From Methylomarinovum tepidoasis (GTDB lineage Bacteria > Pseudomonadota > Gammaproteobacteria > Methylococcales > Methylothermaceae), in NCBI RefSeq assembly GCF_030294985.1, contig NZ_AP024718.1:1255001-1319000 (forward strand): 64,000 nucleotides of DNA, read 5' to 3'. Below the pieces are notes generated by a model that was not told the DNA's origin, searched no databases, and saw nothing but the letters and a program-made list of their open reading frames with translations. Shown one piece after another: positions 1-64,000 of the stretch. A program made the position numbers and the translations under genes. The first letter of the stretch is position 1. Every line of letters begins with the position of its first letter.

Positions 1-600
1 CCCGAACTTCCGCCCCAGCCAGGCGAGCACGGCCCGGATCGCCGCCCACAACCTGGGCAGCAGCCAGATCATCAGCAGGATGAAGGCCAGCAGCAGCCCC
101 AGAAACAGCCAGGGGTGGCGCAGCGAGGCCCAGATTCCGGCAAAGACCGCTATGTCTTCGGCCACCGAGGCGGTCCAGTTGCTGAAAGGCTCGGGGGAGG
201 TGTTGATGAGCATTCGGGTGCTCATCTTGGTGGCGTGGGTGCCGGCGGCGATTCCCCCGCCGACGATCGCCGCCGCCAGTTCCACCGCGGGGTTGAGGTC
301 GCCGATGGCGCCGGCCGCGAGCATGGCGCCGGCGGGAATGCGGATGAAGGTGTGCAGGCTGTCCCAGCCGGTGTCGACGCCGGGGGTTTTGTCGGCGACG
401 AATTCCACCAGGTACATGAACCCGGCGGCGCCGATGACCAGCGGATTGGCGAGGATCTGCAGATCCGGCGGCAGCTGCAGGTTGCCGGTCTGGGCCAGGA
501 TGCCGAGCGCCAGCAGAGTGGCGTACAGATTGAGGCCGCTGGCCCAGGCGGCGCCCATGGACAGGGCCAGGGTCTGGGTGATCTGGTCTAGGGTTTCCAT
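1..600 (-). CDS. DUF4126 family membrane protein (partial, C-terminus off the window)
   Basis: Reverse-strand frame open from ATG at 600 to the left edge, giving 200 residues without a stop. A GGAGCC ribosome-binding site lies just upstream of the ATG. The product starts METLDQITQTLALSMGAAWA and is rich in alanine, glycine and leucine. It contains the stretch VEFVADKTPGVDTGWDSLHT, typical of the DUF4126 family, and a strongly hydrophobic C-terminal helix (WLFLGLLLAFILLMIW). It is therefore an integral inner-membrane protein of unknown function. The gene is the first in its direction after a 103-base gap and is not coupled to the phosphate operon upstream. Family assignment is from recognised sequence, function unknown. 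Confidence 0.75.
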   Translation of the reverse strand, partial: METLDQITQTLALSMGAAWASGLNLYATLLALGILAQTGNLQLPPDLQILANPLVIGAAGFMYLVEFVADKTPGVDTGWDSLHTFIRIPAGAMLAAGAIGDLNPAVELAAAIVGGGIAAGTHATKMSTRMLINTSPEPFSNWTASVAEDIAVFAGIWASLRHPWLFLGLLLAFILLMIWLLPRLWAAIRAVLAWLGRKFG

Positions 601-703
601 CGGAGGCTCCGGACGGATGGACAGAATCCAAGGATAACCCAGCGGCGCTGAATCGTCATTGAACTGTTGCGGTAGGCCGCTTCCCGGCCCTCGAAAGCGC
701 AAA

Positions 704-1558
704 TCAATGGGTGCCGGGCGCGGTCAGTCTCTGCAACGCCTTGATCCTGAGCGGATTGGGCAGGGCTGTGAAGCGGCGCGCCAGCACGTGCTGGCCGGGC
801 GGTGACAGGGCGTGCCTGGCCAGTTCGACGGCTTCCTGCCGATCCGCATAAAAGTGAAGATAGAGGTAGTGGGTCAGCGGATAGCGCCCCTGCCCCAGGG
901 TGATGCGGTTCGGCGGGACCGGCCGCCCGTCGGGACGGCGTGCCAGCGCCAGGGCCCGGACGCCCTTCGCCGGTGCCAGGCTGGCGCTGGCGAAACCGAT
1001 GGCCCCGGGGGTGGCCGCCACGGCATCGATCACGTCCCTGTCTCCTGGCAGCTGTGCGACAGCGCCGGCAAGCGGCCTGCCACAGCCGACCTGCGCGCTG
1101 AATTGAAAGTGCCGGGCGGTCGCCGCCGCCAGTCCGAAACGTCGGGCCAGGGAGACAGGCGGCGCGGTAGGATGGCAACGGTTGGTGGCGAAGAACAGGC
1201 GTTCCAGCACCCCCAGGCTCAGGGATTGCAGGGGAGCGTCGCGGCGTACGTAGAGGGCGATGCCGTCGAGACCGACGGGCAGCGACAGCACCGGCCTGGG
1301 CAGCAGCCGCCGCTCCGCCGGCGTCAGCGGCCGGGCGATGGCGACGGCATCGGCACGTCCCTGGATCAGGGTCTGGACGGCCGTCAGGGCGTTGGCGGTC
1401 TGGCGGCTGGCGTCGGGTCGGGGTTCGATCCAGGCGGCAGCGACGGGCGCCAGCAGCGGTTCCGTCACTAGCCGCAGGGGTCGGGCGCTTGCCGCCGGCT
1501 CCAGGATTATCCAGCCGAGCAGAATGGTCAGGACGAAACAGCGTCCGCAGTGCCTCAT
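704..1558 (-). CDS. PstS-like periplasmic phosphate-binding protein
   Basis: A 284-residue protein with an N-terminal signal peptide (MRHCGRCFVLTILLGWIILE) followed by a PstS-type periplasmic binding fold. Recognisable elements are the segment with repeated GRADAVAIARPLTPAE and the later SASLAPAKGVRALAL, typical of the phosphate-binding superfamily. The start chosen is ATG at 1558, which overlaps the TGA of phoR in an ATGA junction; an upstream in-frame start at 1588 would lie inside phoR. It is the last gene of the phoB-phoR unit. The likely role is phosphate binding or sensing, inferred from fold and context. No pstC, pstA or pstB permease genes follow it, so it may be an accessory binding protein rather than the main transporter component. 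Confidence 0.7.
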   Translation of the reverse strand: MRHCGRCFVLTILLGWIILEPAASARPLRLVTEPLLAPVAAAWIEPRPDASRQTANALTAVQTLIQGRADAVAIARPLTPAERRLLPRPVLSLPVGLDGIALYVRRDAPLQSLSLGVLERLFFATNRCHPTAPPVSLARRFGLAAATARHFQFSAQVGCGRPLAGAVAQLPGDRDVIDAVAATPGAIGFASASLAPAKGVRALALARRPDGRPVPPNRITLGQGRYPLTHYLYLHFYADRQEAVELARHALSPPGQHVLARRFTALPNPLRIKALQRLTAPGTH

Positions 1559-2841
1559 CGCTGCACCCGGGCGGAGGGAAAGCGGCAACGGAACACGCTG
1601 CCCCGCCCGACTTCACTTTCGATTTCCAAATGGCTGCCGTGGCGGTTGAGCACGTGCTTGACGATCGCCAGACCCAGGCCGGTTCCGGTCGGATTGCGGG
1701 CATCGGCCTCCGGGACCCGGTAGAAACGCTCGGTCAGCCGCGGCAGATGTTCGGCCGGGATGCCGGGGCCGGTATCGGTGACTTCCAGGCAGGCCTGATC
1801 ACCGTCGTCGTACCAGCGGACCGTGATTTTCCCTTCCGGCTGGGTGTAGTGGACCGCGTTGACCACCAGGTTGGAAAAGGCGCTGCGCAGCTCCTGCCCG
1901 TTGCCGAGGAGACGGGCGGAAGATTCGATCTCAAGACGGATGGGGGCGGTTTCGGTCCGGAGGTGGGCGGCGTCGTGGCAAATGTCTTCGAGTATCGCCG
2001 CCACTTCGACGGAGCGATCGTGGCTGACCTGGCAGCGATCGGTTTCCAGTCGGCTCAAGTAGAGGAGGTCGTCGATCAGATGCTGAAGCCGGCGGATTTG
2101 TTCGTCCATGCGCGGCAGCACCGGGCGCAGGGATTCGGTTACCGCCCCGCTGTCCATGAGGGTTTCCAGATAGCCTTTGAGCACTGTGATCGGCGTGCGC
2201 AGTTCGTGGGAGGCGTGGGCGACGAAATCCCGTCGCTGCCGCTCCAGGAGCCGGATCTGGGTGACGTCCTGGGCGATGAGCAGATAGTGATCGGCGGTAT
2301 AGGGAACGATGCGGATCTCCAGTTGCAGGCGTTCGTCGCCGGGTGCAGGCAGGGTGACCGGCCGGTCGAAACGGCGGGCCTCAAGGTGGTCGATGAACCG
2401 CGGTGAACGCAGCAGCGCGTCGATTCGGATGCCGATGTCCCGGCGCCTCAGATCCAACAATTGGGCGGCGACGGGGTTGAACCATTCGATGATGAAGTCT
2501 TCGTCCAGCACCACGGTGGCGTCCGGTAACGCCTCGGTGGCTTGGCGAAAGCGTTTGAGCATTTTCCCCAGGCGGCGCTTGCGTCGCTGGTGGCGGCGTT
2601 GCAGCAACCGTTGCCGGTGGAAGATTTCGCTCCAGACGCCGTTGCCGTCGGGAAGTTCGGTCTTGCGGTCGTTCAGCCAGGCCAGCAGCTGGGCGGCATA
2701 GTACAGATGACGGCCCAGGTAGAGAAGCAAGAAGACCGCCAGGGTGAGGAAGAGACGCTGCTCGAGCCAGCCGACCAGCAGCGCCGCCAGCAATCCCCAG
2801 AAAACGATCGGGCCTTCCGTGCGCCAGAGCAGGGCGTTCAA
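1555..2841 (-). CDS. phoR: Phosphate regulon sensor histidine kinase PhoR
   Basis: A 428-residue membrane histidine kinase. Two N-terminal hydrophobic helices (residues about 10-50) anchor it. A charged linker follows, then a PAS domain (about 95-195, with ALPDATVVLDEDFIIEWFN), the HisKA dimerisation domain with H-box HASHELRTPITVLKGY (phospho-accepting His near 209), and a HATPase domain with N-box NLVVNAVHYT and glycine boxes DTGPGIP and GTGLGLAI. The layout matches PhoR, which controls PhoB by phosphorylation under phosphate limitation. It lies 6 bases after phoB and overlaps the PstS-like gene downstream by four bases, so the three are probably cotranslated. The PAS domain and its phoB neighbour distinguish it from other kinases. 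Confidence 0.92.
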   Translation of the reverse strand: MNALLWRTEGPIVFWGLLAALLVGWLEQRLFLTLAVFLLLYLGRHLYYAAQLLAWLNDRKTELPDGNGVWSEIFHRQRLLQRRHQRRKRRLGKMLKRFRQATEALPDATVVLDEDFIIEWFNPVAAQLLDLRRRDIGIRIDALLRSPRFIDHLEARRFDRPVTLPAPGDERLQLEIRIVPYTADHYLLIAQDVTQIRLLERQRRDFVAHASHELRTPITVLKGYLETLMDSGAVTESLRPVLPRMDEQIRRLQHLIDDLLYLSRLETDRCQVSHDRSVEVAAILEDICHDAAHLRTETAPIRLEIESSARLLGNGQELRSAFSNLVVNAVHYTQPEGKITVRWYDDGDQACLEVTDTGPGIPAEHLPRLTERFYRVPEADARNPTGTGLGLAIVKHVLNRHGSHLEIESEVGRGSVFRCRFPSARVQR

Positions 2842-2847
2842 GTGAGC

Positions 2848-3537
2848 TTAAGGCTGTGCCGTGAAGCGGTAGCCGAAACCGCGGACCGTCTGGATCATAG
2901 CATCGCGGCCGAATTCCGCCAAGATCTTGCGCAAGCGGCGGATATGGACGTCCACGGTGCGTTCCTCGATATAGGCCTCCCGTCCCCAGACCCGGTCGAG
3001 CAGCTGAGGACGGCTGTAGACCTTGTCGGGATGGGTGAGGAAGAATTCCAGCAGGCGGTATTCGGTGGGGCTGAGATCGACCGGGCGGCGGTCGATCTCC
3101 ACCTGGTGTTCTTCAGGGTTGAGGGTGATGCCACCGACATGGAGGATGCCGGGTTTCTCCCCCTTGCCGAAGCGGCGCAGCACGGCGTTGATGCGGGCGA
3201 TCAGTTCCCGCGGGGAGAAGGGTTTGGTGACGTAGTCGTCGGCGCAGTCGAGGCCGGCGATCTTGTCCTCCTCCTCGCCGCGGGCGGTCAGCAGGATGAT
3301 GGGCAGGTCGCTGAAATCGGCGTCACGGCGCAGCCGCCGGGCCCAGTCGATACCGCTCTGGCCGGGAAGCATCCAGTCGAGCAGAATCAGATCCGGACGT
3401 TTCCGGGACAATTGACGGTTCGCTTGGCGGGTGTCGGGGGCTTCCTGGACCTCGAAGCCGGCCTGTCTGAGGACCATCCGCAGCATTTCGCGGATGGGCG
3501 TTTCGTCCTCGACGATCAGAATAGCGACGTTTGCCAT
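2848..3537 (-). CDS. phoB: Phosphate regulon response regulator PhoB
   Basis: A 229-residue OmpR/PhoB-type regulator. The receiver domain (1-120) carries the acidic pocket in VEDE, the phospho-accepting Asp in LLDWMLPGQSG and the conserved Lys in DYVTKPFSPREL. The C-terminal winged-helix DNA-binding domain (about 130-227) ends YRLLEFFLTHPDKVYSR...VDVHIRRLRK...VRGFGYRF. The length is that of E. coli PhoB (229). It binds pho boxes to activate phosphate-starvation genes. phoR follows six bases downstream. I looked for a pho box in the 79-base upstream gap and found only two TGTCA repeats 25 bases apart, which is not the expected 11 or 22 base period. Confidence 0.94.
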   Translation of the reverse strand: MANVAILIVEDETPIREMLRMVLRQAGFEVQEAPDTRQANRQLSRKRPDLILLDWMLPGQSGIDWARRLRRDADFSDLPIILLTARGEEEDKIAGLDCADDYVTKPFSPRELIARINAVLRRFGKGEKPGILHVGGITLNPEEHQVEIDRRPVDLSPTEYRLLEFFLTHPDKVYSRPQLLDRVWGREAYIEERTVDVHIRRLRKILAEFGRDAMIQTVRGFGYRFTAQP

Positions 3538-3616
3538 GATGGTTCGAAAGCAATCGGCTTGACAATCAGTTCATCCCCGGCAGATGACAATCGTGTGAGC
3601 TGCCGGGTGCCTGTCT

Positions 3617-4273
3617 TCAGCGCTGCATCGGCCGGATGCGGATCTCCACCCGCCGGTTCATGGCCCGCCCCTGGGGGGTCGAATTGTCGGCGATGGGCAT
3701 GCTTTCCCCCATGCCGCGGGCGATGATGCGGTTGGGGGCGATCCCCTGGGCGATGAGGTACTGGGCCACCGCCTGGGCCCGGCGTTGGGACAGTTGCAGG
3801 TTGTATTCCTCGCTGCCGGTGGAATCGGTATGACCGGTGATTTCAATCAGGGTTTCCGGATATTCCTTCAGTACCAGGGCGATGGCGTTGAGGGTGGAAT
3901 AGAACTGCGGGGCGATTTCGGAAGAATTGGTGGCGAAGGTGATGTTGCCTGGCATGATCAGACGCAGGTTGTTGCCTTCGCGCACCAGCCGTACCCCGGT
4001 GCCGGCCAGTTTTTGGCGCAGGATGGCTTCCTGGCGGTCCATGTAGGCGCCGACGCCCATCCCTGCAAGGGCGCCGACCCCGGCGCCGATGGCGGCGCCT
4101 TTTCCAGGGTTGCCGGCGATGGCGCCGCCGGCCGCCCCTAGGGCCGCGCCGGCTGCCGCGCCTCCCAGGGTGCCGATGACGGTCTTGCTGACCTGGGGTT
4201 CGCCGGTGTAAGGATTGGTGGTGCAGCCGGCCAGCAGCATCAGGCCGGGAATGAGTACGAGTTTTTTGTTCAT
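3617..4273 (-). CDS. OmpA-family outer-membrane lipoprotein with glycine-zipper domain
   Basis: A 218-residue lipoprotein. The signal peptide ends in a lipobox (MLLAGC, Cys 17). A glycine zipper follows (about 35-85, repeated GAAAGAALGAAGGAIAG pattern), then an OmpA C-terminal peptidoglycan-binding domain (about 105-215) with ITGHTDSTGSEEYN and SQRRAQAVAQYL. It resembles YiaD/Pal-like proteins that link the outer membrane to peptidoglycan. Start ATG at 4273 is chosen because an AAGGAG site lies eight bases upstream and because it places the signal peptide at the N-terminus; an open frame extends further up without a signal. It is transcribed towards phoB with a 79-base gap, probably as its own unit. 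Confidence 0.88.
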   Translation of the reverse strand: MNKKLVLIPGLMLLAGCTTNPYTGEPQVSKTVIGTLGGAAAGAALGAAGGAIAGNPGKGAAIGAGVGALAGMGVGAYMDRQEAILRQKLAGTGVRLVREGNNLRLIMPGNITFATNSSEIAPQFYSTLNAIALVLKEYPETLIEITGHTDSTGSEEYNLQLSQRRAQAVAQYLIAQGIAPNRIIARGMGESMPIADNSTPQGRAMNRRVEIRIRPMQR

Positions 4274-4477
4274 GGCGTTCTCCTTGGCGATGTCGTTGGA
4301 ATGGGTCGAATCATGGCAGCATCGGGATGAATCCGTCATGAATCCCGTTCAGCCGACGATGAGGAATTCTCACCCCGGATTTCCCGATTGCTGCTACATT
4401 TCAGTTAGAATAACGCGATTTGGCGCGGATTGCGCATTTCGCCGATTTCCAAGCTCAATGACAAGAGGTTTTTCAGG

Positions 4478-6984
<2,507 letters not shown>

Positions 6985-7008
6985 CGTCGTAAACGATCAG
7001 GAAGTTGC

Positions 7009-7848
7009 GTGAGCCGTTCCATCGCCCTGAGTTTCGAATTCTTTCCGCCCCGTTCAGCGGAGATGGCCGCCCAGCTGCGTGACGCCTACCGACAACTGGC
7101 CGCTCTCGGTCCGGCCTATTTCTCGGTTACCTACGGCGCCGGGGGCAGCACCCGCGACAAGACCTTCGAAACCGTGCTAGAGATCCAGCGCGAAACCGGG
7201 GTCGAGGCAGCGCCCCACCTGTCGTGCATCGGCTCGACCAAAGCCGAGATCCGCGCCCTGTTGGACCACTACCGCGACCGGGGCATCCGCCGCCTCGTCG
7301 CCCTGCGCGGCGATCTACCCTCGGGGATGCACGCCGATGGCGATTTCCGCTACGCCAGCGATCTGGTGACCTTCATCCGTGCCGAAACCGGCGACCATTT
7401 CCACCTGGAGGTGGCCGCCTATCCGGAAACCCATCCCCAGGCGCCCAGCTACCCGGACGACCTGCAGCACTTCGTCACCAAGGTCGAGGCCGGGGCCGAC
7501 GGGGCCATCACCCAGTACTTCTACAACGCCGACGCCTACTTCCATTTCGTCGCCGACTGCCGCGACCTGGGGGTGGCCATTCCCATCGTCCCCGGCATCA
7601 TGCCGGTGACCAATTACGCCCAGCTGGCGCGCTTTTCCGATCTGTGCGGTGCCGAGATCCCGCGTTGGATGCGCAAACGTCTGGAGGCCTTCGACGGTAA
7701 TCTGGCGGCAATCCGCGCCTTCGGCATCGAAGTGGTGACCGAACTGTGCCAGCGCCTCATCGAAGGGGGCGTGCCCGGCCTGCACTTCTACACCATGAAC
7801 CGGGCCGAACCAACCCTGACCATCTGCCGTAATCTGGGTCTGGCCTGA
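7009..7848 (+). CDS. metF: Methylenetetrahydrofolate reductase
   Basis: Reduces 5,10-methylenetetrahydrofolate to 5-methyltetrahydrofolate, supplying methyl groups for methionine synthesis. The 279-residue TIM-barrel flavoprotein begins with the family motif SFEFFPPRS and carries FSVTYGAGGST, APHLSCIG, LRGD and the flavin/folate-site region HLEVAAYPETHP. It ends with PGLHFYTMNR. The start is GTG at 7009, with a CAGGAAG ribosome site. The size matches the short bacterial MetF without the eukaryotic regulatory domain. Placement after metK and ahcY fits a methionine/SAM regeneration operon. Confidence 0.95.
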   Translation: MSRSIALSFEFFPPRSAEMAAQLRDAYRQLAALGPAYFSVTYGAGGSTRDKTFETVLEIQRETGVEAAPHLSCIGSTKAEIRALLDHYRDRGIRRLVALRGDLPSGMHADGDFRYASDLVTFIRAETGDHFHLEVAAYPETHPQAPSYPDDLQHFVTKVEAGADGAITQYFYNADAYFHFVADCRDLGVAIPIVPGIMPVTNYAQLARFSDLCGAEIPRWMRKRLEAFDGNLAAIRAFGIEVVTELCQRLIEGGVPGLHFYTMNRAEPTLTICRNLGLA

Positions 7849-7852
7849 TTGA

Positions 7853-8569
7853 GTGCGCCGTCCCCGTCTCTATCTTCCCCGCCCGCTTCGGTCTGACAGC
7901 GAGATCGCCGTCACGGACGATCGGGCCCGCTACCTGCGTACCGTGCTGCGCCTGCGCCCCGGGGCCGCCCTCGTGGTCTTCAACGGCGAGGGCGGCGAAT
8001 TCGAGGCCGAAGTTCTCGCCCTCGACCGCAAGGCGGTACGCCTTCGCATCGGTCCCTGGCACGAGCGGGAGGCCGAATCTCCCCTGAAGATCCATCTGGG
8101 GCTTGCCATCGCCAAGGGCGAGCGCATGGACTGGGCGGTGCAGAAGGCGGTGGAGCTGGGGGTGGCGGCCATCACCCCGCTGCTGACCGCGCGCTGTAAC
8201 GTCCGTCTCGAAGGCGACAGGTCCGAACACAAGCGCCGCCACTGGCAGGCCATCGCCGTCGCCGCCTGCGAGCAGTGCGGTCGCAATCGCGTTCCGGAGA
8301 CGCTGACGCCTCAGGCCCTGGCCGACTGGCTGCCGGGCCGCCGGGGGCTGGTGCTCGACCCGGACGGTCGTCCCCTTGCCGCCTTGCCTGCCCCGGACGC
8401 GGAATTGAGCCTGCTGATCGGTCCGGAAGGCGGGCTGACATCCGAGGAACTGGATCGCGCCAGGGCGGCCGGTTTCGCCCCGGCAGCCCTGGGACCGCGG
8501 ATTCTGCGGGTGGAGACTGCCGCCGTGGCGGCGCTGACGGCGGTACAGTTGTGCTGGGGGGATTTCTGA
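7853..8569 (+). CDS. rsmE: 16S rRNA m3U1498 methyltransferase RsmE
   Basis: A 238-residue SPOUT-class methyltransferase that methylates U1498 of 16S rRNA using SAM. The N-terminal PUA-like domain (about 1-70) is followed by the knotted SPOUT domain with KAVELGVAAITPLLTARCNV, LIGPEGGLTSEE and the C-terminal LGPRILRVETAAVAAL that forms the knot and SAM site. GTG at 7853 is the start, four bases after the metF stop, so it is probably in the metK operon. Grouping a SAM-dependent enzyme with SAM-cycle genes is consistent but may be incidental. Confidence 0.92.
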   Translation: MRRPRLYLPRPLRSDSEIAVTDDRARYLRTVLRLRPGAALVVFNGEGGEFEAEVLALDRKAVRLRIGPWHEREAESPLKIHLGLAIAKGERMDWAVQKAVELGVAAITPLLTARCNVRLEGDRSEHKRRHWQAIAVAACEQCGRNRVPETLTPQALADWLPGRRGLVLDPDGRPLAALPAPDAELSLLIGPEGGLTSEELDRARAAGFAPAALGPRILRVETAAVAALTAVQLCWGDF

Positions 8570-8653
8570 GTCTCTTAAGGGGTGGCCATTGCCAGGGAAG
8601 GCTTGGTTTTCATCCGTATTCCTCTCGACTATTGCAACTGCGCAGCAGAGATA

Positions 8654-8672
8654 TATAATGATAATCATTATT
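8654..8672. promoter_or_regulatory. Fur box upstream of the di-heme cytochrome gene
   Basis: The 19-base TATAATGATAATCATTATT matches the classical Fur consensus GATAATGATAATCATTATC at 17 of 19 positions, differing only at the two end bases. It sits 28 bases upstream of the ATG of the MauG-family gene, overlapping the expected promoter region. Fur bound to ferrous iron would repress the gene when iron is plentiful. This is the clearest regulator site in the window. Binding itself is inferred from the sequence match. Confidence 0.85.
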
Positions 8673-8700
8673 ATTAACAATCAACAATAGAGAGGTCGAT

Positions 8701-9942
8701 ATGTCTCGCCTGCCCTTGCCTGTCTCAGTCGTTCGCACGCTCGTTGCCGCCTCCTTCTGCACCTTACCGATCTGGGGCATCCCAACCCAGACTCTGGCGT
8801 CCAAGTTGGATCATACGCATCGTTCCATGTACAAAGAGCGTTTGGAAGCCCATCTGGGCAGAGCGCTTTTTTTCGATACCCGCCTGTCGGAACCTGCGGG
8901 ACAGTCTTGCGCCAGCTGCCATGATCCTGACCATGCCTTCACGGATCCGGACAAGGGCGTTCCCACCTCCGAGGGGGTGCTTCCGGACCGCTTTGGCCTG
9001 CGCAACACCCCGCAGGCGGCCTATGCCGCCTTCAGTCCGGCGTTCCATTTCGATCCCGAGGAAGGGCTGTGGTTCGGCGGTCAGTTCCTCGATGGCAGAG
9101 CTGCGACGCTGGAAGAACAGGCCAAGCAGCCCTTCCTGAATCCGTTGGAAATGAACAACCCGGATGTCGCCACGTTGGTCGAGAAGGTGCGTCGGGCGCC
9201 CTATGCGCTGCTGTTCGAAATAGTCTATGGGCCTGGGGCGCTGGATGACGATGCCCAGTTGTTCGAGTACGTGGCAAGCGCGATCGCCCGCTTCGAGCGC
9301 ACCCGCTTCTTTTCCCCTTTCACTTCGAAGTACGATGCCTGGCTGCATGGAGAAGCCGAGTTGAGCGAACAGGAGCTGCGTGGCCTGGCGCTCTTCAACG
9401 ATCCCAAGAAAGGCAATTGCGCCGCCTGCCATCCGAGTGCGCCGGACGAGGATGGCAACCCGCCGCTCTTTACCGATTTCAGCTATGACAATCTCGGTGT
9501 ACCGCGCAATCCGGGCAATCCTTTCTACGAGAACGACCCGACGATCGTGGGTGATGCGGTACACCAAGTGGATCTGGGCCTGGGTGATACCCTGCGTGCC
9601 TGGATGGAGCGTCACGGGTCTCTGCCGGAAGGGGCGTCCGATCCTGCAGAGGAGGATGGCAAGTTCAAGGTTCCCTCACTGCGCAACGTGGCCATTACCG
9701 GACCCTACATGCACAACGGTATCTTCACCACGCTGCGTCAGGTCGTCCAGTTCTACAATACGCGCGATCTGCATCCGGACCGCTGGGGACCACCGGAAGT
9801 CCCGGAAACCATGAACAGGGAGGAATTAGGCAACCTGGGGCTCACCGATCAGGAGATCGACGATATCGTCGCCTTTCTCAAGACCCTGACCGACGGCTAT
9901 CTTCCCCGGCGCTGGGGTGACGGTCCTATGGGGTGGGACTGA
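8701..9942 (+). CDS. Di-heme cytochrome c peroxidase / MauG-family protein
   Basis: A 413-residue exported protein with an N-terminal signal peptide and two c-type heme sites, CASCH (70-74) and CAACH (240-244), the arrangement of bacterial di-heme peroxidases and MauG-like enzymes. Other family elements are RALFFDTRLS before the first heme, FTDFSYDNLGVPRNP after the second and GPYMHNGIFTTLRQVVQFYN near the C-terminus. The Met in YMHNG sits where peroxidases have the distal Met and MauG has Tyr, so a peroxidase-like ligand set is likelier. It would act in the periplasm, reducing peroxide or oxidising a protein partner. AGAGAGG precedes the ATG and a Fur box lies upstream. No MauG or MbnP-like substrate gene is adjacent. 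Confidence 0.88.
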   Translation: MSRLPLPVSVVRTLVAASFCTLPIWGIPTQTLASKLDHTHRSMYKERLEAHLGRALFFDTRLSEPAGQSCASCHDPDHAFTDPDKGVPTSEGVLPDRFGLRNTPQAAYAAFSPAFHFDPEEGLWFGGQFLDGRAATLEEQAKQPFLNPLEMNNPDVATLVEKVRRAPYALLFEIVYGPGALDDDAQLFEYVASAIARFERTRFFSPFTSKYDAWLHGEAELSEQELRGLALFNDPKKGNCAACHPSAPDEDGNPPLFTDFSYDNLGVPRNPGNPFYENDPTIVGDAVHQVDLGLGDTLRAWMERHGSLPEGASDPAEEDGKFKVPSLRNVAITGPYMHNGIFTTLRQVVQFYNTRDLHPDRWGPPEVPETMNREELGNLGLTDQEIDDIVAFLKTLTDGYLPRRWGDGPMGWD

Positions 9943-9965
9943 AGGTCTTACGTGCCGTATGTGAG

Positions 9966-9983
9966 CCGAACAGGGAGGTTCGG
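9966..9983. terminator. Weak hairpin between convergent genes
   Basis: CCGAAC and GTTCGG form a six-base stem with a six-base loop, in the gap between the di-heme cytochrome gene and thiC, which converge here. It is followed on the plus strand by TTCCCCC rather than a clean T-run, so termination is only possible, not clear. Confidence 0.3.
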
Positions 9984-10009
9984 TTCCCCCAGATTGCCTG
10001 AAAGCCGCA

Positions 10010-13180
<3,171 letters not shown>

Positions 13181-13184
<4 letters not shown>

Positions 13185-14680
13185 GCCAGCCTCCGGCCGG
13201 GGCGGCGGTGATTTTCGGTGCGCCAGGGACGGTTGGCGAGGACGAAGGCCAGGGCCAGGTTCGCCAGCAGCCAGTCGCGGCCGATGAGGATCAGCGCCAC
13301 CCAGGAATAGCCGCCGTAAGGTTCGGTGATGTCCTGATACAGATCGCCGGCGAGAATCACCAGCAGCACCAGGGGGACGAAGAACTTGATCAGCCCGTCC
13401 CAGTAAGCCCCGAGGTGGACCGAGGAGATCCGGTTGACGTGCTCGCGCAGCAGCGGCAGCCGGAAGCACCAGCCGATGACGAGGCACTCCAGCACCCCTA
13501 CCAGTACCAGACCGTAGTGGGTCAGGAAATGATCGACGATGTCGAGCCACAGCAGGCCGGCGCGGGTGGCAAAGACGATGGAGCCGAGGAAGCCGAGGAT
13601 ACAGACGACGGTCACCAGTGGCCCCCGCGGGGCGCCGAACTTGTCCGCCACCGCGGAAATGAAGGCCTCGATGATCGACACCGCCGACGACAGCCCCGCC
13701 ACCACCAGACACAGGAAGAACACCGCCCCGAACAGGTTGCCGCCGGGCATCAGCGACATCGCCTTGGGATAGGCGACGAAGGCCAGGCCGATGCTCTTGG
13801 TCACCACCTCGGCGAGTGGTTTGCCCTCGGCGCTGGCCATGAAGCCGAGCACGGCGAACACGGCGATGCCGGCGAACAGGGAGTAGCCGCAGTTGATGAA
13901 GGCGGTCAGCAGGGCGTTGCCGGTGATCTCGGCCTTGTCGGGCAGGTAGCTGGCATAGGCGATCATGATGCCGAAGCCCAGGCTCAGGGTGAAGAAGATC
14001 TGGCTGTAGGCGTCGATCCACACCTTGGGGTTGGCGAGCTTGGAAAAGTCGGGGGTGACGTAGGCTTTCAGGCCGGTCAGGGCCCCGTCCAGGGTCAGGG
14101 ACCAGAACACCAGGACGGCGGTCAGCCCCAGCAGGGTGGGCATGAGGATCTTGCTGGCCAGTTCGATGCCCCGTTGCACGCCCCGATAGACGATCCACCA
14201 GCTTGAGAACCAGACGGCGATCAGGCCGTAGAGGATGGGGGTGCGGATCTCGCCCAGGTCCGCAGGAGAGTCGGACACCTGTAGGAAGCGTTTGAAGAAA
14301 AAGGCGTTGGGATTGTCCCCCCAGGCGAGACGGAAACTGTAGAAGAAATAATCCAGACACCAGGCGATCACCACGCTATAGTACAGCATGATGCCGAACA
14401 GGGTCAGGCATACCGCCCACCAACCGAGCCATTCCCAGCGCCGGCCGATCTTGGCGTAGGCCAGGGGAGCCGAGCCGATGCGCTCGTGGCCGATGGCGTA
14501 TTCCAGGATCAGCAGTGGGATGCCGGCGGTCAGCAGCGCGGTGAGGTAGGGAATCAGGAAGGCGCCGCCGCCGTGCTCGTAAGCCAGATAGCTGAAGCGC
14601 CAGATGTTGCCCAGGCCGATGGCCGATCCTACCGCCGCCATCAGAAAGCCCCATTCGCTCTTCCACTGTTCCCGCGCCAT
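13181..14680 (-). CDS. Sodium-dependent transporter of the neurotransmitter:sodium symporter (SNF) family
   Basis: A 499-residue inner-membrane protein with about twelve transmembrane helices in a LeuT-like fold. The signature is in the first helix: WGFLMAAVGSAIGLGNIWRF, with the unwound GLGNIWRF sodium/substrate region. It also has YLTALLTAGIPLLILEYAIG and CGYSLFAGIAVFAVLG. Bacterial members import amino acids with sodium. GGAAAGG precedes the ATG at 14680. The gene is cotranslated with the class V aminotransferase downstream. The exact substrate is not evident. Confidence 0.9.
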
Positions 14681-14742
14681 GACCTTTCCTTATCGTTCAA
14701 AATTTGAAACTTTACGGGAAAAGCTGTTGTCCGATCAAGCAG

Positions 14743-14771
14743 TTGACTTGGAAAAACCGCAGGCGTACAGT
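14743..14771 (+). promoter_or_regulatory. Candidate sigma-70 promoter for the small membrane protein gene
   Basis: TTGACT (14743-14748) and TACAGT (14766-14771) are spaced by 17 bases, 32 bases before the ATG at 14803. The -35 box matches consensus at five of six positions. Confidence 0.55.
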
Positions 14772-14802
14772 GCCGGTGTTGACCTTTCCAGAGGTAAGAC
14801 CG

Positions 14803-15030
14803 ATGTACGAGTTCTTCGAGGCTTTCAACACCTATGCCGCCACCCATCCGGAAGTCCTCAAGGTCATGCACGTGCTGTTCTGGCTGCGCTGGTGGCTGTT
14901 CGTCGCCCTGATCGGCGCCTTCATCTATCTGATGTGGGCCGACCGCCGCCGCTATCTGGCCGAGCAGCGCCGCAAGGAGGTGCTGCTTGGACGGGAGCCG
15001 GCATCCGGGCGTAGTCGTTTCATCGCTTGA
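14803..15030 (+). CDS. Small inner-membrane protein of unknown function
   Basis: A 75-residue protein starting MYEFFEAFNTYAATHPEVLK. It has one strongly hydrophobic helix (WLRWWLFVALIGAFIYLMW, about residues 26-45) and a highly basic C-terminal tail (DRRRYLAEQRRKE). I do not recognise the family. The start is the ATG at 14803, which has GAGG seven bases upstream and a good promoter before it; an upstream in-frame ATG at 14704 would lie ahead of that promoter. It is transcribed alone, divergently from the transporter gene, with a palindrome after it. The basic tail suggests an inside-facing C-terminus. Confidence 0.6.
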   Translation: MYEFFEAFNTYAATHPEVLKVMHVLFWLRWWLFVALIGAFIYLMWADRRRYLAEQRRKEVLLGREPASGRSRFIA

Positions 15031-15060
15031 AATCTCCCAAAACGTCCCCATAGGAAAGCG

Positions 15061-15080
15061 ACGGCCCGCATGCGGGCCGT
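15061..15080. terminator. GC-rich palindrome between the small membrane protein gene and htpG
   Basis: ACGGCCCGCA followed directly by TGCGGGCCGT is a perfect 20-base palindrome. As RNA it gives an eight-base GC-rich stem with a four-base loop, followed by TTGTCGTT. The position, 30 bases after a stop codon and before the next gene, suits a terminator, but the T-run is interrupted. Confidence 0.45.
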
Positions 15081-15113
15081 TGTCGTTCGACTGTGGAGGA
15101 AACGGACAGAATC

Positions 15114-17003
15114 ATGAGCGAAACCCTGCAGAATCCGGAAACCATTGGCTTTCAGGCCGAAGCCCGTCAGGTTCTGGACCTGATGATCCATTCCCTGTAC
15201 AGCAATAAGGAAGTCTTTCTGCGCGAGCTGATTTCCAACGCCGCCGATGCGGCCGAAAAGCTGCGCTTCCTGGCTTTGGGCGACGAAGGGCTGTACGAGG
15301 GCGACAGCGACCTGAAGATCTGGATCGACGTCGACAAGAACGCCCGCACCCTGACGGTGCGCGACAATGGCATCGGCATGACCCGTCAGGAGGTCATCGA
15401 CCACATCGGCACCATTGCCCGTTCCGGCACCCGCAAGTTCCTGGAGTCGCTCACCGGCGACCAGGCCAAGGACAGCCAGCTCATCGGCCAGTTCGGGGTC
15501 GGGTTCTACTCCGCCTTCATCGTCGCCGACCGGGTGACCCTGGAGACCCGCAAGGCCGGGGTGCCGGCGGAGGAGGGGGTGCGCTGGGAATCCGACGGCC
15601 AGGGGGAATACCGGATCGCCACCGTCACCCGGCCGCGGAGGGGAACGGCGGTGACCCTGCACCTGCGCGAGGGGGAGGACGAGTTTCTCGATCCGGTGCG
15701 CCTGCGCCAGCTGATCCGCAAGTTCTCCGACCACATCCCCATCCCCATCGTCATGAAGAAGGAAAACGGCGATGGCGAGGAGGTGGTCAACAAGGCCTCG
15801 GCGCTGTGGACTCGCCCCCGCGACGAGATCCGCCCGGACGAGTACGAGGAATTCTACAAGCACGTGGCCCACGATTTCGAAGGGCCGTTGGCCTGGCTCC
15901 ACAGCCGGGTGGAAGGCGCCAGCGACGAATACACCCTGCTGCTTTACCTTCCCAGGCGCGCCCCTTTCGACCTGTGGGACCGCGAGCCCGCCCACGGGGT
16001 GAAGCTGTACGTGCGCCGGGTTTTCATCATGGAAGATCCCAAGCTGATGCCGCGCTACCTGCGTTTCGTCCGCGGCATCATCGATTCCGACAGCCTGCCC
16101 CTCAACGTTTCCCGCGAGATCCTGCAGGAGAACCGGGCCCTGGAGCGGATCCGCGCCGGGGCGGTGAAGAAGGTCCTGGGGCTTTTGGAGGATCTGGCCA
16201 AGAACGAGCCGGACAAGTACCGTACCTTCTGGGAGCAGTTCGGCACCGTGCTGAAAGAGGGGGTCATCGAGGACCCGAAGCACCGCGACCGCATCGCCAG
16301 GCTGCTGCGCTTCGCCTCCACCCGGGACGAGGGCGGAGAAATTTCCCTGGCCGACTACGTGGCGCGGATGAAGGAGGGCCAGGAAAAGATCTACTACTTG
16401 GTGGCGGAGAACGAGCAGGCGGCCAGAAACAGCCCCCATCTGGAAGTGTTCCGCCACAAGGGCATCGAGGTACTGCTGCTGTGGGAGCCGGTGGACGAGT
16501 GGCTGGTGGCCCATCTGACCGAGTTCGAGGGCAAACCGCTGCAGTCGGTGGCCAAGGGCGAGCTGGATCTGGGGCGGCTGGCCGACGACAACGAGAAAAA
16601 GGCTCAGGAAATGGTGGCCCAGGCGTTTCAGGACGCCCTGGACAAAATCCGCAAGGCCCTGGCCGGGCGGGTGGCCGACGTCAAGCTCAGCCGGCGCCTG
16701 ACCGACTCGCCCGCCTGTCTGGTGTTGGATGCCTACGGGCTGAGCCGGCGGATGGAAAGCATCCTGAAGGCTTCGGGGCAGTTGGTGCCCGGGAGCTCCA
16801 AGCCGATTCTGGAGATCAATCCCAAACACCCACTGGTCGAACGCCTGCGGGATGAGCGCGACTCAAAACGTTTCGACGATCTGAGCCATTTGCTGTACGA
16901 TCAGGCGGTGCTGGCCGAAGGCGGCCAGCTCGAAGATCCCGCGGCCTTCGTGCGGCGCTTCAACGCCCTGTTGCAGGAGGCCCTGGGACAAAAACAAGCA
17001 TAG
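15114..17003 (+). CDS. htpG: Chaperone HtpG (bacterial Hsp90)
   Basis: An ATP-dependent cytoplasmic chaperone of 629 residues. The N-terminal GHKL ATPase domain shows [24 protein letters not shown] and [11 protein letters not shown]. The middle domain has [13 protein letters not shown] and LNVSREILQ with the catalytic Arg region. The C-terminal dimerisation domain ends near residue 629, the usual HtpG length. ATG at 15114 begins [16 protein letters not shown], where homology starts; a GTG at 15093 in frame is possible because GGAGG lies nearer to it, so the start is slightly uncertain. The next gene follows after 22 bases. Confidence 0.96.
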
Positions 17004-17025
17004 ACGACGGAAGAGGAGGTGAACC

Positions 17026-17244
17026 ATGTTGAAACTGCAACCCAATGTCGGCCGCAAGGACCGGCTGATCCGCATCATCGCCGGCGTGGCCATCGCCGGT
17101 GCCGGTCTGTATTTCAAGCAGTGGTGGGGGATACTCGGCCTGATCCCCATCGCCACTGCGGTGCTGCGTTGGTGCCCGGCCTACGTGCCCTTGAACATGG
17201 ACACCCGCGAACCGGACGAGAAGCAGGAGGAAGGCGCCGGCTGA
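17026..17244 (+). CDS. DUF2892 (YgaP-like) membrane protein
   Basis: A 72-residue protein starting MLKLQPNVGRKDRLIRIIAG, the hallmark N-terminus of DUF2892 proteins, followed by two hydrophobic helices (IIAGVAIAGAGLYF and WGILGLIPIATAVLRWCPAY) and an acidic tail. The CPAYVPL motif resembles the membrane part of the rhodanese-like YgaP. No rhodanese domain is present. GAGGTG precedes the ATG, and a clear terminator follows. Likely an inner-membrane protein of unknown function, possibly cotranscribed with htpG. Confidence 0.8.
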   Translation: MLKLQPNVGRKDRLIRIIAGVAIAGAGLYFKQWWGILGLIPIATAVLRWCPAYVPLNMDTREPDEKQEEGAG

Positions 17245-17248
17245 GGGG

Positions 17249-17277
17249 CGGCGGTGGCCAGGGAAGGCCGCCGTTTT
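17249..17277 (+). terminator. Rho-independent terminator after the DUF2892 gene
   Basis: CGGCGG (17249-17254) pairs with CCGCCG (17268-17273), directly followed by TTTT. The 13-base loop can add a short internal GGCC pairing. It starts five bases after the stop codon and separates the htpG transcript from the tRNA gene. Confidence 0.65.
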
Positions 17278-17287
17278 GAAATAGCGC

Positions 17288-17315
17288 TTGCATAGGACGA
17301 AAAAATCCATAAAAT
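17288..17315 (+). promoter_or_regulatory. Candidate promoter for tRNA-Val
   Basis: TTGCAT (17288-17293) and TAAAAT (17310-17315) are spaced by 16 bases and lie 13 bases before the first base of the tRNA. The -10 box matches consensus at five of six positions. Confidence 0.6.
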
Positions 17316-17328
17316 AACCTGCACCTCA

Positions 17329-17402
17329 GGCGCGTAGCTCAGTGGGAGAGCACTGCCTTCACACGGCAGGGGTCGGCAGTTCAATCCTGCCCGCGCCTAC
17401 CA
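17329..17402 (+). tRNA. tRNA-Val (anticodon CAC)
   Basis: A 74-base cloverleaf with the CCA end encoded. The acceptor stem is GGCGCG(T)/(T..)CGCGCC, the D-arm GCTCAGTGGGAGAGC, and the anticodon stem CTGCC/GGCAG holds the seven-base loop TTCACAC. The anticodon is CAC at 17360-17362, which reads GUG valine codons. The T-arm has the GTTCAATCC core. It lies between a terminator and the DUF3014 gene and has its own promoter-like boxes. Confidence 0.95.
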
Positions 17403-17442
17403 TTTCCCTCCTGTTTTCTCCCATTCCTTCCCAGGATTCGCC

Positions 17443-18327
17443 ATGACCGATCCATCCAAGATCGACCTGACACCCTCCCCCCTGCGCCGCATCCTCTGGT
17501 CCCTGGTCATGATCGCCTTGATCGCCGGCACGGGTTACGTGCTGTGGCGGGCCTATCAGCTCAAACAGGCGGCGGTGCTGGAAGAGGAAGAAGGAGCGGC
17601 GATCAAGCAATATCCTGCGGCGCCCGGAGCGGAGTCCCCGGATCAGACGCCGCAGGAAGAAGCCAGCGGGGATGAGGGCGCCGACGAGTTCGTCGCCCGC
17701 GCCGACACCACGGTGGAATTCTCCCCGCCGCCGACGGCGATCGAGGCCAGCGACGCCTGGCTCAGAACCGAACTTCCCAAGGTCAACCGCAATCCCCGGT
17801 TCCATCAGTGGCTGGCGGAAACCAACGACCTGCTGCGCAAGGCGGTGCTGCTGGTCAGCGAAGTCTCCCAAGGCAAGGTGCCGCGCAAGGCTTTCGCCTT
17901 CTGGGCGCCCGAAGAACCTTTCCGCGCCCGGGAAACGGGTGACGGGCAATATGTGATCGATCCGGCCGGCTATCACCGTTACGATTTGCTGGCGGCCGCC
18001 GTGGAAGCTTTCGACATGGATCTGCTGTGGCGCCTGTACCAGCTCGCCAAGCCGCTGGTGGACCGGGTCTATGCCGAATTCGCGCCTCCGGGCAGCCGTT
18101 TCGAAGATACCCTGCTGAAGGCCGCCGAGCATCTGCTGCAGACGCCTCAGCCACGCGGCGAGATCCGGCTGGTCAAGCCTTCGGTGATGTACAAGTTCGC
18201 TGACCCAAAGCTGGAAGGCTTAAGTCCGGCGCAGAAGCAACTGCTGCGGATGGGGCCGGTGAATGCCGCCATCGTCAAGCATCAGCTGGGTCTGCTGCGG
18301 GGATTGCTCTTGGCGGGCAGGACATAA
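17443..18327 (+). CDS. DUF3014 domain protein, membrane-anchored
   Basis: A 294-residue protein with one N-terminal transmembrane helix (ILWSLVMIALIAGTGYVLW, residues 15-35), an acidic proline-rich linker (about 40-90) and a folded C-terminal DUF3014 region containing SDAWLRTELPKV, FWAPEEPF, YHRYDLLAAAVEAFD and LLRMGPVNAAIVKHQL. Orientation rules suggest the large domain is periplasmic. The function of the family is unknown. It stands alone between tRNA-Val and the convergent lon gene. Confidence 0.8.
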   Translation: MTDPSKIDLTPSPLRRILWSLVMIALIAGTGYVLWRAYQLKQAAVLEEEEGAAIKQYPAAPGAESPDQTPQEEASGDEGADEFVARADTTVEFSPPPTAIEASDAWLRTELPKVNRNPRFHQWLAETNDLLRKAVLLVSEVSQGKVPRKAFAFWAPEEPFRARETGDGQYVIDPAGYHRYDLLAAAVEAFDMDLLWRLYQLAKPLVDRVYAEFAPPGSRFEDTLLKAAEHLLQTPQPRGEIRLVKPSVMYKFADPKLEGLSPAQKQLLRMGPVNAAIVKHQLGLLRGLLLAGRT

Positions 18328-18337
18328 ACGCTATGCA

Positions 18338-18367
18338 CCGAGGATGGGCCAAACGCCTCATCCTCGG
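18338..18367. terminator. Hairpin between DUF3014 gene and lon (convergent)
   Basis: CCGAGGATG (18338-18346) pairs perfectly with CATCCTCGG (18359-18367), with a 12-base loop. The hairpin lies between two convergent genes and could serve either, although neither side carries a long T-run (plus strand continues CGCAATTTC). Confidence 0.5.
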
Positions 18368-18381
18368 CGCAATTTCAATCG

Positions 18382-20757
18382 CTACGGCTTCAGCACCTCG
18401 GGCCCGATGGCCTCGGCGATGGCCTGATCGACGTTCTCCAGCCAGACGAAGCGCAGTTTCTCCTGTGCTTCCTCGGGGATGTCCTCCCACTCTTTCTTGT
18501 TGCGGGCCGGCAGCATCACGGTTTCGATGCCGGCCTGCAGCGCCGCCAGCACCTTCTCCTTGATGCCGCCCACCGGCAGCACCAGTCCGCGCAGGCTGAT
18601 TTCGCCGGTCATGGCCACGTCCGGACGCACCGGCTTGTCGGTGAACAGCGAAACCAGGGCGACGAAGATCGCCACCCCCGCGCTGGGGCCGTCCTTGGGC
18701 GTGGCGCCGGCGGGAACGTGGACGTGGACGTCGCATTCACCGAACACCTTGGGGTCGATCCCCAGCCTGTCGCTGCGGGCCTTGACCAGGGTCAGGGCGG
18801 CCTGGGCGCTTTCCTTCATCACGTCGCCCAGGTGGCCGGTGAGGATCAGCTTGCCGTTGCCCGGGGTTTTGGTGGCTTCGATGAAGAGGATGTCACCGCC
18901 GACCGGAGTCCAGGCCAGGCCGGTGGCCACCCCCGGCACGCTGGTGCGCATCGCCACCTCGTTCTCGTAACGGGGCGGTCCGAGGATCTTCTGGATGTCG
19001 TCGGCATCGATGCGGATGTGGTCCGCCTTGCCCTCGGCGATCTGCACCGCGGCCCAGCGGAACACCGCGCCGATCTCCCGCTCCAGATTGCGCACCCCGG
19101 CCTCGCGGGTGTAATGGCGGATGATGGCGCGGATGGCCTCGGCGGTGATTTCCACTTGCTCCGGCTTCAGCCCGCAGGCCTCCAGCTGGCGTCTGACCAG
19201 GTAGCGGCGGGCGATGTGGAGCTTGTCGGTTTCGGTGTAGCCCGGAATCTCGATGAGCTCCATGCGGTCGAGCAGCGGCCGCGGGATGGTGTCGAGCACG
19301 TTGGCGGTGCAGATGAACATCACCTTGCTGAGGTCGAAGGGCACGCCCAGGTAGTTGTCCACGAAGCTGGCGTTCTGCTCGGGATCGAGCACCTCGAGCA
19401 GGGCGGCGGCCGGATCGCCGTGGAAGGCTCCCATGCCGAGCTTGTCGATCTCGTCGAGCATCATCACGCAGTTCCTGGCGCCGGCCTTGCGGATCGCCTG
19501 GATGATCTTGCCGGGCATGGCGCCGATGTAGGTGCGGCGGTGGCCGCGGATTTCGGCCTCGTCGTGGACGCCCCCCAGGGCGACGCGCACGAACTTGCGC
19601 CCGGTGGCCTTGGCGATGGACTGGCCCAGGGAAGTCTTGCCGACGCCCGGAGGGCCCACGAAGCACAGGATCGGCCCCTTGCCCTGGGGATTGAGCTTGC
19701 GCACCGCCAGATATTCGAGGATGCGGCGTTTGACCTTCTCCAGGTCGTGATGGTCCTCGTCGAGGATGCGCCGGGCTTCCTCGATGTCGAGCTTCTCCTC
19801 GGTCTCCTTCGACCATGGCAGCTCGATGAGCCACTCCAGATAGGTGCGCAGCATGCCGTATTCGGCCTGGGATTCGTGCATCCGCTCCAGGCGCTTGAGC
19901 TCCTTGAGGGCGTGTTCCTTGACCTCTTCGGGCATGCCGGCCTCTTCGATGGCTTGGCGCAATTCCTCGATGTCGGCGCCTTCCTCCTCCTCGCCCAGTT
20001 CCTTCTGGATGGTCTTGAGCTGTTCGCGCAGCAGATATTCGCGCTGGCGCTCGTCCATGGTCTTTTTGGTGCGCTCGGAAATCTCCTTCGACAGCTTCAA
20101 CACCTCCAGACGGTGCGCGACGTGGTCGAGGAGCTTGTCGAGGCGCTCGGCGACGTCGAGGGTCTCCAGCAGCTTTTGCTTTTCTTCGGCTTCGATGTCG
20201 ATGAAGGCGGCGATCATGTCCGCCAGCATCGCCGGGTCGGTGATCTGCTGGACCGCGTTGACCAGCTCCGAGGGCGCCTGGGGCATCAGTTCCAGCAGTT
20301 CGCCGATCAGCTCCTTGAGGCGCACCATGCGCGCCTCCACCTCCGGCCGCTGGCTTTCCTCCGCCTCCGTGGACGCGATCGGTTCGATTTCTGCCACCAG
20401 GAAGGGGTAGCCCTCCTTGAATTCCTTGACCCGGAAGCGTTCCTCCCCCTGCACCACGATGTGGTGGGTGCCGTCGGGGCCGGTGACGTAACGCAGGATG
20501 GTGGCGGTGGTGCCGACGGGATACAGGTCGCTGGGCATCGGGTTGTCGATGCCGGGGTCCTTCTGCAGCAGCAGCCCCACCGGCTGTTCCGCCTTGAGCG
20601 CCTGCTGGGCCGCGGCGATGGATCGGTCGCGGCCGATGCTCAACGGGATGATGACCCCGGGAAACAGCACCACGTTGCGCACCGGAATGATGGGAACGGT
20701 ACCCTCGGGCAGTTGGAGCGGGGCTTTTTCGGTGTTCTGGTTCTGCGTTTCGCTCAT
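18382..20757 (-). CDS. lon: ATP-dependent protease Lon
   Basis: A 791-residue AAA+ serine protease that degrades damaged and regulatory proteins. The N-terminal LON substrate domain (about 20-215, starting VPIIPVRNVVLFPGV) and coiled helical linker precede the ATPase with Walker A GPPGVGKTS and Walker B MLDEID. The protease domain holds the catalytic Ser in KDGPSAGVAIF and Lys in GGIKEKVLAAL. The size matches LonA. The hsp20 gene ends 11 bases upstream, so heat-shock protein and protease probably share a transcript. Confidence 0.97.
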   Translation of the reverse strand: MSETQNQNTEKAPLQLPEGTVPIIPVRNVVLFPGVIIPLSIGRDRSIAAAQQALKAEQPVGLLLQKDPGIDNPMPSDLYPVGTTATILRYVTGPDGTHHIVVQGEERFRVKEFKEGYPFLVAEIEPIASTEAEESQRPEVEARMVRLKELIGELLELMPQAPSELVNAVQQITDPAMLADMIAAFIDIEAEEKQKLLETLDVAERLDKLLDHVAHRLEVLKLSKEISERTKKTMDERQREYLLREQLKTIQKELGEEEEGADIEELRQAIEEAGMPEEVKEHALKELKRLERMHESQAEYGMLRTYLEWLIELPWSKETEEKLDIEEARRILDEDHHDLEKVKRRILEYLAVRKLNPQGKGPILCFVGPPGVGKTSLGQSIAKATGRKFVRVALGGVHDEAEIRGHRRTYIGAMPGKIIQAIRKAGARNCVMMLDEIDKLGMGAFHGDPAAALLEVLDPEQNASFVDNYLGVPFDLSKVMFICTANVLDTIPRPLLDRMELIEIPGYTETDKLHIARRYLVRRQLEACGLKPEQVEITAEAIRAIIRHYTREAGVRNLEREIGAVFRWAAVQIAEGKADHIRIDADDIQKILGPPRYENEVAMRTSVPGVATGLAWTPVGGDILFIEATKTPGNGKLILTGHLGDVMKESAQAALTLVKARSDRLGIDPKVFGECDVHVHVPAGATPKDGPSAGVAIFVALVSLFTDKPVRPDVAMTGEISLRGLVLPVGGIKEKVLAALQAGIETVMLPARNKKEWEDIPEEAQEKLRFVWLENVDQAIAEAIGPEVLKP

Positions 20758-20768
20758 AAGCGTATTCC

Positions 20769-21176
20769 TTACGTCAGTTTACGGAATCCGAGCCTCAGGC
20801 AGCCGTGGCGAAAGCTGGATTCGGCCAGCTCGTAGCGCCCGGGCGGCAGATGAATGCGGCGTTCGAAGCGGCCGTAGGGAATCTCCAGCCGGTGAATTTG
20901 CAGGGTGTCGGGGGTCACCGGTGGTGGCCGGTGGCCGCTGATCCGTACCATGCCGCCTTCCAGCAGCACTTCCACCTCCTCGGCAGGGACGCCGGGGAGC
21001 ACCACGTTGATGTGGAGCACATCGAAGGTTTCGACGATGTCCACCGGGGGCTCCCAGGCCGGCAACCGGGCTCCGGAGCGCTGGACCTGAAACAACAGCC
21101 GGTTGAAGCGCTCGGCCTTTTCCAGCATTTCGATGGCTTGCAGCCACATCCATTCGAGCGGGTCGGATCGTTGCAT
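20769..21176 (-). CDS. Small heat-shock protein (Hsp20/alpha-crystallin family)
   Basis: A 135-residue holdase-type chaperone. The alpha-crystallin domain spans about 45-135, with PPVDIVETFDVLHINVVLPGV at its start and the ISGHRP beta strand and FERRIHLPPGRYE region later. The C-terminal IxI motif of classical Hsp20s is not evident, and the protein ends shortly after the domain. The ATG at 21176 is chosen because AGAGGGA lies at the right distance; an open frame further up has no ribosome site. It is directly upstream of lon (11 bases), suggesting shared stress regulation. Confidence 0.82.
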   Translation of the reverse strand: MQRSDPLEWMWLQAIEMLEKAERFNRLLFQVQRSGARLPAWEPPVDIVETFDVLHINVVLPGVPAEEVEVLLEGGMVRISGHRPPPVTPDTLQIHRLEIPYGRFERRIHLPPGRYELAESSFRHGCLRLGFRKLT

Positions 21177-21269
21177 CGAAATCCCTCTTGGTTGGTCGTC
21201 GTGTGGGCGGTGGGCCACCCTGGTAAAAATGGGGTCTTTGAAGGGAAAAACCAACAGGCGTTGTCGCGT

Positions 21270-21845
21270 TCAATGAGACGCCAACAGGCGCTCGAGTTCC
21301 CCGAGATTGTCTTCCGGCACTTCGAGGATGACCTTGACCCGGGGCCCGTAGTCCGCATCGAGAATCCGGGCGCCGAGCGGTGCCAGCTGGCGCTCCAGAT
21401 TCTGGAAACGGGCGTAATCGACTTCCGCCTCCACCCGCCGGTAGATGACGTGAGGGACGATGCGGGCCTGTTCCAATACCTGCTTGGCCGCGTGGCCGTA
21501 AGCCCGGGCCAGGCCCCCGGCGCCGAGCTTGATGCCGCCGAAATAACGGATCACCGCCAGGCAGACGTTGACCAGCTGCCTGCCTTGCAGATGAGTGAGG
21601 ATGGGGCGACCGGCAGTGCCGGAGGGTTCGCCGGCGTCGAAGGCACGTTCGCGCAGTCCCTGGGGCGTTTCGATGCGCCAGGCGTAGGTTAGATGGCTGG
21701 CCTGGGGATGGCGCCGGGCCAGGCCGGTCAGGAAGGCTTCCAGCTCGGTGCCGTCGGCCGTAGGGGCGATGACGGCGATGAAGCGCGAGCGTTTGATTTC
21801 GTATTCCGCCTCGGCCGGCTCGCGGACGGTGAAGACCTGGCTCAT
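21270..21845 (-). CDS. YigZ/IMPACT family protein
   Basis: A 191-residue two-domain protein. The N-terminal UPF0029 (Impact) domain contains EIKRSRFIAVIAP, DAGEPSGTAGRPIL and VIRYFGGIKLGAGGLARAYG. The C-terminal DUF1949-like domain covers about 130-190. Members are conserved across bacteria; the eukaryotic relative IMPACT inhibits Gcn2, while the bacterial role (YigZ) is not settled. ATG at 21845 overlaps the pncB stop in ATGA, so it is translated with the NAD-salvage genes, though a functional link is unproven. Confidence 0.9.
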   Translation of the reverse strand: MSQVFTVREPAEAEYEIKRSRFIAVIAPTADGTELEAFLTGLARRHPQASHLTYAWRIETPQGLRERAFDAGEPSGTAGRPILTHLQGRQLVNVCLAVIRYFGGIKLGAGGLARAYGHAAKQVLEQARIVPHVIYRRVEAEVDYARFQNLERQLAPLGARILDADYGPRVKVILEVPEDNLGELERLLASH

Positions 21846-23173
21846 GCCAGCCCCAGACAGCGGTCGGTTTCCTCGGTGAGTCGCCGCAGGGCCGGGGAGA
21901 TTTCCACCGGGTAAGTAGCGCTGCTGTCGATGTTTTTAAGTGCTTCCGGCAGGCGTTCCAGCTGGGCGACGATCCGGTCACGGATGCCGGTCAGCGATTC
22001 CGGCGGCTGTAGGCGTTTTCCCTGCCGCATCACCGGTTGCAGCAGCGCCTGCCCTTCGAGGTGGTCGTCGGCAGTGGTGAGGACGTCGTGGTCGAAGCGC
22101 CCGGCAGGGTCGTAGTGGCGATAGACCTGCTTGGCGCCGGGCCAGGTTTGCTTGCCCTTCGAGACCTTGCGCCGGGGGATGCCGGCGTATTCCTGCAGCT
22201 TGTAGGCGCAGTTGAGATAAGGTGCGTCGCTGGATGTGGTCAGCCTGGTGCCGATGCCGAAGCCATCGATGGGGGCGGCGCGCAGTTCGGCGAGGCGGTA
22301 CTCGTCCAGATCACCGCTGGCGAAGATGCCGATCTCGGACCAGCCGGCGGCGTCCAGCCTGGCGCGCACCTGGCGGGCCAGTTCTCCTAAATCGCCGCTG
22401 TCGATCCGCACCGCCTTGATCCGGATGTCGTCTTCAGCCAGCTCCCGGGCCAGGGCGACGATCTTGTCCACGGCCTTGAGGGTGTCGTAGGTGTCGATGA
22501 GGAGGACGACGTTGTGGGGCTGCGAGCGGGCGAAGCCGCGGAAAGCGGTCAGTTCGTCGTCGTGGGCCATGATATAGGAATGGGCCATGGTGCCGAAGAT
22601 GGGGATGTCGAAGCGCTGGCCGGCGAGGACGTTGGAAGTGCCGATGAAACCGGCCAGATAGGCGGCCCGGGCCGCCAACAGGCCGGCCTCGCTGCCGTGG
22701 GCCCGGCGCAGGCCGAAGTCCACCAGGCGTTTGCCGGGAGCGGCGAGGACGCAACGGACGGCCTTGGAGGCGATCAGGGTCTGGAACTGGAGCAGATTGA
22801 TGAGACGGGTTTCCACCAGTTGGGCCTGGGGCAGGGGGGCGGTGACCCGCAGGATCGGCTCGTCGGGGAAGAAGACCGTGCCTTCCGGCATCGCGTCCAC
22901 GTCGCCTTCGAAGCGGAAGTTTTCCAGGGTGGCGAGGAAGCCGTCGTCGAAGAAGCCGGTCCGCTGCAGGTAGTCGAGTTCGGCGGCGGTGAAACGCAGG
23001 TTCTCCAGGTAGTCGAGGGCCTGTTCCAGACCGGCGGCGACGAGGAAATTCCGCCGGGGCGGCAATTTGCGCACGAACAGCTCGAACACCGCGGTTTCGG
23101 CCATGCGCTCGTGCCAGTAACCTTGGAGCATGGTGAGCTGGTAGAGATCGGTGAGCAGGACCGATGCGTTCAC
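21842..23173 (-). CDS. pncB: Nicotinate phosphoribosyltransferase
   Basis: Converts nicotinate and PRPP into nicotinate mononucleotide in NAD salvage. The 443-residue protein begins VNASVLLTDLYQLTMLQGYW, typical of the family, and carries VDFGLRRAHGSEAGLLAARA, GTMAHSYIMAH, and VRIDSGDLGELARQ in the phosphoribosyl-binding barrel. The GTG at 23173 overlaps the pncA stop (GTGA); the open frame continues upstream through pncA in another frame and is not real. Together with pncA it completes nicotinamide to nicotinate to NaMN. Confidence 0.94.
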   Translation of the reverse strand: MNASVLLTDLYQLTMLQGYWHERMAETAVFELFVRKLPPRRNFLVAAGLEQALDYLENLRFTAAELDYLQRTGFFDDGFLATLENFRFEGDVDAMPEGTVFFPDEPILRVTAPLPQAQLVETRLINLLQFQTLIASKAVRCVLAAPGKRLVDFGLRRAHGSEAGLLAARAAYLAGFIGTSNVLAGQRFDIPIFGTMAHSYIMAHDDELTAFRGFARSQPHNVVLLIDTYDTLKAVDKIVALARELAEDDIRIKAVRIDSGDLGELARQVRARLDAAGWSEIGIFASGDLDEYRLAELRAAPIDGFGIGTRLTTSSDAPYLNCAYKLQEYAGIPRRKVSKGKQTWPGAKQVYRHYDPAGRFDHDVLTTADDHLEGQALLQPVMRQGKRLQPPESLTGIRDRIVAQLERLPEALKNIDSSATYPVEISPALRRLTEETDRCLGLA

Positions 23174-23748
23174 GACAAATCCTCGAGGGTGACGAAGCGG
23201 GCGCCGAAACGGCGCATTTCTTCCAGGGCCTTGCGCTCGTCCTCCGGGTGGACGTTGACGGCACGGATGGCGTCGGTGAGCAGGAAGACCTCGAAGCCGT
23301 GACGGATGGCGTCGCGCACGGTGTTGAGGACGCAGTAGTCGGTGGCCAGGCCCCCGACGAACAGGCGGCGGATACCGCGGTCTTTCAGCCTCGCGGCCAG
23401 ATCGGTGCCTTCGAATCCGGAATAGGCTTCCCGCTCCGGCGCGGTGGCCTTGGAAACGATGATCGTGTCCTTCGGCAGCCGGAGACCGTCGGCAAATTCC
23501 GCCCCTTCCGTGCCGGCGACGCAGTGGGGTGGCCAAGGGCCTCCCTGATCGCGGAAGGAACAGTGGTTCGGTGGGTGCCAGTCGCGGGTGGCGAAGACGG
23601 GAAGTCCCCGCCGGGTGAAGCGCTCGATGTAGCGGTTGAGCACCGGTACCACTTCGTCCCCCTTCGGCACCGGCAGGGCGCCGCCGGGAAGGAAGTCCCG
23701 TTGCACATCGACGATCAGCAGGGCGTCGTGAGCCTGGAGTGCGATCAT
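23170..23748 (-). CDS. pncA: Nicotinamidase
   Basis: Hydrolyses nicotinamide to nicotinate and ammonia. The 192-residue isochorismatase-fold enzyme has the catalytic Asp in LLIVDVQRDFLPGGAL (near 14), the metal-site DWHPPNH, the catalytic Lys in IIVSKATAP, and the nucleophile Cys in GLATDYCVLNTV. It is the first gene of the pncA-pncB-yigZ coupled unit; the following start overlaps its stop by four bases. The Uma2 gene that lies on the same strand just downstream of nothing else (ends 3 bases upstream of this start) may be cotranscribed. Confidence 0.95.
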   Translation of the reverse strand: MIALQAHDALLIVDVQRDFLPGGALPVPKGDEVVPVLNRYIERFTRRGLPVFATRDWHPPNHCSFRDQGGPWPPHCVAGTEGAEFADGLRLPKDTIIVSKATAPEREAYSGFEGTDLAARLKDRGIRRLFVGGLATDYCVLNTVRDAIRHGFEVFLLTDAIRAVNVHPEDERKALEEMRRFGARFVTLEDLS

Positions 23749-23751
23749 GCT

Positions 23752-24324
23752 TCAGCGCTCCGTGAACACGGTGGCCAGTTCGACCTGGAAACCTTCCAAC
23801 AGACAGGACTGGACGGCGCCCGTCCCGCTGGCGAAGCTGACAGGTGTGTATTGGCTGTCTTTCAGCCCCAGCAAGGTGAGACTGCGGTTGGCAGGATCGG
23901 CAAGCCAGAATTCGGGAATCGCAAAGCGCCGGTACAGCGTCTGTTTGGTCACATAGTCGTAGCGGACCGAGGTGGGAGAGACGATTTCCACCACCAGGTC
24001 GGGAGCGCCGAAGATGCCCCGATCCTGGATTCGGTCTTCGTGTTCCTTGGCCACCAGGACGATGTCAGGTTGCACCACGTTGTCCTCGCTGAGGATGACA
24101 TCGATGGGGGCGTCATAGACGAACCCCCATTGCCGCTGGCGCACGTATTCCAGAAACAGGAATTCCAGATTGCGCGAGCAACTTTGATGAGACACGGATG
24201 GGGCCGGTGTCATGTCACGCAATTCTCCTTCGATGATCTCGTAACGCCTGCCGTCGTCCAGGGCCAGATAATCGCGGTAGGTCCAGTGACGGGGTGTTGG
24301 GGTGTCATGGAGATTGGCGACCAT
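23752..24324 (-). CDS. Uma2 family (DUF820) putative endonuclease
   Basis: A 190-residue protein of the restriction-endonuclease-like Uma2 family. It shows the typical blocks YLALDDGRRYEIIEGEL, VQPDIVLV (with the conserved Asp), APDLVVEIVSPTSVRYD (Glu of the active site) and PEFWLADPANRSL. These proteins have a PD-(D/E)XK-like fold, but their biological role is unknown; they expand strongly in cyanobacteria and occur sporadically elsewhere. Three bases separate its stop from the pncA start. Confidence 0.85.
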   Translation of the reverse strand: MVANLHDTPTPRHWTYRDYLALDDGRRYEIIEGELRDMTPAPSVSHQSCSRNLEFLFLEYVRQRQWGFVYDAPIDVILSEDNVVQPDIVLVAKEHEDRIQDRGIFGAPDLVVEIVSPTSVRYDYVTKQTLYRRFAIPEFWLADPANRSLTLLGLKDSQYTPVSFASGTGAVQSCLLEGFQVELATVFTER

Positions 24325-24383
24325 GGGATCGTCCTCCGACGTGGGGATGCGGCTTTCTAGTATGCCGCAAACGCGGCCTCCGG

Positions 24384-25592
24384 TCAGCTGCGGACCTGGT
24401 CGATCACCAGTTCGATGCGGGGATGGCCGGAAACCGCCACGGGATCGCTTTGCCCCTCCAGGTCGCCGGGAGCCCCCTGGGCGTTGCCGGATTTGGCCAC
24501 CCGGGCGCCGACGATCACCTTCGGGAAGTGCGACAGTTTCAGCTGCGGCATCATCGCCATCGAGTCGTCCAGGGTGACGGTGAGCGGCAAGTCTTTGACC
24601 TGCTTGCGGACGATGGCCAACGGCATGGGCGGCCCGGAGGCGGCTTTGGCGAAGACGTAGACCGGATCGTCGGGTTTGGCCCGGGCGGCCAGTTCAGGGG
24701 AAAGGCGCACTGTCACCTGGACCGAAGCGCCGTCGGCCGCCGGTTGCGGCGCGGTGGACTGCGGCACCTGCAGCCCGGCCTTTTGCATCATCGTCGTCAA
24801 CTGGCGATACGGTTTGCTGCCGGGAGGCATTTGTGCCAGCAGCTGGTTCCAATACCGCTGGGCGCTGTCGCGGTCACCGTCGTGGAGGGCGGCCATGCCG
24901 GCCAGCCACAGGGCGTAGGGGTGATCCGGCCGGGTTTCGAGGACCTTACGGACGATGGCCAGCGGTTCGCCGCTCAGGTCTCCCCCTTTGGACTGGGCCA
25001 GGGCTTCGGCGTAGCGGACTTCCAGATCGGGGTCGTCCGGCGCCAGTTGCAACGCCTTGCGGTAGGCGTCCAAGGCCTTGTCGATCCGGCCGGTGGCCTG
25101 GTAGGAGCGGGCCAGCAGCACCCAGCCTTCCAGATCGTTCGGATTGTCCTGGAGGCGACGTTCGATCTTGGCGATCGCCTCTTCCAGCGAAGGGGGGGCG
25201 TTCTTCTGTGCCTGGGGTGTGGTGCGAGGATTGAGCAGATCCGGGCGGCCGAGGCTGAAATACAGCATCATCGCCGCCAGGGGGATCAGACCCAGCGCCA
25301 GGAACAGCGGCACAATGCCCTGGTAGGGCGGGCGGGTTTCCCCGCCGTCGCGCTTTGCGCTCAGATCGAGGAGATCACGGTCCAGTTCCGCCAGCAGCTG
25401 TTCGTACTGAGCCTGGTCGATCTTGCCTTCGGCCCGTTCCTGTTCCAGTTCCCGCCGCCGCTGGCGGTGGGCGGCCAGGTTGGCCTGAAGGTCGATTCGC
25501 GTGTCCAGGCGCGGCGGGCGGCGCAGGGTCCACCAGAACAGCAGGTAGGCCGCCAGAATCAGCGCGGCGGCGATGAGCCAGAAGACGATCAT
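24384..25592 (-). CDS. ccmI: Cytochrome c biogenesis protein CcmI (TPR)
   Basis: A 402-residue apocytochrome chaperone at the inner membrane. Two N-terminal transmembrane segments (about 2-22 and 95-112) flank a cytoplasmic loop with a coiled-coil-like EQERAEGKIDQAQYEQLLAE. The periplasmic part carries tetratricopeptide repeats (LEGWVLLARSYQATGRIDKALDAY) and a C-terminal beta-rich domain (VQVTVRLSPELAARA) as in NrfG/CcmH-type fused proteins. The ATG at 25592 overlaps the ccmH stop (ATGA). CcmI binds apocytochrome C-termini and delivers them to CcmF/H. It ends the ccmCDEFGHI operon. Confidence 0.92.
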   Translation of the reverse strand: MIVFWLIAAALILAAYLLFWWTLRRPPRLDTRIDLQANLAAHRQRRRELEQERAEGKIDQAQYEQLLAELDRDLLDLSAKRDGGETRPPYQGIVPLFLALGLIPLAAMMLYFSLGRPDLLNPRTTPQAQKNAPPSLEEAIAKIERRLQDNPNDLEGWVLLARSYQATGRIDKALDAYRKALQLAPDDPDLEVRYAEALAQSKGGDLSGEPLAIVRKVLETRPDHPYALWLAGMAALHDGDRDSAQRYWNQLLAQMPPGSKPYRQLTTMMQKAGLQVPQSTAPQPAADGASVQVTVRLSPELAARAKPDDPVYVFAKAASGPPMPLAIVRKQVKDLPLTVTLDDSMAMMPQLKLSHFPKVIVGARVAKSGNAQGAPGDLEGQSDPVAVSGHPRIELVIDQVRS

Positions 25593-26050
25593 GAGGATTT
25601 TTCCTCGTCCTTGAGCAATCGTTGCAGGCGTTCCCGTTCGGCGGGGGTCAGGGCCGTCGGCGCTTCGGGGCGGCGGGTCCGGCCGATGCGCCACAGCAGC
25701 AGGCCGCCTGCGGCCAGGGCGGCGAAGGGGCCGAACCAGAGCAGGGCGGTGGTCTTTTTCACCGGCGGCTTGTAGAGCACGAAATCGCCGTAGCGCTGCA
25801 CCAGGAAATCGACGATCTCGGCATCGCTCTTGCCCGCCAGCAGCATGGCATAGACCTCGGATCGCAGGTCTTCGGCCAGATCGGCGTTGGAGTCGGCCAG
25901 GGACTGGTTCTGGCACACCAGACAGCGCAACTGTTCGATCAGGTTCTGGTAGCGGCTTTCCAGGGCCGGATTGGGAAACTGGCGCACTTCGATGCCGGCC
26001 AGTGCCGGCAGGGCCAGCGTCAACCACAGGGCGGCGATCAGGGCTTTCAT
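25589..26050 (-). CDS. ccmH: Cytochrome c maturation thiol-reductase CcmH
   Basis: A 153-residue membrane-tethered protein with a signal peptide (MKALIAALWLTLALPALAG), the redox motif LRCLVCQNQSLADSNAD and one later transmembrane helix (LLWFGPFAALAAGGLLLW). It reduces the apocytochrome CxxCH disulfide before heme ligation. This is the short CcmH form; the TPR part is the separate ccmI downstream. The start ATG at 26050 overlaps the ccmG stop by four bases. Confidence 0.95.
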   Translation of the reverse strand: MKALIAALWLTLALPALAGIEVRQFPNPALESRYQNLIEQLRCLVCQNQSLADSNADLAEDLRSEVYAMLLAGKSDAEIVDFLVQRYGDFVLYKPPVKKTTALLWFGPFAALAAGGLLLWRIGRTRRPEAPTALTPAERERLQRLLKDEEKSS

Positions 26051-26574
26051 GACTGTTTCTCCAAATAGGCCACCAGCGGCCCCAGTTTCTCCTCCCAGTC
26101 CCTGGGGGTGATGGGGCCGATGTGCTTGTAGCGGATGACGCCCTGCTTGTCGATGACGAAGGTTTCCGGGACGCCGTAGACGCCCCAGTCGATGGCCACC
26201 TTGCCGGCGGCGTCGAAGGCGACGGCTTGGTACGGGTTTCCCAGGCGTTCGATCCACTGCAGACCGGCCTCGCGGGTGTCCTTGTAGTCGAGACCGTAGA
26301 TCGTCACCCCCTGGCGGGCCAGCTGCATCAAGAAGGCGTGCTCCTGGCGGCAGGCCACGCACCACGAGGCCCAGACGTTGAACAGGCTGACCTTGCCTTG
26401 GAACCGGGCGCTGTCGAAGCTCGCCTGGGGATCGTCGAGACGGGGCAGGTTGAACTGCGGCGCCGGTTTGCCGATCAGGGGGGAGGGGACCTCCCGGGGA
26501 TTGAGGGTCAGGCCGACCCCCAGCAGAATCAGCAGGCCGACGAACAGTCCCAGGGGCAACAGATACTTGAGCAT
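26047..26574 (-). CDS. ccmG: Thiol:disulfide interchange protein CcmG (DsbE)
   Basis: A 175-residue membrane-anchored thioredoxin-fold protein. An N-terminal helix (YLLPLGLFVGLLILLGVGL) is followed by the thioredoxin domain with active site ASWCVACRQEH and the family motif YGVPETFVIDKQG with its cis-Pro. It keeps CcmH and apocytochromes reduced in the periplasm. It lies two bases downstream of ccmF and overlaps ccmH. Confidence 0.95.
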   Translation of the reverse strand: MLKYLLPLGLFVGLLILLGVGLTLNPREVPSPLIGKPAPQFNLPRLDDPQASFDSARFQGKVSLFNVWASWCVACRQEHAFLMQLARQGVTIYGLDYKDTREAGLQWIERLGNPYQAVAFDAAGKVAIDWGVYGVPETFVIDKQGVIRYKHIGPITPRDWEEKLGPLVAYLEKQS

Positions 26575-26576
26575 GG

Positions 26577-28541
26577 CTAAACCGTGGCGTTGACGGCGGC
26601 GGTGGTCTGGGCGGTCACCTTGACGCTGCGGTAACGGCGGTCGGCCGCCGCCAGCAGGCCGCCGGCCATCATCAGCAGGCCGCCGAGCCAGATCCAGCGC
26701 ACCGCCGGCTTGACATACAGGCGCACGCTCCAGGCGTCTCCTTCCAGCGGTTCGCCCAGGGCGACGTAGAGATCACGGCGCAGGTCCGGATCGATGGCGG
26801 CCTCGGTCATGACGTTGCGCTGCACCCGGTAGAAGCGTTTCTGGGGGGTGAGGCGGGCGATCCGTTCCCCGTCCCGGAAAACCTCGAAGATGCCTTCGTC
26901 GGCGCCGTAGTTGGGACCGTCGAACGCCCGTATCCCTTTGAAAGTGAAACGGTATCCCCCCAGCTCGGCGGTTTCCCCCGGCGTCAGGCGCACGGTGCGT
27001 TCGATGCTGTAGTGGTTGGAAATGCCGACGCCGATCAGAAACACCGCCAGGCCGAAGTGGGCCAGAGTCATGCCGTAGAAGCCGGCAGGCTGGCGCAACC
27101 CCCGCAGCCCCTTACGGTGACGCAGCCGCTGCCACAGGGGCAGCAGCGAAGTGGTACCGAGCCAGAAGGCGGTGGCGAGGAAGGCGAGGGTGACGATGTC
27201 CTTGGGATCGAACCACAGGGCACTGACGACGATGGCCGCGGTCAGAGTGGCCGGGATCAGCCAGCGCACCTGCCGCCACAGCTTCGCCGGGTCTCCCTGG
27301 CGCCAGGCCACCAGGGGGCCGATGCCGGCGAGCAGGAACAGCGGTGCGGTCACCGGCGTGAACACGCTGCTGAAATAGGGGGGGCCGACGGAAATCTTGC
27401 CCAGCCCCAGGGCGTCGAGCACCAGAGGGTAGAGGGTGCCCAGCAAGACGCTGGCGGCGGCCACCACCAGCAGCACGTTGTTGACCAGCAGCAGGGCTTC
27501 GCGCGAGAACCAGTGGAAGCGGGCGTGGTCCTTCACCGCCGGGGCCCTGAGGGCGTAAAGCAGCAGGGAGCTGCCGATCACCAGCCCCAGGAACACCAGG
27601 ATGAACAGGCCGCGTTCGGGATCGTTGGCGAAGGCGTGCACCGACACCAGCACCCCGGAGCGTACCAGGAACATCCCCAGGAGGCTCAGGGAAAAGGCGA
27701 AAATCGCTAGCAATACGGTCCAGGATTTGAAGGCTCCACGTTTTTCCGTCACCGCCAGGGAATGGATCAGGGCGGTGGCCATGAGCCAGGGCATGAAGGA
27801 GGCGTTCTCCACCGGATCCCAGAACCACCAGCCGCCCCAGCCCAGCTCGTAGTAGGCCCACCACGAGCCCAGGGTGATGCCCAGGGTCAGGAAGGCCCAG
27901 GCCACCAGGGTCCAGGGGCGGGACCAGCGGGCCCAAGCGATGTCCAGGGAGCCGGACAGCAGGGCGGCGATGGCGAAGGCGAACGGCACCGCCAGGCCGA
28001 CGTAGCCCATATACAGCATCGGCGGGTGGACAGCGAGGCCGAAGTCCTGCAGCAGCGGGTTGAGGTCGTTGCCGTCGAGGGGTGCCGGGGTCAGCCGTTC
28101 GAAAGGGTTGGAGGTGAACAGGATGAAGGCGAGGATGCCGACGCTGATCAGTCCCAGGACGCCGAGAACCCGGGCCACGAACAGATCCGACAGGCCGCGG
28201 TTGAAAATGCTGACCGCGAAGGTCCACAGCCCCAGAATCAGGGCCCACAGCAGCACCGAGCCCTCGTGAGCGCCCCAGGCGGCGGCGATGCGGTAGAACA
28301 GAGGCAGGGCGGAGTTGGAATGCTCGGCCACGTAGCGGACCGAGAAGTCGTTGACCACGAAGCTCTGCACCAGACAATAGAACGACACCGCCAAAAACAG
28401 CGCCTGGGCGCGGGCGGCCGGTTTGGCCACCGCCACCCAGGCCGGCAGCCGCAGGGCGGTGCCGGCGAGGGGGAAGGTCGCCTGCACCACGGCCATCAGC
28501 AAGGCGAAGATCAAGGCCAGCTGGCCCAGTTCCGCAGTCAT
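26577..28541 (-). CDS. ccmF: Heme lyase CcmF
   Basis: A 654-residue polytopic inner-membrane protein, the core of the System I heme ligation complex. About fifteen hydrophobic segments are visible. The WWD domain GWGGWWFWDPVENASFMPWL (near residue 235) and the neighbouring histidines are the family signature, as are VHPPMLYMGYVG and the C-terminal periplasmic loop. It attaches heme from CcmE to apocytochromes. The start overlaps the ccmE stop by four bases. Confidence 0.96.
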   Translation of the reverse strand: MTAELGQLALIFALLMAVVQATFPLAGTALRLPAWVAVAKPAARAQALFLAVSFYCLVQSFVVNDFSVRYVAEHSNSALPLFYRIAAAWGAHEGSVLLWALILGLWTFAVSIFNRGLSDLFVARVLGVLGLISVGILAFILFTSNPFERLTPAPLDGNDLNPLLQDFGLAVHPPMLYMGYVGLAVPFAFAIAALLSGSLDIAWARWSRPWTLVAWAFLTLGITLGSWWAYYELGWGGWWFWDPVENASFMPWLMATALIHSLAVTEKRGAFKSWTVLLAIFAFSLSLLGMFLVRSGVLVSVHAFANDPERGLFILVFLGLVIGSSLLLYALRAPAVKDHARFHWFSREALLLVNNVLLVVAAASVLLGTLYPLVLDALGLGKISVGPPYFSSVFTPVTAPLFLLAGIGPLVAWRQGDPAKLWRQVRWLIPATLTAAIVVSALWFDPKDIVTLAFLATAFWLGTTSLLPLWQRLRHRKGLRGLRQPAGFYGMTLAHFGLAVFLIGVGISNHYSIERTVRLTPGETAELGGYRFTFKGIRAFDGPNYGADEGIFEVFRDGERIARLTPQKRFYRVQRNVMTEAAIDPDLRRDLYVALGEPLEGDAWSVRLYVKPAVRWIWLGGLLMMAGGLLAAADRRYRSVKVTAQTTAAVNATV

Positions 28542-28999
28542 CGGCTCGTTCCCTCGAAATCGTCCACCGGCGGCAGCTTGCCGGATTTCTTCAGGGCATC
28601 GGCCACTTCCGGCGGCATGTAATTCTCATCATGCTTGGCCAGCACCTGGGTGGCCTTGAACAGGCCGTCTTGCTGCAGTTGGCCGATGGCGATGATGCCC
28701 TGGCCCTCGCGGAACAGGTCCGGCAGGATGCCCTCGTAGAACACCGTCACCTCGGCGGCGCCGTCGGTGAGGGTGAAGCGCACCGCCAGGCTGTCCGGGT
28801 CGCGGTGGACGCTGCCCTCCTTCACCAGGCCGCCGACCCGGAAGGCGTAGTTCGTCGGCGCCTCGCCGGCGGCGATCTGCGAGGGGGTGTAGAAGTAGAG
28901 CAGGTTCTTCTGAAACGCTGCAAGGGCCAGGAAGGTGGCGATGCTGACGCCGAGCACGATGACCGTGACCCAGAGCATGCGGCGCTGGCGCGGGGTCAT
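28538..28999 (-). CDS. ccmE: Heme chaperone CcmE
   Basis: A 153-residue periplasmic heme carrier anchored by an N-terminal helix (MLWVTVIVLGVSIATFLALA). The beta-barrel domain has FRVGGLVKEGSVHRD and VTVFYEGILPDLFREGQG. Heme is bound covalently through the His in LAKHDENYMPPE. Its stop and start overlap ccmF and ccmD by four bases each. Confidence 0.95.
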   Translation of the reverse strand: MTPRQRRMLWVTVIVLGVSIATFLALAAFQKNLLYFYTPSQIAAGEAPTNYAFRVGGLVKEGSVHRDPDSLAVRFTLTDGAAEVTVFYEGILPDLFREGQGIIAIGQLQQDGLFKATQVLAKHDENYMPPEVADALKKSGKLPPVDDFEGTSR

Positions 29000-29163
29000 C
29001 GGCCGGTCTCCTGGTCGTACCAGCGCCGAAGCCGCGCCAGCACCTCCCGGCGGCGGCGCAAAGGAACGATCAGGTTCCAGATCAGCACCACGGCGGTCAG
29101 GGCGTAGGCGCTCCAGACGTAGGCGCCGTAACCGCCCATGTGGATGAATTCCTGCCAGGTCAT
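28996..29163 (-). CDS. ccmD: Heme exporter accessory protein CcmD
   Basis: A 55-residue single-span membrane protein starting MTWQEFIHMGGYGAYVWSAY, the typical CcmD opening, followed by a helix (ALTAVVLIWNLIVPL) and a basic cytoplasmic tail. It bridges CcmC and CcmE during heme loading. ATG at 29163 overlaps the ccmC stop (ATGA). The gene is too short to stand out by length but the position and sequence leave little doubt. Confidence 0.92.
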   Translation of the reverse strand: MTWQEFIHMGGYGAYVWSAYALTAVVLIWNLIVPLRRRREVLARLRRWYDQETGR

Positions 29164-29936
29164 GAGGCGATCTCCTCGGAATCGGATACCGGTTCGATTC
29201 GTTCGCGCGCTAGCAGTTCCCGCACCCAGCGGCTGCGGCGCTCGCGCCAGAGGATTTCGCTGCGGGCTCGCAGCAGCAGCACGGTGAAGAAATACAGCTG
29301 GAAAGCGAAGGCCATCAGCAAAAGCGGCCACAGCATGCTAGGGTGGATCGCCGGCTTGTCGAAGCGGGTCACCGTCGGCCCCTGGTGCAGGGTGTTCCAC
29401 CATTCCACCGAGTAATGGATGATCGGGATGTTGACGCTGCCGACGATGGCCAGGATCGCCCCGGCGCGGGCGGCGGTGCGCGGATCCTCGATGGCGCTCT
29501 GGAGGGCGATGTAGCCCAGATACAGGAACAGCAGGATCAGCTCAGAGGTCAGTCGCGCGTCCCACACCCACCAGGTGCCCCACATGGGCTTGCCCCAGAT
29601 GGAACCGGTGGCCAGTGCCAGAAAGGTGAAGGACGCACCGACGGGGGCCGAGCACACCGCCATCACGTCGGCCATCTTCATGTTCCAGATCAGCCCGATG
29701 CCCCCGGCCACCGCCATGAAGACGTAGATGAACAGCGACAGCCACGCTGCCGGTACGTGCACGTACATGATGCGGAAGCTGTCGCCCTGCTGGTAGTCGG
29801 GCGGGGCGACCCACAGCCCCAGATACAGGCCGGCCGCCATGCAAAGGAGCGTGGCCCCGCCGAGCCAGGGAATCCAACGGCCGGTCAGATGATAGAAATG
29901 CCGGGGGGAGGCGAGTCGGTGCAGAAAGGCCCACAT
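29160..29936 (-). CDS. ccmC: Heme exporter protein CcmC
   Basis: A 258-residue membrane protein with six helices that loads heme onto CcmE. The WWD motif is in GTWWVWDARLTSELILLFLY, flanked by the heme-ligand histidines in YVHVPAAWLS and IIHYSVEWWNTLHQ. It is the first gene of the ccmCDEFGHI operon. In most genomes ccmA and ccmB precede it, but here the upstream neighbour is an unrelated cupredoxin gene. A candidate extended -10 promoter lies within 40 bases upstream. Confidence 0.95.
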   Translation of the reverse strand: MWAFLHRLASPRHFYHLTGRWIPWLGGATLLCMAAGLYLGLWVAPPDYQQGDSFRIMYVHVPAAWLSLFIYVFMAVAGGIGLIWNMKMADVMAVCSAPVGASFTFLALATGSIWGKPMWGTWWVWDARLTSELILLFLYLGYIALQSAIEDPRTAARAGAILAIVGSVNIPIIHYSVEWWNTLHQGPTVTRFDKPAIHPSMLWPLLLMAFAFQLYFFTVLLLRARSEILWRERRSRWVRELLARERIEPVSDSEEIAS

Positions 29937-29965
29937 GCTATGATGCTTAATGGAAAATTTTGATG

Positions 29966-29974
29966 ATCATACCA
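29966..29974 (-). promoter_or_regulatory. Candidate extended -10 promoter for the ccm operon
   Basis: On the minus strand the sequence TGGTATGAT forms an extended -10 element (TGn then TATGAT), 29 bases ahead of the ccmC ATG. No convincing -35 box was found at 16-18 bases, which extended -10 promoters can tolerate. Confidence 0.35.
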
Positions 29975-30009
29975 GATTCCATTAATTTACCCAGCGTTGT
30001 CATCATCCC

Positions 30010-30777
30010 TCAATCTTCCGCCAGACTCCGGAGTATCCAGCGCCCGGCCCACACCAGCAGGATGCCGCCGGCCAATGCCAGCGCGAGGAAGACGATGCGC
30101 CCGCCGGTCCAGCGGGTGGGATAACGGTCCGGGCGGACCGGTTTGGTCAGCCCCGGCAGGCTGGCCAGGTCGCGGTCGCCGCCGGCCACTTTGATCTGGG
30201 CCTTCATGCCGTGTTCGGTGTGCTGGGCGATGTCGCAGTGGACCAGATAGGTCTTTTTGTAGGGCGGCAGAATGAAACTGGCGGTTTCTTCGCCGGGACC
30301 GGAGACCTCGATGGTGAACATGCCCATGGGGTAGAGGTCCTGCGGCAGGCCGTGGACCATGAACTGGTGGCGGATGTTGTCTTCGTTGACGAAGCGCACG
30401 GTGAGGCGGGCGCAGGGTGGCACCTCCCAGCTCTGCCGGTCGTAGGCGAACACCAGCCCGGAGAACTTTTTGGCGTATTTGCGCCCGGCGTGGACGGTGA
30501 TCTTGACGTCCTCGGAGATCTGGGCACAGCCCTGGGGCAGGCGGGTCGGGTTCTCGTTCATCACCATGCTGTCCATGTCCATGCGGTGGCCGGCATGGGC
30601 CGGGCCGGTGAGGGAGAACAGGAGAAGCAAGACGACGGCAAGGCTGGGCAAGGCGGGGCCGTTCGCAGGGTGTACCCGGCCTGGACGGCCGGGTTTCAAG
30701 CCTCCAGGGATGGATTCACGGCGTCCCGGAGAACGGCCCCGCCTTGCCCACCCACGGCATTGCAATACCTGGATCAT
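30010..30777 (-). CDS. Membrane-anchored cupredoxin
   Basis: A 255-residue copper protein predicted to face the periplasm. After an unusually long N-terminal region (residues 1-45) comes the signal-peptide core AVVLLLLFSLTGPAHA. The cupredoxin domain follows, with type 1 copper ligands in RHQFMVHG (near 135) and VHCDIAQHTEHGM (near 180-192). One C-terminal helix (IVFLALALAGGILLVWAG) anchors it. ATG at 30777 is chosen because GGAGGAAAG precedes it and it overlaps the oxidase stop in ATGA. It could pass electrons to or from the neighbouring multicopper oxidase. The long basic, proline-rich stretch between Met and the signal core is encoded by an inserted palindromic repeat. Confidence 0.8.
   Translation of the reverse strand: MIQVLQCRGWARRGRSPGRRESIPGGLKPGRPGRVHPANGPALPSLAVVLLLLFSLTGPAHAGHRMDMDSMVMNENPTRLPQGCAQISEDVKITVHAGRKYAKKFSGLVFAYDRQSWEVPPCARLTVRFVNEDNIRHQFMVHGLPQDLYPMGMFTIEVSGPGEETASFILPPYKKTYLVHCDIAQHTEHGMKAQIKVAGGDRDLASLPGLTKPVRPDRYPTRWTGGRIVFLALALAGGILLVWAGRWILRSLAED
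30646..30749. repeat. 104-base palindromic repeat element with 19-base perfect inverted ends, inside the cupredoxin gene
   Basis: GGGCAAGGCGGGGCCGTTC (30646-30664) is the exact reverse complement of GAACGGCCCCGCCTTGCCC (30731-30749). Between them lie a smaller hairpin, CCCGGCC-TGGAC-GGCCGGG (30675-30693), and an imperfect one around GATGGATTCACGGCG. From memory, short elements with a GGATTCACGGCGTCCC-type core occur as dispersed palindromic repeats in gammaproteobacterial genomes; this identification is not verified. The element is read through in frame and codes for about 30 residues between the cupredoxin start codon and its signal-peptide core. Confidence 0.8.
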
Positions 30778-32429
30778 GACGCTTTCCTCCATTCCCGCCA
30801 AGCGAAGAAGGCCAATCCCAACGCCAGCCCCAGGCTCAGGCCCGCCAGCAGCACCCGCACCGGATCGGGCGGCAGGGGCGCCGGATCGCTGTAGATTTCC
30901 CAGTCCTTGCTGCGGGCCCAGACCGGCACCTGCTTCTGGTAGAACCAGCGGTTGAAGAACGGCACCAGATCCATGCCCTGCAGCTTGGGGAGACCGTTTT
31001 CGTCCAGGAAGCGGCGGTAGACGACGAGGCTGATGTCGCCGCCGGGGCCGACGCCATCGGAGGTGACGCTCTTTTCCGCATGGTCGTGCATCAGCCAGGC
31101 GCCCTGGCCGAAGCTGTGCAGGCCGTCGTCGTGGGTGTCGAGCACTAGGTCGAGGCGCTGGGCCGGGGCCAGATCCTGGACGTCGCGGGTGATCGGTCGT
31201 TTCAGGGGAACGCCATCGACGGCGACGGCGGTGGTTTTGTGGCCGTGGAGGTGCAGCCCCAGGGTGTGCGGGTGGCCGTTGACCACCCGCAGCAGCACTT
31301 GCTGATCCGGTTCCACCACGATCAGGCTGTCGCGCAGGGTGTAGGGAAAGGACCGGCCGTTGACCAGGAAGAAATCCTCGTCGGCGTCGGTGATGTCGTA
31401 ATCCCGGTTCATGGCCTTGGCCACCAGGCGCGGATCGTTGTATTGCTGGATGGGCCGGTAGCGTTCCTTGTCCAGCGTCTGGTAGTGGAGGTCGTATTCC
31501 TGGGCGTATTTTTTCCGCACCGCCTGCGAGGGATGGCGGACCTTGCCGGCGCCGACGTTGAAGGTCTGTAACCAGTTGTCCGGGCGGTTCTCCTCGACGA
31601 TGAACAGCCCCTGCAGCCCCATGAGCATGTGCTTGTCGGTCTGTACGTGGCAGTGGTAGAGCATGGTGCCGGGTTGGCGTGGCTGGATCTGATAAGTGCG
31701 GCGCTCGCCCGGCATCAGCATCTGCTCGCTGGTGATGGGGACGCCGTCGTTGCCCTCGCCGTTGGGTTTGAGGTAGGGATGATCGACGCCGTGCAGATGA
31801 ATGGTGTGGGGCAGATAATGGGTGTTCTCCAGGGTGAGATAGACGGTGTCGCCCTGTTCCACCCGGATCGGCGGCGAGGGGGCGCGCAGCAGGGGGGTGG
31901 CGTCGAGGTTGACGGCATCGACGGTGGCCATGCCGCGCATCTTGGGCACGAACACCCAGATGCCCGGGGTCAGGCCCGGGGCGATGCGGTAGCCGGGGAT
32001 GAGGAAGTCGCCGTCGGGGGTGCTGCCGTTCAGTTCCCCCACCTCCAGGTGGATGTGGATGACGTCGGGGTCGCCGTCACCGTCGCGGTCGTTTTCCTTC
32101 ACCACCGCATCGGCTGCCAGACGGGTCTTCATCAGGGTGGGCATGGTGACGTTGTTGGTGCCTTTGACCACGCTGGCGATCAGGTAGGGGTTGTCCGGCT
32201 TACACTGGGGGTCCTCGTCGATCTCGACGTCTTCGATGGTCTGGGCCTGGCGCCATTCGGGATGGGTGAAACTGCAAAGTGGTTCGGTCTCGGAGATCGA
32301 GGGCACCCATTTCATCGTCGGCGGCGCTTCGAGACCGGCCTGGGTGGCGTTGCCGGGAAACAGCAGCCAGGCCGCTCCCAGGCTCAGCACGATACCGAGG
32401 AGATAGGCGGACAGACGCAGAGGCTTCAT
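30774..32429 (-). CDS. Membrane-anchored multicopper oxidase
   Basis: A 551-residue multicopper oxidase predicted to act in the periplasm. An N-terminal signal/anchor (AYLLGIVLSLGAAWLLF) and a C-terminal helix (LLAGLSLGLALGLAFFAW) bracket the copper domains. Copper motifs are HTIHLHG (near 210), LYHCHVQTDKHMLMG (near 257), LGLHLHGH (near 390) and WLMHDHAE (near 446). The Cys-His electron path (HCH with following His and Met) is in the first copper domain, whereas the last motif has HDH, so the layout differs from classic laccases. An insert with DRDGDGDPD suggests calcium binding. It overlaps fchA and the cupredoxin gene by ATGA at both ends. The substrate is unknown. Confidence 0.85.
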   Translation of the reverse strand: MKPLRLSAYLLGIVLSLGAAWLLFPGNATQAGLEAPPTMKWVPSISETEPLCSFTHPEWRQAQTIEDVEIDEDPQCKPDNPYLIASVVKGTNNVTMPTLMKTRLAADAVVKENDRDGDGDPDVIHIHLEVGELNGSTPDGDFLIPGYRIAPGLTPGIWVFVPKMRGMATVDAVNLDATPLLRAPSPPIRVEQGDTVYLTLENTHYLPHTIHLHGVDHPYLKPNGEGNDGVPITSEQMLMPGERRTYQIQPRQPGTMLYHCHVQTDKHMLMGLQGLFIVEENRPDNWLQTFNVGAGKVRHPSQAVRKKYAQEYDLHYQTLDKERYRPIQQYNDPRLVAKAMNRDYDITDADEDFFLVNGRSFPYTLRDSLIVVEPDQQVLLRVVNGHPHTLGLHLHGHKTTAVAVDGVPLKRPITRDVQDLAPAQRLDLVLDTHDDGLHSFGQGAWLMHDHAEKSVTSDGVGPGGDISLVVYRRFLDENGLPKLQGMDLVPFFNRWFYQKQVPVWARSKDWEIYSDPAPLPPDPVRVLLAGLSLGLALGLAFFAWREWRKAS

Positions 32430-33037
32430 AGCTTGGCCAGAATGTGGTTGTACAGCTGCTCGACTTCCCGGTCCTTGCCGGCGAGCAGGGCTTCCAGTTC
32501 TTCGCGGCGCTCGGCCACGAAGGCCGGATCGCGGATGGCGTTGAGGTTGACGGTCACGTTGATGGCGCAGCTCTTGAGCGCCGCCTGGGCCGCCAGCACC
32601 CCGACGCCGGCATCGGACAGCACGTTGGGATTGCCTTTTGCCGCTGCCTCATGGCAGAGATCGATGACCGCCACACACAGCCGGGCGCAGGCGAGGGGCA
32701 CGTCGGTGGCGCCCTTGAGGGCGGCTTGGATCGCCTCGCTGCGGTTCGGATCGTCCTTGGGAAGACGGTAGGCGGCCATGACCCGGTCGAAGGCAGCCAC
32801 ATCCGCCTCGATGGCGGCCAGCAGCCGCTGGCGCAGTTCCGCGGCTTGTGCCTGCAGGGCCTGCATTTCGGCCTCCACCGCCCGATAGCGGGGCTTGCCC
32901 ACGGTGAGGCTGGCGACCATGCCGGCCAGCGCCGCGCCCATCGCTCCCATCACCGCCGCCGCGCTGCCGCCGCCGGGGGTGGGGTCGGCGCTGGCCAGCC
33001 GGTCGAGGAAAGTATCGAGGGATTGGTCTTTGAGCAT
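32426..33037 (-). CDS. fchA: Methenyltetrahydrofolate cyclohydrolase FchA
   Basis: A 203-residue protein of the cyclodeaminase/cyclohydrolase family (FTCD_C). The signature DPTPGGGSAAAVMGAMGAAL lies near residue 18, and a helical bundle follows, with ACARLCVAVIDLCHEAAAKGN and CAINVTVNLNAI. It interconverts methenyl- and formyl-tetrahydrofolate in methylotrophic C1 metabolism. mtdA is divergently transcribed only 77 bases away, the pairing known from methylotrophs, which supports FchA over a histidine-degradation cyclodeaminase. It is followed by the multicopper oxidase with an ATGA overlap. Confidence 0.9.
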   Translation of the reverse strand: MLKDQSLDTFLDRLASADPTPGGGSAAAVMGAMGAALAGMVASLTVGKPRYRAVEAEMQALQAQAAELRQRLLAAIEADVAAFDRVMAAYRLPKDDPNRSEAIQAALKGATDVPLACARLCVAVIDLCHEAAAKGNPNVLSDAGVGVLAAQAALKSCAINVTVNLNAIRDPAFVAERREELEALLAGKDREVEQLYNHILAKL

Positions 33038-33070
33038 GGTGGAACCCTGGTGGCGGAATCGGCCCGCTAT

Positions 33071-33076
33071 TATAAT
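33071..33076 (+). promoter_or_regulatory. Perfect -10 hexamer in the fchA/mtdA divergent region
   Basis: TATAAT at 33071-33076 lies 39 bases before the mtdA GTG. The overlapping ATTATAAT is nearly symmetric, so a TATAAT also reads towards fchA (33069-33074). No strong -35 was found on either side. A shared divergent promoter region is likely. Confidence 0.4.
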
Positions 33077-33114
33077 CGATCGATTGTTTTCTTAGGACTT
33101 CCAAGGTGTAGGCG

Positions 33115-33978
33115 GTGAAGAAACTCCTGTTCCAGTTCGATACCGACAGCCATCCGGCCTCTTTCGATACCGTGGTCGCCTACGATGGCGGCGCCGACCA
33201 CGTCATCGGTCATGCCAACCTGACGCCGGACAACGTGGGCCCTTTGGTGGACGGCACCATCTTCACCCGCGCCCCCAAGGACAAGAAGAACACCGCCATC
33301 TTCATCGGCGGCAGCGACCTCCAGGCCGGCGAGGCGCTGCTGGCGGCGGTCACGGCCCGGTTCTTCGCCAATTTCCGGGTGTCGGTGATGCTCGACAGCA
33401 ACGGCAGCAATACCACCGCGGCCGCCGGGGTGGCGCGGATCGTCGCCAGCACCGAGGTGCGGGGCAAGAAGGCGGTGGTGCTCGCCGGCACCGGCCCTGT
33501 CGGCCAGCGCGCCGCCGCTCTGCTGGCCAAGGAGGGGGCGCAGGTGGTGCTGACCTCGCGCTCCCTGGCACGGGCCCGGGCCGCCTGCGAGGCGATGAGG
33601 CGGCGTTTCGGGGTGGAGATCACCCCGGTGGAGGCCATCGACGCCGCCGCCCGTGCCGCCGTCATCGAAGACGCCCAGATCGTGTTCGCCACCGGCGCCG
33701 CCGGCGTTCGGCTGTTGGAGGAATTCCAGTGGCGGGATCTGTCCCGGCTGGAGGTTCTCGTCGACGCCAACGCCACCCCGCCTTTGGGCATCGAAGGGGT
33801 GGACATGATGGACCGCGGCACGGAACGCCACGGCAAGATCTGCTGGGGGGCCATCGGTTTCGGCGCCCTGAAACTAGCCGTGCACCGGGCCTGCATCGCC
33901 AAACTGTTCGAACGCAACGATCTGGTGCTGGACGCCGAGGAAATCTACGCCATCGCCAGAGAGATGGTGCATACGTAA
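33115..33978 (+). CDS. mtdA: NADP-dependent methylenetetrahydrofolate/methylenetetrahydromethanopterin dehydrogenase MtdA
   Basis: A 287-residue dehydrogenase of methylotrophs that oxidises methylene-H4F or methylene-H4MPT with NADP. The sequence follows Methylobacterium MtdA closely: KKLLFQFDTDSHPASFD at the start, VAYDGGADHVIGHANLTPDN, MLDSNGSNTTAAAGVA, the Rossmann motif VLAGTGPVGQRAAALLA, and LKLAVHRACIAKLFE near the end. The start is GTG at 33115 with AAGGTG upstream. Pairing with fchA favours MtdA over the H4MPT-only MtdB, though sequence alone does not exclude dual specificity. This is one of the best indicators that the host is a methylotroph. Confidence 0.93.
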   Translation: MKKLLFQFDTDSHPASFDTVVAYDGGADHVIGHANLTPDNVGPLVDGTIFTRAPKDKKNTAIFIGGSDLQAGEALLAAVTARFFANFRVSVMLDSNGSNTTAAAGVARIVASTEVRGKKAVVLAGTGPVGQRAAALLAKEGAQVVLTSRSLARARAACEAMRRRFGVEITPVEAIDAAARAAVIEDAQIVFATGAAGVRLLEEFQWRDLSRLEVLVDANATPPLGIEGVDMMDRGTERHGKICWGAIGFGALKLAVHRACIAKLFERNDLVLDAEEIYAIAREMVHT

Positions 33979-34125
33979 CCGACCGGGTTTTGGTAATTTG
34001 CTTATTCAATAAATGAATATAAGCTTATAGTTATATAATTATTTCATTTTTAAATAAGGCGCCGAGCTCCTTACAATGTAGTCATCCCGCTTGATTGAGA
34101 GTAACTCGTTCCGGATGACTGTAGC
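33979..34125. other. AT-rich intergenic strip after mtdA
   Basis: The gap after mtdA contrasts with the GC-rich surroundings; 34000-34060 is mostly A and T, with the palindrome ATAAGCTTAT at 34019-34028. I found no gene, RNA or clear terminator in it. Its composition suggests either a promoter/regulatory strip or foreign DNA. It leads into the flavoprotein remnant at 34126. Confidence 0.6.
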
Positions 34126-34293
34126 ATGAATCAGAAAACCCATCGTCATCATCAGGTCGTCATCATCGGTGGTGGTACCGCCAGGTGGCGGACCAGCTTA
34201 AATGTTAGGGTGAAAAATCTATTAGAAAAACCTGATTGCTGGCGTTATGATGAGACCTTCCATCTATCTGAAGAAATAAGGAGGACGCCATGA
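34126..34293 (+). pseudogene. Truncated N-terminus of a FAD/NAD(P)-dependent oxidoreductase
   Basis: The ATG at 34126 opens a 55-codon frame that starts MNQKTHRHHQVVIIGGGTAR. HQVVIIGGGTA is a classical dinucleotide-binding Rossmann start, as in sulfide:quinone reductase-like flavoproteins. Homology stops at codon 20, after which the frame reads into unrelated sequence and ends by overlapping the start of the monoheme cytochrome gene. An intact enzyme would need around 400 residues, so this is a remnant left by deletion or rearrangement. The exact parent family is uncertain because only about ten informative residues survive. Confidence 0.6.
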
Positions 34294-34589
34294 AGAAACT
34301 GATGACGATTGTGGCCCTGGCCGGGATCACCGCCACCGCCGGTGCAGCTGATGTCGCCGCCGGCAAGGCCAAGGCGGCTGCCTGCGGCGGCTGTCATGGG
34401 GCCGACGGCATCGCCACCAATCCGGCCTATCCCAATCTCGCCGGCCAGCACGCCCAGTATCTGGTGGCGGCGATGAAGGCCTACAAGACCGGTGCCCGCG
34501 ACCACGCGGTCATGAAAGCCATGGTGAGCAGTCTCTCCGACGAGGACATGGAAAACATCGCCGCCTACTACGAAAGCCTGAAAAAATAA
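34290..34589 (+). CDS. Monoheme class I cytochrome c
   Basis: A 99-residue periplasmic electron carrier. The signal peptide ([20 protein letters not shown]) is cleaved to a mature protein of about 80 residues, with one heme site CGGCHG (about 35-39) and a C-terminal Met ligand candidate in the [21 protein letters not shown] region. The size and motifs are those of small c551/c553 or single-domain c4-like cytochromes. GGAGG lies upstream of the ATG. It precedes the seven-heme cytochrome gene by 56 bases and is likely its electron partner, which is inferred from position. Confidence 0.93.
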
Positions 34590-34645
34590 CATTCCGCCGC
34601 CGTGCCGGAAGGGCTGCAGGCGGTCCATCGTGAAGGAGGTTTGTC

Positions 34646-37012
34646 ATGATTCGCCATTCTCTTTTGTGGGGCGTCCTGCTGCTCTCCGGCGTGGCGGCGG
34701 CCGCCACCGATCCCACCAAACCCAAGAACGACTACAACATCACCATCAATTACGAGCTGGGCATGCATTGCACCGGCTTCGACTTTTCCTACTGCTGCAT
34801 CCTGCCCCCCTACAACTCGATCCAGAGCCAGGTGGTCAAGACCGCCCGGGGGCCCCACGACAAGCCGAGGCTGCTCGGTGCCGATCCCAAGGATCCGATG
34901 ATCCTGGTGGACGGCGACAAGCGTTTCAAGCTCGAATACGGTCACGTGGACAACACCTACTCGGAAGGGGCCAAGCTGTACTACTGGACCGTTCCCTACG
35001 ACGTGGACGGCGACGGCAAGTACGAGGCCAACGAGAATGTCGCCAATGCCTACTGGCCTCATTTGTACGTTTACAAAGACCTGAAGGGTAGCAATCCCAA
35101 GCACACCAGCAAGGACAGCGAGAAGCAGCGGGTCGGTATCGAGATTCCGGTGCCGGTGGACAACGGTCCGGCAGGGGCGGTGGTGCCCAGTCCCTTGAAA
35201 GGCGGCCACCTGCACTATACCGGCGAGGAGGGAACCATCGTCTTCACCAAGTCGCCGGTGCTGGAGAACGTCCCCATCATGCTCACCCATCCCGGCATCT
35301 GGGACGCCCTGGGATTGCCGCTGACCCCGTTCTGGGACAGCACCGTCACCAAGAATCCTATCACCATCGTCGAGAGCGACATCCGCCCCTACCAGGAGGC
35401 TTGGGTGCGGATGGTGGACGCCGAGACCGGCGAGCCGGTGCTCGACAGCCACACGGGCAAGCCCATCGAATTCCACGGCACCAACCCCATCGACGTGCCC
35501 AACTGCTCCAACTGCCATTCCAACGAGAACGCCAACGGCGATCGCTACACGCTTTACAAGCGTGAGTTCGCCTTCTGGAAGGGGCTGGGGGCCAGCGACT
35601 ACATCGCCGGCCTCAAGGCCACCTCCATCTCCATCCTGCAGATCCACGACGCCAAGCACGGCACCAAGTTCACCGCCAACTACGATCCCGACAGCCGCTC
35701 GCTTTCCAACCGTCTCGGGCGCGACCCGGTGCTGTGCCAGAAATGCCACGCCGACAACGTCATCGGCGTGCTGGCGTCGAAAGGCGTGGTCGAGGCGCTG
35801 ACCGGTCAGCAGGTGCCCGGCGACGTGCGCATCCCGCCCCTGAGCGAAGCGCTGCACCGGGCCCACCAGACCGTCCGCCCGCTGCCCGACAGCCAGGGCC
35901 GCACCGGTACCTGCGCTGGCTGTCATCCGGCCCACCGCCAGGACGGTTCCCTGGACGGCTATCCCATCACCCCCGACGGCCGCAACCATTACGCCAACGC
36001 CGACAACCGCGACACCAAGGGCGGCTGTTTCGCCGGCCGCGACGTTCACTCCAACCCCGACAAGGACAAGGACGGCGTGGAAACCCCCGAGCACCTCAAC
36101 GCCATCGGCAAGTGGCTGCAGGCCAACGTCTCCAAGATCGGCAACGGCCAGCACGGCAAGGGGTTGTGGTGCACCAACTGCCACAACCAGCTGTCGCGGG
36201 AGCTGTACCAGCGTGACCACATCACTCACGCCTTCCGCCAGGAAGGGGAAACCCTGCGCAACAAGTCCCTGGAAGCCATCGCCCTGGCCATCGGCGTGAC
36301 CGAAAAGGAACTGATCGAGCGCTATCTCGATCCCAAGGTGATGCTGGACAAGAACGGTCACGATGACCCAGCAAAATCCGGCATCCTGCTCAACTGGGCC
36401 AAGGAACGCACCGAGGCCGACATCGCCGTAATCGCCATGCAGGGCGGCAAGCCCCTGATCCACAAGGACGAGGACGGCGATCCCAGCGTCACCATCCTGT
36501 CCGCCGATCCCATGGTCGATCCCGACACCCTCAAGCTGCCCAAGGGGGCCGACGACGCCATCGCCGTGCCTTACCGTGCCGCCGATCACGGACGCGACTA
36601 CTGGCTGGCGCCGGGCGAGCCCCACTGCGCCGATTGTCATGAGGCGCCTTACGTGGAAGGGCAGGGCGGCATCGCCTATCCCATCAACCAGCCGGGCAAG
36701 TACAGTCTGATGCGCTACTCCAAGGGCCATGCCGGGCTGGCGTGCCAGGCGTGCCACCAGTCGATCCACGGCTTGTATCCGGTGACGCCGCGGGTGGACA
36801 CCACCACCTACAAGCAGGCGCCCCAGTACAATCCGGACGGCAGCCACGGGCCGCTCAAATGCGCCGCCTGTCACGAAACCAACAGGTACGGCGTGCCGCT
36901 GATCGCCGAAGGCAAGACCTGGAAGGGCAAGAAGATCGACAAGGACTTCGATGCCGCGGTGACCTGGATGCACGCCAGCGCTCCCGATCTGGGCGGGCGC
37001 AATCCCCGTTGA
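34646..37012 (+). CDS. Exported seven-heme c-type cytochrome
   Basis: A 788-residue protein with a signal peptide (MIRHSLLWGVLLLSGVAAA) and seven CxxCH heme sites: CSNCH, CQKCH, CAGCH, CTNCH, CADCH, CQACH and CAACH. The hemes all lie after about residue 285. The first 285 residues have no heme and include a striking cysteine-rich block, LGMHCTGFDFSYCCILPPYN, plus a DVDGDGKYEANE segment that may bind calcium. Heme spacing is irregular, unlike small tetraheme or NrfA families, and I cannot assign a named family. GGAGG precedes the ATG. It would sit in the periplasm or at the cell surface and move electrons, possibly with the upstream monoheme cytochrome. The ccm operon nearby would mature it. 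Confidence 0.9.
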   Translation: MIRHSLLWGVLLLSGVAAAATDPTKPKNDYNITINYELGMHCTGFDFSYCCILPPYNSIQSQVVKTARGPHDKPRLLGADPKDPMILVDGDKRFKLEYGHVDNTYSEGAKLYYWTVPYDVDGDGKYEANENVANAYWPHLYVYKDLKGSNPKHTSKDSEKQRVGIEIPVPVDNGPAGAVVPSPLKGGHLHYTGEEGTIVFTKSPVLENVPIMLTHPGIWDALGLPLTPFWDSTVTKNPITIVESDIRPYQEAWVRMVDAETGEPVLDSHTGKPIEFHGTNPIDVPNCSNCHSNENANGDRYTLYKREFAFWKGLGASDYIAGLKATSISILQIHDAKHGTKFTANYDPDSRSLSNRLGRDPVLCQKCHADNVIGVLASKGVVEALTGQQVPGDVRIPPLSEALHRAHQTVRPLPDSQGRTGTCAGCHPAHRQDGSLDGYPITPDGRNHYANADNRDTKGGCFAGRDVHSNPDKDKDGVETPEHLNAIGKWLQANVSKIGNGQHGKGLWCTNCHNQLSRELYQRDHITHAFRQEGETLRNKSLEAIALAIGVTEKELIERYLDPKVMLDKNGHDDPAKSGILLNWAKERTEADIAVIAMQGGKPLIHKDEDGDPSVTILSADPMVDPDTLKLPKGADDAIAVPYRAADHGRDYWLAPGEPHCADCHEAPYVEGQGGIAYPINQPGKYSLMRYSKGHAGLACQACHQSIHGLYPVTPRVDTTTYKQAPQYNPDGSHGPLKCAACHETNRYGVPLIAEGKTWKGKKIDKDFDAAVTWMHASAPDLGGRNPR

Positions 37013-37020
37013 TCCTGACC

Positions 37021-37050
37021 GGACGCCGGCTTCCGGCCGGCGTCCCTTTT
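37021..37050 (+). terminator. Rho-independent terminator after the seven-heme cytochrome gene
   Basis: GGACGCCGG (37021-37029) pairs perfectly with CCGGCGTCC (37037-37045), followed by CTTTT. It starts eight bases after the stop codon and likely ends or attenuates the cytochrome transcript before the foldase gene. Confidence 0.75.
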
Positions 37051-37064
37051 CCCGGAGAATGCCC

Positions 37065-38150
37065 ATGCGAACCCTGATTTTCGCCGCGTTGCTGGCAAGT
37101 ACGACGCTGCAGGCCAAGGTGCTGGTCACCGTCGACGGGACACCGGTCACTTCCGAGCAACTGGAACAGACCCTGCGCTCCTCACCCTTCGCCACCCAGT
37201 ATCCCGGCCTCGACGCCGACGAACAGGCCGTCCTGCGCCGCGATCTGTTGCAGCGCTTGGTGCAGGCGGAGGTGCTGTATCAGGAGGCCAGACGCCTGGG
37301 GTTGGAACAAGACGAAACCGTGCGTCGTGACGTGGCCGAATTCGAGACCGGCCTGCTGGCACAGAAATACCTGCAATACCTGCGCGACCGGATCGAAATC
37401 CCGGCGCCAAAACAGGCCGAATGGCGCCGCCGCCTGGGTACCGATCTCGACGCCCTAGCCGCGGTCCGTTCGGTTTACGTCGCCGACCGCTACCGTCAGG
37501 CCAAGGCCACGACTCTGGACCGGCTGCGGCAGCGGTACGGCGATCTGCCCGAAACCGAGCTTTTGGCCCGGGGCGCCAGGGAGGCGGGGATCGACGTTTC
37601 CGCCCAGGTGGCCGGCTTCCGGCGGGAACGCCTGATCCAGCGCCTCTTGGAACGGAAGGAAAAGGAATGGATTCCCGACCAGAGCGTGTTACGCGACTAC
37701 TACCAGCGTCATCCGGAAATCGGCCGGGTGCCGGAGCGGCGCCACGTCGGCCAGATCGTGGTGGCCGACCGCGATACGGCCTGGGCCCTGCGCCGCCGGA
37801 TTCTGCAAGGCGAGAGCCTGTTCCGGCTCGCCAAACAGTACAGCATCGACCCTTACGGCAGGCAACACGCCGGCGACATGGGTTGGTTGCCGGAAGGCAG
37901 CGCCATGCCCGCGATCGAAGCGGCGCTGGCCACCTTGAAGGATGGCGAGATCAGCGAGGTGATCGAAACCCCGAAGGGGTTCCATCTCGTCACCATCATC
38001 GAACGCAAGCCCGGTGAACAAAAGCCTTTCGCCGCCATCGGCGACCGGGTACGGCGGGCGTTGCTGCTGGAGCGGATGCCCGCTTGGCTGGCTGAAGTCA
38101 CGGCCCGCCACCGCATCGTCTGGACGGCAGCGGATCAGGCTTCCAGATAG
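37065..38150 (+). CDS. Periplasmic parvulin-type peptidyl-prolyl isomerase (PpiC/SurA-like)
   Basis: A 361-residue exported foldase. The signal peptide (MRTLIFAALLASTTLQA) precedes a SurA_N-like helical chaperone region (about 20-130) and a parvulin domain (about 215-325) with RRHVGQIVVADRDTAWALRR, GESLFRLAKQYSID, GDMGWLPEGSAMPAIEAAL and ETPKGFHLVTIIER. ATG at 37065 is chosen over 37059 because GGAG lies eight bases upstream. Its position after the seven-heme cytochrome suggests a role in cytochrome or outer-membrane protein folding, though a terminator separates the two. Its end overlaps the convergent permease gene by 16 bases. Confidence 0.87.
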   Translation: MRTLIFAALLASTTLQAKVLVTVDGTPVTSEQLEQTLRSSPFATQYPGLDADEQAVLRRDLLQRLVQAEVLYQEARRLGLEQDETVRRDVAEFETGLLAQKYLQYLRDRIEIPAPKQAEWRRRLGTDLDALAAVRSVYVADRYRQAKATTLDRLRQRYGDLPETELLARGAREAGIDVSAQVAGFRRERLIQRLLERKEKEWIPDQSVLRDYYQRHPEIGRVPERRHVGQIVVADRDTAWALRRRILQGESLFRLAKQYSIDPYGRQHAGDMGWLPEGSAMPAIEAALATLKDGEISEVIETPKGFHLVTIIERKPGEQKPFAAIGDRVRRALLLERMPAWLAEVTARHRIVWTAADQASR

Positions 38151-39181
38151 ACCCAGCCACGGAACAGTTCGTAACCCAGCGCCAGTACCACGGCTCCCAC
38201 GAACAGGCCTATCAGGCCGGACAACATCATCCCGCCGATGGCTCCCAGAAAGATGACCAGCATGGGGATGTCCACCCCCCGGCCCATCAACAGGGGTTTG
38301 AGAACGTTGTCGAGCAGGGCGACCACCACGCACCAGACCGTGAAGGCGGTCGCCACCATCCCACCTTGGGTGGAAAACACATAGATCGCTGCAGGCACCA
38401 GCACCAGCGCCGGTCCCAACTGGATGACCGCCAGGAACAGGCACAGGACCGCCAGCAGCCCCGCACCAGGCAGACCGACGGCCACGAATCCCAGGCCGGC
38501 CAGCAACGCCTGAAGCAGCGCCACACCGACGACCCCGGTGGCGACCCCGCGAATGGTGGATTCCGCCAGCCGTACCAGCTCCGGTCCCCGCTCGCCTGCC
38601 AGGCGGAGGGCGATCCGACGGGCTGTACGTGCCGCCGCCGGTGCGTTGGCCAACAGGAGGCCAGCGATGATGATCGCCAACACGAACTGCAGGATCGCCA
38701 TCCCGGTGGCTGCGGTCGCCGACAGCAGCCAGCCGGCCAGTTGTCGGATCTGGGGACGAAGGAGTCTGAAAGTATCCTCCAGATTGTGGCCCAGCAGTTC
38801 CCAGAACCGTTGGAGCGGGCGTCCGATCAGAGGCCAGTCGGCGATCCGCGATGGCAGTTCCGGCAGGCTCACCATGTCGCCGGCCAAGCTGGCGGCGGTG
38901 CTCTGGAAGTTACGAACGGCGATTTCCGCCAGCTGGATCATCGGCAGGATCAGTCCTGTCAGCATCAGAACCGTCAGCAGCAAAGCCGTCCAGCCTTGCC
39001 GGTCTCCCAGCCAGCGGTTGAGGAGGCGGAAAGGGGAATGGAGGCTTACGGCGATGACGATCCCCCAGATGACCACATCGACGAAAGGACGGACGATCAA
39101 GAAGCACCAGGCGGCCAGCAGCGTGATCGTGCCGAGGCGGATGGCGGTTTCGATTGCGATTTTGTTAAAGTCCGTATTCAT
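38135..39181 (-). CDS. AI-2E family transporter (PerM-like permease)
   Basis: A 348-residue polytopic membrane protein with eight predicted helices, including LGTITLLAAWCFLIVRPFVDVV at the N-terminus and VIFLGAIGGMMLSGLIGLFVGAVVLA near the C-terminus, the typical AI-2E/UPF0118 ending. Members include TqsA-like autoinducer exporters, but most are of unknown substrate; Na+/H+ antiport activity has been proposed for some. A start at 39181 leaves 26 bases to the divergent collar-like gene. Function beyond family is not claimed. Confidence 0.87.
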   Translation of the reverse strand: MNTDFNKIAIETAIRLGTITLLAAWCFLIVRPFVDVVIWGIVIAVSLHSPFRLLNRWLGDRQGWTALLLTVLMLTGLILPMIQLAEIAVRNFQSTAASLAGDMVSLPELPSRIADWPLIGRPLQRFWELLGHNLEDTFRLLRPQIRQLAGWLLSATAATGMAILQFVLAIIIAGLLLANAPAAARTARRIALRLAGERGPELVRLAESTIRGVATGVVGVALLQALLAGLGFVAVGLPGAGLLAVLCLFLAVIQLGPALVLVPAAIYVFSTQGGMVATAFTVWCVVVALLDNVLKPLLMGRGVDIPMLVIFLGAIGGMMLSGLIGLFVGAVVLALGYELFRGWVYLEA

Positions 39182-39207
39182 GGTTTTTTTGCGTCTTGGG
39201 GGTTTTC

Positions 39208-39663
39208 ATGCGACATGTTACCTGGTTTCTGCTCGGTCTGTTCCTGTCACTGCCAGTGCGTGGGGGCGAGCTTCCCAGAGGGACGATCCTCGCTTTTCTG
39301 CCGGATCCCGGAGCTTCCGAGTATCATGACGATGCCAGCCTGAGACGGTGGTTGAAGGCGCAGGGATGGGCGATTTGTGACGGTCGTGACGGCACTCCCG
39401 ACCTCAATTATCGGATGCTGTTGGGGGCCACCCGGATGCAGATGGCAGGGAAACGGCAGGGAAGCCGCCGTCATCGCCACCGTTTTCAAGGCCAGACCCG
39501 GTCGTTCCAGGGACGACAGGTGAGTCTGATGGAAGGGCGGGGCCCGGGACGCTGGCTCCAGGTGCCGGTGGGCGGTCACAAACATCGGCTGGAGGGGGCC
39601 ACCGATGCCGCCGAGCATCTGCCGCTCAGCGTAGGAGTACTATTCATCATGAAAATTCGTTGA
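39208..39663 (+). CDS. Exported tail-collar-like protein of unknown function
   Basis: A 151-residue protein with a signal peptide (MRHVTWFLLGLFLSLPVRG) and a C-terminal part that recalls the phage tail-fibre collar fold: QGWAICDGRDGTPDLNYRMLLGA followed by a histidine-rich loop (SRRHRHRFQG) and the closing LPLSVGVLFIMKIR. Collar domains normally have GWxxCDG...PDLRxRFLxG...VLFIMKI. An exported, chromosomally encoded copy with a histidine-rich loop is unusual. ATG at 39208 has a GGGGG site upstream; an alternative TTG at 39196 adds four residues. It precedes a lipoprotein gene by ten bases, probably in one operon. Confidence 0.6.
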   Translation: MRHVTWFLLGLFLSLPVRGGELPRGTILAFLPDPGASEYHDDASLRRWLKAQGWAICDGRDGTPDLNYRMLLGATRMQMAGKRQGSRRHRHRFQGQTRSFQGRQVSLMEGRGPGRWLQVPVGGHKHRLEGATDAAEHLPLSVGVLFIMKIR

Positions 39664-39673
39664 TCGGAAGGGG

Positions 39674-40285
39674 ATGACGATGTTGCGATTCTGGTTAGGG
39701 TTTCTGGCGGTAGTGCTCGTCGGTGGTTGTGGAACGGCCACCCAGGTAGAAAGTTGGATCAGCGGGGAAACGAAACGGCCGATTCGGCATTTGTTGGTGA
39801 TCGCAGTGGTGCCGGACGAGCCCGGTCGGGTGATTTTCGAGGACAAGTTGGTCAAGGCACTGGCGCGGGCCGGTGTCGAAGTCATGCCGAGCTATGAGGT
39901 GGCCACCGTTTCCCACTGGCGTGACCACGAGGCCCTGCGGTTCCTGGTCCGGCGACTGGGTGTCGATAGCGTGCTGATCGTCACGCTGAAAGGTGTCGAG
40001 GAACGGGAAATCCGCCATCCGCCCCGGAGCTATAGGGTGCCCCGGACTTATGGCTGGGGTTATTACGGCTATTACCACACCGTCTGGGAAGAAGTGCACC
40101 AACCGGGCTATACCGTGCGCCAGACGGTAGTGCGGTTGGAAACCAATCTATACGATGCCGAAAGTGAAAAATTACTGTGGTCGGCCCGTTCAGCGACCAT
40201 CGATCCCAAATCAGCGCTGGACGCGATGGATTCTTTCATCGGTGCTTTGATCGACGATCTGCAGGACAAGGGTCTGTTGCCCTGA
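39674..40285 (+). CDS. Lipoprotein, DUF4136-like
   Basis: A 203-residue lipoprotein with lipobox LVGGC (Cys near 19) and a mature domain whose RHLLVIAVVPDEPGRVIFED, RLGVDSVLIVTLKG and VRLETNLYDAESEKLLWSARS resemble DUF4136/uncharacterised lipoprotein folds that sense or assemble in the envelope. A tyrosine-rich loop (TYGWGYYGYYHTVW) is notable. It follows the collar-like gene closely. The start could be ATG 39674 or 39680. The family call is by resemblance only. Confidence 0.6.
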   Translation: MTMLRFWLGFLAVVLVGGCGTATQVESWISGETKRPIRHLLVIAVVPDEPGRVIFEDKLVKALARAGVEVMPSYEVATVSHWRDHEALRFLVRRLGVDSVLIVTLKGVEEREIRHPPRSYRVPRTYGWGYYGYYHTVWEEVHQPGYTVRQTVVRLETNLYDAESEKLLWSARSATIDPKSALDAMDSFIGALIDDLQDKGLLP

Positions 40286-40293
40286 AGCGGCGC

Positions 40294-42438
40294 TCAGGCG
40301 CCATCGTCGTCCAGCAGGGTGTCGAGGATGGACCAGCGTTTGGTTGTTTCCTTGACGCCCTTGCCCAGAATCCAGCGGTCGTAGAGTTGCCGGGGAATGC
40401 CGAGCGTTTTCTCCAATGTCATCCAGGTGTCGAGGAAGGTGCGCCATTCCAAGTCTCCCCGGGGCAGGGCGAAGGCCACCGGCGTGGCGATGTGGGGTTC
40501 GGGAATCACCACCGCGTATTCGGGATGCAGCGTGGTCCAGGCGGATCCGGCTTCGGCGCTGATGATGAGTCCGTCCAAATCGCTACGCTGGAAGAACGTT
40601 TGGTTCGAAGGCAGTTTCACGATATGGGCCCCGGGGAGATATTCGGCCGCGGCGCTGGCTAGGGTTTTGCCGGAAATCCCTAGCCGCAGACCGGCATGGC
40701 TGATCGCTTCCCAGGTGTCGAAATCGTGGCGTCGGTAGTCGGGAAGCAGCACGCCGAGGGTGACGGTCATGTAGGGTGTGGAGAACAGCAGCTTGGGCAG
40801 CCGTGCCGGAGTCACGAGAAGGCCGCCGACCGCCAGATCGATCTGGCCATTGTGCAGTTGTGTGACTAGGGTTTTGTAAGTCCAGGGGACGAAGATCAGT
40901 TTCAGTTTCAGATCCTGGGCGAAGCGGTGGCAGAGGGCGATGTCGTAGCCTGCCAGCTCGCCTTGGTCGTTGAAGAAACTGAAAGGAAGCTGTCCCGGAT
41001 GATAACCTACCCGCAAGGTCCGGGTTCGCAGAATCCGTTGCAACCGTGACTGCTGCGGTGGCGGGGATTTGACGGCGGGAATGTGTTTCATGACCCGGGC
41101 CGGTGCTGGCGATTCGATCCTCAACTGCAGCAATGTGGTGGTCGTCTGCTGTTCGTGGGTCAACAATTCGGTCAGAAACAGGCGGACACCCAGGACGACA
41201 CCCCCCGTCACGACCGCCATCCCGACGATGAAATAGCCCAGTTTCCGCAAATCAAGACGCAGCATCCCGGTAGCGGCGGCCGTGGCCAGCAACGTGAAGG
41301 TGAAAAGATTCATGACCGCCAGCAGGGTGGCGAACCAGCCGTTGAGGATGCCGGTGACCAGGTAAAGTTGATACAGGTCCGCGGGGATTCGCATCTGATC
41401 GAGCAGGAACGGCAATGCCAGGTCGACGCCACCGAACAGAGTGAACAGTCCCAGCAATGAGAAGGCGGGGTACTGGGACAGGGCGATTTCGGTGCCGCTG
41501 AACCAGCCGGCGAACAGTACGAACAGCAGGGTAATCAGTTTGCCGATGTTGGGAAAATTGAATGACGTCGGGATCAGAACTTCGATGAAGCGTTCCTTGT
41601 CCTGGTCGAGGGAACCGTGACTCTGGAACAACGCCTTGGCCTGTTCGATCAGCATCGGCAGGACGATGAACAGATTGCCGGTGGCGAAACCGGTGATGAG
41701 GGAGGCGCGACAGGCGCGCAGGATGGCCCGGTAGGAAAACGGAGTCAGGAGGGCGGTCAGGCCCGGCAGGATCAGAAAGGTCAGCAGCAGCGAGGCGAGG
41801 ATGAAGACCGTCACATACACCTGGAGCCGGCCGAAATCGGCGAAAGACAAGGTGCCGGCGGCATTGGCGGCGATGGCGAAAATGCCGAAGGGGCTGAGCT
41901 GGATCACCATCATGGCGATCCGGGTCAGCGTCTTCTGGACGGTATCCAGAAGGTGCAGGAGAGAGTGTTTGTCCTCGATACCGATCAGGGCGATACCGAA
42001 GATCACGCTGAAAACCGCCGAGGCGGGCACGATGGTGCGGGCCAGGGAACGGAACGGGTTGACCGGAATGTAGAGATCGATGAAATCGACCTGGCGTTGT
42101 TCCACCATGCTGGGGCTGTAGAAAGTGCCGGCGGGCATATCCGGGAAGGCCAGGGGCATCACGTAGATGACCAGAAAGGCCAGGAGCCAGGAACCGAGCA
42201 GCACGATCCCGGCAGTCAGGGCCAGGCGCTTGGCCTTGGTGTAATCCAATCCGCCGATGCCGGCAATCAGCGAAACCACCATGTAAGGCAGGATGGACAT
42301 TTGCAGCAGGCCGATGTAGGCCCGCCCGATCAGGTTTAGCGGTGCGGCCCGCTCCCCTAGGAACAGACCGGTGACGATGCCCAGCAGCAAACCGATGAGG
42401 ATGCGCTGGGACAGGCTGGTGCGGTTGTCTTTTCCCAT
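40294..42438 (-). CDS. Fusion of a dicarboxylate/amino-acid:cation symporter (SDF family) with a family 3 solute-binding protein
   Basis: A 714-residue two-part protein. Residues about 10-430 form a GltP/DctA-like symporter with helices and the signature regions SFNFPNIGKL and LSQYPAFSLLG. A further helix (YFIVGMAVVTGGVVLGVRLFL) leads to a periplasmic domain, about 480-700, with the family 3 binding-protein blocks RTLRVGYHPGQLPFSFFNDQG, GYDIALCHRFAQDL, LHNGQIDLAVGGLLVTPAR and DGLIISAEAGSAW. Fusion of the two may couple capture and transport, or the binding domain may act as a sensor. The substrate is probably an amino acid or dicarboxylate. The gene stands alone, convergent with the lipoprotein gene. 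Confidence 0.88.
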   Translation of the reverse strand: MGKDNRTSLSQRILIGLLLGIVTGLFLGERAAPLNLIGRAYIGLLQMSILPYMVVSLIAGIGGLDYTKAKRLALTAGIVLLGSWLLAFLVIYVMPLAFPDMPAGTFYSPSMVEQRQVDFIDLYIPVNPFRSLARTIVPASAVFSVIFGIALIGIEDKHSLLHLLDTVQKTLTRIAMMVIQLSPFGIFAIAANAAGTLSFADFGRLQVYVTVFILASLLLTFLILPGLTALLTPFSYRAILRACRASLITGFATGNLFIVLPMLIEQAKALFQSHGSLDQDKERFIEVLIPTSFNFPNIGKLITLLFVLFAGWFSGTEIALSQYPAFSLLGLFTLFGGVDLALPFLLDQMRIPADLYQLYLVTGILNGWFATLLAVMNLFTFTLLATAAATGMLRLDLRKLGYFIVGMAVVTGGVVLGVRLFLTELLTHEQQTTTTLLQLRIESPAPARVMKHIPAVKSPPPQQSRLQRILRTRTLRVGYHPGQLPFSFFNDQGELAGYDIALCHRFAQDLKLKLIFVPWTYKTLVTQLHNGQIDLAVGGLLVTPARLPKLLFSTPYMTVTLGVLLPDYRRHDFDTWEAISHAGLRLGISGKTLASAAAEYLPGAHIVKLPSNQTFFQRSDLDGLIISAEAGSAWTTLHPEYAVVIPEPHIATPVAFALPRGDLEWRTFLDTWMTLEKTLGIPRQLYDRWILGKGVKETTKRWSILDTLLDDDGA

Positions 42439-42586
42439 GGGTTTCAGTGTAGCGCCCGGTCACAGCCGTACAGGATGCCTGCGCCCAGCCGCAGCACACC
42501 CCGGGTCTCAAAGCGTTCCCTGCTCACGGAATTGCAGCAGGGAGCGGGAATCAGCTCCGGCGACGGATCGTCACCGCGCCAGCGGG

Positions 42587-43676
42587 TCATGCCCGCTCGC
42601 TACCGTCGGCTGGGATCTGGCGCAACAGAACGGTGCGCAGGGCGTCCAGAAACGCCTGGTTTTCCTCCGGCGTTCCCACCGTGACCCGCAGACAGTCGCT
42701 GAGCGGCCCGCCGGCGGGTGATAGGTTCTTGACCAGGATACCGCGGCGTTTCAGGGCTTCGAAGACCTTGCCCGCGCCGGGAACCTGCAGCAGGATGAAA
42801 TTGGCCGCGCTCGGGAAGGCTTGCACGCCGGGCAGTAGGGACAGGGCCTGGAACAGGCGGTCGCGCTCGGCGCGGATGGCGGCGGTCTGGCGCTCGAAGA
42901 CCTCGGCGTGATCGAGGGCGAACTCGGCGCTGAGCTGGGTGAGGATGTTGATGTTGTAGGGCAGGCGCAGCTTGTCGAAGTGTCTCAGCCATTCCGGCCG
43001 GCCGGTCAGGAATCCCAGGCGCAGCCCGGCCAGCCCCAGCTTCGACAGGGTGCGCATCACCAGCAGGTTGTCGAACGTCTCCAGGCGGTCCATGAAGGTG
43101 GCCTGGGCGAAGGGGGCGTAGGCTTCGTCCACCACCACCAGCCCCGGCGTGCGGCGGATGATTTCCTCCATCAGCGCGGCGTCGAACAGGTTGCCGGTGG
43201 GATTGTTGGGATAGGCGAGGAAGATGATCTCCGGCCGGTGGCGCGCGATGGCCTCCAGCATCGCCGCGCGGTCGAGGCCGAAGTCCGCCTGCAGGGGGAC
43301 GCCGACGAAGTCCAGGTTCAGCCAGCGGGCGATTTCCTGATACATGACGAAAGTGGGCTGGGGCGCCAGCACGGTGGCGTGATTCCGTCCCACCAAGGCC
43401 ATGAGCAGGATCTGGATGATCTCGTCGGAGCCGTTGCCCAGGAGGATTTCCATGCCCTCCGGTACCTGCGCATGGCGGCGCAGGGCCTGTTTCAGGGCCG
43501 GGGCCTGGGGATCGGGGTAACGGTTGGGGTGGGCCCGGCGCAGGTGGTCGAGCCATGCTTCGACCATCTCCGGCGGCCAGTCGTAGGGGTTTTCCATGGC
43601 GTCGAGCTTGATGAAGCCCGTGGCGTCCGGCACGTGATAGGCGGAGGCCGCCAGGATGTCGGGACGGAAGAAGTCT

Positions 43677-43687
<11 letters not shown>
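42587..43687 (-). CDS. hisC: Histidinol-phosphate aminotransferase
   Basis: A 366-residue PLP enzyme that converts imidazole acetol phosphate to histidinol phosphate. Family blocks are [39 protein letters not shown], the loop [10 protein letters not shown], and the PLP lysine in [14 protein letters not shown]. It ends the mla-murA-hisGDC operon and overlaps hisD by 11 bases. A 148-base gap with no recognised feature follows it downstream. Confidence 0.95.
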
Positions 43688-44986
<1,299 letters not shown>

Positions 44987-44987
<1 letters not shown>

Positions 44988-45622
44988 CAGGCGGCCTCCT
45001 GCGGTTGGGCGGCGGTTTCCAGATCGGCGATCAGGCGTTTGATGGCGGCGTGTTTCATCTTCATCGCCGCCTTGTTGACCACCAGGCGCGAGGAAATCTC
45101 CATGATCAGATCGCGCGGTTCCAGGCCGTTGGCCCGGAGGGTGTTGCCGGTGTCCACCAGATCGACGATGCACTCGGCCAGGCCCACCAGAGGCGCCAGC
45201 TCCATGGAGCCATAGAGCTTGATGACCTCGGCCTGGATGCCGCGTTCGGCGAAGAAGCGTTTGGCGGTGCGCACATACTTGGTGGCCACCCGCACCCGGC
45301 GCCCGTTCCAGGTTTCCCCGACGCGCCCGGCGGTCATCATGCGGCAGCGGGCGATGCCGAGATCCAAGGGTTCGTAGAGTCCTTCGGCGCCGTGTTCCAC
45401 CAGTACGTCCTTGCCGGCGATGCCAAGGTCGGCGGCGCCGTATTCCACGTAGGTGGGCACGTCGGTGGCGCGGATGATGAGCAGGCGGACGTCGTCGCGG
45501 TGGGTGGGCAGGATCAGCTTGCGCGAGGTGTCCGGATCCTCGGCCGGGACGATGCTGGCGGCGGCCAGCAGCGGCAGGGCTTCCTTGTAGATGCGGCCTT
45601 TGGAGACAGCGATGGTGAGCAT
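44987..45622 (-). CDS. hisG: ATP phosphoribosyltransferase, short form
   Basis: Catalyses the first step of histidine synthesis from ATP and PRPP. The 211-residue protein begins [20 protein letters not shown] and has [29 protein letters not shown] and the PRPP loop [14 protein letters not shown]. It lacks the C-terminal regulatory domain, so it is the HisG-short form that requires a HisZ subunit, which is not in the window. It lies seven bases after murA. Confidence 0.95.
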
Positions 45623-45629
45623 GGTGGTC

Positions 45630-47177
<1,548 letters not shown>

Positions 47178-47178
<1 letters not shown>

Positions 47179-47651
47179 TATTGGGTGCCGCTCTTTTCCG
47201 AGGATTTCACCAGAAACTTGCCGATCAGCTCCTCCAGCACCAGGGCGGACTGGGTGATCTCGATCTCGTCGCCGTCTTCGAAGTAATCGGGACTGCCGCC
47301 GGCGTCGATGCCGACGTATTGTTCCCCCAGCAACCCGGAAGTGTAGATGCTGGCGATGCTGTCGTCAGGCAGTTTGTACGCCGGCTGGATGCGCATTTCC
47401 ACCACCGCCTCGTACCGCTCCGGGTCCAGGGAGATCCGGGAGACCCGTCCGATCGGCACCCCGGCGAGTTTGACCGGGGCCCTGACCTTGAGGGTGCCGA
47501 TGTTCTGGAACCGGGCGTAGAGGCGATAGCCCTGGTTCTGGTCGCGGAACTCGGTCAGGTTGCTGACCTCCATCGCCAGCAGGAACAGGGCTCCCAGGCC
47601 GATGGCGACGAAGATCCCGACCCAGATTTCGATGAGACGGCTTTTTTCCAT
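47178..47651 (-). CDS. mlaD: Phospholipid transport substrate-binding subunit MlaD
   Basis: A 157-residue protein with one N-terminal helix (EIWVGIFVAIGLGALFLLAM) and a mammalian-cell-entry (MCE) domain: YRLYARFQNIGTLKVRAPVKL and AGVPIGRVSRISLDP. MlaD forms a hexameric ring that channels lipids on the inner-membrane complex. It lies six bases after mlaE and overlaps mlaB. Confidence 0.94.
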
Positions 47652-47657
47652 GGACGC

Positions 47658-48437
47658 TTATTCTCCAAACATCAGGGCGGTCAAAATGAAGTCCGATCCC
47701 AGGACGGCGAAGGCGGAATAGACCACCGAGCGGGTGGTGGCGCGGCTGACCCCTTCCGAGGTGGGGACGGCGTCGTAGCCTTCGAACACCGCGATCCAGG
47801 TGACGAGAAGGCCGAACACCAGGCTCTTGATGACGCTGTTGACGATGTCCTCGCGGAAGTCGATGGTGGCCTGCATCTGCGACCAGAACGAACCCTCGTC
47901 CACCCCCAGCATGGGCACCCCGACCAGATAGCCGCCGTAGATGCCGATGTAGGTGAACAGCTCGGCCAGCAGCGGCATCGACAGGATGCCGGCCAGAAGG
48001 CGGGGGGTGATGACCCGCTTCATGGGATCGACCGCCATCATTTCCATCCCCGAGAGCTGTTCGGTGGCTTTCATCAGCCCGATTTCCGCCGTCAGGGCCG
48101 AGCCGGCGCGGCCCGAGAACAGCAGGGCGGTGACCACCGGACCCAGCTCCCGCACCAGGGAGGCAGCCACCATGACCCCCAGGGATTCCTCGGCGCCGAA
48201 GTCCGACAGCACGTTGTAACCCTGCAATCCCAGCACCATGCCGACGAAGAAGCCGGACAGCGAAATCAGCAGGATGCTAAGCGCCCCCACCATATACATC
48301 TGCCGGATCAGCAACCCCGGCCGGCGCAGGACTTCGGGGATACCGGTCAGGGCCAGCAGGAAGAACAGGTTGGCCCGTCCCAGCTTGGCGAAGGCACCGA
48401 GGGAGGTGGCGCCGAGCCGTTGTAACGCCCCTAGCAT
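47658..48437 (-). CDS. mlaE: Phospholipid ABC transporter permease MlaE
   Basis: A 259-residue inner-membrane permease of the MlaE family. Distinctive blocks are [40 protein letters not shown] and [23 protein letters not shown] at 48437 starts inside the last codons of mlaF (seven-base overlap); longer frames upstream lie in mlaF. It partners MlaF and MlaD in keeping the outer membrane asymmetric. Confidence 0.95.
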
Positions 48438-49267
48438 CGCAGCAGGTCCTCGTGGTAGTCGGGCGCCGGATAGTGGAACGGCACCGGGCCGTCGGGCAGC
48501 CCTTCGAGAAACTGGCGTACCCAGGGGGAGTCGGTCCCCTTGAGGTCGTCCGGGGTGCCTTCGCCCACCACCTTGCCGTTGGAGATCAGGTAGACGTAGT
48601 CCGAGATCGAAGCGGTTTCGGCCACGTCGTGGGAAACCACGATGCTGGTCAGCCCCAGGGCGTCGTTGAGGGTACGGATCAGCTTCACCAGCACACCCAT
48701 GGAGATCGGGTCCTGGCCGGTGAAGGGCTCGTCGTACATGATCATCATCGGGTCGAGGGCGATGGCCCGCGCCAGCGCCACCCGCCGGGCCATGCCGCCG
48801 GACAGCTGCGACGGCATCAGGTCGCGGGCCCCGCGCAGCCCCACCGCCTCCAGCTTCATCAGCACCAGGGAACGGATCATCGATTCCGGCAGATCGGTGT
48901 GTTCGCGCAGGGGAAAGGCGACGTTCTCGAACACGTTCAGGTCGGTGAGCAGGGCGCCGGACTGGAACAGCATTCCCATGCGCTTGCGAAGCTGGTACAG
49001 TTGCCGCCGCGACAGCCGGTGGACGTTCTCGCCGTCCACCTCGATGGTGCCGGCCTGGGGCCTGAGCTGGCCGCCGATGAGTTTGAGCAGGGTGGTCTTG
49101 CCGGTGCCCGAGGGGCCCATGATGGCGGTCACCGAGCCGCGGCGGATGTCCATGTCGACGCCGTCGAAGATCCGGCGCCGGCCGCGGGCGAATACCAGAC
49201 CACGGATTTTGACCAGAACCTTGGAGGATGCAGCCATCGTGCTGATACCGTGGAAAAAGGCGATCAT
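48431..49267 (-). CDS. mlaF: Phospholipid ABC transporter ATP-binding protein MlaF
   Basis: A 278-residue ABC ATPase. Walker A is [16 protein letters not shown], the signature [19 protein letters not shown], Walker B MIMYDEPF, and the switch His is in VVSHD. The ATG at 49267 has AAGGA close upstream; the ATG at 49237 (MAASSKV) is an equally plausible start, ten residues shorter. It is the first gene of the mlaF-E-D-B-murA-hisG-D-C operon and is divergent from the sugar transferase gene by 18 bases. Confidence 0.93.
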
Positions 49268-49285
49268 TGTCCTTGAGGGAAGCGG

Positions 49286-49870
49286 GTGAAGTCAAACGCG
49301 CCGTGGGACAGCCCGCTGCTCCGGGCCTGCGATCTGATCCTGGCCGGTGGCGCGCTGTTGGCGGGCTGGCCGCTGCTGCTGGTGCTGCTGGGCCTGGGGT
49401 GGCTGGATACCGGCGCGCCGCTGTTCCGGCAGGTCCGGGTGGGACGGCAGGGCCGCCCTTTCGTGCTCTATAAGCTGCGCACCATGCGCCTGGAAACGCC
49501 CTCGGTGGCCACCCACCTGGCCGACCCGAACGCCGTGACCCGCTTCGGCCGCTTCTTGCGCCGCACCAAGCTCGACGAGCTGCCTCAGCTCTGGAACGTG
49601 ATCCGGGGTGAAATGAGCCTGGTGGGGCCGCGCCCCTGCCTGCCGAATCAGAAGGAGCTGATCGAGGCCCGCGACCGCCTCGGCGTGCTGGCGGCCCGTC
49701 CCGGCATCACCGGTCTGGCGCAGATCCGCGGCATCGACATGTCGCAGCCGCAGCAGCTTGCCCGGGTCGATGCGGAAATGCTTCGGGATTTCTCTCTCCG
49801 GGCCTACTTCCGCTATCTGTGGCTGACGCTGCGGGGGCGGGGACAGGGAGATCGGGTCCGCCCGACTTGA
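49286..49870 (+). CDS. Bacterial sugar transferase (undecaprenyl-phosphate hexose phosphotransferase type)
   Basis: A 194-residue membrane-associated phosphoglycosyltransferase. One reentrant/transmembrane helix ([20 protein letters not shown]) precedes the catalytic part with [44 protein letters not shown] and LVGPRPCLP. These enzymes start surface glycan repeat units by loading a sugar-phosphate onto the lipid carrier. The start is GTG at 49286 with GAGGGAAG before it. No glycan biosynthesis cluster surrounds it, so the acceptor pathway is unknown. Confidence 0.9.
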
Positions 49871-49925
49871 AGCGTTCCCGAGAATCCAGGATAATTCACT
49901 CCCTTTTCACAGCCGGGTTGTCAAG

Positions 49926-50306
49926 ATGCATACAACCATGCTCAAAGCCAAGCTCCACCAGGCCCGGGTGACCCATTCCGAACTGCTGTACGAGGGGTCC
50001 TGCGCCATCGATGGGGACCTGCTCGACCGGGCCGGGATCCACGAGTACGAACAGATCCACATCTACAACGTCAACAACGGCGAGCGCTTCACCACCTATG
50101 CCATCCGCGCCGAGGCCGGATCCGGCATCGTTTCCGTCAACGGTGCCGCCGCCCGCCTGGCCGCTCCCGGTGATATGGTCATCATCTGCGCCTATGCCAG
50201 CCTCGACGAAAAGGAGCTGGCGGATTACCAGCCCACCCTCATCTATCTGGACGAGCGCAACCGCATCGTCCGCACCGGCCACGCCATCCCGGTTCAGGCC
50301 GCCTGA
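49926..50306 (+). CDS. panD: Aspartate 1-decarboxylase (proenzyme)
   Basis: Makes beta-alanine from aspartate for pantothenate and coenzyme A. The 126-residue proenzyme cleaves itself between Gly24 and Ser25 in YEGSCAID to make the pyruvoyl cofactor. Other family blocks are [29 protein letters not shown] and [13 protein letters not shown]. The sequence is close to E. coli PanD, with the conserved Lys9, Arg54 and Tyr58 regions. It is probably transcribed on its own after the sugar transferase gene, with a 55-base gap. Confidence 0.96.
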
Positions 50307-50318
50307 TTCCCGGCTGCA

Positions 50319-51221
50319 TCATCGTCGGCGCCACCAGCCGGCCAGCAGCGAGCCGGACAGATTGTGCCACAGGCTGAACAGCGCCCCCGGCAGGGCGGCG
50401 GCGGGGGAGAAGTATTCGACCGCCAGGGCCACGCTCAGACCGGAATTCTGCATTCCAACCTCGATGGCGAGGGTCCGGCGGGTGACCGGGTCGAGCCCGA
50501 ACAGGGCCGGAATCCAGTAACCCAGCGCCAGACCGGTGAGGTTGTGGAGCACCACCGCCAGCATGACCGGAGCGCCAGCCTGCAGCAGCGTCTCCCGGTT
50601 GAGGGCGACGATGATGGCGATGATGACGGCGATGGCCAGGCTCGCCACCAAGGGGCCGCTTCTGCGCAGGGGGGCGATGTGCCGTCCCATCCAGGTGTTG
50701 CAGGCCACGCCGGCGGCCAGGGGCAGCACCACGATCTGGCCGATGCTAAGGAGCATGGAGGTTGCCGGGACCGGCACCTGCTGGTGCAGATAGACCCAGG
50801 TCAGCAACGGGGTGGCCGCCACCGCCGCCAGGGTCGAGGTCAGGGTCATCAGTACCGACAGGGCGACGTTGCCCCGAGCCAGGTAGCAGATGACGTTGGA
50901 GGCGGTGCCGCCGGCGCTGCTGCCCACCAGCACCAGCCCTGCCAGGTGGGCGGTCGCAAGCCCCAGCCCCTGGCCGATCAGATAAGCCGCGGCGGGCATG
51001 ATCAGAAACTGGAGTCCCACACCCAGCAGGACGATGCCCGGCCGGGCCAGGATCGCGCGAAAGTGTCCCCAAGTGAGCGACAGTCCCATGGCGAACATCA
51101 CCAGGGCCAGCAGGGGGACGATGGCGACTTTGGCCGGCGCCCACCACTGAGGCTGCCACAGGGCGCAGGCGGCCAGCGCCGCCGCCCACAGGGGGAAAAG
51201 GCGCGTCAGCCGTTCGCTCAC
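50319..51221 (-). CDS. Bile acid:sodium symporter (BASS) family transporter
   Basis: A 300-residue polytopic protein with about nine or ten helices. The family signatures are VLVGSSAGGTASNVICYLARGN and AIEVGMQNSGLSVALA. Bacterial members (ASBT-like) move small organic anions such as pantoate-related compounds or 2-oxo acids with sodium; plant and bacterial relatives include pantoate transporters, and the gene lies convergent with panD, 12 bases away. A pantothenate-pathway role is only suggested by that neighbour. The start overlaps the DUF2905 stop in ATGA. Confidence 0.87.
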   Translation of the reverse strand: MSERLTRLFPLWAAALAACALWQPQWWAPAKVAIVPLLALVMFAMGLSLTWGHFRAILARPGIVLLGVGLQFLIMPAAAYLIGQGLGLATAHLAGLVLVGSSAGGTASNVICYLARGNVALSVLMTLTSTLAAVAATPLLTWVYLHQQVPVPATSMLLSIGQIVVLPLAAGVACNTWMGRHIAPLRRSGPLVASLAIAVIIAIIVALNRETLLQAGAPVMLAVVLHNLTGLALGYWIPALFGLDPVTRRTLAIEVGMQNSGLSVALAVEYFSPAAALPGALFSLWHNLSGSLLAGWWRRR

Positions 51222-51433
51222 CGGCGCAGGAACAGGTTCACGAGCAGGGTCAGGATCAGGCTGACGATGATCATCGAGGTGATGGGGATGAAAATGAACT
51301 TGTTTTCGTCCTGAATCCGGATATCCCCTGGCAGCCGCCCGAACCAGCTCAGCAGATTGGGGACGTAGGTCAGGATCAGTCCCATCGCCAGCAGGAAGAT
51401 TCCCAGGTAGATGAAGAATTTACCACCTTCCAT
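51218..51433 (-). CDS. DUF2905 small membrane protein
   Basis: A 71-residue protein with two membrane helices (FIYLGIFLLAMGLILTYVP and FIPITSMIIVSLILTLLVNLF) and the conserved DUF2905 linker SWFGRLPGDIRIQDENKFI. ATG at 51433 is chosen because GGAG lies six bases upstream; earlier in-frame ATGs give unrelated leader residues. Its stop overlaps the BASS gene start. Function unknown. Confidence 0.88.
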   Translation of the reverse strand: MEGGKFFIYLGIFLLAMGLILTYVPNLLSWFGRLPGDIRIQDENKFIFIPITSMIIVSLILTLLVNLFLRR

Positions 51434-51570
51434 ATTGCACTCCATCAACGGTTGTCGGTTTTTGTCGCTCTGGCAACGATCGTGCGTAACCAAACATCTG
51501 TTCAAGTTGTTGATTCATAATGGCGAACGATTTTGGATAAGAGCGACCGGAGTGATTATAGAAGCACAAC

Positions 51571-52200
51571 CTAACAGGAGGTAAGGCACAGGGTACGGAC
51601 GTTGGCCACCCGCTGCAGAGACTGGTGGGAGGTCAGCACCGCAAGCCCGCCCGTCTGCAAATGGGCTTCGAGCAGCCCTTCCACCCAAGCGACGCCTTCC
51701 ACGTCCAGGGAGGTGAAGGGTTCGTCGAGGATCCACAGCCGGGCCTGTTGCAGCCTCAGGCGGGTGAGGCCGATGCGCTGGCGCTGGCCGGCGGACAGGG
51801 TGCGGGCGGGAACGTCCAGGTGCCGTCCCAGACCGGCCTCAGTGAGCAGGGCCGCCGGATCGGCGTCCGGGCGGATGCGGTACAGATGGCGAAGCAGATG
51901 GAGATTCTCCAGCGGCGTCAGCTCTCCCTTGATGCCGGGGTGGTGGCCCAGGTAGGCCAGATCCTGAAGATAGGCGGCGCGCTGTTCCGCCACCGGCCGG
52001 CCGCACCAGCGGATCTCGCCGTTTTCCGCCGGCAGCAGGCCACAGAGAATGCGCAGCAGACTGGTCTTGCCGCTGCCGTTGGTGCCCAGGACGTGCAGCA
52101 GCTCGCCGGCATGCAGTTCAAAGTCAAGGCCGCTGAACAGCAGGCGGTCGCCGCGGATGCATTCCAGCTCGTGAACCGCCAGACAGGCCATGTCGTTCAT
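51571..52200 (-). CDS. ccmA: Heme exporter ATP-binding subunit CcmA
   Basis: A 209-residue ABC ATPase of the CcmA class. Walker A is GTNGSGKTSLLRILCG, the signature LSAGQRQRIGLTRL, Walker B LWILDEPFTSLD, and VLTSHQ carries the switch His. In System I cytochrome c maturation it powers the CcmAB complex that releases holo-CcmE from CcmC. The start ATG at 52200 (MNDMACL) is preferred over 52236, though the ribosome site is weak. It stands alone; no ccmB is next to it, and the rest of the ccm genes are 22 kb away. Confidence 0.88.
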   Translation of the reverse strand: MNDMACLAVHELECIRGDRLLFSGLDFELHAGELLHVLGTNGSGKTSLLRILCGLLPAENGEIRWCGRPVAEQRAAYLQDLAYLGHHPGIKGELTPLENLHLLRHLYRIRPDADPAALLTEAGLGRHLDVPARTLSAGQRQRIGLTRLRLQQARLWILDEPFTSLDVEGVAWVEGLLEAHLQTGGLAVLTSHQSLQRVANVRTLCLTSC

Positions 52201-52253
52201 CGAAAATAAACCTATAATTGCTGCTTGAATGAACATTTTAACCGTTGTGAACG

Positions 52254-53228
52254 GTGTCTAGATTTCTCTTGATCGTGCTGCTGGCGGCCGTCGTCGTGCC
52301 GGCGATTTTTCTGACGTCGGATTTCGGAGAGCGCCCTCCTTCCCCCCTGCGGGTCGGCACCAACGTCTGGCCCGGTTATGAACCGTTGTATCTGGCCCGT
52401 AGCCTGGGGCATCTCGATCCGGACGACATCCAGCTGGTGGAGCTGCGTTCCTCCACCGATACCATGCAGCTGTTGCGCAGCGGCGATCTGGAAGCGGCCG
52501 CCCTGACCCTGGACGAGGCGCTGGACGTGGCCCAGGACGGCTTCGATCTGGGGGTCGTGCTGATCATGGACCTGTCCCAGGGAGGGGACGTGCTGATGGC
52601 GCGGCCCGGAATCGACTCCCTGTCGGCGCTGCGGGGCAAACGCATCGGGGTGGAAAGTTCGGCGGTCGGTGCCATACTCCTCGACGGTGCCTTGGAAGCG
52701 GCTGCCCTCCCGGTGGAGGCGGTGGACATCGTCCCCCTCAAGGTGGACGAGCATGAGCAGGCTTACCGCCAGGGACTGATCGATGCCGTGGTGACGTTCG
52801 AGCCGGTCGCCACCCGCCTGCGTCAGGCAGGGGCGGTGACTTTGTTCACCAGTGCCGCGATCCCGGAGCGCATCGTGGACGTGCTCGTGGTGCGTCGTGA
52901 CTTGGTCGCCGGCCGGACGGCAGCGCTGAGACGGTTGCTAACCGGCTATTTCGAGGCCCTGGCCTATCTGCACGACCATCCCGAGGCGGCCGCCCGGCGC
53001 ATTGCCCCGCGGATGAGCGTAACGCCGGCGCAAGCCTTGCGGGCGTATCGCGGCCTTCATCTCCCCGATCTGGCGGAAAACCGCGTCTGGCTGGAGGGTC
53101 CCACACCCAAGCTGGTCGAGGCGGCCACGAAAATCAAGGCCATCATGCTGGCCCATGGCTTGCTGCGACGTGAAGTTCGCATCGAACCCCTGCCCGAGGC
53201 GGCCTATTTGCCCGGGGCGGCGCCATGA
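52254..53228 (+). CDS. ABC-type solute-binding protein, NMT1/SsuA-like
   Basis: A 324-residue periplasmic binding protein with an N-terminal anchor/signal (FLLIVLLAAVVVPAIFL) and the NMT1/THI5/SsuA fold: RVGTNVWPGYEPLYLARSLG, GDLEAAALTLDEALDVAQDG, LRGKRIGVESSAVGAILLDG and TFEPVATRLRQAG. Such proteins bind nitrate, taurine, aliphatic sulfonates or thiamine precursors. No permease or ATPase follows; instead the stop overlaps the start of a GGDEF/EAL protein (ATGA). It may therefore be the sensor of that regulator rather than a transport component. The GTG at 52254 is taken as start. Confidence 0.85.
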   Translation: MSRFLLIVLLAAVVVPAIFLTSDFGERPPSPLRVGTNVWPGYEPLYLARSLGHLDPDDIQLVELRSSTDTMQLLRSGDLEAAALTLDEALDVAQDGFDLGVVLIMDLSQGGDVLMARPGIDSLSALRGKRIGVESSAVGAILLDGALEAAALPVEAVDIVPLKVDEHEQAYRQGLIDAVVTFEPVATRLRQAGAVTLFTSAAIPERIVDVLVVRRDLVAGRTAALRRLLTGYFEALAYLHDHPEAAARRIAPRMSVTPAQALRAYRGLHLPDLAENRVWLEGPTPKLVEAATKIKAIMLAHGLLRREVRIEPLPEAAYLPGAAP

Positions 53229-56200
53229 CGCAGCTCAAAGCGTACCGTCTGCGCTGGGTGCTGGGTGCGGTATTGAGCGGCCTTTTGTTGACGCTGTGGC
53301 TCGGGCTGTCGGGATGGTTCTATCTTCGTTCCCTGGACGACACCGCCGCCGAAGTCCGTAAAGGACTGCGGTACGAGTTGGGGCGTCTGGCGTTGCAGAT
53401 GCAGCATGAGCTGCAGGAAGGGCGGCCCGGCGAGGCGGAGCGGTTGCTGACCTTCTTGGGGGCCGAGCCCGGTATCGAGGCGGTGGCGCTGCTGGATGAG
53501 ACCGGCCGGGTGTGGATGGCCAATCATTTCGCCTGGAAGGGCAAGCCGTTGACGGCCTGGCTGCCCGATGCGAACCGGCAGGCGCTGGAACGGACCCGGC
53601 GGCAGCGCCGTCCCGAAGTGATTTTCGACTGGCGCACCTTGTGGATCGAGGCGTTCTATCCCGTGATCTGGCAGTCGCGCGACACGGAGCGGCTCCGCGA
53701 GGAACGCGTGGCGGTGCTATATGTCCGCCGCGATCTGCGTCCGATGCAGGTGGTCATTCTCCGCGAGGTAGGGCTGTCCAGCCTGCTGTTGGCAGGTGCC
53801 TTGCTGATCGCCTGGGCGGGGTTGTGGTGGATTCTCAAACGGCTGTTGCTGGAACCGCTGGACCGCATCGGTGACACCATGCGCCGTTTCGCCCAGGGCG
53901 ATCGTCAGGCCCATCTGGAGGTGGAGGGACGCGGCGAGCTGGCCCATGTGGCTGTCGCCTTCAACGATGTGGCCGCCAAGCTGCGCCGCAGCGAAGCGGA
54001 ACTGTTGCAGGCGCAGGCCCTGTACGACACCCTGTCCGAGATCAATCAACAGATCGTCCGCAGCCAGTCTCCTGAACAACTGTTGGAGCGGGTGTGCCGG
54101 GTGCTGGTGGAGCGGGCGGGTTTCGCTTTGGTGTGGGTGGGCGAGACGGATCCCTGGGGGCGGGTCCGTGCGGTTTACATGCAGGCGGAAGACCCGGCTT
54201 TACTGACCTATTTGGCCGAACTGGAGATCGGTCTCGATCCTAGGCGGGCCAGCGGCCGGGGGCCGACCGCCACCGCCATCCGCGAGGGGCGGGTCGTCAT
54301 CGTCAACGATTTCCAGGCCAGCGCGATGACCACGAAGTGGAGGCAACGGGCACGCCGCCACGGCATCGCCGCCAGCGCCGCCATTCCGGTTGGCCGGCCG
54401 CAGGGGCCGCCTCTGGTGCTGAACGTCTATGCGCGCCAGGCGGGGTTCTTCACCCTACAAATCCGTCGCCTGCTGGAAGAGCTCGGCGAAGATCTTACCT
54501 TCGCCCTGGGCCACTTCGAGAACCAAGCCCGGCGCCGGGCGGCCGAGGCCGCTTTGCGCGCCAATGAGAAACGGCTTCAGGTCACCTTCGACTCCATCGG
54601 CGATGCGGTCATCGTCACCGATGCCGCAGGGCGGGTCGAACGCATGAACGCGGTCGCCGAACAGCTGACCGGCTGGCCGCCCGCCGAAGCGGAGGGGAAG
54701 CCGATGACCGAGGTGTTCCACATCGTCAGCGCCCGTACCGGCGAACCGGTTCCCAATCCAGTGGCCGAGGTGTTGCGGGAAGGAAAAGTGATCGGTCTTG
54801 CCAACGATACCACGCTGATTTCCCGTGACGGCCGGCGCTATCAGATCGCCGACAGCGCCGCCCCGATCCGGGACGAGTCGGGGGCGGTCAGCGGGGTGGT
54901 GCTGGTGTTTCACGATGTCAGCGAGCAGTACGCCATGCGCCGCGCGCTGGAGGAAAGCGAGGCCCGCTACCGGCGCATCTTCGAGGAGGGCATGTTGCCG
55001 GAGCTGCTGCTGGATCCGCAGACCGGAGCCATCGTCGATGCCAATGCGACTGCCTGCCGGTTCTACGGTTTTGCGCGCGAGACCCTGTGCCAAATGTCCC
55101 TGGCCCAGCTCAACAGCCGCGGTGAGGAGGAAAGCCAGCGCATGTTGCGTGAACCACAGGGATGTTTCCAGCTGTCCCAGAGACTGGTTTCTGGTGAAAT
55201 CCGGGAAGTGGAATGGTATTGCGCGCCGATGGAAATCGGCGGCCGCAGACTGCTTCATGCCATCGTGGTGGACGTGACCGAGCGCCAGCGGATGGAGGAG
55301 GAAATTCGCCAGCTGGCCTTCTACGATCCCTTGACCGGGCTCCCCAACCGCCGCCTGTTCCTGGACCACCTGTCCCGGGAACTGGCGGCGGCCCGGCGTC
55401 ACCGGGACTGGGGCGGGCTGTTGTTTCTCGATCTCGACAATTTCAAGCATCTGAACGACGCCTGGGGGCATCAGCTGGGTGACGCACTGCTGGTTCAGGT
55501 GGCCGGACGCCTGCAGCGGCACCTGCGCAGCGAGGATTCAGTGGCCCGGCTCGGTGGGGACGAGTTCGTCGTGCTGTTGCCCCGTCTCGGTGAAGACGAG
55601 CCCAGTGCCGCCGACCACCTGCGGACGGTGGCCGAGAAGATCCGCCTCCACGTGGCGGCGGAGTTCGATCTCGGCAGCCGCAGTTACCACACTTCGGTCA
55701 GTATCGGTGTGACCTTGTTCCACGGCGGGGAGTCGGTGGAGGAACTGCTCAAACAGGCGGATGCGGCGATGTACCGGGCCAAGGCGGCCGGGCGCAACGC
55801 CATTCGTTTCTATCATCCGGCCATGCAGCGCAGCGTCGATGCCCGCCTGGAGCTGGAAAAGGAACTGCGCCGGGCGCTGGAGAGAGGTGGCCTGGAACTG
55901 CATTATCAGCCCCAGCACTGCGCCGCCGGCCGGCTGGCGGGCGCCGAGGCCCTGCTGCGCTGGCCACATCCGCAGCATGGTTTCGTGCCCCCCAACGAGT
56001 TCATTCCCATCGCCGAGGAGAGCGGTCTGATCCTGCCGCTGGGACGTTGGGTGCTGGAAACCGCCTGCCGTCAGATCAGCCGCTGGTATCGGGAGGGGCT
56101 GTTGGCCGGCATCGACCACATCGCGGTCAACATCAGTCCGCGTCAGTTCCACCAGCCCGAGTTCGTCGCCGAAGTCGAGGCGGTGCTGGCCGCCACCGGG

Positions 56201-56623
56201 GCTCCGCCGCAGAAGCTGATGCTGGAGCTGACCGAGGGCATCGTCATCGAGGACGTCACCGACACCATCGCCAAGATGGAGGCCCTGCGGGAGGTGGGCG
56301 TGCGCTTTTCCATCGACGATTTCGGCACCGGTTATTCCTCACTGTTGTATCTGAAACGCCTGCCGCTGGACGAGATCAAGATCGACCGCTCCTTCGTCAG
56401 CGATCTGGAAACCGATCCCAACGACCGCGCCATCGTCGAGACCATCCTCTCTATGGCCCGTCACTTGGATTTGGCGGTGGTGGCGGAAGGGGTGGAGACC
56501 GAAACCCAGCGCGATTTTCTCAAGCGCCACGGTTGCCGCTTCTATCAGGGTTGGTTCTACAGCAAGCCCCTGCCGGCGGCCGAATTCCGCGAGCGTCTCC
56601 GCCGCCGGCGGCTTTCAGCGTGA
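53225..56623 (+). CDS. Membrane c-di-GMP regulator with HAMP, GAF, PAS, GGDEF and EAL domains
   Basis: A 1132-residue signalling protein. Two membrane helices (about 10-32 and 175-197) enclose a periplasmic sensor. HAMP (about 197-250), GAF (about 270-415), two PAS domains (about 440-555 and 570-690), GGDEF (about 695-860) and EAL (about 875-1120) follow in order. The cyclase motif RLGGDEF is intact (777-781), as is the phosphodiesterase EAL (908-910), with DDFGTGYSSL and KIDRSFV later. It could make or break cyclic di-GMP, controlling motility, surface attachment or related traits. The ATG overlaps the solute-binding protein stop. The C-terminal 104 bases overlap pyrD on the other strand. 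Confidence 0.95.
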   Translation: MTQLKAYRLRWVLGAVLSGLLLTLWLGLSGWFYLRSLDDTAAEVRKGLRYELGRLALQMQHELQEGRPGEAERLLTFLGAEPGIEAVALLDETGRVWMANHFAWKGKPLTAWLPDANRQALERTRRQRRPEVIFDWRTLWIEAFYPVIWQSRDTERLREERVAVLYVRRDLRPMQVVILREVGLSSLLLAGALLIAWAGLWWILKRLLLEPLDRIGDTMRRFAQGDRQAHLEVEGRGELAHVAVAFNDVAAKLRRSEAELLQAQALYDTLSEINQQIVRSQSPEQLLERVCRVLVERAGFALVWVGETDPWGRVRAVYMQAEDPALLTYLAELEIGLDPRRASGRGPTATAIREGRVVIVNDFQASAMTTKWRQRARRHGIAASAAIPVGRPQGPPLVLNVYARQAGFFTLQIRRLLEELGEDLTFALGHFENQARRRAAEAALRANEKRLQVTFDSIGDAVIVTDAAGRVERMNAVAEQLTGWPPAEAEGKPMTEVFHIVSARTGEPVPNPVAEVLREGKVIGLANDTTLISRDGRRYQIADSAAPIRDESGAVSGVVLVFHDVSEQYAMRRALEESEARYRRIFEEGMLPELLLDPQTGAIVDANATACRFYGFARETLCQMSLAQLNSRGEEESQRMLREPQGCFQLSQRLVSGEIREVEWYCAPMEIGGRRLLHAIVVDVTERQRMEEEIRQLAFYDPLTGLPNRRLFLDHLSRELAAARRHRDWGGLLFLDLDNFKHLNDAWGHQLGDALLVQVAGRLQRHLRSEDSVARLGGDEFVVLLPRLGEDEPSAADHLRTVAEKIRLHVAAEFDLGSRSYHTSVSIGVTLFHGGESVEELLKQADAAMYRAKAAGRNAIRFYHPAMQRSVDARLELEKELRRALERGGLELHYQPQHCAAGRLAGAEALLRWPHPQHGFVPPNEFIPIAEESGLILPLGRWVLETACRQISRWYREGLLAGIDHIAVNISPRQFHQPEFVAEVEAVLAATGAPPQKLMLELTEGIVIEDVTDTIAKMEALREVGVRFSIDDFGTGYSSLLYLKRLPLDEIKIDRSFVSDLETDPNDRAIVETILSMARHLDLAVVAEGVETETQRDFLKRHGCRFYQGWFYSKPLPAAEFRERLRRRRLSA

Positions 56624-57629
56624 GCAGGATCTCCCGCACCAGTGCCGGACCCCGGTAGATCAGCCCGGTATAGAGTTGGATCAGTCTCGCCCCGGCCTCG
56701 AATTTTTCCAGCCCGTCTTGGGGGCTGAGGATGCCGCCGCAGGCGATGATGGGAATCCCATCGCCCAGATGGCGGTGCAGCCGGCGCACGACTTCGGTCG
56801 CCTTCTCCTTGAGCGGACGGCCGCTAAGGCCGCCTGTTTCCTGGCCGTGGGGCAGATGGGCCACGGGGCTGTGGTCCAGGGTGGTGTTGGTGGCGATCAC
56901 CGCATCCATGCGGTAGCGTCGAAACAGCTCCGCCTGGGCGCCCAGTTGCGCTTCGCTCAGGTCCGGGGCGATCTTGACCGCGATCGGCAAGCGCTTGCCG
57001 TGACGCCGGCTCAGCCGTTCCCGCTGGCGGTCGAGCGCCGCCAGCAGCCCTTCCAGGGCCTGGCCGTGCTGCAGGTCGCGCAGGCCCGGGGTGTTGGGGG
57101 AGGAGATGTTGATGGTGACGTAGTCGGCCAGACAGTAGACTTTTTCCAGGCCGATGCGGTAATCGTCGGCGGCCTGTTCCTGGGGAGTGTCCTTGTTCTT
57201 GCCCAGGTTGACCCCGAGGACGAAGTCCCGCGCTCCCAGGTGCTGCAGGTTGGCCACCAGATGATCCACCCCCAGATTGTTGAAGCCCATGCGGTTGATG
57301 AGGGCCTCGGCCTCGGGGAGGCGGAACAGCCGCGGCGGCGGATTGCCGGGCTGGGGCCGCGGGGTGACGGTGCCCACCTCGATGAAGCCGAACCCGAGGC
57401 TCGCCAGGCCGCGGATATGGTCGCCGTTCTTGTCCAGCCCCGCCGCCAGACCCACCGGATTGGGGAAGCGCAGCCCCATGACCTCGACCGGTAGTTCGAT
57501 CCGCGGCTGGCGTAGGGGATTGAGCGGTCCCAGGGCGGCGAGCCGGTCGAGGGCGGCCAGAGTGAGGCGGTGGGCGGTTTCCGGATCGAGGCGGAACAAA
57601 AGCGGTTTTAGCAGCGTATAAAGATCCAT
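56520..57629 (-). CDS. pyrD: Dihydroorotate dehydrogenase (quinone), class 2
   Basis: Oxidises dihydroorotate to orotate with ubiquinone at the inner membrane, in pyrimidine synthesis. The 369-residue protein begins MDLYTLLKPLLFRLDPETAH (membrane-binding N-terminal helices of class 2). It has FPNPVGLAAGLDKNGD, VGTVTPRPQPGNPPPRLFRL, YVTINISSPNTPGL and ATNTTLDHSPV, with the catalytic Ser near SSPNTPG. About 33 extra C-terminal residues continue past the usual end (after GPALVREILLTL), reading antisense into the EAL gene. Confidence 0.95.
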   Translation of the reverse strand: MDLYTLLKPLLFRLDPETAHRLTLAALDRLAALGPLNPLRQPRIELPVEVMGLRFPNPVGLAAGLDKNGDHIRGLASLGFGFIEVGTVTPRPQPGNPPPRLFRLPEAEALINRMGFNNLGVDHLVANLQHLGARDFVLGVNLGKNKDTPQEQAADDYRIGLEKVYCLADYVTINISSPNTPGLRDLQHGQALEGLLAALDRQRERLSRRHGKRLPIAVKIAPDLSEAQLGAQAELFRRYRMDAVIATNTTLDHSPVAHLPHGQETGGLSGRPLKEKATEVVRRLHRHLGDGIPIIACGGILSPQDGLEKFEAGARLIQLYTGLIYRGPALVREILLTLKAAGGGDARGIRPPAGACCRTNPDRSGNRGA

Positions 57630-57681
57630 GACGGTATGATGATGTCCCTAAGATCGGGAACGCTATTGTAACGGGATTGCT

Positions 57682-58119
57682 ATGAGCGAGCGGCAACACG
57701 AGCGGGATTTCTATGCTTGGAGCCGGGAACAGGCCGCGTTACTTCGGGCTGGCGCCTTTGACCGACTGGATACCGAACATCTGATCGAGGAACTGGAGAA
57801 CATGGGGGCACGGGAGCGGCGGGAACTGGTCAGTCGCTTGGCGGTGCTGTTGGCGCATCTTCTGAAATGGCGTTACCAGCCGGAACGCCGGAGTCGCAGC
57901 TGGCAGGCGACCATCGAGGTCCAAAGGCTCGACTTGGCGGATTTGCTGGCGGAAAACCCCAGTCTGAAGGCGTTGTTGCCGGAACTGTTCGTCAAGGCTT
58001 GGCGCCGGGCGGTGATTTTGGCAGTCGCGGAAACCGGTTTGCCGAAATCCACGTTTCCGCCGGCACCGGAGATTTCCCCCGAACAGGCGCTGGATGAGGA
58101 TTTCTGGCCGGAGGTTTGA
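57682..58119 (+). CDS. DUF29 domain protein
   Basis: A 145-residue protein of the DUF29 family. It shows the family blocks RDFYAWSREQAALLRAG, LDTEHLIEELENMGARERRE, LLAHLLKWRYQPERRSRSWQ and FPPAPEISPEQALDEDFWPE. DUF29 proteins occur widely in cyanobacteria and proteobacteria and are of unknown function; they are often found near transposons or toxin-antitoxin genes. It is predicted to be soluble and alpha-helical. It lies between pyrD and the methanofuran-type gene, convergent with the latter. Confidence 0.9.
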   Translation: MSERQHERDFYAWSREQAALLRAGAFDRLDTEHLIEELENMGARERRELVSRLAVLLAHLLKWRYQPERRSRSWQATIEVQRLDLADLLAENPSLKALLPELFVKAWRRAVILAVAETGLPKSTFPPAPEISPEQALDEDFWPEV

Positions 58120-58122
58120 GCG

Positions 58123-58791
58123 TCAGCCGGGGATTTTCTCCCGTATGGCCTGCAGGCGCCGAGGGTCCAGCCGACTCTGGCGTCCCTTCCGGCACAGCGC
58201 GCCACGGAAACCGAGGTAGTCGGGCCGCAGGGGCAACAGCTGATCGATGTCCTCCAGCTGCAGGGAGCCGGCCAAGCCGGTGAGCAGGCCCCGCTCCCTG
58301 GCTTGGTTGACGAAACGTTCGAGGAAGGGGCGGGGGCGGATGGCCGTCAGCGGGCCCTTGGCCTTGTCGGCGGTGTCCAGCATCGCGCCGGCAAAGCCAT
58401 ATTCGGCCAGGATGTCCAGCAGCGGCAGGGCGATCAGGTAATCGGCCAGCAGTACGGCGATCAGGCGGCAGTCGGCGGTCAACGGCCGCAGGGCCTTCAG
58501 GGTGGCGTCGAGATCGCCGCCGGGAAAGAAGCCGATCTTGACGTAATCCACCCCACAGGCGGCGGTGCTGCGGACCGCCTCCAGAACCGGGCCGGGTTGT
58601 GGCGGCAGATCGCCGATGGTGGCGCTCAGGGTGGCCTTGGGCAGAATGGCGCGGATTTCGCGGATCGTGGCGGCCGGCAAGGCCCCCAAGGCCCCTTCGG
58701 CCGGGTTCTTGATATCGACGATGTCGGCCCCGCCTGCGGCGGCGAGCCGGGCCTCGTCAGGATCGGTGACGCTGGCGAGCAGACGGGTCAC
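58123..58791 (-). CDS. mfnB: (5-formylfuran-3-yl)methyl phosphate synthase, MfnB-like
   Basis: A 222-residue TIM-barrel enzyme (DUF556) for the furan part of methanofuran; in archaea MfnB condenses two glyceraldehyde-3-phosphate molecules. Family blocks are GGADIVDIKNPAEGALGA with the Schiff-base Lys of DIKNP, VDYVKIGFFPGGD, and DYLGFRGALCRKG near the end. GTG at 58791 overlaps the DUF447 stop (GTGA). Presence of this gene with DUF447 and DUF6513 indicates methanofuran/tetrahydromethanopterin-dependent formaldehyde oxidation, typical of methylotrophs. Confidence 0.88.
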   Translation of the reverse strand: MTRLLASVTDPDEARLAAAGGADIVDIKNPAEGALGALPAATIREIRAILPKATLSATIGDLPPQPGPVLEAVRSTAACGVDYVKIGFFPGGDLDATLKALRPLTADCRLIAVLLADYLIALPLLDILAEYGFAGAMLDTADKAKGPLTAIRPRPFLERFVNQARERGLLTGLAGSLQLEDIDQLLPLRPDYLGFRGALCRKGRQSRLDPRRLQAIREKIPG

Positions 58792-59351
58792 AGGCCGTGT
58801 TCCTTGCGGTACTGGTTCAATCTCTCCTCCAGCCATCCCCAGGCCGTTTCCTCCCGCGGGCCGGCGGTCTTTTCCAGGGCGAGCTTGTGGATGGCCCATT
58901 CGGCTTCGATCTTGTCCCAGGGCAGGCGGTCGAGGCGGCTGATCAGGATCGCCGCCTCCAGCACCGCGTGCTGGGCGCGGTTGAAGCCGCGGAAGGGACG
59001 GTGCATGGCGGTGTACAGCGGGCGGCAGAGCAGACGCGGGCGCACCGGGTCGTCCTCCACCTGTTCCAGGGTGACTTCGGTATGGCTGAGGCTTTCGGCC
59101 AGCCGGGGACAGTCGATGCGTTCCGCCCGGGTCAGCGGCCAGTCGCGCCGGCCGGTGAGGCAGCCGGCGAAGATGCGCACGTCGTCGCTGGCGTTGACGA
59201 CCGCCACTTCGGTGGCCAGGAGATTGTCGAGGGTGCGCGAGGGGCGGAAGGGGAGGATGACCAGCTTCTCTCCTTCCATGTGAACGCCCATGGGGGCGAT
59301 GTGCGGGTCGCCCGCCCGATCGCGGGTGGTGACGAGGGTTTCCAGAATCAT
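58788..59351 (-). CDS. DUF447 family protein (methanopterin-linked)
   Basis: A 187-residue protein beginning MILETLVTTRDRAGDPHIAP, the DUF447 hallmark, with a flavoprotein-like split-barrel part (VILPFRPSRTLDNLL, FAGCLTGRRDWPLT) and a C-terminal helical region. DUF447 genes accompany tetrahydromethanopterin genes in archaea and methylotrophs, but their reaction is unknown. Its start overlaps the DUF6513 stop (ATGA) and its stop overlaps mfnB, so all three are coupled. Confidence 0.87.
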   Translation of the reverse strand: MILETLVTTRDRAGDPHIAPMGVHMEGEKLVILPFRPSRTLDNLLATEVAVVNASDDVRIFAGCLTGRRDWPLTRAERIDCPRLAESLSHTEVTLEQVEDDPVRPRLLCRPLYTAMHRPFRGFNRAQHAVLEAAILISRLDRLPWDKIEAEWAIHKLALEKTAGPREETAWGWLEERLNQYRKEHGL

Positions 59352-60748
59352 GTGCGTTTCAGGGTGGTGCCGGCCGGTTTGTAGGCGTGGGGATCGACCG
59401 TCTCGTCCCCGGAGGTTTCGACGGCCACGCCCCAGTCCAAAGGTTCGTCCTGGGCGTAGCGCTTGCCCAGCTGCCAGGCGATCTGGGCGCGCGCCAGCTC
59501 CACCCCCAGATAGAAGGCGTGTCCGCCGTCGTTTTCCACCCCCAGTTTGGGGAACAGCTCGAACGGGTCGGTGGCGCTGTGGAGGCCGTCGCGGTTGAAG
59601 ATGTGGATGCCTTCCCGGGTGATCTGGATACGGTAGCTGGGATCGCGGATCATCGCCGCCAGTTCCTGGACTTCGGCGAAATTATACGGGAACGGCTTGG
59701 GATCGTGGAGACACATCAGCCCCGGATGGACGTGCTTGGGCAACATGTTGTGCTCGCGGGCGTAAAACAGGACCCGCCGGGCCAGGTCGGCCTCGGGGAC
59801 GGCGCGGCAGGCGTGGCCGCTCACCTGGGTGGCGAGGATGTGACGAATGCGCAGTTCGGAGCAGATTCCCAGCAGGATGGCGTTGATGCCGACGGTGTCG
59901 GCATGGGTCAGTTCGGTGAGGTTGCCCACGCCCATCAGCATCTCCGCCTCCGGATAACGGCGGCGCACTTCGTGGTAGCGGACGATGGAGGCGGTAAGGC
60001 CGAAATGGATCGGCTCCAGAATGGGATCGAGGATGTACGGGCGGGCGAGCCGTTCCATTCCTTCGATGGCGGTGTCCAGGGTCGCCAGGTCGGTGGGTGG
60101 CTGGGGAATGAGGACGGGAACGGCGTCCACCTCCTCGGCGATCCACAGGGTGCCCTGATGGAGGCTGAGCATGAAGTCGGCGCCGGCCTTGCCGCCGCGC
60201 AGCAGGTCGTCGGGATCGAGGGAGTCGATGCTGGTGACGAAGCCTTCCGCCTTCAGGGCCTGGAAGGTTTCCTCCAGATGGGGGAAGTCGGTGTCCGGCA
60301 GGCAGCCGACGTCGATGACGTCGGCGCCGTGGTCCCGGTACCAACGCGCCTGGGCCAGGATTTCCGCCACCGACATGCGCGGGGCGTCGGTGATTTCGGC
60401 GAAGATGCGGATGTCGTAGCGCGACAGATCCGGCTTTACCTGTGTGTGGCCGAAGAAGGCCGGCAGGTCCTTGAGCTCGTCCGGCCCCCGCTGCACCGGA
60501 ATGCCCAGTTCCTGCGACAGGGCCTCCAGATCGCCGCGGCAGCGCCCTGGCACCAGGATGCGGTCGGCGCCGAAGGTGTCCTTGAGGCGGCGGCGGATCA
60601 TGTCGGCGGTCATCAGCGCCGCCACCGTCAGCCCCAGCTGGTGGACGGTGTAGTCGAAATCCGGCCGCATCGCCTCGAGAATCTGCCTGAGCTGCTTTTC
60701 CGCCAGCTTGCCGGTGAGGAAGAGGATGTGTTCGCGTTTGTCGGTCAT
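59348..60748 (-). CDS. Dihydropteroate synthase-like protein (DUF6513, methanopterin biosynthesis)
   Basis: A 466-residue protein with an N-terminal DUF6513 region (about 1-140, starting HILFLTGKLAEKQLRQILEA) and a pterin-binding TIM-barrel part (about 140-380) with DHGADVIDVGCLPDTDFPHL, EGFVTSIDSLDPDDL and YILDPILEPIHFG. Homologues are essential for tetrahydromethanopterin synthesis in methylotrophs and are thought to do the step parallel to dihydropteroate synthase. It is the first gene of the block with DUF447 and mfnB. The true folP lies 700 bases away on the other strand. Confidence 0.9.
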   Translation of the reverse strand: MTDKREHILFLTGKLAEKQLRQILEAMRPDFDYTVHQLGLTVAALMTADMIRRRLKDTFGADRILVPGRCRGDLEALSQELGIPVQRGPDELKDLPAFFGHTQVKPDLSRYDIRIFAEITDAPRMSVAEILAQARWYRDHGADVIDVGCLPDTDFPHLEETFQALKAEGFVTSIDSLDPDDLLRGGKAGADFMLSLHQGTLWIAEEVDAVPVLIPQPPTDLATLDTAIEGMERLARPYILDPILEPIHFGLTASIVRYHEVRRRYPEAEMLMGVGNLTELTHADTVGINAILLGICSELRIRHILATQVSGHACRAVPEADLARRVLFYAREHNMLPKHVHPGLMCLHDPKPFPYNFAEVQELAAMIRDPSYRIQITREGIHIFNRDGLHSATDPFELFPKLGVENDGGHAFYLGVELARAQIAWQLGKRYAQDEPLDWGVAVETSGDETVDPHAYKPAGTTLKRT

Positions 60749-60790
60749 GGCGAGATCGGGATGACTGCGTATATGCTATCATCCTTCCCC

Positions 60791-61222
60791 ATGATTCGGG
60801 CAGTCGTGGATACTTCCGTCATCGTTGCCGCCTTGCTTGGCCCCAAGGGGGCCAGCAGAGCGGTGTTGCGGGCGTGTCTGCAGCGGACGCTCACGCCACT
60901 CATGGGCACCGCGCTGTTTTTGGAGTACGAATCCTTGTTGCAGCGGGAGGAGGTTTTTGCCGCCTGCCCGCTGGAGCCAGGTGAACGTGAAGCGCTGATC
61001 GATGCATTTCTGAGTGTGTGCGAATGGGTGGATGTCTATTATTTGTGGCGTCCCAACCTGGTCGATGAGGCCGACAACCACGTGCTGGAATTGGCGGTGG
61101 CAGGACAGGCGGAGGTGATCGTCACTAAAAACAGCCGTGATTTCCGGGGAGAGTTGCGTTTCCCTGAACTGTCACTGTCCATTATGACACCGGATGCGTT
61201 TTTGTTGGATCGCCTGAGGTAG
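60791..61222 (+). CDS. PIN-domain toxin (putative ribonuclease)
   Basis: A 143-residue PIN-domain protein of the COG1569 toxin type. The acidic residues expected for metal binding are in AVVDTSVIVAALLG (Asp 6 region), FLEYESLL, LVDEADNHVLELA and VTKNSRDF. It probably cleaves RNA when free of its partner. The small ribbon-helix-helix gene starts four bases downstream, so this is a toxin-first toxin-antitoxin pair. ATG at 60791 is the first Met that begins the fold; a longer frame further up is antisense to DUF6513. Confidence 0.82.
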   Translation: MIRAVVDTSVIVAALLGPKGASRAVLRACLQRTLTPLMGTALFLEYESLLQREEVFAACPLEPGEREALIDAFLSVCEWVDVYYLWRPNLVDEADNHVLELAVAGQAEVIVTKNSRDFRGELRFPELSLSIMTPDAFLLDRLR

Positions 61223-61226
61223 CTTT

Positions 61227-61445
61227 ATGGGAACTTTGACATTGCGATTGCCGGACGACAAACACGAACGCTTGCGCCGTTTGGCAAGGCAGCGCGGAAT
61301 CAGCCTGAATCGCTTGATCGACGAGTTGGCGACCGCCGCCCTGATGGAGGCCGATGCCGAATTCCGGTTTCGGATGCGGGCCGCCAGAGGCCGGCCGGAG
61401 GAGGGCTTGCGTCTTCTCGACAAACTGGACGCCCTGGAGCGATGA
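61227..61445 (+). CDS. Ribbon-helix-helix antitoxin (CopG/HicB-like)
   Basis: A 72-residue protein starting MGTLTLRLPDDKHERLRRLA, then RQRGISLNRLIDELATAAL, the strand-helix-helix of CopG/Arc DNA-binding proteins. The C-terminal half (about 45-72) is charged and likely wraps the PIN toxin. It would neutralise the toxin and repress the pair. Four bases separate it from the toxin stop, and its own stop overlaps the folP start (ATGA). Confidence 0.8.
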   Translation: MGTLTLRLPDDKHERLRRLARQRGISLNRLIDELATAALMEADAEFRFRMRAARGRPEEGLRLLDKLDALER

Positions 61446-62278
61446 TGAGTCTGCTCGAACGCCTGCACCGCCCCGAGCCTCTGATCATGGGCATTCTCAA
61501 CGTCACTCCCGACAGTTTCTCCGACGGCGGCCGCTACACCGCGGTGGAGGCCGCCGTCAAGCGGGGGCTGGAAATGGCCGGGGCGGGGGCCGAAATCATC
61601 GACGTCGGCGGCGAGTCCACCCGTCCCGGCTCCGAACCGGTGCCGGCGGCGGAGCAGGTCCGCCGGGTGGTGCCGGTGATCGAGGCGCTGAGCGCCCGTC
61701 TGCCCCAAGGGGTCTTCATCAGCATCGACACCACCCGGGCGGCGGTGGCCGAGGCCGCCCTCGATGCGGGGGCCGGGCTGGTCAACGACGTCTCCGCCGG
61801 CCGCGACGACCCGAAGATGTTCGCGCTGGTGGCGCAGCGCCGGGTGCCCATCGTCCTCATGCACATGCAGGGCACCCCCAAGACCATGCAGGACAATCCC
61901 TGTTACGCCGACGTGGTGGCCGAAGTGCGGCGGTTCTTGTGGCAGCGGGCCGAGGCCGCCCAGGCCGCCGGCATCGACGGCAGGGCCATCGTCCTCGATC
62001 CGGGAATCGGTTTCGGCAAGCGCCGCCGCGACAACCTGCAGCTGATGGCCCATCTGGAGACGTTCACCGTCAGCGGTTTCCCGGTGCTGCTCGGGGCCAG
62101 CCGTAAGCGTTTCATGGGATCGATCCTCGAGGTTTCCGACCCCACCGAACTGGTGGCCGCCACCGTGGCCACCACCACCATCGGGACGATGGCCGGGGTG
62201 CGGATCTTCCGGGTCCACGACGTGGCCGAGAATTTTCAGGCCATGCAGGTGGCCTGGGCGATCCGCCAGGCCCGGTAA
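61442..62278 (+). CDS. folP: Dihydropteroate synthase
   Basis: Condenses p-aminobenzoate with hydroxymethyl-dihydropterin diphosphate to dihydropteroate in folate synthesis; the target of sulfonamides. The 278-residue TIM barrel has MGILNVTPDSFSDGGRY, GGESTRPGSEPV, SIDTTRAAV, LVNDVSAGRDDP, VLMHMQGTPKTMQ, LDPGIGFGK and LLGASRKRFMG, all standard FolP blocks. ATG at 61442 overlaps the antitoxin stop, making folP translation coupled to the toxin-antitoxin pair. An alternative ATG is three bases later. Confidence 0.96.
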   Translation: MMSLLERLHRPEPLIMGILNVTPDSFSDGGRYTAVEAAVKRGLEMAGAGAEIIDVGGESTRPGSEPVPAAEQVRRVVPVIEALSARLPQGVFISIDTTRAAVAEAALDAGAGLVNDVSAGRDDPKMFALVAQRRVPIVLMHMQGTPKTMQDNPCYADVVAEVRRFLWQRAEAAQAAGIDGRAIVLDPGIGFGKRRRDNLQLMAHLETFTVSGFPVLLGASRKRFMGSILEVSDPTELVAATVATTTIGTMAGVRIFRVHDVAENFQAMQVAWAIRQAR

Positions 62279-62302
62279 ACCTTCCCCATTGTTGACGAAA
62301 GT

Positions 62303-62308
62303 GGTAGG
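62303..62308. repeat. Left target-site duplication GGTAGG of the IS481-type element
   Basis: GGTAGG directly before the left end of the insertion sequence is repeated exactly at 63425-63430 after the right end. A six-base duplication is the mark of transposition. Confidence 0.85.
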
Positions 62309-63424
62309 TGTTGGGTCCCGTGTGATCATATTCCCAAGAGGAGCTATCCTTTGTTCCGTGCTTGGGATGTTCTGAGCGAGCTGATGGCAGAGTCCCAGGC
62401 CGGAAAGACGACTCAAGCTTGATGGACGAGGAGGAAGTCATGGTCATCCGTCTCCACAAGAAAGCCCGCACCACGCCCGAGATCCGCCGGGAGATCCAGA
62501 ACTCCAAGCTGCCGGCCACGGTTCTGGCCAGGAAATACGGGGTTCATCGTCATACCATCCGCAAGTGGCGCCAGCGCGATTCGGTCGAGGACGCCTCGCA
62601 CCGGCCCCATCGCATCCATGCCACCCTGACCCCGCAGCAGGAAGCGATCGTCGTCTGTCTGCGCGAAACCCTGCTGTTGCCCCTGGATGACCTGCTGGCG
62701 GTCGTTCATCGCTTCATCTATCCCGAGATGTCCCGCTCGGCTCTGGACCGGCTGCTGCGCCGCCATGGGGTTTCCAACCTCAAAGAACTGATCGCCGCCA
62801 AGGAAGGAGAGAACGCCCCTTCCAAGGGCAAGAAGAAGGGCTTCAAGGACTACGAGCCCGGGTTTGTCCACATCGACATCAAGTACCTGCCTAAGATGCC
62901 CGACGAGAGCCGGGGCCGTTACCTCTTCGTCGCCATCGATCGGGCCACCCGCTGGGTCTACCTGGAAATCCATCCCACCAAGGAAGCCAGGGTCGCCGCC
63001 GCCTTCCTCGAGCGCCTGATCGCCAAGGCCCCCTTCACAATCACCAAGGTCCTGACCGACAACGGCAAAGAGTTCACCGACCGCTTCTGCGCCACCGGGG
63101 AGCGCGAACCGACCGGCCGTCACCTTTTCGACCAGGGCTGCCAACGCCATGGCATCGAGCACCGCCTCATCCCGCCCAAACACCCCCAGACCAACGGCAT
63201 GGTAGAACGCTTCAACGGTCGGATCGCCGAAATCCTCAAAACCACTCGCTTCCAAAGCAGCCAGGATCTGGATCGGGCCCTGATGCAGTATGCCAGCGTC
63301 TACAACCATCAGATCCCCCAGAAGGCCCTGGGACACATCTCACCAGTACAGGCCCTCAAAGACTGGCAGAAGAAGCGGCCGGAGCTCTTCAAAAAACGTG
63401 TATATAATCTCACGGGGCTTGACA
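62309..63424 (+). mobile_element. IS481-family insertion sequence, complete, 1116 bases
   Basis: The left end (TGTTGGGTCCCGTGTGATCAT, 62309 on) and the reverse complement of the right end (TGTCAAGCCCCGTGAGATTAT, from 63424) match at 19 of 28 positions, giving imperfect terminal inverted repeats that start TGT. The ends are flanked by the six-base direct repeat GGTAGG. A single transposase gene fills the element. It lies between folP and the pterin dehydratase gene. The intact reading frame and exact duplication suggest a recent insertion. Confidence 0.88.
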
Positions 63425-63429
63425 GGTAG
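62440..63429 (+). CDS. IS481-family transposase
   Basis: A 329-residue DDE transposase. The N-terminal helix-turn-helix (about 15-50, LPATVLARKYGVHRHTIRKW) precedes the integrase core with Asp in GFVHIDIKYLP, the second Asp in VLTDNGKEF and the Glu in HPQTNGMVERFNGRI. ATG at 62440 is chosen because GAGGAGG lies six bases upstream; ATG 62422 is an in-frame alternative. The stop codon TAG (63427-63429) lies inside the duplicated target just outside the element, so the host flank supplies the stop. No frameshift is evident. Confidence 0.93.
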   Translation: MVIRLHKKARTTPEIRREIQNSKLPATVLARKYGVHRHTIRKWRQRDSVEDASHRPHRIHATLTPQQEAIVVCLRETLLLPLDDLLAVVHRFIYPEMSRSALDRLLRRHGVSNLKELIAAKEGENAPSKGKKKGFKDYEPGFVHIDIKYLPKMPDESRGRYLFVAIDRATRWVYLEIHPTKEARVAAAFLERLIAKAPFTITKVLTDNGKEFTDRFCATGEREPTGRHLFDQGCQRHGIEHRLIPPKHPQTNGMVERFNGRIAEILKTTRFQSSQDLDRALMQYASVYNHQIPQKALGHISPVQALKDWQKKRPELFKKRVYNLTGLDR

Positions 63430-63430
63430 G
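63425..63430. repeat. Right target-site duplication GGTAGG of the IS481-type element
   Basis: Exact copy of the six bases at 62303-62308. Its TAG (63427-63429) provides the stop codon of the transposase frame. Confidence 0.85.
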
Positions 63431-63467
63431 TTTTACCTGTGTTCGAGACGATACGGGGAGGTGTGTC

Positions 63468-63848
63468 ATGGGCTGGCGCAAACGCGGACCGGAACCAACC
63501 TATTCCGACGCGGAGATCGAGGCGCGGCTCGCCGAGGAGCTGCCCTGCTGGTACTACGAGAAGGGCTGGATCCGGCGCAAGTACAGAACCGCCGGCTGGA
63601 AGGCGACCCTGATGGTGGTCAACACCATCGGCCATCTGGCCGAAGCGGCCTTCCACCATCCGGACCTGACGGTGTCCTATGCCTTCGTCATCGTCAAACT
63701 GATGACCCACTCGGCCAAGGGCATCACCGACAAAGACTTCGAGCTGGCGCGGAAGATCGAGGAAGTGGTGATGTGGCGTCCGGGTGAGGACAGCGCCCTG
63801 GAGGGAACGCCGGACGACCCGCGCTTCAAGTACCTCAAGTACGACTGA
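63468..63848 (+). CDS. Pterin-4a-carbinolamine dehydratase (PCD/DCoH family)
   Basis: A 126-residue protein whose C-terminal half (about 50-105) is the PCD fold: LAEAAFHHPDLTVSYAFVIVKL with the catalytic HHP-type motif, THSAKGITDKDFELARKIEEV after it. PCDs recycle 4a-hydroxy-tetrahydropterins or, in some bacteria, serve other pterin-cofactor roles. The N-terminal 45 residues are extra compared with the short bacterial PhhB and contain WYYEKGWIRRKYRT. GGGGAGG precedes the ATG. Before the IS481 insertion it would have followed folP by about 70 bases, so it may belong to a folate/methanopterin cluster. Confidence 0.82.
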   Translation: MGWRKRGPEPTYSDAEIEARLAEELPCWYYEKGWIRRKYRTAGWKATLMVVNTIGHLAEAAFHHPDLTVSYAFVIVKLMTHSAKGITDKDFELARKIEEVVMWRPGEDSALEGTPDDPRFKYLKYD

Positions 63849-63857
63849 GCCGCGGCG

Positions 63858-64000
63858 TCATACCCGCCGCCACAGGGTTCCCTGGGGCGTATCCTCCAGG
63901 ACGATGCCCTTCTTCTTGAGCTGGTCGCGGATGCGGTCGGCGCTGGCCCAGTCGCGCCGTTTGCGGGCCTGATCGCGCTGTTCGATCAGGCGCTCGATCT
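63858..64000 (-). CDS. cysS: Cysteinyl-tRNA synthetase, C-terminal end (partial)
   Basis: The last 46 codons of a reverse-strand gene that continues beyond the right edge. The translation [20 protein letters not shown] then [19 protein letters not shown] matches the C-terminus of bacterial CysS, including the GIVLEDxPQGTxWR ending. The stop is TGA at 63860-63858. It converges with the pterin dehydratase gene, nine bases apart. Confidence 0.9.

Follow-up and report, generated by a model that had tools for sequence, protein, structure and literature searches.

The window analyzed here, a 64,000-nucleotide stretch of the Methylomarinovum tepidoasis genome, encodes an exported heptaheme cytochrome of 788 aa (MHC; 34646..37012, + strand) that belongs to an ancient and unnamed family. 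On balance we lean toward MHC being a periplasmic redox protein of the sulfide response, which would supply a terminal oxidase with electrons through small cytochromes c. We favor this reading because the family is conserved, its genes can lie in an operon with a ba3-type oxidase or near genes for flavocytochrome c sulfide dehydrogenase (FCSD) or an SQR-like protein, dsrA and soxB are enriched in genomes that encode it, and a probable member in Methylacidiphilum fumariolicum SolV is induced by H2S. The anatomy of the protein, the conservation and breadth of the family, its recurrent neighbors and the sulfur-gene enrichment are observed directly; the periplasmic location, the direction of electron flow, sulfide as the trigger and the chemistry of a Cys/His site are inferred.

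A heptaheme cytochrome with an invariant Cys/His block

The MHC gene has a GGAGG-like ribosome site 5' of its ATG and encodes seven CxxCH motifs, at residues 287, 364, 423, 509, 661, 700 and 739, with none before residue 285. In 2000 composition-preserving shuffles of the protein, CxxCH occurred 0.0175 times on average and once at most, which indicates that seven motifs lie far above chance and bears out the original prediction that all seven are found past residue 285. The N-terminus, MIRHSLLWGVLLLSGVAAAA, looks like a Sec-type signal peptide without a lipobox, judged from its residues; a lipobox-like string is present in four seven-heme relatives, and nearly all seven-heme members have no lipobox. 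Next comes a heme-free, beta-rich domain (residues 24-284; 34715..35497, +), which AlphaFold2 modeled alone with a pLDDT of 81.4 and a pTM of 0.81, and then the heme domain that contains the seven CxxCH motifs (35504..36874, +). The model of the full protein (pLDDT 83.2, pTM 0.87) shows the heme region as mostly helix and coil.

Besides its heme-motif cysteines, the protein has four others: C42, C50, C51 and C461. The first three fall within the block YELGMHCTGFDFSYCCILPPYNSI (residues 36-59; 34751..34822, +), which also includes H41, contains LGMHCTGFDFSYCCILPPYN at residues 38-57, and is 98-100% conserved among 61 members from many phyla. The heme-free, cysteine-rich N-terminal block that had been predicted is thus a real conserved feature, with the near-invariant consensus YELGMHC[TV]GF[DE]xxYCC[VI][LI]PPYNSI. 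This block, seven CxxCH motifs and C461 (36026..36028, +), a cysteine of the heme region that is also invariant in more distant nine-heme cousins, define the family, and the window's MHC has all three. Over the 61 members, M40, H41, C42, C50 and C461 are invariant and C51 is conserved in 98%. Histidines 139, 334, 404, 407, 430, 468, 695 and 708 are likewise invariant, and the seven of these within the heme region (all except H139) could cap the seven hemes, which would leave H41, C42, C50, C51 and C461, together with H139, as a candidate non-heme site or as disulfides. AlphaFold confidence falls locally at residues 38-41 within the invariant motif, a feature of the model that would fit a candidate cofactor site. 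In our view, H41-C42...C50-C51 and C461 are not decoration but make up a putative functional site of the redox, metal or persulfide type.

The original prediction had also pointed to a calcium-like motif. DVDGDGKYEANE (residues 119-130; 35000..35035, +) does match a 12-residue loop of the EF-hand type, and alignments A1 and A3 indicate that it is subclade-specific, with the consensus DVNGDGK kept by most of the subclade that includes MHC. However, the loop has been lost from a paralogue (L033:12286-14556) in another genome of the genus, which indicates that it is not a defining feature.

Searches against known families returned generic heme domains. In Pfam, MHC scored a few bits over the cut-offs for MtrC/MtrF domains II/IV (PF22113; 31.8 bits versus a cut-off of 30, a partial-domain match of a kind that heme spacing alone can produce) and cytochrome c7 (PF14522; 31.1 versus 24.8), and the same two models matched 57 and 61 members, respectively, of the 61-member alignment. 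NCBIfam gave no match above cut-off for MHC and no consistent family over the 61 members, with only one of them matching the OmcA/MtrC decaheme model TIGR03507 at E<=0.001. A PDB sequence search with the single protein found nothing significant, and a search with the 61-member profile found nothing convincing, its best stretches being short, single heme segments. Foldseek against the PDB returned no match at E<=0.001 for either the full model or the N-domain (residues 24-284), and tblastn of MHC against plasmids gave no match. The absence of a named multiheme family with this layout was therefore upheld, and the profile search that had been named as the refuting check assigned MHC to no characterized multiheme family.

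Spread of the family and its gene neighborhoods

A match to MHC was found in 29 of the 101 genomes in our sample of relatives, including eight of the nine further congeneric genomes, and a scan of named genomes yielded at least 522 relatives. The best 80 of these come from Methylothermaceae, Methylococcaceae, Sedimenticola, Thiolapillus, Thiotrichaceae, Lamellibrachia symbionts, Sideroxydans and Sulfuricella, and further from Nitrospinota, Saprospiraceae, Persephonella, Sulfurovum, Sulfurimonas, Methylacidiphilaceae, Nitrospirae, Geobacteraceae and others. The family spans at least eight phyla, mainly bacteria exposed to sulfide, and most relatives belong to sulfur-oxidizing or vent lineages, which indicates that the predicted methylotroph setting was too narrow, as MHC is not specific to methylotrophs. 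Its presence in anaerobic lineages (Geobacteraceae and Smithellaceae) counts against the sulfide-response reading. Among complete members of standard length, almost every one has exactly seven hemes. A quick tree with long branches, whose split largely tracks phyla, separates a T subclade, which comprises the window's MHC and members from Pseudomonadota, Nitrospinota and Bacteroidota, from a V subclade of Aquificota, Campylobacterota, Verrucomicrobiota, Nitrospirota and Thermodesulfobacteriota.

Variants of the protein were also seen. Long forms of about 1000-1340 aa with nine CxxCH motifs occur at L033:7435-10962, which features an extreme Asp/Glu/Gly-rich linker, and at L104, L109, L117, L127 and L128, and several of them have a parvulin or a second MHC as a partner. 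In the assembly of a Lamellibrachia barhami endosymbiont (L099:7836-9759), the MHC gene appears to be interrupted by a frameshift or stop, and the adjacent PPIC and TlpA-like genes are open.

Within the window, MHC is preceded by a gene for a monoheme class I cytochrome c of 99 aa with a signal peptide (34290..34589, +; PF00034, E=4e-10) and followed by a gene for a parvulin-type foldase with SurA_N and PPIC domains and a signal peptide (37059..38150, +; PF13145, E=3.9e-18; PF13624). Gaps of 56 bp and 46 bp, respectively, give the trio an operon-like arrangement. Both neighbors are as predicted, and the arrangement recurs in relatives. PPIC lies directly downstream of MHC in 27 of the 33 testable T subclade loci, and a cytochrome c lies directly upstream in 11/34. 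In Methylothermaceae relatives the upstream gene encodes a diheme c4-like cytochrome that is homologous in each half to the window's monoheme protein (48% and 37% identity to the two halves in locus L034), and the monoheme protein is likely the electron partner of MHC. A ba3-type COX1 gene was found within 3.5 kb upstream of MHC in 8/34 testable T subclade loci (11 loci in all), and a TlpA-like thioredoxin is encoded nearby in 13 loci. The usual order in methanotrophs is COX2-COX1-diheme cytochrome-MHC-PPIC(-TlpA), and some thiotrophs also have the oxidase and diheme genes upstream of the trio.

Several loci place genes linked to sulfide oxidation beside or near MHC. In a member of the Thiotrichaceae (L075) and another gammaproteobacterium (L077), MHC-PPIC-TlpA is followed by an FCSD flavoprotein gene, and L077 additionally encodes an FccA-like cytochrome and a NapC/NirT protein. 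Two further genomes (G002 and G007) have an SQR-like gene and cytochrome bd within about 7-8 kb of MHC. The window's own genome encodes, elsewhere, a ba3-type oxidase with 68% identity and an SQR-like homologue with 47% identity. Two results count against the sulfide-response reading. None of the PPIC, cytochrome or oxidase neighbors occurs at V subclade loci, including those of Aquificota, Campylobacterota and Methylacidiphilum. In addition, a close ba3 COX1 homologue is present in only 4/14 class genomes with MHC versus 2/32 without it, which leads us to reject strict genome-wide coupling of MHC to a ba3 oxidase and suggests that the link is local rather than universal.

Other gene arrangements were noted at these loci. 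Unlike the T subclade with its parvulin, Campylobacterota of the V subclade have a MORN_2-repeat protein adjoining MHC in seven loci (L105, L111, L118, L122, L123, L129 and L130). About 4 kb upstream of the window's trio lies a cytochrome c maturation operon (24384-29936, -) that encodes CcmC, CcmE, CcmF, a CcmG-like thioredoxin, CcmH and a TPR protein of the CycH/CcmI type. Genes for a multicopper oxidase-like protein of 551 aa and a cupredoxin-like membrane protein of 263 aa (30010-32429, -) overlap by a few bases and bear a weak copper-nitrite-reductase or copper-resistance resemblance. A C1-metabolism marker, fchA (methenyl-THF cyclohydrolase) head to head with methylene-H4MPT dehydrogenase (Mpt_N), occupies 32426-33978, and a second heptaheme locus in genome G009 has this gene pair at a distance of about 6 kb. 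Downstream, 40294-42438 (-) encodes 714 aa that by eye form an apparent fusion of a dicarboxylate/cation symporter-like membrane part and a periplasmic amino-acid-binding-like part, and this gene is conserved beside the trio in G009.

The sulfur link and a proposed electron path

We compared sulfur genes in Gammaproteobacteria drawn evenly across the class. A dsrA gene, with oxidative and reductive types pooled, occurred in 12 of the 14 genomes with MHC versus 20 of the 65 without it (Fisher p = 2e-4 in a small sample, with kinship ignored). Similarly, soxB occurred in 10/14 versus 5/15 (p = 0.046, under the same limits of sample size and kinship). Neither soxB nor dsrA had a match in the window's genome, which counts against the sulfide-response reading.

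In the methanotroph M. fumariolicum SolV, the 89-kDa heptaheme protein MFUM_v2_1950 is the product of the most H2S-induced gene (15.7-fold), a ba3 oxidase is up about 5-fold under H2S, and an electron shuttle was proposed for the protein (Schmitz et al., 2023; PMC10205796). Members of our family from Methylacidiphilaceae (L106, L119, L124 and L126) have seven hemes, measure 89-92 kDa and are sister to Hydrogenothermaceae. The homologue in Methylacidiphilum sp. Yel (L106), a single-copy protein of about 90-92 kDa with seven hemes, clusters with Hydrogenothermaceae and so is very probably the orthologue of the SolV protein. MFUM_v2_1950 is thus probably an MHC orthologue, a match made by description through L106 rather than by the SolV sequence.

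In the path that we propose, sulfide or another reduced sulfur compound would be oxidized at MHC, or upstream by SQR or FCSD via quinol. Electrons would cross the seven MHC hemes to small cytochromes c of the class I or c4 type, here the product of 34290-34589, and from these reach a terminal oxidase, which where linked is of the ba3 type and probably sulfide-tolerant. The parvulin, joined in relatives by the TlpA-like thioredoxin, would aid folding and cysteine handling. MHC is possibly itself an enzyme. A stronger version, which we regard as doubtful, treats the family as periplasmic sulfur oxidoreductases of a new class, found in eight phyla or more. A Cys/His site of the N-domain (e.g., copper or persulfide) would then oxidize sulfide, polysulfide or thiol and pass the electrons to cytochrome c and an oxidase that tolerates sulfide, so that methanotrophs and thiotrophs would have a route for sulfide that needs neither SQR nor FCSD.

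Methanotrophs live in the same sulfidic habitats as sulfur oxidizers, and the question is how they survive and use sulfide there. For one methanotroph, the gene known to respond most strongly to sulfide is that of a heptaheme protein, and the present results link what is probably the same family to a distinct operon of methanotrophs among the Gammaproteobacteria and of vent thiotrophs, with candidate key residues marked. If MHC is an enzyme, a so far unrecognized reaction of the sulfur cycle would be at work in eight or more phyla. We found no description of the family, its invariant Cys/His block, its phylum-wide spread or its oxidase/foldase/thioredoxin operon in the literature searched, and a search for "LGMHC" found nothing. 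Multiheme cytochromes as such are well known, and a probable member of this family has been published (PMC10205796), so that the predicted undescribed system is borne out only in part.

Rival readings and comparison with known systems

The original prediction favored an electron-export or surface redox module, in which MHC would be an extracellular or outer-membrane electron-transfer cytochrome with a function akin to that of MtrC/OmcA or of the surface multihemes of methanotrophs. We consider this unlikely and less supported than a periplasmic sulfide response. The weak PF22113 match in 57/61 members would fit a surface role, as would the TIG or Big_2 domains of distant nine-heme cousins, which are typical of exported surface proteins, and the precedent of Methylococcus capsulatus Bath, which exports electrons through an outer-membrane cytochrome (PMC6281684). 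However, no porin or MtrA-type gene recurs beside MHC loci, the window's MHC and nearly all seven-heme members have no lipobox, and MHC falls outside the decaheme OmcA/MtrC family of NCBIfam. What recurs beside it instead is a terminal oxidase together with soluble small cytochromes, a foldase and a TlpA-like thioredoxin, joined at some loci by sulfide dehydrogenases. The Methylococcus MCA0421/c553O surface cytochromes and the Methylobacter porin-cytochrome EET cluster were set apart by their descriptions, as the papers describe different gene clusters.

The foldase raises the quite unlikely case that MHC is a sulfur (or nitrogen) oxyanion reductase like MccA/SirA, foldase-assisted and quinol-fed, with a cysteine-bound metal beside a heme. 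In mcc clusters a gene for a peptidyl-prolyl isomerase (parvulin) lies beside the MccA gene, and an isomerase gene is present in the MHC cluster as well. The invariant non-heme Cys and His, the NapC/NirT quinol dehydrogenase near MHC in L077 and the anaerobic lineages are also consistent with such a reductase. It is opposed by the seven CxxCH motifs without a long CX(n)CH site, by a profile that matches neither MccA nor any PDB multiheme enzyme, and by the methanotroph context, which supplies an oxidase rather than a reductase. We judge it improbable that MHC is a plain periplasmic carrier or wire (e.g., from bc1/ACIII to the oxidase) with no specific sulfur role here and with cysteines that serve as structural disulfides only. 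The seven conserved non-motif histidines could make all seven hemes bis-His, the four cysteines could form two disulfides, and the shuttle proposal for the Methylacidiphilum protein (PMC10205796) agrees with a carrier; yet the protein is large for that role, and strict conservation of the GMHC/YCC/PPYN block over at least eight phyla goes beyond what a carrier would be expected to show.

Set against known systems, MHC resembles the outer-membrane decaheme proteins MtrC/OmcA in one weakly similar heme segment (PF22113) and in the order of a heme-free beta domain and a heme domain. It differs in having seven hemes rather than ten, a single N-terminal beta domain without a fold match, no lipobox, no MtrA/MtrB genes and a different cysteine pattern. 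The MccA/SirA copper-heme sulfite reductases are likewise multiheme and periplasmic, with an adjacent isomerase gene and conserved non-heme cysteines, but MHC has no CX15CH, has seven rather than eight hemes, and shows no detectable sequence or fold similarity in the profile and Foldseek searches of the PDB. The more distant nine-heme LGMHC cytochromes of other Methylococcales families (unnamed; L039-L050) share with MHC the LGMHC...ILPPYN block, the C461 equivalent and a seven-heme core, in which by eye their first seven hemes are those of the window's protein, although MAFFT misplaces their heme 5 in alignment A1. Unlike MHC, they carry two extra C-terminal hemes and often TIG or Big_2 domains, have no YCC cysteines, and are without parvulin or oxidase neighbors. 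MFUM_v2_1950 is of a type unlike the window's MHC in having no parvulin, cytochrome c or oxidase gene next door, and its description places it in the V subclade (about 40-46% identity, LGMHCVGF). Like the MHC family, it has seven hemes, about 89 kDa, a methanotroph host and a ba3 oxidase as probable partner, and its nearest relatives, as for L106, are thermophilic sulfide oxidizers.
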